32,112 bases of DNA, taken from positions 1 through 32,112 of the forward strand of contig JAJYEE010000027.1 of assembly GCA_021790335.1 (NCBI GenBank), read 5' to 3'. The notes below the pieces were generated by a model. The model saw only the letters and a program-made list of their open reading frames with translations, had not been told where the DNA came from and ran no database searches. Of this stretch, positions 1 through 32,112 are shown piece after piece. The stretch's first letter is position 1, and each line of letters begins with the position of its first letter. The stretch is from Pseudomonadota bacterium. Its GTDB lineage: Bacteria > Pseudomonadota > Gammaproteobacteria > Acidiferrobacterales > UBA6901. The translations under genes were made by a program, and so were the position numbers.

Positions 1-475
1 CTAGGGCATTCTCCCAACCCTCAAGTCCGGCCATGGAAATCGCAAAGCGCATGCGTTCGACAAAGTCCTCCCTGCGTACCCGATAAATGCCGCCGAAAAA
101 TCGCAGGTTCTCCCGTACCGTCATATCGCCATAAAGCGAAAACTTCTGCGACATGTAGCCGATGTGCTCACGCACCGCTTCCGGCTCGCGGCCAACATCG
201 AATCCCGCTACGGACGCCCGGCCGGCGGTGGGCACGAGCAGACCGCACAGCATCCGTATGGTAGTCGACTTGCCTGCGCCATTGGGCCCTATGAACCCAA
301 CGACCTGCCCCTTCTCGATCCGCAGATCGAGGTGGTCGACAGCGGTAAAATCGCCGAATCTCTTGGTTAGCCCTTCGGTCAGGACAGCCGCAATGTCACC
401 GGTAGCGTTCATGTAAGCCAGCCGTGACCTGCAGGACGGCGGTTCGGTTGTCCAATGCGCAGGGCGCCGCCTCAT
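1..475 (-). CDS. ABC transporter ATP-binding protein, second NBD of a YbhF-type exporter (partial, 3' end outside window)
   Basis: This is the N-terminal part of an ABC ATPase that would energise a drug or lipid exporter at the inner membrane. The Walker A motif GPNGAGKSTT and the Q-loop region YMSQKFSLYGDMTVREN are readable; the signature and Walker B motifs lie beyond the window edge. I chose the ATG at 475 because it overlaps the stop of the upstream ATPase (ATGA), which suggests coupled translation. An in-frame ATG at 412 (MNATGDIAAV) gives a more typical N-terminus and cannot be excluded. It is the third gene of an HlyD - ATPase - ATPase operon. In E. coli YbhF both NBDs are one polypeptide, and here they are separate genes. 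The ABC-2 permeases expected next would lie outside the window. Confidence 0.9.
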   Translation of the reverse strand, partial: MRRRPAHWTTEPPSCRSRLAYMNATGDIAAVLTEGLTKRFGDFTAVDHLDLRIEKGQVVGFIGPNGAGKSTTIRMLCGLLVPTAGRASVAGFDVGREPEAVREHIGYMSQKFSLYGDMTVRENLRFFGGIYRVRREDFVERMRFAISMAGLEGWENAL

Positions 476-1413
476 GACCCGCTACCCTGCCCCAGCAAAG
501 CGACGAAGACGTCCTCGATCCCCGGTTCAGTAGGCTCGACCGATGCTTCAGTGATACCACGCTCCCCGAGCAACCGCTGAAGCTCGGGAATGCGCCTGGG
601 GGCATCGTCAACCCTGACGTGAACACGGTCACCCATGAGCAGAATCCCAAGCACGCCCGGCTTTCCGCTCAGCGCATCGCGTACGCCACGAGGGTCGGTG
701 GCAGAAATGGCAAGCAGCGCGCCTGGCATGGAACCCTTGAGCCGCGACGGAGTATCACAATACCGGATTGCTCCACCATGCAGCAGCGCCAGCCGCGAGC
801 AGCGCTCCGCTTCATCCATATACGCGGTGGACAGCACGATAGTCACGCCGCTTTCACGCAGGTCATAAAGGATGGCCCAGAAATCACGCCGGGACACGGG
901 ATCGACCCCGGTGGTCGGTTCATCGAGCAGCAACACCTTGGGCGTATGGATCAGGGCGCAGACCAAGCCAAGCTTCTGTTTCATGCCGCCCGACAGCTGT
1001 CCCGCAAGGCGACGCCGGAACGGCAACAGGCCGGCCGCGCCCAGCAACTGCTGGCTGCGGGTCATGCGATCGATCCGCGAAACGCCGAAAAGCTCGGCGT
1101 AGAAAAAGATATTCTCTGAAACGGTGAGGTCCTCGTACAGCCCGAATCGCTGGGGCATGTAGCTAAGGTGCAATTTCGCGCGTTCTGGCTCGGCGGCAAC
1201 ATTCACGCCATCAATGACTATCTCTCCGGCATCGGGCTGCAGCACGGCCGCGAGCATCCGCATGGTGGTTGTCTTCCCAGCCCCGTCCGGCCCCACCAGC
1301 CCGAAAATCTCTCCCGGCGAAACGTCAAAGCCGACCGCGCGCACCGCCCGTACCGGACCGAAACTTTTGCTGAGTCCCTGGACCCGGATTGCAGCTTCGC
1401 CGGACCCGGCCAT
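472..1413 (-). CDS. ABC transporter ATP-binding protein, first NBD of a YbhF/RbbA-type exporter
   Basis: A 313-residue ABC ATPase. Visible motifs are Walker A GPDGAGKTTT, Q-loop YMPQRFGLYEDLTV, signature LSGGMKQKL and Walker B VLLLDEPTTGVDP. The H-loop reads STAYMDEAE, with Ala where most ABC ATPases have the switch His. From memory this substitution is also seen in the N-terminal half of RbbA-like tandem ATPases, which would make this the degenerate partner of an asymmetric pair. About 80 residues follow the NBD, as in DrrA-like exporters. The ATG at 1413 shares one base with the HlyD stop (TGATG); a GTG at 1416 is the alternative. Its own stop overlaps the start of the next ATPase, so the three genes are translationally coupled. 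Confidence 0.93.
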   Translation of the reverse strand: MAGSGEAAIRVQGLSKSFGPVRAVRAVGFDVSPGEIFGLVGPDGAGKTTTMRMLAAVLQPDAGEIVIDGVNVAAEPERAKLHLSYMPQRFGLYEDLTVSENIFFYAELFGVSRIDRMTRSQQLLGAAGLLPFRRRLAGQLSGGMKQKLGLVCALIHTPKVLLLDEPTTGVDPVSRRDFWAILYDLRESGVTIVLSTAYMDEAERCSRLALLHGGAIRYCDTPSRLKGSMPGALLAISATDPRGVRDALSGKPGVLGILLMGDRVHVRVDDAPRRIPELQRLLGERGITEASVEPTEPGIEDVFVALLGQGSGS

Positions 1414-2411
1414 CACTTCCCTGCCGGCAGCAGCGCGATTGTCGAATCTGCTGGCATGCCCGGCAGCAATTCATGCGTAGGGTTAGCGATATCGATGCGT
1501 ATCCGATAGACCAGCGAAACCCTCTCTGCATGGGTCTGCACAGTCTTCGGTGTGAATTCGGCCTGAGAAGAAATGAAAGCAATCCGGCCGTGATAGACCT
1601 TTCCGGGATAGGTGTCAGTAGTAACGGTAACCGGCTCGCTCAGACGAACCTGGCCCAGGTTGGTCTCGTTTATGTAGGCGCGAAGCCAGACATGGTCCAG
1701 ATCATCGAGCGTGAAAATTGCCACTCCGGGCGCCGCCAGCTCGCCGGGCTCGGCCTCGCGTACCGCCAGCACACCGCTGAATGGGGCCCGCAGGCTGGTA
1801 TACGACAGAGTCACCTGATCCAGACGGACCCTTGCCCTGGCCGCCGCCAGATTGGCGCGTGCCAGACGGATGTTTTCACGGGTTACCCGGACCAGAGCCT
1901 GATCGCGGGCAAGCGTTGCGGCCGCCTGGCCCTTGGCGGTGAGCGCCTGATCATAGACCTGACGCGAAACGGCGCCGTATCTCAGCTGGGCTTCATCGCG
2001 ATCTAGATCCCGCTGCTTCTCCTCCAGGTCGAACCGATCGCTTGCAACCGTACTGACCGCCGCAGCAAGGCTGTTTTTAACCACGGCGATCTGTACCCGC
2101 GCTACATTCAGGTTGGATCGATCGATTCGCAGCTGCTGCAGGTAGTAGCGGTCATCGACCCGGGCCAGGATCGTACCGGCCTTGACGTACTGGCCCTCGT
2201 CGAACGGCAGGTAGACGATGGGCGCCTGAATCTGAGTGAAGCTCAGCACACTTTGATGGGCTTCGATATTGCCCGAAACCGTAATCGTCCCTGCCCCCGA
2301 AGACGGACCGAACAGCAGCCTTCTCAGTGCCTTCCACGCCAGGAACCCGCCCGCAAGGATCACGACGATGACTGCAGCGGTGACCAGACGCTTACGGGGA
2401 ATCTTGGCCAT
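1413..2411 (-). CDS. HlyD-family membrane fusion protein (YbhG-like)
   Basis: A 332-residue periplasmic adaptor linking an ABC-2 exporter to an outer-membrane channel. A basic N-terminus precedes one membrane anchor (about residues 10-26, VTAAVIVVILAGGFLAW). A biotinyl-lipoyl half-motif follows (YLPFDEGQYVKAGTILARVD, residues ~68-87), then an Ala/Arg/Gln-rich coiled-coil hairpin (~95-190), the second lipoyl half (LRAPFSGVLAVREAEPGELA), and a beta-barrel to the C-terminus. The start follows an AAGG about 10 nt upstream. It is the first gene of the operon, and both downstream ATPases overlap their upstream neighbours by a few bases. The substrate cannot be read from the sequence. No TetR-like regulator is visible upstream. 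Confidence 0.92.
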   Translation of the reverse strand: MAKIPRKRLVTAAVIVVILAGGFLAWKALRRLLFGPSSGAGTITVSGNIEAHQSVLSFTQIQAPIVYLPFDEGQYVKAGTILARVDDRYYLQQLRIDRSNLNVARVQIAVVKNSLAAAVSTVASDRFDLEEKQRDLDRDEAQLRYGAVSRQVYDQALTAKGQAAATLARDQALVRVTRENIRLARANLAAARARVRLDQVTLSYTSLRAPFSGVLAVREAEPGELAAPGVAIFTLDDLDHVWLRAYINETNLGQVRLSEPVTVTTDTYPGKVYHGRIAFISSQAEFTPKTVQTHAERVSLVYRIRIDIANPTHELLPGMPADSTIALLPAGK

Positions 2412-3268
2412 TCAATGCTTGCCTTGATGTCCGGGGGAAGAAAACCGGAAACATTATGCCGAACGGCGCCATGGAACCCGAATGTACCTGCGGTCCGGGC
2501 AACCTTGAACAGAACCCTTTGCGTCAGCCGGACCCACCGCATGGAGCGCTCCCGACCTGTGAATATTTCGTGGCACCACACGATTACGGATGAGGCAGGC
2601 TCTTGAACGATTCTCATTGTTCGCCTGTCACGTTCCGGCGACATTTCACCACTAAAATATCGCGAAGGCCAGGCATCGAAAAGTCTGCGCGACGCGGTCC
2701 CGATGATTCGAGAAGCGCCTCGTTTTCGAAATTACCGCAAACGGTGGCTCACAACCGGCTTGGCCCGGAGTAATGCGGTGACTGTCCCGGTTAGGACAAA
2801 AGCCGCGTGCATTGGCTGCCCGATTCCGGCAGTGCGGCACACCGGGATCGATACTTCCTGGACGGGAAATTCCGCCGCGTTGCCGGCTTCGTACGGAAAA
2901 TCCCGGCCAGATCCGAGCGCTCTTCCGCTGCGCAGCAACGGCAGGAAGAGCGATGTGGGGCTGATTGTGATCGCTGCGCGGGCACGATAGGACGCCGCGG
3001 CAAATACATCGCGGCGCGAACGGCCCATATGTTCGCGCCGTTCTGCAACGCACGGCACAGCAGCGGGCACTGTCCGCCGCACTACATGGCGGTTACGGCA
3101 CTTTGCGCCTTTCGGTCCGTGACGCTTTAAACCGCACCGCTGACCGACGGATCCGGCGTACCGCCTCTGCCGCCACTTCCTTCCCCTGCCCGCCGCTGCA
3201 ACCGGACCTCTGGTGCCCGCTTCGCAAGCGTGGTTGGCTTTCCGGGCCTGCCTTGTTGCTCCTGCTCG
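2412..3268. other. Gene-poor stretch between the exporter operon and the symporter
   Basis: I find no convincing gene here. Several ORFs of 85-133 codons overlap one another on both strands, and none has a recognisable motif or a good ribosome site. Their Arg/Ala/Pro-rich composition is typical of antisense reading of GC-rich DNA. The exporter promoter should lie near 2412-2650, but I could not pick -35/-10 boxes with confidence. The only clear structure is the hairpin listed at 3012-3040. Confidence 0.6.
3012..3040. repeat. Strong 10-bp inverted repeat (hairpin)
   Basis: Two 10-bp perfect arms (cggcgcgaac and gttcgcgccg) flank a 9-nt loop. No T-run follows on either strand, so it is not a classical terminator. 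It lies about 230 nt downstream of the symporter gene stop and is the only ordered structure in an otherwise featureless spacer. Confidence 0.6.
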
Positions 3269-4867
3269 CTACAGCGACGGCGCTTCGAAGTCAGGCGCGA
3301 CTGCTGCCTTGCCTGACGTGGTATCGACGTCCGCATGGTAGTCGGATTCGGAGGTGTGGTCCTTGCCGCGCGATACGCCCAGCAGGTTGAACACCACGGT
3401 GAACACGGCCGCCACACCCAGATTGACGATCAGCCCATAAAGCGCCGCGTAGCCCGGCATCGTCAGTCCGTTGAGGTGCAAGGGATAGACCGTACCCTTG
3501 AAGTGAAGCGACGCCACCATCCAGGTTCCGGTCACCATGCCAGCCACCCAACCCAGAATGAGCGCCCAGCGATGCAGCCAGCGGCTGAAGAGACCGATCA
3601 CGATGGCCGGCAGCGTCTGGATTATCCATACCCCGCCGAGCAGCTGCAGCTGAATGGCGTATTTCAGCGGCAGAAAGATCACGAAGGCCAGTGCGCCGAC
3701 TTTGACGACGAGTGACACCAGTTTGGCGGTCGTGGCCTCCTGCTTTTCGGTGCAATTCGGGCGCAGATACGGCCGGTATATGTTGCGCGTATAGAGATTG
3801 GCAGCGGCGATGGACATGATGGCTGCCGGCACCAGTGCGCCGATGGCGATTGCACCGAACGCGAAGCCGGCGAACCATGCCGGGAACGAGTTCAGCATCA
3901 GTGCCGGTACCGCGAAGTTGGGGCCGTACTGCTTGAAGTAGGGCGCATACTGAGGCATGTCGTGCACCCCGGAAGCCAGCGCCATGTACCCGAGCAGCGC
4001 GATCAGTCCAAGCAGAAACGTGTAGGCCGGCAGCAGCGCTGAATTGCGCCTGATGACCTTGCGGTTGCTGGCGCTCAGCACCCCGGTCACCGAGTGCGGA
4101 TAAAGAAAGAGCGTAAGCGCCGAACCGAACGCCAGCGTGCCGTAGGCACTGTAGGCCCCCCAGCTCCCGGCCGGTGGAGCCGCGAGCAGCAGTTTCGCCG
4201 GCGGTATGCTGGAGAAGATATGAGCATAGCCCCCCAGCTGCCTGGGAATGATGATGACAGCAGCGATCACGGTGATGTAGATGAGCGTATCCTTCACCAC
4301 CGCGATCATGGCAGGCGCGCGCAGACCGCTCGTATAGGTGTAGGCCGCAAGTATGGCGAATGCGATGATCAGCGGCAGGTCGCCTATCAGTCCGGTGCCG
4401 TGGAACCCCATCGCGCCGATCACCACCTGTATGCCGACGAGCTGCAGCGCAATGTACGGCATGGTTGCCAGGATTCCGGTGAGCGCGATGATCAGTGCCA
4501 GCCCAGAGCTATCATAGCGTCCCTGCACGAAGTCGGCGGCGGTGATATAACCGCGTTTGTGGGCCACTGACCAGAGTCGAGGGAAGACCATCAGCACGAA
4601 CGGGTACACCACGATGGTATAGGGCAGCGCAAACATCCCGATGGCACCGGCCCCGAACACCAGCGCCGGAACGGCGATGAAGGTATAGGCTGTATACAGG
4701 TCCCCGCCCAGCAGAAACCAGGTCACGACCGTGCCGAAACGCCGCCCGGCCAGCCCCCATTCATGCAGCTGATCAAGGTTGCCGTGGCGCCATCGCGCGG
4801 CGAAGAACCCCAGCACCGTAACAAATACGAACAGCAGGATGAAGACGATCAATGCGGTCCAGTTCAC
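3269..4867 (-). CDS. Sodium:solute symporter family permease (MctP-like monocarboxylate transporter)
   Basis: A 532-residue polytopic protein of the SSS family, with about 13 predicted membrane helices. It likely imports small monocarboxylates such as acetate, pyruvate or lactate with Na+ or H+. Family-typical segments are the N-terminal GLAGRRFGTVVTWFLLGGD, AADFVQGRYDSSGLALI near residue 115 and FAFGAIAIGALVPAAIMSIA near 345. The hydrophilic C-tail is about 35 residues. The start is GTG, supported by an AGGAGG six bases upstream. It lies 83 nt downstream of the DUF3311 gene on the same strand, a pairing usual for MctP-type symporters. That pairing favours a monocarboxylate over a sugar or proline, but the substrate is inference. 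Confidence 0.88.
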   Translation of the reverse strand: MNWTALIVFILLFVFVTVLGFFAARWRHGNLDQLHEWGLAGRRFGTVVTWFLLGGDLYTAYTFIAVPALVFGAGAIGMFALPYTIVVYPFVLMVFPRLWSVAHKRGYITAADFVQGRYDSSGLALIIALTGILATMPYIALQLVGIQVVIGAMGFHGTGLIGDLPLIIAFAILAAYTYTSGLRAPAMIAVVKDTLIYITVIAAVIIIPRQLGGYAHIFSSIPPAKLLLAAPPAGSWGAYSAYGTLAFGSALTLFLYPHSVTGVLSASNRKVIRRNSALLPAYTFLLGLIALLGYMALASGVHDMPQYAPYFKQYGPNFAVPALMLNSFPAWFAGFAFGAIAIGALVPAAIMSIAAANLYTRNIYRPYLRPNCTEKQEATTAKLVSLVVKVGALAFVIFLPLKYAIQLQLLGGVWIIQTLPAIVIGLFSRWLHRWALILGWVAGMVTGTWMVASLHFKGTVYPLHLNGLTMPGYAALYGLIVNLGVAAVFTVVFNLLGVSRGKDHTSESDYHADVDTTSGKAAVAPDFEAPSL

Positions 4868-4950
4868 AGAGCCCTCCTAGATGTTCTTGTACTGTTTCGG
4901 CACCGGGTCTCGATATGACGATGTGGTGATAGCCCTCCTCTGGCGGATTT

Positions 4951-5151
4951 CTATTCCGTGGCGCGATAGACGATCCACGTCAACACGGCGCTGATGATGA
5001 CCCACAGGAACTGGTACCAGTAGAAAAAGGGAATCCCGTTGAACTCGGGCTGAAGGGAATTGTAAAACGGGACCCAGAGCACACCGATATAGGGGAAGAT
5101 GAGCAACAGGTACCAGAGTTTGCTGCCATGCCTGGTCGATTCGTTTGTCAT
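4951..5151 (-). CDS. DUF3311 small membrane protein, symporter partner
   Basis: A 66-residue protein with two membrane helices (about LWYLLLIFPYIGVLWVPFY and YQFLWVIISAVLTWIVY) joined by a short loop containing FNGIPFFYWYQFLW. This is the typical DUF3311 pattern, found next to SSS-family symporters as a presumed accessory subunit. An AGAGGG about 8 nt before the ATG is a good ribosome site. It is the first gene of a two-gene operon with the symporter downstream. Its biochemical role is unknown. Confidence 0.87.
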   Translation of the reverse strand: MTNESTRHGSKLWYLLLIFPYIGVLWVPFYNSLQPEFNGIPFFYWYQFLWVIISAVLTWIVYRATE

Positions 5152-5528
5152 GCCGTAATCCCTCTTAGCTCTTACTTATTGTTGGTACTGCCTGATGAGC
5201 AATGATTCTGGCTGACGCACCTATTAGCGTACACAGCGCTGACACCGGTTTCAAGATGATGATCGGGGCCATTCCTTACGCTGGCCTCATTTTAACCCGC
5301 GGGTCGAGCGTGGGCGCTGACATGCCGCACCGAGAGGCCGCCTTTTATTTGCATGAAAAATCATCCGCTTGAGACACGCTGCGCTGGCGCCGCTACCTTG
5401 TTCTGCCCAAAGCACACAGGCGCGCTGAAGACGGTATGGCCGCAATGCGAACGCGGCAATACACGCGTCGCGCCACCCGTCCGGGGAGGCCGGGATCGGA
5501 CCCTTTCTCCATCTCGGCTTGCCGGGGT
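5152..5528. other. Intergenic region upstream of the DUF3311-symporter operon
   Basis: About 375 bases without a supportable gene. It should hold the promoter of the minus-strand DUF3311-symporter operon near 5160-5290, where the sequence is less GC-rich. No clear -35/-10 pair stands out, and I see no repeat or riboswitch-like structure. Confidence 0.5.
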
Positions 5529-6167
5529 CTACCGATAGACTCGATGACCGTGTCTGCGGTGCGCGTACGGCACCGGACCGAGGTATCTGCGGTAAGCCGC
5601 AATCCAGTCATGCGCGATCAGATACTGGGCGCGGGACAGAGTAATCCGCCTGTGACACACCATCCAGTGCAACCGGTTTTCGAGCCTGTCCTTGGCGTAG
5701 CTGTCCCACCCGCCGACGACCCGATGCGGCTCAGGCCAGAGATTCCTAGGAGAATCCGGGCTACCGCCCAGCTCGAGACTGATCAGGTGATCTTCTTCAT
5801 AGTCACCCAGCCGATGGTCGCTGTAACCGTATTCGCGGATCTGAGCGCGCTTGAGAGCTTCGGTGTAGCGCTCCGCCGGGCGCACCGACCGGGTATAGCC
5901 GCCCCGACGACAGATGGTTTCGCGCAACGTCGTCTGTGTCACCGCGGGGTTGAGCGCTCCGGGAGTAAGTCGTGAATCGGGCAGCGCACGCGAATAGGGA
6001 AACACTACCGCGTGACGGCCTCTAGACCAGGTCACACGCTCCTGGTGAGGATTCCACACACCCGCGATGACATCACCCTGCGGCCATGCCGACCGGCTTG
6101 CCATGAGCAGCACCGACAGCACGGCGGCGCTCACCAATACGCACCAAGGTCTTTTCATCGACTTCAC
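5529..6167 (-). CDS. Secreted HNH-like protein (putative periplasmic or extracellular nuclease)
   Basis: A 212-residue protein with a signal peptide (basic MKSMKRP, hydrophobic VLVSAAVLSVLLMAS, then a likely cut near RSAWPQ). The C-terminal half contains YEEDHLISLELGGSPDSPRN followed by LWPEP, then a KDRLENRLH...VCHRRITLSRAQ helix region. The D-H and N-L-W pattern is the core of a small HNH-fold family usually annotated as hypothetical or HNH endonuclease. The middle (TICRRGGYTRSVRP) is also conserved in such proteins as I recall them. The first start is GTG, with an ATG (MKRPW) three codons later. It is alone on its strand, with ChaB divergent upstream. Nuclease activity is inferred from the motif only. 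Confidence 0.7.
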   Translation of the reverse strand: MKSMKRPWCVLVSAAVLSVLLMASRSAWPQGDVIAGVWNPHQERVTWSRGRHAVVFPYSRALPDSRLTPGALNPAVTQTTLRETICRRGGYTRSVRPAERYTEALKRAQIREYGYSDHRLGDYEEDHLISLELGGSPDSPRNLWPEPHRVVGGWDSYAKDRLENRLHWMVCHRRITLSRAQYLIAHDWIAAYRRYLGPVPYAHRRHGHRVYR

Positions 6168-6411
6168 TCGTCAGCAACGCGCGCGAACAATACCGCAGGA
6201 AAGGGTTACTGGCCAGATCGCGCACAGTACGCAACAGCAATAGCCACACCCGCTCCATCGTCGTCCACCCCTACAACGTCCTCCTTCATGCCTTCGCTAT
6301 GCCGCGCAACCATGCTGGCGTACATTGCTGTAGCGAAAGCCGCCGGGCCGAGACGCCCCATTGCAGTCCGGCTGAACTGGGTGACTGCTTGCCGAATACA
6401 GCGGGGTCGCC

Positions 6412-6624
6412 ATGCCCTACAACTCGATCGAAGAACTTCCCGAGTCGGTACGAAAATATCTGCCGCTGCATGCACAGGAAATCTACCGCAGCGCCTTCAA
6501 CAGCGCCTGGGTCAGCTACGCCAACCGGGGGCTGATGGGGCAGGAGAAGATTGCCCACCGCGTCGCCTGGGCTGCCGTGAAACGGAGCTACCGTAAGACT
6601 TCTGAAGGCTGGATCGAACGATGA
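6412..6624 (+). CDS. chaB: ChaB family protein
   Basis: A 70-residue protein beginning MPYNSIEELPESVRKYLPLH and ending with KIAHRVAWAAVKRSY..., which is the full ChaB pattern including AQEIYRSAFNSAW. ChaB was named as a cation-transport (ChaA) regulator in E. coli, but its real role is uncertain, and chaA is not nearby. The length matches the family (about 75 residues). No strong ribosome site is visible before the ATG. The hydrophilic insert usually rich in Asp/Glu is shortened to ANRGLMGQE. Confidence 0.93.
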   Translation: MPYNSIEELPESVRKYLPLHAQEIYRSAFNSAWVSYANRGLMGQEKIAHRVAWAAVKRSYRKTSEGWIER

Positions 6625-6829
6625 TGCGGGTTACGGTGGAGGAAAGCCGGCTTTGGCTTCAATCGCAGACTCGGAAATCCGGAATCCGACGGGTTTGCAT
6701 CGTCAAAAATGCCCGAAGACGTAGCCCAAGAACCTGTCCCCGCCTGTGCTGCCATTTCGATATACGCTGCAATCGCTGCAAACACCACCGTGCAGCATTC
6801 TCCAGCACCAGCTACCCGGAGAGAATCTG

Positions 6830-7270
6830 ATCCTGGTAATGACCTGCGCACCCGCCGCTCCCCGAAATCCACTTCGTGGGCCGTGAACAAAATGGCCGAA
6901 CACGATCCTTGGCGGCGAAACCTGTCGACCAGAAATTCACGTGCCTGCGCATCAAGACCGCTTCCGGGTTGATCCATGAACAGCACGCGGGGGGCGCCAC
7001 CCCATGCTGCGGTAAGCAGGATTTACTTCCGGGTTACCAGGGACATTGCCGAAAAGCGCGTATCAAGATGCAATTCGATTCCGAATCCACGCACGAGACT
7101 CGCGATGTCCGCGTCAGAAGAGGTCTTCTTGGCTCTTGCTACGAACAATTAAAAACCTCCAGGAATTCCTGGCCGGTCATGAAAGGGTAGACCGAACTTG
7201 AATCCGGCGCGAATGACAAATGCTGTCGGGCCGCAAGGAGATCGCCGATCAGACTGACGATTGCGCCAAG
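6830..7270 (-). pseudogene. Decayed ABC transporter ATPase fragment
   Basis: An ABC ATPase can be read on the minus strand only by changing frame and passing stops. One frame gives GDLLAARQHLSFAPDSSSVY and PFMTGQEFLE, the Q-loop region. After a shift in a T-rich run near 7150 comes ADIASLVRGFGIELHLDTRF. Then an in-frame TAA near 7022 sits inside the expected signature region (FSAMSLVTRK-stop-ILLTAAWGG). Walker B follows as VLFMDQPGSGLDAQAREFLV, and the H-loop as FTAHEVDFGER, before the frame is lost again. Walker A is absent, so the 5' end is deleted. No permease partner remains. I am confident about the family, not the substrate. Confidence 0.8.
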
Positions 7271-7433
7271 CCATATGGTGATCCCGATCTGCCGGAATAC
7301 CCTCCACTGAAAACACCAACCCGGTGGGACTGGACGACAGAAAAAATGGCACCCGGCCAGGATTACACGGGGTTTCGCTGGCGGTGCGGCAAAACTTCGG
7401 GTGAGGGCAGGCGGATTTTTACTGGGCAAACCA

Positions 7434-7462
7434 CCCCTTTCTCCGTATATCGGAGAATGGGG
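7434..7462 (-). terminator. Hairpin terminator candidate for tRNA-Ser(GGA)
   Basis: Perfect arms ttctccg and cggagaa surround a 5-nt loop. They extend through one mismatch to a CCCC/GGGG clamp, giving an 11-bp stem. It begins 18 nt beyond the tRNA 3' end in the direction of transcription. The T-tract that follows on the minus strand is weak (TGGTTTG). Confidence 0.6.
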
Positions 7463-7480
7463 CGCTCGCTGCTGACTGAC

Positions 7481-7571
<91 letters not shown>

Positions 7572-7696
7572 GGAAAAACATCCAAGGCTTGCTACCCCGG
7601 CGTGACGGGCAAGGGTAAACTACTCATGCCCCCGGCGCAATGGAGTTTACCCGACAACCGGTCCCGGGAGGGCCGGAACAACCGAAGGTTTTACAC

Positions 7697-8575
7697 ATGC
7701 AGCCCTACTCCCCGTCAAATCTTGTGGAGCAGTTAAGCCGCAACAGTACTCCCTACCATGACCCGCTGGCGAAAATCCACTGGGATCTTCTGACTACAGA
7801 CCAATTCTGGCTGCCGCCCGAAGCCATATCCCTGCATGGTGTTCCCGCCTTCATGGCCCTCCCCGAGGAAACCCGTCGCCGTCTGTCCCAGTACGAGTTT
7901 CTGAATTTCGTGGATGCCGGACTGTGGCTGGAGGGCATTTTCATGGAACGGATCGTGCACACCATGCGTTCGCGCCGTAACGACAGGGCGAACCTCCGGT
8001 ACCGGCTGCATGAATTGCGCGAGGAGGCAGGCCACAGCCTGATGTTCGTGGAACTGATGGAGCGCAGCGGACTCGCCACCCCTCCCCGGCGTCTCCCCCG
8101 GTTCCTGCTGGCTGACATCTTCGGGCGTCATGCCCCAATGGAGTCGGCAGGTTTCTGGCTGGCGATTCTGCTCGGAGAGGAGATGCCGGACCGCCTGAAC
8201 CGCTATCTGCGCCGGCATGACGCCGATATCTGTCCGACCATAGTCGAGATGTCGACCGCACACATCATCGACGAGGCACGCCATATCGCCTATGCGCTCG
8301 AGGTACTCCGGGGGCGATTACTCGACCTTTCAACACCAGCGCGCCTTCTGCTCAAGCCGGTCGTACAAAAGATGATCAGCCAGTTCGTCGAGCTATTCTA
8401 TTATCCGCGTCCGGAACTGTATGAATCAGCCGGACTGAAACCGGGCGGCAGCTGGGCACGTGCGGCCCGCTCAAATCCCGGACGCACGGCATTCGTCGGC
8501 CAATGTCTCAAGCCGACGCTTCAACTCCTGCGGGACCGGGGATTCGATCTTCGCCGTCACGGAGCCGTCACCTAG
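7697..8575 (+). CDS. AurF-like diiron oxygenase
   Basis: A 292-residue helical protein of the p-aminobenzoate N-oxygenase (AurF, PF11583) type. The ligand set is visible: Glu in WLEGIFMER, then REEAGH (ExxH), Glu in LGEEMPD, and HIIDEARH (HxxxExxH). These match the seven-ligand diiron site of AurF by spacing. Family members oxidise aryl amines to nitro compounds or carry out other O2-dependent reactions. The substrate here is unknown and no biosynthetic cluster surrounds it. I prefer the ATG at 7697, preceded by GAAGG with 8 nt spacing, over the upstream ATG at 7640, which lacks a ribosome site. It lies just upstream of tRNA-Ser(GGA) and is transcribed divergently from it. Confidence 0.82.
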   Translation: MQPYSPSNLVEQLSRNSTPYHDPLAKIHWDLLTTDQFWLPPEAISLHGVPAFMALPEETRRRLSQYEFLNFVDAGLWLEGIFMERIVHTMRSRRNDRANLRYRLHELREEAGHSLMFVELMERSGLATPPRRLPRFLLADIFGRHAPMESAGFWLAILLGEEMPDRLNRYLRRHDADICPTIVEMSTAHIIDEARHIAYALEVLRGRLLDLSTPARLLLKPVVQKMISQFVELFYYPRPELYESAGLKPGGSWARAARSNPGRTAFVGQCLKPTLQLLRDRGFDLRRHGAVT

Positions 8576-9229
8576 GCGCGCACTTGCTCCGGCCGTCAAC
8601 CCACGCAAGCGCCTCCATGTGGGCAACGCTCACTTCATGAAATTCGACGCCAGCTGCCTGAATCACCTGAGGGAGCGGCATGCAGTCCGGGTCCTCGCTG
8701 GCACGGCATAGCCTCAGGAACGGAGCATACGGTCCACAATCCATAAGTAGTGCGTCGTTCACAGCCTGCGGAAGAGTCAGATTGGCGGTGCCAAAACCAT
8801 ATCCTGTCGGCCTTGCGCACCGTGGCCACCGCCATTTCCCGTTGGGAATGGGTCCGCCTTCATGACCCCATCGCCTTTGCGCTTTGGCCAGAGACCTGCC
8901 GGTGTGGGAACGGCCAACCGCGAACTCCTGACCCATATCGTTCTGCGTACGCCGACTGGCGCCGCCCCATGGAGCGACAGGACGGCAGGTTAGACCTGGA
9001 TCCGACGCCCCACTCGGGCCACAGGGCCGGTGTCACACCGTCCTCATGCCGTACAGCCCTGACTGGCGCCCGGCCTGCCGGCCAGTTACCCTTCGCGCTC
9101 AATTCAGATGTTGCAACCCGAGCGCCACAGCCACCATCGCCGCGCGCCACTGCAACAGATATGGACGGAATACTCCGGCAGGATTGGCCCCACCCCGTCC
9201 GCGTCACCCGCCGGCGGTCACCACGCCGG
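8576..9229. other. Spacer between the AurF-like gene and the EAL remnant; possible eroded ORF
   Basis: No recognised gene. A minus-strand ORF at 8568-8936 (122 codons) has protein-like composition toward its C-terminus (NLTLPQAVNDALLMDCGPYA and VEFHEVSVAHMEALAWVD). I do not recognise it, and its N-terminal half looks like noise. It could be the tail of a decayed gene. Other ORFs between 8750 and 9300 look like antisense artefacts. Confidence 0.35.
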
Positions 9230-10000
9230 TCAGTGCATATCGGTCCGCGCAAAGCGGCTGCTGCTGATGTCGCACTGCGGTTTCCCGAAGTAATACCCCT
9301 GCCCCCAGGCAATACCGATCTCTTGCAACAGTCGGGCCGTCGTCGCGTCCTCCACCATTTCGGCGACCGTAATGATGCCGAGACCATTCGCAAGCACTGC
9401 GATATTCTCCATGATGCGCCGCATGTTCTTATTGGTGCTGAGGCTGCGCACCATCCATCCTTCGCTGCGAGCCATGGAAGGTGCGAAGCGCCGAGGCGAG
9501 TAGTCCGCGGGAGGCGTAGGGTCCGGGCGGGTGGGCGTAAGGCCACCTGCAAGGACATCCGAAACGCCGTCCAGCCGTTGAGAGGTGCGAGCGTTTCGCG
9601 CGCGCCGAAAGCGCGCGCGGCTCGACCGCAGGGCGGCCGCGGCGTGCCGTAGCCGGAGGCGAAGGCACAATAAGTTGCGCCGGCTCTAACCGAGTGCGCG
9701 AGGGCGACGTGGAGTCCCGTCGCGCTTCACGAGGGGCCGGCGCACAATCCCGATCTTGACAAAACTCACCGGCAGCTCCACAAGGTAGGCAAACGAGGAA
9801 AAACCGCTGCCGAAATCGTCAATGGCGATTCGGCATCCGAATTCGAGAAGTGGCTGGAGCTCTTCGCACAGGCGACGGATATCCGAAGGCGCCCGACGCT
9901 TGGTGATTTCGAGTACGATGGGGCTCGCACCGCCGACACCCGTTTGCGCGCACACCGGGAAAGCGGACTTGATATCCTGAAGCAACTCTATCAGCAGCTG
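9230..10000 (-). pseudogene. Severed EAL-domain C-terminal part, itself interrupted by an insertion
   Basis: This segment continues the EAL domain of the GGDEF gene immediately after an in-frame TAG at 10001-10003. In the same frame it reads QLLIELLQDIKSAFPV, then SPIVLEITKR, IAIDDFGSGFSSFAYL and ELPVSFVKI, all normal EAL landmarks. Coherence is then lost for about 290 bp and resumes with MVRSLSTNKNMRRIMENIAV, IITVAEMVED and WGQGYYFGKP. The EAL metal and general-base residues (E of LEIT, DD, K of VKI, E of AEMVE, Q of GQGY) can all be found. The parent was therefore a complete, plausible phosphodiesterase domain before disruption. Confidence 0.85.
9456..9751. mobile_element. ~290-bp GC-rich insertion in the EAL domain (unclassified repeat or MITE-like)
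   Basis: The borders are set by where EAL homology stops (VSFVKI, near 9752) and restarts (MVRSLS, near 9454). The inserted DNA is very GC-rich and contains an 8-bp perfect palindrome arm pair at 9597-9619 (CGCGCGCG ... CGCGCGCG). The tetramer ATCC occurs on both sides of the insert, a possible but weak target duplication. No transposase is encoded and I found no second copy in this window. It might be a dispersed intergenic repeat or a small non-autonomous element. Confidence 0.5.
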
Positions 10001-11884
10001 CTATTGGGCGAGGAACTGCGGCGACAGGTTCAGGAAATATGCGCGCCGCGATGTCTCGGACAATCCGTCGACAAATCCGGCGCATCGGGCTATGGCCTGT
10101 CGCGCAATAACCGCGTCCACCCAATGGGCGAGGTTTATGTCTTCTATTGCCTCGATGAATTCATCCGCTGTCGCGAACCGTCCGCCCGGCAGGGCAACCC
10201 GTGCCAGAACCTCTTCGGCCACGGGACGGCCGGTCGCGAGATCGACGATCACCTGATAGGCCGGAACCACGCGGTCTTCCTGCAGGGCCTCCTGAAGCTC
10301 TTTTGTCTTCCACGCCAAGTCGCGGGTGATCAGCCCGGCATGCACCACGCAGTCGCGCCCACGCCTTTTGGCCGCGTACAGACAGTGGTCAGCTTCCGAA
10401 AACATTTGGGCGAGATCGCGTGTCGCCTCACGCAAGGTGCTGATCCCGCCGCTTGCGCGAACAGTCAGCGGGAAACCGTTGATGTCGACGATCGCCGCGC
10501 GCAGCGCCTGACCGACCCGCTCTGCCACAATGCAGGCTTCCGACTGATCCGCATCGCGAAAGACCAGCAGAAACTCCTCGCCACCCCCGCGCGCCGCCCA
10601 ATCCCCGGAACGAAGAGCGTCCCGCAGCACAGTTGCGCAATGCTGCAGCACATGGTCACCGGCATCATGCCCGTAGCGGTCGTTAACGGACTTGAAATGA
10701 TCAAGATCGAAGATCGCGAGCGAAAATGATGCGTTTGCGCGCCGCGCCGCGGCAAATTCCTCCTTCAGGCGCGTTTCCGCAGCGCGACGATTCGCCAACC
10801 CTGTCAGGGCGTCAGTCATGGCGAGCTTCTGCAGTGACTCGTTAAGCTCTGACACGGATGCCGCGGCCTGCCTCCGCTCGTCGAGCGTCTCTTGAAGCCG
10901 CGCGGTCATCAAGTTGAACGCCCTCTGCAACGCGCCGATCTCATCCGCACGGTCGACTACGACCCGCCGGGAAGTGTCCGATGAATGGCTGATATCGATA
11001 GCCGCCGCCGTGAGACGCCGAATGGGCGCGATGAACCGCCGGGTTGCGAATACGATCAACAGCGCCATGGGAATCGCGAGCACAATGCCCCAGACGGCGA
11101 TCTGCTCCAGCGTACGGCGAACGGTCGCTGTGACGTCAGCACCGGACGGGACGACAAGCACTTTCCATCGCAGCGGGAACACGCCCGCAACAGGAGCCAC
11201 CCGGCTGACGTCGTAGGTTCGCCCGTCTGCCGTCAGGCGGGTATGGGCAAAAGCCTGCCGGACGGCCTGCGGCGGCAGATTGCCGACTTCGGAAAATATC
11301 GACACATCATCCGGGCGCGCAACCAGCATACGAACATTGGCCAAAGACAGAATCGTCGCAATCGCCGACCAGCGGTAGGCGAGGACGAGGGTGCCGATCC
11401 TGGGTCGTGGTGGATAGGCGGCAAAGACCGCGGTGCTGAACGCGACAACCTCATCATCGGCATAGGGATCAACGGCCTTGTCGATGAAGCGGACATGCCC
11501 GGACGAACCGGGCTTCCAGCAGCTTGGCAGGTCCAGGCGCGGATGCTGGACTTTGGCACTCGCCGCAACGAGTTGTCCAGACTGGTTGAAAGCATAAAGA
11601 GCACCGGGAATCGCATAGTCATGGCTCATTTGCTGCAGGGCATGCGCAATGCGCCCGTCGATATCGTTCGTCTCGAGGTCGCTCATCACATCGAGCCTAG
11701 CCCACGCATGAACATCGGTGGCCTGCTGCGCAAACAGCCGTTCAACGCCATCCAGCTGCAGCCGGACATCGTCGACGCGCGTGCGGACAGCTGCGCTCTG
11801 CGGATGATTGCTGACGCTCGTCAGGACGATTGCCGAAATGCTGAAATAGGTGATAAAAAATATGCCTGCAAGCAGTGCGAACAC
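10001..11884 (-). CDS. Membrane-bound GGDEF protein with truncated EAL domain (N-terminus frameshifted)
   Basis: A predicted diguanylate cyclase, 627 codons as it stands. It contains TM1 (FALLAGIFFITYFSISAIVL), a periplasmic sensor of CHASE4-like character, TM2 (VWGIVLAIPMALLIVF), a HAMP linker, and a GGDEF domain with LTGLANRR, the GGEEF signature near residue 430 and an RxxD I-site (RSGD) five residues before it. The start of an EAL domain follows (EVLARV in place of EALARL, LNLSPQFLAQ), ending at an in-frame TAG. The annotated GTG start at 11884 is poor. The natural start is probably the ATG at 11927, which overlaps the upstream stop (ATGA). It would give MTRANFF-RRSIATRVFALL if the A7 run at 11907-11913 had one base fewer. 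The cyclase domain itself looks intact. Confidence 0.8.
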   Translation of the reverse strand: MFALLAGIFFITYFSISAIVLTSVSNHPQSAAVRTRVDDVRLQLDGVERLFAQQATDVHAWARLDVMSDLETNDIDGRIAHALQQMSHDYAIPGALYAFNQSGQLVAASAKVQHPRLDLPSCWKPGSSGHVRFIDKAVDPYADDEVVAFSTAVFAAYPPRPRIGTLVLAYRWSAIATILSLANVRMLVARPDDVSIFSEVGNLPPQAVRQAFAHTRLTADGRTYDVSRVAPVAGVFPLRWKVLVVPSGADVTATVRRTLEQIAVWGIVLAIPMALLIVFATRRFIAPIRRLTAAAIDISHSSDTSRRVVVDRADEIGALQRAFNLMTARLQETLDERRQAAASVSELNESLQKLAMTDALTGLANRRAAETRLKEEFAAARRANASFSLAIFDLDHFKSVNDRYGHDAGDHVLQHCATVLRDALRSGDWAARGGGEEFLLVFRDADQSEACIVAERVGQALRAAIVDINGFPLTVRASGGISTLREATRDLAQMFSEADHCLYAAKRRGRDCVVHAGLITRDLAWKTKELQEALQEDRVVPAYQVIVDLATGRPVAEEVLARVALPGGRFATADEFIEAIEDINLAHWVDAVIARQAIARCAGFVDGLSETSRRAYFLNLSPQFLAQ

Positions 11885-11906
11885 CCTGGTCGCGATCGAC
11901 CGCCGG

Positions 11907-11913
11907 AAAAAAA
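11907..11913. repeat. Homopolymer A7 (T7 on the coding strand) separating the coupled ATG from the GGDEF frame
   Basis: On the minus strand the ATG at 11927 opens ATG-ACG-CGG-GCC-AAT followed by T's. With seven T's the frame runs away from the GGDEF ORF. With six it joins that ORF precisely and gives a sensible basic N-terminus before TM1. It could be a mutation, a slippery phase-variable tract or a base-calling error. Confidence 0.7.
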
Positions 11914-11923
11914 TTGGCCCGCG

Positions 11924-12349
11924 TCATTCCAGACGCCCCGCGATTCTTACTCCATGCAATGGCGTGCCCGCAGCGACGTACCCGATGGCGCCGGGAACGC
12001 GGGCCACCAAGGCCACCATGTCACGGCCGGATCCCAGTACAAGCGGTGGTTCCCGGCCCTGCAGGTGCAGACGCGCCCAGTACTCGGAAAACGCCATAGG
12101 CGGAGCGCCCAGAGTGCATTGCGAAAATCTGATCCGCAATGCACTTTCAGCATCCCGATTTACCGGCACGATCGGCGTGCCGTCGGGCCACAGCCTTTCC
12201 CGCATCAGGTAGATGGCACGCAGCTCGTTGCGAAAAACCACCGCCACTGGGACCGTGGGGTTGACGATCACCAGAATGCCGCCACTTTTGGCCGAACAGA
12301 CGCCGGCCAGCACGACCCACAGTGACATCCATGCAACGATGCGGCCCAT
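11924..12349 (-). CDS. PstS-like periplasmic substrate-binding protein
   Basis: A 141-residue protein with signal peptide MGRIVAWMSLWVVLAGVCSA, followed by a phosphate-binding-protein-like domain (PF12849 type). The pattern includes AVVFRNELRAIYLMRERLWPDG, PIVPVNRD and the terminal VPGAIGYVAAGTPLHGVRI. Its length is about half of true PstS, as is common for the short PBP-like proteins encoded beside sensory genes. I chose the ATG at 12349 because it begins the signal peptide and sits 7 nt after the stop of the upstream ORF. The stop overlaps the natural ATG of the GGDEF gene. It probably delivers a periplasmic ligand signal, perhaps an oxyanion, to that receptor; this is inferred from operon structure. 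Confidence 0.8.
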   Translation of the reverse strand: MGRIVAWMSLWVVLAGVCSAKSGGILVIVNPTVPVAVVFRNELRAIYLMRERLWPDGTPIVPVNRDAESALRIRFSQCTLGAPPMAFSEYWARLHLQGREPPLVLGSGRDMVALVARVPGAIGYVAAGTPLHGVRIAGRLE

Positions 12350-12356
12350 GCGCACT

Positions 12357-12914
12357 TCAGACCGGCACCGCCCAAGCGGCATAAAGACCGGTCTGCGTGC
12401 CGACGGGCACCCCGCTTGCGGCCATACACTTGAAATTCCATGCTGTTGCAATGCCAGATTGATAGATCAGTCTGATCAGCCCTTTTCTCGCCACGACGGG
12501 CGCGACATGGATCGAGCTCCATTCGCCGACCGTGGCAAGAATTTTTCCTGCATGCAACGTCCGCACAGGCGCTATCCGGAACTCATTGTAGAGACATCCG
12601 ATCTGTATCACGCCGGAACTCCGGTCACCTTGTTCAGAGACGAACACCGGGTGAGCGATCTCCGCGTCGAGCAACCGGTTCGCATTGCGACTGCCATGAC
12701 CCGAATCCAGAAGACTCCACCCATCAAGAGCTACACGGTCGGAGCCGTTCGCAGGCAATGCAGCAACGGGATTCGCATAGCCACCGACGGTCAACGGGCC
12801 GACGGACACTCCCGCGGCAACGTCATGGCTCGCGGCGCACCGCGAAAGCCCATGGCAGCATTTGCGACAGCAATGAAGTCTGCGCGCCAGGCGCGCGAAA
12901 AAAACAACGGGCAT
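12357..12914 (-). CDS. Unrecognised ORF heading the PBP-GGDEF operon (possibly decayed outer-membrane protein)
   Basis: A 185-codon ORF that I do not recognise with confidence. It ends 7 nt before the PstS-like gene, which argues for operon membership. The tail (SGVPVGTQTGLYAAWAVPV) and the central stretch (DRSSGVIQIGCLYNEF) alternate like beta strands. That recalls the outer-membrane barrel proteins that I believe accompany PBP and GGDEF genes in some proteobacteria. The N-terminal 35 residues are Cys/Arg-rich and look like the wrong frame. A frameshifted remnant of a longer barrel gene extending upstream is possible, because no signal peptide is readable. Confidence 0.35.
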   Translation of the reverse strand: MPVVFFARLARRLHCCRKCCHGLSRCAASHDVAAGVSVGPLTVGGYANPVAALPANGSDRVALDGWSLLDSGHGSRNANRLLDAEIAHPVFVSEQGDRSSGVIQIGCLYNEFRIAPVRTLHAGKILATVGEWSSIHVAPVVARKGLIRLIYQSGIATAWNFKCMAASGVPVGTQTGLYAAWAVPV

Positions 12915-13731
12915 TCAATGCGCCGATCGGACACGACACCCCCCTCCCACGATCGTTGCGTCGTTGCCTCTATCCAGATTCGGAACCTAACGCACGCGAT
13001 GAGCCCGGTGACCGGCCGGACCCAGCGGTCTTCCCAGACGCGATCTGCGGCGCTTCAGGCGAGTTTCGATACCACCACAAGGTTCCTGATATGCATAGGG
13101 ACTGCCTGAACTGCGGCGGACGCCGACCCGATTGAGTTGCCCATGGAAACACGCTGCCGGCGCTCGGCTGCGGAGTCACCGAAAAACTGTGGCTACCGAC
13201 GATCCCTGCCGGACGCCGCCGTTTGCCTCCAATACTGACCGGACCGACCGGGACGACAAAACATCGACGGTACGGTAGTGGCTGCCGTGTGTCCGTGCAT
13301 CTCGCAACGCGCGACTCCATCAGCAGACGTGCTCACTTCGCCAGGCTGTCCCGGTAATAAATGGCCAACAGCGCCAACGGTTCTTTCCGGGTCGCTCCCG
13401 AGGCAGCTGCAAAACAGGCGCACAGGGAACGAATCGCTGCGCACGACGCCCCATCGAACACCACCCTCGCCCGCCATGCAAACGCATGCAGCTGCTGTAC
13501 ATACCGGCTTCCATGTCCTGTGCCGTACCGGTAGCTTCAACACCGCACGTCTCCGGAACATGCACCGTCGATACGTACGCGGCCCGACCCTTGCGCCGCA
13601 AGACGGTCGAACGGCGGATCATGGACATACCCGGAATGCAAGATTTCGAAATGTCGGCCGAAGGCATTGTCTGGCCCCGACGTTGAGACGCCAGGGGCGC
13701 GGAAGTTGCCCGTGAAAACACAGCCCTTGAG
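12915..13731. other. Gene-poor stretch with overlapping spurious ORFs
   Basis: Six or more ORFs of 60-150 codons overlap on both strands. None has a recognisable motif, signal peptide or strong ribosome site. The stretch may hold the eroded 5' part of the ORF at 12357-12914. I see no RNA gene, repeat array or insertion sequence. Confidence 0.5.
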
Positions 13732-13815
13732 CTAGCCTTCGGACGCGGACATCCAGACTGCGAGGGCAAACACCCAACCAATGATTGCGATGATCACAAG
13801 CGGCCACGGTACCAT
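13732..13815 (-). CDS. 27-residue single-helix membrane peptide downstream of the UreI-like gene
   Basis: The sequence MVPWPLVIIAIIGWVFALAV plus WMSASEG is one hydrophobic helix with a short polar tail. A strong ribosome site (GAGAGGAG, about 6 nt before the ATG) supports translation. It starts 38 nt after the AmiS/UreI-like gene on the same strand, so the two probably form an operon. Small single-helix subunits accompany several transporter families, for example the MetS-type partners of NSS transporters, and this may be an analogous accessory peptide. A longer upstream frame (to 13926) would run through the ribosome site and is unlikely. Confidence 0.65.
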   Translation of the reverse strand: MVPWPLVIIAIIGWVFALAVWMSASEG

Positions 13816-13852
13816 GACGATCTCCTCTCTTCGTTGAGTTCCTATGGAAACT

Positions 13853-14617
13853 TCAGAACGGACCCTGGAGGCCGGCCGGCATCGACCACAACAGCGCCGG
13901 CACCGCGAAAGTGTAGATCGCGGCAAATGTTACCACCCACCCCAGCAGCTTTTCGTTCATGCGACCCTGCATGAATAGACCCGCCAGGTTCATCGCGATG
14001 AACCACACCAGCGCAATCGTGAAATGATAGACCCAGGTCCCGCCGCCCGGCGCGGGTGTCTTCAGGAAGTACCACGCATAGGCCCCCGTCAGCCAGCCGA
14101 TGAAGATGGCCACTGCGCCCAGTTGCTTCTTCGGTATTTTGAAGATCTGCGTCAAACCGAGAGCGATGAAGAAAAATGAATACATCCCCGCAAGTCCGGT
14201 CACGAAGTTGGTGAGCGGCCCCAACCCCTGGGACACGATCATAGCGACCAGAAACGGCCACCACATCACGCCTGCCGTAACCGTGATGATGCCGACACCT
14301 CTCTCGTCCGCCTTCTTGCGCGCTGGATCCAGGTGCATCAGTCCGTTCGCCAGCAGTGCAAAGGAGCCGATATACATTAAAGGCGCGATCCACTTGCCGA
14401 CCGACGTAGCGTACACCGGCTTTGCGGGCTTCAGTTCGCTGGCGATTACCCCCAACTCATGGCTGACCGTGGTCGCGTGGGCGGCGGTCGCATGCGCAGC
14501 CATGGTGGCGGCACCCGCATCGCGTGTGACCAGCATCATCGCACCCGTCGCCAATGTTGTAATTGCCGCGGTAACGGCGGGGGTACTGCACAATCTGTCT
14601 GCGGAAAGGCTTGCCAT
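13853..14617 (-). CDS. AmiS/UreI-like multipass inner-membrane protein
   Basis: A 254-residue protein. After a hydrophobic, Ala/Thr/His-rich N-terminal stretch of about 75 residues come six clear helices starting with PLMYIGSFALLANGLMHLDP. The later helices include MWWPFLVAMIV, AGMYSFFFIALGLTQIF, GAVAIFIGWLTGAYAWYFL, HFTIALVWFIAMNLAGLFM and LLGWVVTFAAIYTFAVPALL. The first helix, the six-helix count and the Trp-rich fifth helix resemble the AmiS/UreI urea/amide channel family. Assignment is by eye and only moderately sure. The start at 14617 has GAGGAG five bases before the ATG; an upstream start at 14680 lacks one. No urease or amidase genes are nearby. It is followed by the 27-residue peptide. 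Confidence 0.6.
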   Translation of the reverse strand: MASLSADRLCSTPAVTAAITTLATGAMMLVTRDAGAATMAAHATAAHATTVSHELGVIASELKPAKPVYATSVGKWIAPLMYIGSFALLANGLMHLDPARKKADERGVGIITVTAGVMWWPFLVAMIVSQGLGPLTNFVTGLAGMYSFFFIALGLTQIFKIPKKQLGAVAIFIGWLTGAYAWYFLKTPAPGGGTWVYHFTIALVWFIAMNLAGLFMQGRMNEKLLGWVVTFAAIYTFAVPALLWSMPAGLQGPF

Positions 14618-15317
14618 TTCTTCTCCTCGTAAAAGTGGTGATGGTGACGCTCTATCCTTCGGACAAAGAGGGGGTAGCATTCGTATTTTTCCTCCCCTCG
14701 ATAATTCTTACTCTACGAGGCGCATGCATGTCTGTAATCAATGGTACAGATCGGAATCCGTCTAAACTTCAGCAACATAGTGAACACCGGCTTCGGTGCG
14801 GTGAGGTGAGGTGAGGTGATTCTTGCCGGCAATCAAAACTGGTCATGATGTTCCGCGACCTCCTTTCTGATCTTGCTGCCCGGCTCCGTCATGCGGTGCG
14901 GCAACGACGCCGGATCACTGTCCGCCCGCAACCAGCAGACTTCAGCCGCTTCTGAAAAGGATCGCGGCAGGAGCTTCGGGCTTGTACTTATGCAGCGACC
15001 GCCGGCCTCATGATTTTCACGAACAGTCATGGAAATCCAGTATGCCGTTGGCACTTGCGAACGATCACTCATGGTCAGAAACCCGCCTGACGCGATTTCT
15101 CGCCCGAACGGTACCGGTTGCTGGCCTGTTTTAGCCCGGCATGTTTTCCGGAGTCACCTCGACTTTAGCCAGTCCGGCGGCAATACATGGGCAATCACAG
15201 GTTGTCGGTGCATTTTTCGCTTCGCCTAACGGCACGGGGAGCAGGCGCCTCGAAACCTGACGTGCAGGAACTGATAGGACACGAACAGGCCGGTACGCCA
15301 GGCAGAAGCCACTGTGA
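14618..15317. other. Intergenic region upstream of the UreI-like gene
   Basis: No supportable gene. The UreI-like promoter is expected within about 150 bases of 14617, and the region around 14690-14720 is locally AT-rich. A short tandem repeat lies at 14800-14819. ORFs such as 14833-15072 on the minus strand lack motifs. Confidence 0.5.
14800..14819. repeat. Four tandem copies of GGTGA
   Basis: Four exact GGTGA units follow each other with no interruption. The tract is about 180 bp upstream of the UreI-like start and not inside a gene. A five-base unit could slip during replication, but no effect is evident from position. Confidence 0.85.
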
Positions 15318-15879
15318 GGCAACAGTTTCTTCGTGGCGTTGACGGGGCGGCACGCGATCTGTGTGCCCACCCTGGAGGGTCACACCTACATTTTCAACAG
15401 CCGGACGTTCGCTTCCGGGGGCAGCTTCGCCACGACCCGCGGCGGATGCGTCGCCGCGGTCTCACCGGACCATAAGAAGATATTGCCGGTCCTGTCCGCA
15501 GAGGAGACAGCCGCTTATCCGATTCCGGAGCAGCCTCGCCCTTTTTACCTTGCCGGTCGGCGGAAATGCCATCGCCTTCGAACCCGGAACGAACCTCGCT
15601 TTCATTGGCGGTAATGCAAGTGCGCAACTGACCGGGATTGACGTGTCGTCCGGAAAATTAGTTCGCACACTGCCCGTGACGCACTCGGCAGACTTGCTCT
15701 GGACCAACGGGAAACTGTTTTCGGCCGACATGAAGACCGGCATCAAGAGCGTCCCCGACCCGGCATCCGACACGGCAACTCGCATCAAGGCACCGGAAGT
15801 CTACTCGCGCTTCAATTACATGCTTCTGCCACAGGCCTGTGCCGGCTTGATGCAATTGGCAGCCGCCCGCGCTACCTGA
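15318..15879 (+). pseudogene. Beta-propeller (YVTN/YncE-type) protein remnant
   Basis: Two overlapping plus-strand frames together read like one beta-propeller. The first gives GNSFFVALTGRHAICVPTLE and GHTYIFNSRTFASGGSF, then AAVSPDHKKI. After a shift near a T5 run at about 15542-15546 the second gives VGGNAIAFEPGTNLAFIGGN and TGIDVSSGKLVRTLPVTHSA. A TGA at 15315-15317 closes the frame upstream, and no start or signal peptide is present. Blades of this kind usually belong to periplasmic or secreted proteins. Both ends are eroded, so the original function cannot be told. Confidence 0.65.
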
Positions 15880-16897
15880 GCGAAGTGGCCGCGTACCCAA
15901 AACCGCATGCCAACGTGAACAAACTGAACCGCCGTCAGTTCTCGACCACGGCATGAATCCCACGGGGTACCGTCGAAAATCTCGAGACTGCAGTAATCGT
16001 ACGGTTATTTGACGGGCGAATCGCGCGGAGCTTTCCGGGGTTGCAAGCAACCGCTGGTTGAGTCTGGGGCGGAATTACTGATCATTTCACTGAAACGGTG
16101 CATAATCACGTCGCGATTTCAGGCACTCGGAAACCACTCACCGCCAGCAAATCCGAGCGGCCAGCGCAGTGAGTACTGCACCGGCAAGTCGCATCGGACG
16201 ACGCCTGTCGATCATCTCAGGCCGATGCGACGCGCACATGTGACACAAGCCTGATGACGGCAAACAAATCGATGCGCCGCCGCGATGGCGGATTGGGCGC
16301 ACGGCGACCCTAGCGTTGGGAGCAGCACCCGGGGGCGACGCGGCCTGTTGAACGCAGCATTATTGTTAAGATGTTCTGTCAACTGAATTCGCCGTTTTAT
16401 CTCTGGACACATCGTGTCGTGGCAATTCTGGTCCGGCCCGGATTTTGCATCACGAGGCATCGCCCGTCACCGTGGGCGCTGCGTTCATCCCTGAGACATA
16501 TAAATCTGCAGAAACCCGCTGCACGGCTAAAAATGAATCGAGACTGGAAATCAGCATCATTCGCACAGGTCGGGCCAGCTATCGCTTGGTCTGCAATTGG
16601 ATCCGGGCAACGGCTGAGCCAAGAACAGACGTTCCTGGGGAGTCGCGCGTCCGGTTCAATGCGACCAATTTTCGGAGAGGTCATGAAACGCTTGCTCAAA
16701 CAGCCCGACAGACGACTCCGTCTGGACATCGACGGGTACCGGGCGCCCCGATCGAGCGAAGCCGCGCGTTTCCTTGATCAATACAGGCGGAGACCGCGAC
16801 TCATTCCGGCGCGGGGCAAATGGCCCGGAGCCGAACGGAACATTCGTTGGTCTCCGTCTGGACGGGATAAACCTCTAATAGTGCAGCTTCCGGCCTC
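15880..16897. other. Long spacer upstream of the large c-di-GMP gene
   Basis: About 1 kb with no recognised gene. A plus-strand ORF at 16371-16901 (176 codons) ends in ATGA overlap with the large gene, which could suggest coupling. However, its sequence is low in hydrophobic core pattern, matches nothing I know and has no ribosome site, so I do not call it. The promoter of the large gene should lie here but I could not identify it. Confidence 0.45.
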
Positions 16898-19800
16898 ATG
16901 AGTTGGCCGCATCCAGTCCTTAAGGAGCGCGTCTGGCGACTTCTGCTCCTGACTCTGCCGGTAGGGATACTGCTGGCCGGCAGTCTCTGGACCGAACATC
17001 AACAGTTCCAGTGGGCCCATGCGCGGGTCAGGCAGGAAGCAGGGCGCGCGGCCTCCGGCTACGCCCGTCGCATCGCCAGCCGGCTTAACGCCCAGTTCAA
17101 CGAACTGCAGCTGGCAGCCGTCGCCTTGCTCGGCCCCAAGGCAGACCCCGCGTCGCCTGCTCCCTGGGTCGTACAGACTCTGCGCCGCTTCATGGCGCTG
17201 CATTCAAGTCTTTACGCCTTCAACATCGAAGCGAAGGATGGCAATACCATCCTGTGGTCCACTCAGACACAGAATCGCAAAACTATCGACACAAACTCGG
17301 CATACCTTCCGCTGGCCGGCAACCCGGATTTCCTTCTGGGCCAGGATCGATATGCCGCCCGCGTTGGTACGCATGTTCTGACCATGCGGGTTCCGGTCAG
17401 GGGCCCTGACGGACAGGCCCGGTATTTTGTCGGCACACCCTACCGGCTGGATCAACTGCTGAGCGATCCCCGGACACAGTCGAGATGGATCTTCAGCGTG
17501 CTCGACACGCGAGACGGACGTGTTCTGGGCATTATGAATAACGGGCACGTGCAGTTCACGACTAAACCTCCGGGGTCCCGGGGTGCGTGGATTGCGGTTC
17601 CGGATTATCCGCTGGCGGTGCATGCAGCCTGGTCGCCTGAGCTGGTACGGCAAACCTACCTGCAGGCCGCGTGGCCTCGCTGGGCACTGGAGGGAACGAC
17701 GCTCCTGCTGCTCAGTGCTGCGGCCTTCGGCATCATGGCCCTCATGCGGCAGCGTGAGGCCGGCGCCCGGCACGTGCAACGCCTTGCGGATTTCAATGCG
17801 CTGCTGGCCCAGGTCAATCAGGCCATGGCCGGCGCAGAGGATGAATTGGGTCTGCTGCGGTCCATCTGCCAACTCGCCGTGCAATACGCGAAGCTCAAGC
17901 TCGCTTTCATCGCCCAGCCCGATCCCCACGGGCGCTTCTCGATCCTTGCGGCGGACGGTGAGACAGGCTACGCGGACGGACTGGTGATATCCATCGATCC
18001 CGATACCCCGCAAGGTCAGGGAATGGCCGGGCGTGCCTGGAGAGAAGGCCGGTCGTATTACATCCAGTCTATTCCGCACGCCCCCTTTCAGAGACCCTGG
18101 GCAGATCTCGCCCGCCGCTTTGGTCTGCAGTCCTGCGCTTCGGTACTCATTCACAGACACGGCGCCCTATGGGCAGTTTTTGCCGTGTATCACGCCGAAA
18201 AACAGGCCTTTGATACCGAACTCAAGGCTCTGCTTGAAGAGCTGGCTCTGGACATTTCCCATGGACTGGATCGCCTCGATCTGCTCCAGAACCAGGCACT
18301 TCTGGCCAATGCCCTGGCTGCAGTCAGTGACGGCGTCATCATCAGCGATGCGCAGCAGCGCACGACTTACGTGAATGACGCCTTCACGGCAATTACCGGC
18401 TATACCGCCCAAGAGATGTGCATTTTCGACTGGCACGTCATGCAGGGAGGCGATACAGATCCGGAAACAATTGCACAACGTTCTCGCCTACTGAACGCAG
18501 GTGAGTCGTTCCGAGGCGAGATTCTCAATTACCGCAAGGATGGAGGAACCTTCTGGAACCTGCTCACGGTCGATCCAGTGCGCGATCCCGCGGGACAGAT
18601 CACCAATTTCGTGGGCGTGCTGCGCGACATCACCCATTTACGCGAGCTGAGCGAACGGCTGGAGTTCCAGGCCCTGCATGACGTTTTAACCGGAATTCCA
18701 AACCGCCGCGCCCTTGAACAGCACCTGCCGCAAGCCATCGCCCGAGCGCGCCGTACGGGCAGCAGACTTGCCGTGGGAATCATCGATCTGGACGACTTCA
18801 AACCCATAAACGATACCTGGGGCCATGAGGCTGGGGACCGTCTGCTGCAGAAACTGGTGGGACGCCTGCAGTCCGGACTGCGGGAGTCCGACCTGCTCGT
18901 CAGACTCGGAGGCGACGAGTTCGTCGTCATCATCGAAGAGATCGATGATCTGCAGAGCTCCCATCAACTCATCGCGGTGCTCGATCGTCTGCACCGGGCG
19001 GTGGAATCCTCCTTCGATATGCCTGGAGGGCACCAAGCCAGGGTAGACATGACTTTGGGCCTGGCCCTGTTTCCCATTGATGGCGAAGATGCCGATGCGC
19101 TCCTTCGTCAGGCCGATGTAGCGATGTATCAGGCCAAGCTACACAAGCATGACCGCGTGCATTGGTGGCGCCTGGCCGCCACCAGCGCGGCCGAGCCCGA
19201 GCGCGAGGCAGCATTCGAGGTTTACGATGGGGAGGCCGCTGCCTTGCTCGGCAAGGTCCAGGCCCATTTGCTGGAGACTACACAACAGTTCGTCAAGACG
19301 TTTTATGACGAACTTTCGCACAACCCTTTGGCGCAAGCCATACTGGCCACCCTGAGCGGACCGGAGCTACAGACTCTCATGGTCCGTCAGAGTGAGCATC
19401 TGCGCTTTCTGTTCGACCCTGGTACGACCCGCACGGTGATCCTGGAGCGTGCCCGCCACCTGGGCCGGGCACACACCCTGACCGGGATCGGCCCTGCCCT
19501 GATGGTGCAGTCACTCGCGATCTACCGGAGACTGCTCAGCGCACACCTCACGCTGGTTCATCTCACCGCGCGCGATCGTTACCGGCTCCTGCTTGTCACC
19601 GATACCCGCTTGCAGGACGACATCCAGTCCGAGATGCTCGAAGGGGACCGCATCATGGACTGTTACCTTCAGATATTGGCGGCGCCGCTGCCGGCCGTAG
19701 GGGCGTTGTGGAAGGATGCGGCCCAGGCGGAACTTGGTGCCCTTTGGGCCCTGCCAGGGGTTTTGGCCTGTGAGATCATGCGCCCGGATCAGCATGGCGT

Positions 19801-21223
19801 ATTTCAGATTGAGGCAAGTCGGGGGCAGATTGCCAGCGAACTGATCAAAGTCCTTCGTACCCCGGGTTTTGAACCAGTGCTCGATGCCCAGACTCCGGGT
19901 GGCCGCGGGCTGGTAGCTGCTGCCTGGCGCAGTGCAACCATGCAGCAATCGGATTCTTTTGCCCGCGATGAGCGCACCCGACTGTGGCAGGACAGATTAT
20001 CGGCGATGGGGGTGCGCAGCATGCTGGCGCTACCGGTGCTGGACGATCGCGGCCGCGTTGTGCTCATCCTGGCGATTCATGGAGGCTACCCCAATCAGTT
20101 CAGTGCGAACTGGATGCAGCAGTTTTCGCGCAACCTGCAGCAACGATGGGGGCAGATCTGGCAACGCTGCAGCGTACTGGTCTCCCAGACCGTCCTGTCC
20201 CAGGAGATTGCGCAACGGTACCGGCAGCAGCTGTTTGCCGGAGGGCTGCGCATGTACATGCAGCCGGTGGTCGATCTGCACACTGGCCGCCTGGTCAAGG
20301 TCGAGGCTTTGGCCCGCCTGCAATGCCCTGATGGCCAGGTCATCCGACCTGGGGAATTCCTGCCGCTGTTGGGCGATGCCGAACTCGACCGGCTGTTTCG
20401 CGTGGGATTGGATGAGGTTCTCGGACAGCTCATGTGCTGGGATGCGCAGAGCCTCACTCCCGGCGTTTCCGTCAATCTGCCGCCCAGCACGCTGCTGGAT
20501 GCAGATTGCCCCGGTTGGGTGCAAGACGCCCTGCTGCGTTTCGGCGTCTCCCCGCAATGCATAACGTTTGAACTGCTCGAAAGCCAAGGCATGGATCATC
20601 CCTTGCAGGCCGAAGCGCTCGACCGTTTGCTGAAACTCGGGGTGAATCTGGCCATGGACGATCTGGGCTCCGGCCACAGCAGCCTGAGACGTCTGGCAAG
20701 CCTGCCGTTCGAAACCATAAAGATCGACAAAAGTCTGCTCTTGCGTATCCGCCAGGACCCCATCCATACCCTGAGCCTGGTGCGGGCCATCATCCAGGTA
20801 GGACTCGACCTCGACCGCGAGGTAATTGTTGAAGGACTTGAGGATAATGGCATCATCGAAGTCGCCCGTATTCTGGGCGCACCACTCGGTCAAGGCTATG
20901 GTCTGGCCAGACCGATGCCGGCCGATCAGGTTCTGGCATGGAGCCAATCCTTCAAATTGCCAACCCCCTCCGACAGTATCCAGACCTTCCTGGGCGCGCT
21001 GGCGCATCACTGGCTGGGCATGCGTCGCATCGCCATGGGTGTGCAGGCAACGACGCGCAGCCTGCCGGATTGCCCGGTGACGAGGTTTCTAGAGGAACAG
21101 GGTTTGTCGGACAGCGAGGCCGCAGGCTGGCATACTCAAGTTCATTCCGGAGTCGACATGCAGACATCCAGCCGTCGGTTCATGGAGTGGCTTATCGAGC
21201 GGGTGCGGGAAGATCATTCATGA
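16898..21223 (+). CDS. Multidomain GGDEF-EAL c-di-GMP protein with internal globin sensor domain
   Basis: A 1441-residue protein. TM1 (~11-27), a periplasmic Cache/CHASE-like sensor (~30-255) and TM2 (~262-284) are followed by GAF1 (~295-460) and PAS (~470-590). The GGDEF domain has LTGIPNRR at ~597, an I-site RESD and GGDEF at ~671. A globin-coupled-sensor domain (~785-930) has FVKTFYDELSHNPLAQAI and the proximal-His motif GRAHTLTGIG, His ~859. GAF2 (~960-1115) precedes an EAL domain with EAL at 1136, SVNLPP, FELLES, DDLGSGHSS, IKIDKS, VEGLED and GQGYGLARP. A Cys/His-bearing C-terminal region ends the protein. Both catalytic motifs look complete, so it may make and degrade c-di-GMP under redox/O2 and periplasmic control. 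Only one in-frame start exists (a stop lies nine codons upstream), and no clear Shine-Dalgarno is seen. Confidence 0.93.
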   Translation: MSWPHPVLKERVWRLLLLTLPVGILLAGSLWTEHQQFQWAHARVRQEAGRAASGYARRIASRLNAQFNELQLAAVALLGPKADPASPAPWVVQTLRRFMALHSSLYAFNIEAKDGNTILWSTQTQNRKTIDTNSAYLPLAGNPDFLLGQDRYAARVGTHVLTMRVPVRGPDGQARYFVGTPYRLDQLLSDPRTQSRWIFSVLDTRDGRVLGIMNNGHVQFTTKPPGSRGAWIAVPDYPLAVHAAWSPELVRQTYLQAAWPRWALEGTTLLLLSAAAFGIMALMRQREAGARHVQRLADFNALLAQVNQAMAGAEDELGLLRSICQLAVQYAKLKLAFIAQPDPHGRFSILAADGETGYADGLVISIDPDTPQGQGMAGRAWREGRSYYIQSIPHAPFQRPWADLARRFGLQSCASVLIHRHGALWAVFAVYHAEKQAFDTELKALLEELALDISHGLDRLDLLQNQALLANALAAVSDGVIISDAQQRTTYVNDAFTAITGYTAQEMCIFDWHVMQGGDTDPETIAQRSRLLNAGESFRGEILNYRKDGGTFWNLLTVDPVRDPAGQITNFVGVLRDITHLRELSERLEFQALHDVLTGIPNRRALEQHLPQAIARARRTGSRLAVGIIDLDDFKPINDTWGHEAGDRLLQKLVGRLQSGLRESDLLVRLGGDEFVVIIEEIDDLQSSHQLIAVLDRLHRAVESSFDMPGGHQARVDMTLGLALFPIDGEDADALLRQADVAMYQAKLHKHDRVHWWRLAATSAAEPEREAAFEVYDGEAAALLGKVQAHLLETTQQFVKTFYDELSHNPLAQAILATLSGPELQTLMVRQSEHLRFLFDPGTTRTVILERARHLGRAHTLTGIGPALMVQSLAIYRRLLSAHLTLVHLTARDRYRLLLVTDTRLQDDIQSEMLEGDRIMDCYLQILAAPLPAVGALWKDAAQAELGALWALPGVLACEIMRPDQHGVFQIEASRGQIASELIKVLRTPGFEPVLDAQTPGGRGLVAAAWRSATMQQSDSFARDERTRLWQDRLSAMGVRSMLALPVLDDRGRVVLILAIHGGYPNQFSANWMQQFSRNLQQRWGQIWQRCSVLVSQTVLSQEIAQRYRQQLFAGGLRMYMQPVVDLHTGRLVKVEALARLQCPDGQVIRPGEFLPLLGDAELDRLFRVGLDEVLGQLMCWDAQSLTPGVSVNLPPSTLLDADCPGWVQDALLRFGVSPQCITFELLESQGMDHPLQAEALDRLLKLGVNLAMDDLGSGHSSLRRLASLPFETIKIDKSLLLRIRQDPIHTLSLVRAIIQVGLDLDREVIVEGLEDNGIIEVARILGAPLGQGYGLARPMPADQVLAWSQSFKLPTPSDSIQTFLGALAHHWLGMRRIAMGVQATTRSLPDCPVTRFLEEQGLSDSEAAGWHTQVHSGVDMQTSSRRFMEWLIERVREDHS

Positions 21224-21567
21224 TCGGGGCGAAAGGCAATCGACCCCCCGGGCCTATGCCGCACTGGTTTCGACTTGGCCGCGGAAAGTAATGAAGACCT
21301 CGCCAACCAAGACGGTCGGCCATCTGGAGCCCACGGCGCAGCGGTCACTGGAACGCATGACATGGGTGTCAGGACACCCATGGCCGCAGCGACAGCCGGG
21401 TTCGACGGGGACATGTACATGCCAAACGGCACAATATTTACCATGGGTACGTAGTCCATGATGTTGGCTGCGGGCAGTCCTCCCGCCATCGTTCGATTGT
21501 CCGGCAACACACTGAGCGTGCTTGTTGCCATGCCGAACGTGCACATCATCATCGCCCCGGTCGTCAC
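21214..21567 (-). CDS. DUF4280 (PAAR-like) protein, degenerate
   Basis: About 117 residues matching the DUF4280 / PAAR-like pattern found in T6SS spike-tip and toxin contexts: TTGAMMMCTFGMATSTLSVL, AANIMDYVPMVNIVPFGMYM, SPSNPAVAAAMGVLTPMSCV and PVTAAPWAP. Decay signs are clear. The usual MPxLVTTGA start is present, but codon 3 is TAA (ATG-CCG-TAA-CTG-GTG at 21579-21565), leaving a GTG start at 21567. The conserved PTVLVG stretch is readable only in a different frame at about 21300-21325, before the original frame resumes with SSLLSAAK...GGSIAF, implying two compensating indels. Two of the usual C-terminal Cys residues are replaced. It overlaps the tail of the large c-di-GMP gene by 10 bases, convergently. 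No other T6SS gene is nearby. Confidence 0.65.
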   Translation of the reverse strand: MTTGAMMMCTFGMATSTLSVLPDNRTMAGGLPAANIMDYVPMVNIVPFGMYMSPSNPAVAAAMGVLTPMSCVPVTAAPWAPDGRPSWLARSSLLSAAKSKPVRHRPGGSIAFRPDHE

Positions 21568-21579
21568 CAGTTACGGCAT

Positions 21580-22052
<473 letters not shown>

Positions 22053-22103
22053 AGGGGCGTGTAGCTTACGTAAACTCAGCGCACGAGACAACCGCTTCTG
22101 GCT

Positions 22104-22109
22104 TATAAT
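22104..22109 (+). promoter_or_regulatory. Perfect -10 box (TATAAT) for mltF
   Basis: A consensus TATAAT ends only 7 nt before the ATG of mltF. Transcription from it would begin at or next to the start codon, giving a leaderless or nearly leaderless mRNA. No good -35 hexamer is found 15-18 bp upstream and no Shine-Dalgarno is present. Confidence 0.45.
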
Positions 22110-22116
22110 TTAATAG

Positions 22117-23544
22117 ATGCCTTCGAAACTACCGATAAGCCGTACATTTGGCATAACCATTGGGGCATTGCTGCTCGCGTCGGGCATTCTGTCCGCCTGT
22201 ACCCCGTTTGGCGAAAGCAAGCTTCAAATGGTGAAAAAGGCCGGCGAGATCCTGGTCCTGACCCGAAACAGCCCGACCACCTATTACCAGGGACCGGTCG
22301 GGCCGGCCGGAATCGAATACGACCTCGCCAGGGCCTTTGCAAAGCACCTTGGTGTGTCGCTGCGCATTGAGGTCGCCGACCGCTCGCGCGACATCGTTCC
22401 GATGATCGCAAACAACCAGGCCGACTTCGCCGCTGCCGGACTCGCTGTCACCCCCGATCGCCTCAAGATCGTGCGCTTCACACCGCCATACCAGCAGGTG
22501 CACGAACAAATCGTCTATCGCGCCGGCACCGTGCCCCCAAGGAATCTCGCTGCACTACAGGGACAGACACTCGAGGTTGTGGCCGGAAGCAGCTACGTCG
22601 AGCAACTCAAACTACTCAAGCTGCGCTATCCCGGCCTAAAGTGGAAATCCGTACATGACGCGGAGGCCGAGGACCTGCTGATCAGGGTGCAGCAGGACAA
22701 GGCGTTATTCACAATCGCCGACTCCAACATAGTCACGCTAAGCCGCCAGTTCTATCCTGAACTCAAGGTCGCTTTCAACCTGAACCCGCCCGAGAATCTC
22801 GCCTGGGCCTTCCCAATCAGCAACGACAACAGCCTGTACAATGCAGCGGTGAAGTTTCTCGATGACATGCGTCGTTCCGGTGAACTGGCTCGTCTGATAC
22901 AGCGTTACTACGGCGCCAGGAACAACTTCACTCCCATGAATATCGCTGCCTACAGGCGGAAGATCAAAACTACACTGCCGATCTATGAGCCCTTATTCCA
23001 GGCCTCCGGAAAGAAATACGGTATCGACTGGAGACTGCTCGCGGCCATGGCCTATCAGGAATCCTTCTGGGATCCGGCCGCGGTGTCCCCCACGGGCGTG
23101 CGCGGCATCATGATGCTGACCGTACCGACCGCGGACAACCTGCATATCACCGACCCGCTCAGTCCCGCGGGCAGCATTGACGGGGGGGCGGAATACATCC
23201 GCGACATGATCAACCAGCTTCCGTCCCACATCCCGGAACCTGACCGCACTTGGATGGCGCTGGCGGCCTACAATGTCGGCATCAACCATCTGGAGGATGC
23301 ACGCGTCCTCACGCAGCAGCAGGGCGGAAACCCGGACAAATGGAAAGATGTGCGTAAACGCCTCCCGCTCCTGGCAATACACGCGTGGTACAGCAAGACC
23401 AAGTACGGTTATGCGCGCGGCTACGAGCCAGTGGAGTATGTGAAGCGGATTCGAATCTATTATGACATGCTCGTAAAACTGGATCGCGAACTCAGGGCAC
23501 GTGAACACAACGACGCACTCCACCTCCGGGCACCGGCGATGTAA
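22117..23544 (+). CDS. mltF: Membrane-bound lytic murein transglycosylase F
   Basis: A 475-residue lipoprotein that cleaves peptidoglycan to 1,6-anhydromuropeptides at the inner face of the outer membrane. The lipobox is LLASGILSAC, with lipidated Cys at about residue 28. An ABC-type solute-binding domain follows (~40-265; GIEYDLARAFAKHLGVSLRI, IVPMIANNQADFAAAGLAVT), acting as the regulatory half. Then comes an SLT catalytic domain (~285-455) with YGIDWRLLAAMAYQESFWDP, whose QES Glu is the catalytic acid, then GVRGIMMLTVPTA and WMALAAYNVGINHLEDA. Length and order match MltF. It is convergent with tadA, an arrangement seen in many gammaproteobacteria. The start lies close to a TATAAT box. Confidence 0.95.
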   Translation: MPSKLPISRTFGITIGALLLASGILSACTPFGESKLQMVKKAGEILVLTRNSPTTYYQGPVGPAGIEYDLARAFAKHLGVSLRIEVADRSRDIVPMIANNQADFAAAGLAVTPDRLKIVRFTPPYQQVHEQIVYRAGTVPPRNLAALQGQTLEVVAGSSYVEQLKLLKLRYPGLKWKSVHDAEAEDLLIRVQQDKALFTIADSNIVTLSRQFYPELKVAFNLNPPENLAWAFPISNDNSLYNAAVKFLDDMRRSGELARLIQRYYGARNNFTPMNIAAYRRKIKTTLPIYEPLFQASGKKYGIDWRLLAAMAYQESFWDPAAVSPTGVRGIMMLTVPTADNLHITDPLSPAGSIDGGAEYIRDMINQLPSHIPEPDRTWMALAAYNVGINHLEDARVLTQQQGGNPDKWKDVRKRLPLLAIHAWYSKTKYGYARGYEPVEYVKRIRIYYDMLVKLDRELRAREHNDALHLRAPAM

Positions 23545-23914
23545 CGGCAAGCGTAACGGCTTTCCCTGGGCGGTCTGCGTCATCCGCCCAGGCTTGCGGT
23601 ACGGGCGTCAGGACTCTGCCAAAATCGTCATTGCTGCATTCATGGTGCCGACAGGGGTGTTCCGGAACCGTTGCCCCAATTCCCACCTTTCCGCCATGCG
23701 CCGCATTTCACGAACACCATGACGAGCAATGCTGAATGGCAAACCGGTGCCACCGCATGGATAACAACACTACGGCAGGAACGGTAGATGGCGGTTCGGC
23801 TTTAGCAAGATGGGCGTACACCTCTTGCAGGCATCTCTCCGGCAGTCGGCCGACACAGACACCCGCCTACAGTCCCCTGCGCCGGCGGACAGTCGACCTC
23901 AATCCCGGTCACGG
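23545..23914. other. Convergent spacer between mltF and tadA
   Basis: About 370 bases with no supportable gene. It contains the hairpin at 23565-23592 just after the mltF stop. Short ORFs here run through that hairpin and have no motifs. Confidence 0.55.
23565..23592 (+). terminator. 9-bp GC-rich hairpin after mltF (terminator candidate)
   Basis: Perfect arms cctgggcgg and ccgcccagg enclose a 10-nt loop and begin 21 nt past the mltF stop codon. The stem is strong, but only CTTG follows on the plus strand and there is no T-run, so efficiency as an intrinsic terminator is uncertain. Confidence 0.5.
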
Positions 23915-24400
23915 TCAACTCCGGCGCGCCTTGAAAAACGTCTTGAGGACAGACCGGCACTCTTCCTCCAGCACTCCGCCAAAGCCCTGCGGATGATGAT
24001 TCAGGCTGGGTGCATTGAAAATTTCGAACACCGAGCCGGCGGCTCCGGCCAGTGGATCGCGGGCGCCATATACGACCCGTGCAACGCGTGCATACACCAT
24101 GGCACCGGCGCACATCGGGCAGGGTTCGAGGGTGACATACAGCGTCGTACCCGTCAGCCGGTAGTTTCCGAGGGCAACCGAAGCTGCGCGCATTGCCACG
24201 ATCTCGGCATGCGCGGTTGGATCGCCGCTTCCGATCGGGCGGTTCCAGCCCTCGCCGATAACTTCCCCATTCGACACCAGAAGCGCACCGACCGGTACCT
24301 CTCCTTCGGACTCAGCACGTGCCGCGAGTTCGAGTGCGCGGCGCATCCATTTTTCGTCTGCCTCGAGTTGCAAACCGCTAACTTCCGGTACTGCCGCCAC
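23915..24400 (-). CDS. tadA: tRNA-specific adenosine deaminase
   Basis: A 161-residue zinc deaminase that converts A34 to inosine in tRNA-Arg(ACG). The active site is complete: HAEIVAM (zinc His and catalytic Glu) and PCPMCAGAMVYARV (two zinc Cys). The N-terminal MRRALELAARAESEGEVPVG and C-terminal segments fit TadA. It starts with GTG at 24400 behind a GGGAGG five bases upstream; an ATG two bases earlier is in another frame. In many gammaproteobacteria tadA lies next to guaA. Here 6.1 kb of other genes separates them. Confidence 0.95.
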   Translation of the reverse strand: MAAVPEVSGLQLEADEKWMRRALELAARAESEGEVPVGALLVSNGEVIGEGWNRPIGSGDPTAHAEIVAMRAASVALGNYRLTGTTLYVTLEPCPMCAGAMVYARVARVVYGARDPLAGAAGSVFEIFNAPSLNHHPQGFGGVLEEECRSVLKTFFKARRS

Positions 24401-24850
24401 ATTCGCCTCCCGCCTCTTTCCGATCGCGGTGCATGTTCACCCCCAATGGAGGGTCAAGGACATATTGATCGATTTGCTTCCTGGATGAACTCAAAATTTT
24501 AAAAACTCCGAACCCGGACCCAATTACTGTCACAAAGGGTGCATTCCGGGGGAGCGCACACCACGACGCCATGATATCCTACCATTCTGCCTCGACGAGC
24601 AGGATGACCATCGTCCATGGTTACAAACACCCGATAGGGTGTTCAGCTCTGCCCGGACTGCCGCACCGCTATTTCGGCACAGCCGGAATCACGTGCGGTT
24701 TTCTGCTTGATCAAGGTTGCAGAAACCCCATCATTATGGGACCGCGGTACTCGGGTTACCAAATGCATTGCGCGAAAGCGTTTGTCAGTTTGCCACATCC
24801 GCTTGAAGGTCTTCACCAAAACTAACAGGATAAACCAGGAAGCTGGCCCT
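24401..24850. other. Spacer between tadA and the methyltransferase gene
   Basis: No gene supported. Composition is more AT-rich than the core genes, for example around 24490-24505, consistent with the left border of inserted material. The promoters of tadA (minus) and the methyltransferase (plus) must lie here, but I could not identify boxes. Confidence 0.5.
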
Positions 24851-25561
24851 ATGAACAACGAACGCCGGGGCCTGGGCGAACTGACTGATATCGCCGCAGT
24901 TGGTGCGCTTCTATCCGTCAAGGGATTGAGTGGCGTCGACGTGGGTTGCGGTCCCGGCAAGGTGGCGCGTGAACTTTGCGCTCTGGGAGCAACCGTATTG
25001 GCAGCTGAACCGGACCCGATACAGGCCAGGAAAAACCGGGAAGCTCCTGCAACGGCCGGGCTCACCTTCATCGAAGCTGCAGCGGAAAACCTGCCATTGG
25101 AACAAGATTCGGTCGACGGCGTTTTTTTCTTCCGTTCGCTCCATCATGTTCCGATTGAACGCATGGAAGCAGCCCTCAGGGAGGCGGCCCGGATCCTCAA
25201 GCCGAAATCCGGTTTTCTCTGCGTGGTGGAACCAGGGATGACGGGCACACATTTCAAGGTCATGCGTCCATTTCACGACGAGACAAGGGTTCGAACCGAA
25301 GCCCAGGCGGCGCTCGGCCGGACAGCGACGCGACTGTTCCGTAGCGAGGAGCGGTTTCAGTATATGCAATTTCCGCGTTACCCCAATTTCGAGGCCATGG
25401 TGGCGCGGGTGACGGGACTCACCTTCAACAACATCCGCCGCGAGCGCGTCGAAACAGACGAAGTGCGAGACCTGTTTGAAGCCGGGCGTTCAGGTGATGG
25501 TGAATATGTTTTCGAACAACCGATGCTGCTCAACCTTTATCGGGATCCGTTGCAACTTTAG
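24851..25561 (+). CDS. Class I SAM-dependent methyltransferase
   Basis: A 236-residue enzyme of the Methyltransf_11 type. Motif I is VDVGCGPGKVARELCALG (~residue 28), the acidic end of strand 2 is LAAEPDP, and motif II/III regions are AAENLPLEQDSVDGVFFFRS and AARILKPKSGFLCVVEPGM. The substrate cannot be inferred. The ATG at 24851 follows AGGAAG at about 8 nt, better than the upstream in-frame ATG at 24707. It stands alone and is convergent with the amine oxidase operon. Confidence 0.85.
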   Translation: MNNERRGLGELTDIAAVGALLSVKGLSGVDVGCGPGKVARELCALGATVLAAEPDPIQARKNREAPATAGLTFIEAAAENLPLEQDSVDGVFFFRSLHHVPIERMEAALREAARILKPKSGFLCVVEPGMTGTHFKVMRPFHDETRVRTEAQAALGRTATRLFRSEERFQYMQFPRYPNFEAMVARVTGLTFNNIRRERVETDEVRDLFEAGRSGDGEYVFEQPMLLNLYRDPLQL

Positions 25562-25672
25562 TCCGCTCTTTACTGAAGGACAGAGCGGCACCCAGTGCGG
25601 TGCCGCCATCTACGGAGATCCATCGCACCGCGGCCGGATCGATCCGGCCCACCGATATCAAAAACCACGGTT

Positions 25673-26788
25673 CTACACCCGGGTTGCCGAAATGGCCCCT
25701 GCAAGCTTTTCAACGGCGGCCGTCGCTGCCTCGATAGCGCCTTCCATATAACCGCCCTGCTCTGCGGCGACTTCCGTGCCTGCGAATACCAGGCGCCCGG
25801 CCCAAGGTCCGGCAAGCTCCGGAAGGGGACCGTAAGCGGGATGCCCGCTCGGCGGTTCGCAGTCTGCCGGCATTGCGGTGTCAGGGTCCATCGCCCAATC
25901 CGCGACATACACACCGAGCGGTTGCGCTGCTTGCGGCCCGAACAGACGGGCAAGCTGCGCAAGGACCGACTGCTTCAGCGCCTCCTGCCCCATGGCCCTG
26001 CGTGCCCCCACCGGGAGACTGACGAATCCGAACAGCGCGGGCGGGCCATCCGGAACCGATGCGTCGTGCAATTCTCCCAGGGGTCCGACGGAACTGCTTA
26101 CTGTCCCGGACAGGCCCCGCTGCCTCCAGAACGGACTTTCGTAGATCACCAGAACTTTCGCCTGCCCGGCCATCCAGGTCGGGACAACCTCCAGAGCGCT
26201 GTGCAGGCTGGGCGGCAACGCGGGGGAAAATCCGATATGGCCGGCTACGAGTCTCGGCGGAAGCGCGAGAATAACGCGATCGGCCTTGATCGTCAGATTG
26301 CCGGTGCCGCCGACCGCTTCGACCCCGATCAGCCCCATGTCGCTGAACCCGATGCGGCTCACCCGCACACCGCACCGCACACAGCCCTGCGGCAGTCTCG
26401 CCGCCACCGCCTCTACCAGCGATTGCATGCCTCCAGCCAGCCGCATCGAAGGCGGCTCGGTAACGAAGCCTGGTTCGTATTTCTGCGCCGGCTGAAGCCC
26501 GAGGCGCTCCACCAGGACAGCGCCGTCTGCATATTGCCGAAATACGGAAAGACCGAACTCATCCACCCACTGTCGCATGCGGGGCTGGATATCCGGCCAA
26601 AACCATGCCGGGCCGAGATCATAGCGCACGCTTTCGGCACCTCCGGCCCCGGACGAGACGGAGCAGATACGCCCACCGATCCGGTCCCGCGCCTCCAGCA
26701 CGACACACCGAACACCCAGACAAGTCAGCAACGCCGCAGCACACAAGCCGCTGAGACCGGCGCCTACGACGGCCACATCTGTTCGCAT
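25673..26788 (-). CDS. FAD-dependent amine oxidase-like oxidoreductase
   Basis: A 371-residue flavoprotein. The N-terminal Rossmann motif VAVVGAGLSGLCAAALL is followed by VLEARDRIGGRI, the FAD ribose/phosphate segment. The C-terminal RLVFAGTEVAAEQGGYMEGA is the second FAD-binding stretch typical of flavin amine oxidases. It is shorter than most monoamine oxidases (about 450 residues), with a compact substrate domain. The ATG at 26788 is preceded by an in-frame TTG. It is encoded 28 nt downstream of a ChrR-type double cupin. In Rhodobacter, related amine oxidases and ChrR-type cupins are linked to the sigma-E singlet-oxygen response, so a photo-oxidative stress role is a reasonable guess. No sigma factor is present here. 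Confidence 0.85.
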   Translation of the reverse strand: MRTDVAVVGAGLSGLCAAALLTCLGVRCVVLEARDRIGGRICSVSSGAGGAESVRYDLGPAWFWPDIQPRMRQWVDEFGLSVFRQYADGAVLVERLGLQPAQKYEPGFVTEPPSMRLAGGMQSLVEAVAARLPQGCVRCGVRVSRIGFSDMGLIGVEAVGGTGNLTIKADRVILALPPRLVAGHIGFSPALPPSLHSALEVVPTWMAGQAKVLVIYESPFWRQRGLSGTVSSSVGPLGELHDASVPDGPPALFGFVSLPVGARRAMGQEALKQSVLAQLARLFGPQAAQPLGVYVADWAMDPDTAMPADCEPPSGHPAYGPLPELAGPWAGRLVFAGTEVAAEQGGYMEGAIEAATAAVEKLAGAISATRV

Positions 26789-26816
26789 CAATGCGAACCC
26801 CCAGGACCTAGGCTGC

Positions 26817-27503
26817 TCAGGCGCCTGGCGCAGGCGCGGTCTGTACCCGAACGAGATGGCCCGCCTTCATCCAAAGCTTCGCGCCGCACGCGCCTGCCGT
26901 GCCGCGGAACATGCAGCCCGCAGGGAGGCGCAGCCAGCTCAGCCATTCGAACGTCTCTCCACCCTCTATGAAGCCTCCATCCAGGACCAGAATCTCTATC
27001 CCGCCCGGCACCGGAAAAACGATTTCGGTACCTGCCGTCCAGCGTTCCAGACGCACATCCTCCCGATCATCTCGGAACAGCGGCATGACCTCAACACCGG
27101 CACGGCCTGGCGCGGGCAGATATTGGCGATTGCTCGTGTCGATGCGCACATCGGTTCGGTCGTTCAGGTCAAATTGCCAAAGCTTGACGAAGATCGTGCA
27201 GCCTTGGTCCGATCCGGGCATATGACGCGAAGTTGGCGGATTTCGGATGTATGTTCCTGCCGGATAATCGCCGCGCTCATCGGAAAATACGCCTTCAAGA
27301 ACAAGAAACTCCTCGCCGCCGTCATGTGTATGGGCGGAGAAGTGCGAGCCGGGCGCGTAACGTACGATGGTCGTGGCGCGTGCGACCTCTGCGCCGATGC
27401 GATCCAGCATGCGACGCTCAACGCCGGGGGTGGGCGATGGCGTCCACGGGAGACCTGCCGCATGAACGGCGGCACGCTGAGAAAAATCTGCATTCAGACC
27501 CAT
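26817..27503 (-). CDS. ChrR-type double cupin protein
   Basis: A 228-residue protein with two cupin domains. The first carries the metal-ligand pattern SAHTHDGGEEFLVLEGVFSD and RHMPGSDQGCTIFVKLWQF. The second (~145-220) has WTAGTEIVFPVPGGIEILVL and WLRLPAGCMFRGTAG and appears to lack the His ligands. The start MGLNADFSQRAAVHAAGLPW at 27503 fits the usual ChrR-cupin N-terminus and has GGGAG about 9 nt upstream, so I prefer it to the TTG at 27548. The family includes the sensor half of anti-sigma factor ChrR, but the zinc anti-sigma domain is absent. It may act as an enzyme or sensor together with the downstream amine oxidase. Confidence 0.85.
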   Translation of the reverse strand: MGLNADFSQRAAVHAAGLPWTPSPTPGVERRMLDRIGAEVARATTIVRYAPGSHFSAHTHDGGEEFLVLEGVFSDERGDYPAGTYIRNPPTSRHMPGSDQGCTIFVKLWQFDLNDRTDVRIDTSNRQYLPAPGRAGVEVMPLFRDDREDVRLERWTAGTEIVFPVPGGIEILVLDGGFIEGGETFEWLSWLRLPAGCMFRGTAGACGAKLWMKAGHLVRVQTAPAPGA

Positions 27504-27832
27504 GCGGCTGATCTCCCGGCCGGACTTAAGCCAGGCAATGTCGCTCAACGGGAAACAGTGTCTTGATGAGCGAGGTCAAAACCACAAAGACGCCGGACAC
27601 TTCCTTCCATCCCATGTCATTATGCGGATGGCGCTTCCTATGCCGGTATCCAAGACGCGGAATCGGACAGGCTATTCGCATAAACGGCATTAACGCCGCA
27701 CGGAAAGACATGGTTTTCGGATAATGCGCCTCGATCGGGTCGCCGGCGAAAGCCCCGCCCCCCGGCAAAGCAGGCGCGGCCGCAGGCATGCGGATCATCG
27801 AGCCCGGTATCCAGGCAAGTCATGTCATGGCC

Positions 27833-27869
27833 TATGCAAAACTTCGCGAACTATTCGGAGTTTTGCATA
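27833..27869. repeat. 11-bp perfect inverted repeat beside the left att-like repeat
   Basis: Arms tatgcaaaact and agttttgcata are exactly complementary. Inside them a T-G, a C-G and a G-C pair extend the stem to 14 bp around a loop of about 9 nt. It ends 9 bases before the 15-bp repeat that matches the guaA 3' end. Its position suggests a recombinase-related site or a transcription stop at the element border. Confidence 0.6.
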
Positions 27870-27878
27870 CATTATGGG

Positions 27879-27893
27879 TCACTCCCACTCGAT
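27879..27893. repeat. Att-like direct repeat, copy 1 (distal)
   Basis: TCACTCCCACTCGAT, identical over 15 bases and in the same orientation as the last 15 bases of guaA at 30486-30500. Flanking bases differ on both sides. Read on the minus strand it encodes IEWE plus a stop, the conserved GuaA C-terminus, but no guaA homology continues beyond it. This is what one arm of an island integrated at guaA would look like. Confidence 0.65.
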
Positions 27894-28137
27894 CATTTTA
27901 GGAGATCATAACGCATTGATCTAGCAGCGACAATTTGTCTGCTTCCATCGAAGAACCGTCTCGCTGATCCGTCAGAAATTTGCGCTCTTGAATTCAAAGG
28001 CGAATTTCGAAGATTCGAAAAAACCTCGGTTCCAACTATTATCGCCAACGATTGGTCGATTTTCCTCGCTCGCCCTGCCCAGTCCGTATCCGGCGCTCAC
28101 GCCGAAAAAGACCGTCAGTGAGACAGGAGGCCTTACG

Positions 28138-28638
28138 TCACAGGTTGCGGCTGTCGTAGGCCCACTGCAACAGCGCTTGGCGTTGGCGCGGCCGGCACGT
28201 GAAATCGCCGCGCTCGCAGTTGCGCTCGATCTGCCGGACATGTCGGCGCATCGCTTTCCAGCGCCGGATCTGCCGCGCATCCTCTTCGGCTATGCGGCGG
28301 CCTAGATAATAGCGGCAATACCATTGGAACCAGCCGCGCGGATCCTCGGGCGCGATCCATCCTTTGCTGCGCCAGATGGAAAGCGGCTGGCTTGCCGATA
28401 CACCGAAATAGTTCAGCGTCGAGTCATGCCCTCGCAGCGACAGCTTGGCGCCGACGAACCAGTCGGCAGGAAATTCCTTCGTGCGGTCGGTCATATATTT
28501 CCCGCCGAAAACGCCGAGGCGGAGCATTTCTTTCGGCGTGAGCTCGGGCGCGAACTCAGGGTCGAAGTCCCGACCCATGGGCGCCACGAGAGTGTAACGG
28601 TAGCCCTTCTGCATCTTATCGTTGACGATGATGGTCAT
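28138..28638 (-). CDS. Conserved hypothetical protein
   Basis: A 166-residue cytosolic protein without signal or membrane segments. It contains MQKGYRYTLVAPMGRDFDPE, ELTPKEMLRLGVFGGKYMTD, EFPADWFVGAKLSLRG and a C-terminal basic Trp/Arg-rich half (DPRGWFQWYCRYYLGRR). I recall this family as a widespread uncharacterised one, with no assigned function. The start at 28638 (MTIIVNDKMQKGY) is chosen because sequence upstream looks non-coding; an ATG at 28656 is the alternative, and neither has a clear ribosome site. It lies within the putative 2.6-kb guaA element, divergent from higBA. Confidence 0.7.
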   Translation of the reverse strand: MTIIVNDKMQKGYRYTLVAPMGRDFDPEFAPELTPKEMLRLGVFGGKYMTDRTKEFPADWFVGAKLSLRGHDSTLNYFGVSASQPLSIWRSKGWIAPEDPRGWFQWYCRYYLGRRIAEEDARQIRRWKAMRRHVRQIERNCERGDFTCRPRQRQALLQWAYDSRNL

Positions 28639-28871
28639 GAGCTTCACGGGACACATTTTTTTGCAATGCGCGCTTGAGGCCAAGGATTCTACTTGTTGAA
28701 TTGCAGCCCCCATTCGAGATGTATCGAGGAAGAATGACTGACCGCGTTCGCCTATCCTATCCGCCACTATCCGCAACCATGCCTATCCTGCGACCGCTCA
28801 GGCCCACTCAATCGTCTCCGGCACATGTAAGTATCTCAATGCATGATAGTTTTGTTCTGGTCGCGCTAATC

Positions 28872-28892
28872 TTACCGTCAGATTTACCGTCA
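28872..28892. repeat. Two copies of TTACCGTCA at 12-bp spacing
   Basis: Two exact TTACCGTCA units lie on the same helical face, 12 bp apart, about 300 bp upstream of higB. They could be binding sites for a recombination or regulatory protein, or coincidence. Confidence 0.4.
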
Positions 28893-29170
28893 AACAATGT
28901 CGCTTGAGGGCGATAGATGCCGAATGAGCGCGAAAGGCTCATGCGTCAACGCGTCTCGAAGTCGGCTGATTGGTTCCGCCTTTTTGCGCGGCCGCCAGCG
29001 CTACGAAACATCGACGCTGGGCATTGACCCAGGATCACCGTGACGGTGCCGTTCGACATGAGGTGGCGGACTATGTGAAGTCCAGACTTGCACTATTTGA
29101 TTCTGGATTCTATTCGTAAGCCGCACTCGTCCCACTGCGGAGTTGGCCGTAACCACAAAGGTTGCGCCGC

Positions 29171-29187
29171 GTAACCTTATCGGTTAC
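29171..29187. promoter_or_regulatory. Palindromic operator of higBA
   Basis: GTAACC-TTATC-GGTTAC is a perfect 6-5-6 palindrome ending 10 bp before the higB ATG. HigA-type antitoxins autorepress by binding such palindromes over their own promoter. A possible -35 (TTGCGC) lies just upstream, so the operator would sit between -35 and -10. Confidence 0.7.
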
Positions 29188-29197
29188 GCTAATAATA

Positions 29198-29467
29198 ATG
29201 ATCAAGAGTTTCAGGCATAAGGGACTCGCGGCGCTGTACGAGGCAGGGAGTGCCCGCAAGGTGCAGCCGAAGCACGCGAAACGCTTGAACCTGATACTTA
29301 CCGCCTTCAATGCCGCGACCCAAGCGGCGCAGATGGCGATGCCCGGAATGCGGTTTCACCTGTTGCATGGCAACCGCTATTCCGTTTGGGTGGATGAGAA
29401 CTACCGCGTGACCTTCCGCTTCGTCGGCGGGCACGCGTACGAGGTCGATTATGAAGACTACCATTGA
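29198..29467 (+). CDS. higB: HigB-type (RelE superfamily) mRNA-interferase toxin
   Basis: An 89-residue toxin of the plasmid-maintenance-killer kind: [20 protein letters not shown], a middle [14 protein letters not shown] helix, [20 protein letters not shown] and [20 protein letters not shown] at the C-terminus. It is predicted to cut mRNA on the ribosome. The start at 29198 is preferred to an upstream one inside the operator. No Shine-Dalgarno precedes it (ATAATAATG). The antitoxin gene overlaps its 3' end by 17 bases. In this pair the toxin gene comes first, as is usual for higBA. Confidence 0.93.
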
Positions 29468-29756
29468 GAGTTCGGGCCGGATGCACAACCCAGCCCACCC
29501 TGGGGAGATCCTCAAGGAGATGTACATGGGGCCGCTCGGCGTGACGATCACGCAGACGGCTGACGCCCTTGGAGTGAGTCGTAAACACGTATCGGGAATT
29601 GTGAACGGACGGGTGCCGGTGTCGCCGGATATGGCGGCGCGCCTGGCCGGCGTCTTCGGTACTGAGCCGGACATCTGGATCAACCTTCAGGCTCAGTACG
29701 ATCTATGGCAGGTAAGGCAGCACACACGTCCGAAGGTCAAACGATTGGCAGCCTGA
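29451..29756 (+). CDS. higA: HigA antitoxin, XRE-family DNA-binding protein
   Basis: A 101-residue protein with [20 protein letters not shown], a helix-turn-helix [20 protein letters not shown] and [20 protein letters not shown], the HigA/VapI pattern. It neutralises HigB and represses the operon through the palindrome upstream. The ATG at 29451 overlaps the higB stop region; a second ATG at 29481 (MHNPAH) is an alternative. It lies in the putative guaA-linked element, where it may promote retention. Confidence 0.93.
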
Positions 29757-29842
29757 TCGATGGTCGAACTGAGGCGATGTCAACCCAGTTGAACGGGCGT
29801 AGCTCAGACGGCGTTGCACTCTGCTGAATCGCGAAGGAGCCT

Positions 29843-30367
29843 ATGCCGACATCACTCTACGACCTCAGCGTGCCGACTTTCCCGCAGACGGTGAAGGCCA
29901 TCGGAGACTTCCTCGACCTCGCGGTCAGGCACTGCACCGATACCCGCACAGACCCCGACGACTTCGTGCACGCCCGGCTCTTCGACGATATGGCGCCCTT
30001 CCATTTCCAGATCGAAGCAGCGTGGCATCATTCAGTTTGGGGACTGGAGGCCGTGAAGACCGGCGTGTTCGCACCGCCCGCATTGGTCGGACCGGTTCCA
30101 TTCGCCGACCTGCAAGCCATGATCGGCAAGGCGGAGACGGCGCTAAAGTCGCTCACCCCCGACGAGGTCAATAGCTGGCAGGGCAAGAACCTGGATCTTC
30201 AGATTGGCCCGCGAAGACTTGCCTTCACGGCAGAGACCCTCATCCTTTCTTTTTCGCTGCCCAACTTCTATTTCCACGCCGTCACCGCATACGACCTCCT
30301 GCGCACGCGGGGAGTGCCGCTTGGAAAGCGCGATTACGAGGGCCGGCTGCGCACTCGAGCTGACTAA
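29843..30367 (+). CDS. DUF1993 family protein (DinB-like fold)
   Basis: A 174-residue protein fitting DUF1993: TSLYDLSVPTFPQTVKAIGD, ARLFDDMAPFHFQIEAAWHH, FADLQAMIGKAETALKSL and LPNFYFHAVTAYDLLRTRGV. Length is normal for the family, which is predicted to form a DinB/YfiT-like four-helix bundle; its function is unknown. GAAGGAG lies only 3 bases before the ATG. It is the last gene before guaA, convergent with it, and inside the region bounded by the 15-bp repeats. Confidence 0.87.
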   Translation: MPTSLYDLSVPTFPQTVKAIGDFLDLAVRHCTDTRTDPDDFVHARLFDDMAPFHFQIEAAWHHSVWGLEAVKTGVFAPPALVGPVPFADLQAMIGKAETALKSLTPDEVNSWQGKNLDLQIGPRRLAFTAETLILSFSLPNFYFHAVTAYDLLRTRGVPLGKRDYEGRLRTRAD

Positions 30368-30452
30368 ACCAGAACGCTTTCGCGGAAACGACAGAACCCG
30401 GTCGAAACCAGTAATTGCCACTTTTGCCCCAAGTCTCGGACTTCACCGCCCG

Positions 30453-30475
30453 TCCCGATCGTGCCACAATCGGGA
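30453..30475. terminator. Hairpin between the convergent DUF1993 gene and guaA (weak terminator candidate)
   Basis: Perfect 7-bp arms tcccgat and atcggga around a 9-nt loop, located 11 bases beyond the guaA stop in the direction of transcription. No T-run follows on either strand, so it is a candidate only. Confidence 0.4.
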
Positions 30476-30485
30476 AGCGCCCTCC

Positions 30486-30500
30486 TCACTCCCACTCGAT
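30486..30500. repeat. Att-like direct repeat, copy 2 (guaA 3' end)
   Basis: The final 15 bases of guaA, stop codon included, recur exactly at 27879-27893 in the same orientation. The guaA 3' end is an established integration target for genomic islands such as GIsul2-type elements. The DNA between the copies (about 2.6 kb) would be the element. Confidence 0.65.
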
Positions 30501-32060
30501 GGTTGCAGGCGGCTTGCCTGAAATGTCGTAGACCACTCGCGATATGCCCCGGACCTCATTGATGATGCGATTCGAAATTTGTCCGAGAACATCGTACGGC
30601 AGATGCGCCCAGTGCGCCGTCATGAAATCCACGGTCTCGACCGCGCGCAGCGCAATCACGTAATCGTACGCACGCGCATCGCCGAGCACCGCCACCGACC
30701 GGACCGGCAGAAAAACCGCGAACGCCTGACTGATCTTTTCATACAGTCCGTTCCGGTACAGTTCCTCCAGATAAATGGCATCGGCCTTGCGCAGAATGTC
30801 GGCGTATTCCTTCTTCACTTCCCCGAGAATACGCACCCCCAGACCCGGTCCGGGAAACGGATGTCGGTAGATCATGGCGTGCGGCAGGCCAAGCTCGGTA
30901 CCTATTGCACGCACCTCGTCCTTGAACAGCTCGCGCAGCGGCTCGAGAAGGTGCAGTTGCATGCGCTCGGGCAATCCGCCGACATTGTGGTGCGACTTGA
31001 TCACGTGCGCCTTCCTGGTACGTGCCGCAGCCGACTCGATCACATCCGGATAGATCGTTCCTTGAGCGAGCCACTTCGCACCGCTTATTTTCGCGGCCTC
31101 CTCCTCGAAGACCTCGATGAACACGCGACCGATCGCCTTGCGTTTCAATTCCGGATCGAGGACGCCGCGCAGCGCGCCGAGAAACCGGCTCTCGGCATCG
31201 ACCCGGATGACCTTGACCCCCATGTGTTCGGCAAACGTCGCCATCACCTGGTCGCCTTCATTCAAGCGCAGCAGTCCATTGTCGACGAAGATGCAGGTAA
31301 GCTGCCTGCCGATGGCGCGGTGCAGCAGTGCTGCAACCACCGAGGAATCCACGCCGCCCGATAGACCGAGCACCACCTCGTCGCTGCCAACCTGGGCGCG
31401 CACCGCGCCCACCATGGATTCGATAATGTTCCCCGGCGTCCAGAGCGCGCTGCAGCCGCAGATATCGTGCACAAAGCGCTCCAGGATCGCCGCGCCCTGG
31501 GTGGTGTGTGTGACCTCGGGGTGAAACTGGACACCATAAAACTGGCGAGTCTCGTCGGCGATGCCGGCGAAGGGCGCCCCGTCACTCGAGCCGATCACCG
31601 CGAAGCCGGGTGGCAGCCTGGTCACGCGGTCACCATGGCTCATCCACACGTGCAGGTACTCCTGTCCACCCTCCGCCACTTCGTCGCGAATGCCCTTGAA
31701 AAGCCGCGAGTGTCCGCGCATGCGCACCCGTGCGTAACCGAATTCGCGCTTGTCCGCGCCGGCCACTTCCCCGCCGAGCTGCGCGGCCATGGTCTGCTGG
31801 CCATAGCAGATACCGAGCACCGGCACGCCGAGCTCGAACACGGTCTGCGGCGCACGCGGCGTTTCGGCCTCCGTCACCGATTCCGGACCACCGGACAGAA
31901 TGATGCCGCGCGGCGCGAACCGGCGGATCTCATCGTCCGTCAGATCGTAGGGATAGATCTCACAATACACGCCGGTTTCGCGCACCCTGCGGGCGATGAG
32001 CTGGGTGTACTGAGCGCCGAAGTCGAGAATGAGTATCTTTTGGGAATGGGGATCAGTCAT
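30486..32060 (-). CDS. guaA: GMP synthase (glutamine-hydrolysing)
   Basis: A 524-residue enzyme converting XMP to GMP with ATP and glutamine, close to E. coli GuaA in length (525). The N-terminal class I amidotransferase has [17 protein letters not shown], nucleophile Cys in [10 protein letters not shown] and [11 protein letters not shown]. The ATP pyrophosphatase domain has the P-loop [17 protein letters not shown]. The C-terminal dimerisation domain includes [16 protein letters not shown] and ends in TIEWE. I chose [15 protein letters not shown] at 32060; a GTG ten codons upstream adds a non-conserved extension. guaB is expected just beyond the window. Its last 15 bases form one copy of the att-like repeat. 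Confidence 0.97.
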
Positions 32061-32112
32061 GGCAGCAGCTGTGCGATGCGGGGCCGGCACGCGAAACCGG
32101 ATTCATGGGGCT

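Follow-up and report, generated by a model that had tools for sequence, protein, structure and literature searches.

A conserved single-helix microprotein gene follows a divergent AmiS/UreI-like channel gene in two bacterial phyla

Channels of the AmiS/UreI family are known as homo-hexamers; UreI is acid gated and conducts urea or short amides, and the genes of the family are usually linked to urease or amidase. We know of no accessory subunit in this family, and none showed in the titles and opening lines of abstracts of the open-licence PMC papers found on the subject. The window analysed here, a stretch of 32,112 nucleotides of a gammaproteobacterial contig (JAJYEE010000027.1), carries a gene for a UreI-like protein followed at once by an open reading frame (ORF) of only 27 codons, so short that gene callers tend to leave it out. 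Is this short frame a gene and, if so, does its product belong to the channel?

The initial annotation, made from the letters of the DNA, had described a single-helix peptide with a strong ribosome site, beginning 38 nt after the channel gene. Both frames, of channel and peptide, are where they had been placed, on the minus strand (Table 1), but the distance from channel stop to peptide start is 37 nt (13816-13852). In the window 698 start positions open frames of 20-45 codons; nine of these have a 5-nt Shine-Dalgarno match, and among the nine only the peptide reaches a Kyte-Doolittle mean of at least 2.0 over 19 residues (2.48).

Table 1. Coordinates in the window of the channel-peptide locus and its signals
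Feature	Position	Strand	Basis
Gene of the 27-aa single-span membrane peptide (MVPWPLVIIAIIGWVFALAVWMSASEG)	13732..13815	-	conserved ORF, own ribosome site
AGAGGAG, Shine-Dalgarno site 6 nt ahead of the peptide's ATG	13822..13828	-	read from sequence
Gene of the AmiS/UreI-like six-helix channel, 254 aa	13853..14617	-	Pfam, model, fold match
Probable signal peptide of the channel, ~residues 1-37, A-x-A-like end	14507..14617	-	by eye, no signal-peptide program; comparable N-termini in relatives
Poorly conserved, probably periplasmic linker, ~residues 38-74, ahead of the first channel helix	14396..14506	-	
GAGGAG, Shine-Dalgarno site 5 nt ahead of the channel's ATG	14623..14628	-	

Conservation in homologous loci had been fixed beforehand as the test of the peptide. 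Relatives of the channel were collected from 12 of the 57 genomes sampled in the order (its own genome included), from one further gammaproteobacterial MAG (L019) and from one Desulfurellaceae MAG (L023), in whose phylum, the second one considered here, six of 25 sampled genomes carry the channel (that of L023 included), for a total of 19 genomes. These gave 20 readable channel 3' ends, including that of the window; G002 contributes two, and two ends come from channels that are broken or truncated (that of G802 and one of the two in G002, the second copy). The gene of G014 is divided between two contigs; here the 3' piece L014 was used, and the cut copies L012, L022 and L045 were set aside. 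All 20 ends are followed, after 10-52 nt, by a single-helix ORF of 23-29 residues with the motif GW..[AT]...W.

The 14 gammaproteobacterial peptides have P3, W4, V7, G13, W14 and W21 in common, and G13, W14 and W21 are invariant in the 22 peptides that were aligned (27 were seen, 20 beside a channel and seven stand-alone). The ratio pN/pS is 0.31 and 0.23 in two groups, by pairwise counts that are not independent, and codon differences fall mostly in the third position (141 vs 75 and 44 in the other two; 198 vs 90 and 20), with less or no such bias in the other two reading frames. Six-frame translation of partly redundant loci (585,544 residues) contains the motif 44 times, 43 times in a channel-linked peptide and once, in the window, by chance; base-shuffled sequence holds it five times in 3,823,200 residues. 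It is absent downstream of all six canonical UreI-like genes taken from 369 genomes of the class. The peptide has no family match in Pfam or NCBIfam, and its profile found only a chance match (E 6.3) among PDB sequences. The peptide is under purifying selection and conserved across two phyla, and is a real gene. With fewer than 50 residues, one transmembrane helix and conservation beside one partner, it resembles the small accessory subunits of membrane transporters. The region is a two-gene unit, channel then peptide, in which both genes are shown to be real and their order to be fixed.

The channel matches the Pfam family AmiS_UreI (PF02293) at 29.1 bits, marginally over the gathering cut-off of 25 (30.3 bits on the DNA of its own genome). 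PF02293 is the sole Pfam family listed for it at E up to 10, in a search whose HMMER filters may drop weak matches, and the Pfam family of the SatP/AceTr transporters gave no match over this range. NCBIfam returned nothing significant (best E 0.13), nor did a search of PDB sequences with the channel profile give a match. A model of the channel core (199 residues, from a 21-sequence alignment) has a mean pLDDT of 85.3 and six helices, the first of which begins near residue 74; its loop between helices 2 and 3 has just three residues, a difference from AmiS/UreI proteins. With this model Foldseek found just two matches below E 0.001, both of them structures of Helicobacter pylori UreI. VIA-align gave Z scores of 18.7 and 18.4 for this protein (PDB 6nsj and 3ux4; rmsd 2.5-2.6 Å over 167-169 residues), the best structural match, but at only 15% identity. 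SatP/AceTr structures (PDB 5ys3, 5ys8 and 5zug) have the same overall fold and follow close behind (Z 16.9-17.2), but score less well in Foldseek (E no better than 0.08), and PF02293 is the only one of the two families that the channel matches. Since UreI and SatP are both near in Z, the channel has the fold of the UreI/SatP group, which alone does not point to one substrate.

In a profile alignment with six canonical members, which had a probability of only 23% and did not include H. pylori UreI, the invariant H198 of the channel stands at a helix-5 position where five of the six have Trp, a conserved Trp of the canonical members falls on W205 and a canonical Tyr on F150. In UreI the constriction residues are Trp153 and Tyr88 (PMC4482100); the columns of W205 and F150 are presumably their equivalents. 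This protein is best read as a six-helix channel of divergent AmiS/UreI type that probably carries a signal peptide. The initial assignment to a six-helix UreI-like family, for which a profile check had been proposed, is borne out by both Pfam and fold.

Ahead of the channel core there is indeed an N-terminal extension of about 75 residues, which had been noted as rich in Ala, Thr and His, but its histidines are missing from the sequences of one genus of the order (g6, presumably Acidiferrobacter) and are not conserved outside closer kin, and by eye much of it looks like a signal peptide. To judge from the residues, it appears to consist of a signal peptide that ends in an A-x-A-like site and a variable linker, and comparable N-termini are found in the gammaproteobacterial and second-phylum relatives. 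The probable signal peptide and linker set the channel apart from other AmiS/UreI proteins: in four of the six canonical genes, from the same class, at most eight open codons precede the Pfam match, which leaves no room for a signal peptide; in the other two there are 28 and 35.

Among the neighbouring ORFs with Pfam matches no obvious partner for the pair stands out. Among the 20 further ORFs of the window that were scanned, those with Pfam matches encode an ABC transporter, a HlyD-type protein, a symporter, an AurF-like protein, GGDEF/EAL proteins, a solute-binding/transglycosylase protein, a methyltransferase, a DUF1993 protein and a GMP synthase; two longer ORFs near the pair (12213-13109 and 16371-16901) have no Pfam match. 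When flanking ORFs were compared in 13 sequences, different genera had little in common besides the pair, more being shared only inside a genus. Two close relatives also retain the AurF-like N-oxygenase family protein (PF11583, 7640-8575) in the vicinity of the pair.

The statement that no urease lies nearby also held, with none among the 20 scanned ORFs of the window and no match to urease alpha in the whole genome, which is 97.6% complete. Urease alpha is present in 4 of the 12 channel carriers of the order and in 4 of the 45 non-carriers (p 0.05), and in genus g6 in four of seven carriers vs none of seven non-carriers (p 0.035), both tests being uncorrected and ignoring relatedness. Urease was rejected as the partner. 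What the channel passes is probably a small solute that is neutral or weakly acidic, such as urea, a short amide or acetate. Several of the source sites are, as we understand, acid mine or volcanic ones, and to judge by these sites the lineages may be acid-adapted. The literature on Desulfurella amilsii and urea and on Acidiferrobacter and acid resistance gave no lead, and UreI/AmiS terms are absent from PMC8886135.

How strictly are the two genes tied to each other? For the census of channels PF02293 was dropped, because in the class sample it missed G009, a known carrier, and a profile of our own (A1) was used instead. Both genes are present in 12 of the 57 genomes of the order, the peptide only in five, the channel only in none and neither in 40 (Fisher p 9e-9, relatedness ignored); in the second phylum six genomes have both and 19 have neither (p 6e-6, relatedness again ignored), the peptide profile matching exactly the six channel genomes of the 25. 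Over the 369 genomes of the class the peptide profile made three convincing matches (G000, G009 and G211, the last apparently, from its contig number and position, the genome of L019) and one chance match within a 911-residue frame. Profile A1 matched the own genome alone among 398 genomes of the phylum, and plasmid records gave no channel match. The pairing proposed in the initial annotation consequently stands in one direction, with a peptide behind every readable channel, but not in the other, as the five genomes of the order with a peptide and no detected channel disfavour a simple channel subunit and indicate that the peptide is not strictly tied to it.

We lean, with modest confidence, towards the peptide being an accessory subunit of this divergent UreI-like channel with its probable signal peptide, and having in addition some role that does not depend on the channel. 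The peptide, with a ribosome site of its own, would be translated 10-52 nt downstream of the channel gene and would insert in the membrane, where the channel, its N-terminus probably outside, would be its partner. Residues G13, [A/T]17 and W21 form a conserved face of its helix, and the spacing i, i+4, i+8 is that of a usual helix-packing face; this G13-xxx-[A/T]17-xxx-W21 face may pack against the channel or its oligomer. By analogy with KdpF and AcrZ, the peptide may affect assembly, stability or gating of the channel. A model of channel and peptide fused in a single chain gave pLDDT values of ~60-88, by block, for the channel helices and ~50 for the peptide, which was not confidently placed, so that no docking is supported. 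In the one genus where the peptide is kept without the channel, it might act on another partner or alone.

This genus is g6, in which seven genomes (G019, G035, G039, G041, G043, G045 and G051) have a stand-alone peptide before leuA, in four cases with a cupredoxin-like gene upstream; the peptide of G019 scores weakly (E 0.07) and was assigned mainly by position. No channel was detected in five of the seven, the other two (G043 and G051) carrying a channel-peptide pair elsewhere, with neither the cupredoxin-like gene nor leuA near it. The five channel-less genomes are 92-99% complete, which makes absence of the channel likely, not certain, and a missed channel possible. Within two channel-less pairs, G041/G045 and G039/G035, seven differences are synonymous and two non-synonymous, whereas neutral change would make 23% of them synonymous (p 8e-4, from a simple count that ignores transition bias, on pairs picked for lacking the channel; in the leuA tree G039 and G035 are sisters, and G041 and G045 belong to the same group and are not sisters). 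By such codon counts, the stand-alone copies are still under selection.

At the leuA locus the channel is present in five species and missing in seven. In a leuA tree of 12 rows the five channel-bearing species fall together (90/95) with the seven stand-alone-peptide species around them, and given the midpoint root and the long G019 branch the tree fits one gain of the channel or repeated loss. In five of the seven g6 carriers (G009, G023, G029, G037 and G014, the last over two contigs) the pair lies between the cupredoxin-like gene and leuA, which is further away in G023. In much of the genus this cupredoxin-like gene, named by eye and with a secreted product, precedes either the pair or the stand-alone peptide (L071, L073, L074, L021, L026 and L064-L067).

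The stand-alone copies imply a role of the peptide next to, or in place of, that on the channel. Two further readings concern this role. On a tentative view, which we rate as possible, the GW..[AT]...W microproteins are a new family, the constant partner of a signal-peptide-bearing UreI-like branch in two phyla, whose own function persists without the channel, so that the peptide and not the channel is indispensable. Rather unlikely, in our judgement, is a membrane microprotein with a function entirely its own (another partner, or a direct role in the membrane or in stress), co-transcribed with the channel for shared conditions only. Seven genomes with a copy before leuA, five of them with no detected channel, and the selection acting on these copies speak for such an independent function. 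So does the intact peptide beside two damaged channels: that of G802 (L052/L053, G802:C1:1365713-1366260), which has three in-frame stops and a frame change, and the second copy of G002 (L024/L013, G002:C32), which is matched only from residue 118 and has one internal stop, its peptide being intact and diverged. However, no channel was found without a peptide (0 of 20 cases), a channel may have been missed in genomes of this completeness, and outside g6 the samples of 57, 25 and 369 genomes hold no convincing peptide without a channel; these points count against it.

The leuA locus of g6 has also a conserved RNA-like element between peptide and leuA (L065:4990-5150, L064:3545-3705, L006:2262-2422 and eight matching stretches), followed by a G+C-rich terminator-like hairpin and a T-rich stretch. 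In 11 sequences 6 of its 25 predicted pairs are changed on both sides. Rfam gave no match in five loci at the gathering score, nor in the leuA leader of L065 at E up to 1; to us the element resembles a ykkC-type (ppGpp) riboswitch. This element and hairpin, together with a channel stop only 10-52 nt away, would suit a short ORF that serves translation or RNA control, as a leader or by coupling, with an inert product. We consider this improbable, as it is the amino acids that are conserved, with changes mostly in the third position, the ORF comes after the channel and not before it, and neither the window nor four second-phylum loci (L048-L051) have a leuA match. A hydrophobic type I toxin-like peptide, to which only size and hydrophobicity point, is a shade more improbable still, given the steady pairing, in two phyla, with a single channel family. 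A chance ORF, suggested by its shortness, is refuted by the same motif in the same place in two phyla and by purifying selection; the motif counts given above also speak against it, and it keeps practically no probability.

KdpF, AcrZ and MgtS are small membrane proteins that act on transporters (PMC11539335). Like them, the peptide is a short membrane protein found together with a larger protein of transport; it differs in having no family match, a UreI-like channel as its putative partner, and some copies without the channel. The channel, in turn, departs from other AmiS/UreI proteins by having a candidate peptide partner and a genome that lacks a urease alpha match. With a putative channel and a putative accessory subunit, the pair would make a two-component system, open to testing, in a family whose known channels are homo-hexamers. 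Its peptide is a recurrent microprotein of a size usually dropped by gene calling. The species in which only the peptide was detected provide a natural experiment on its own role.
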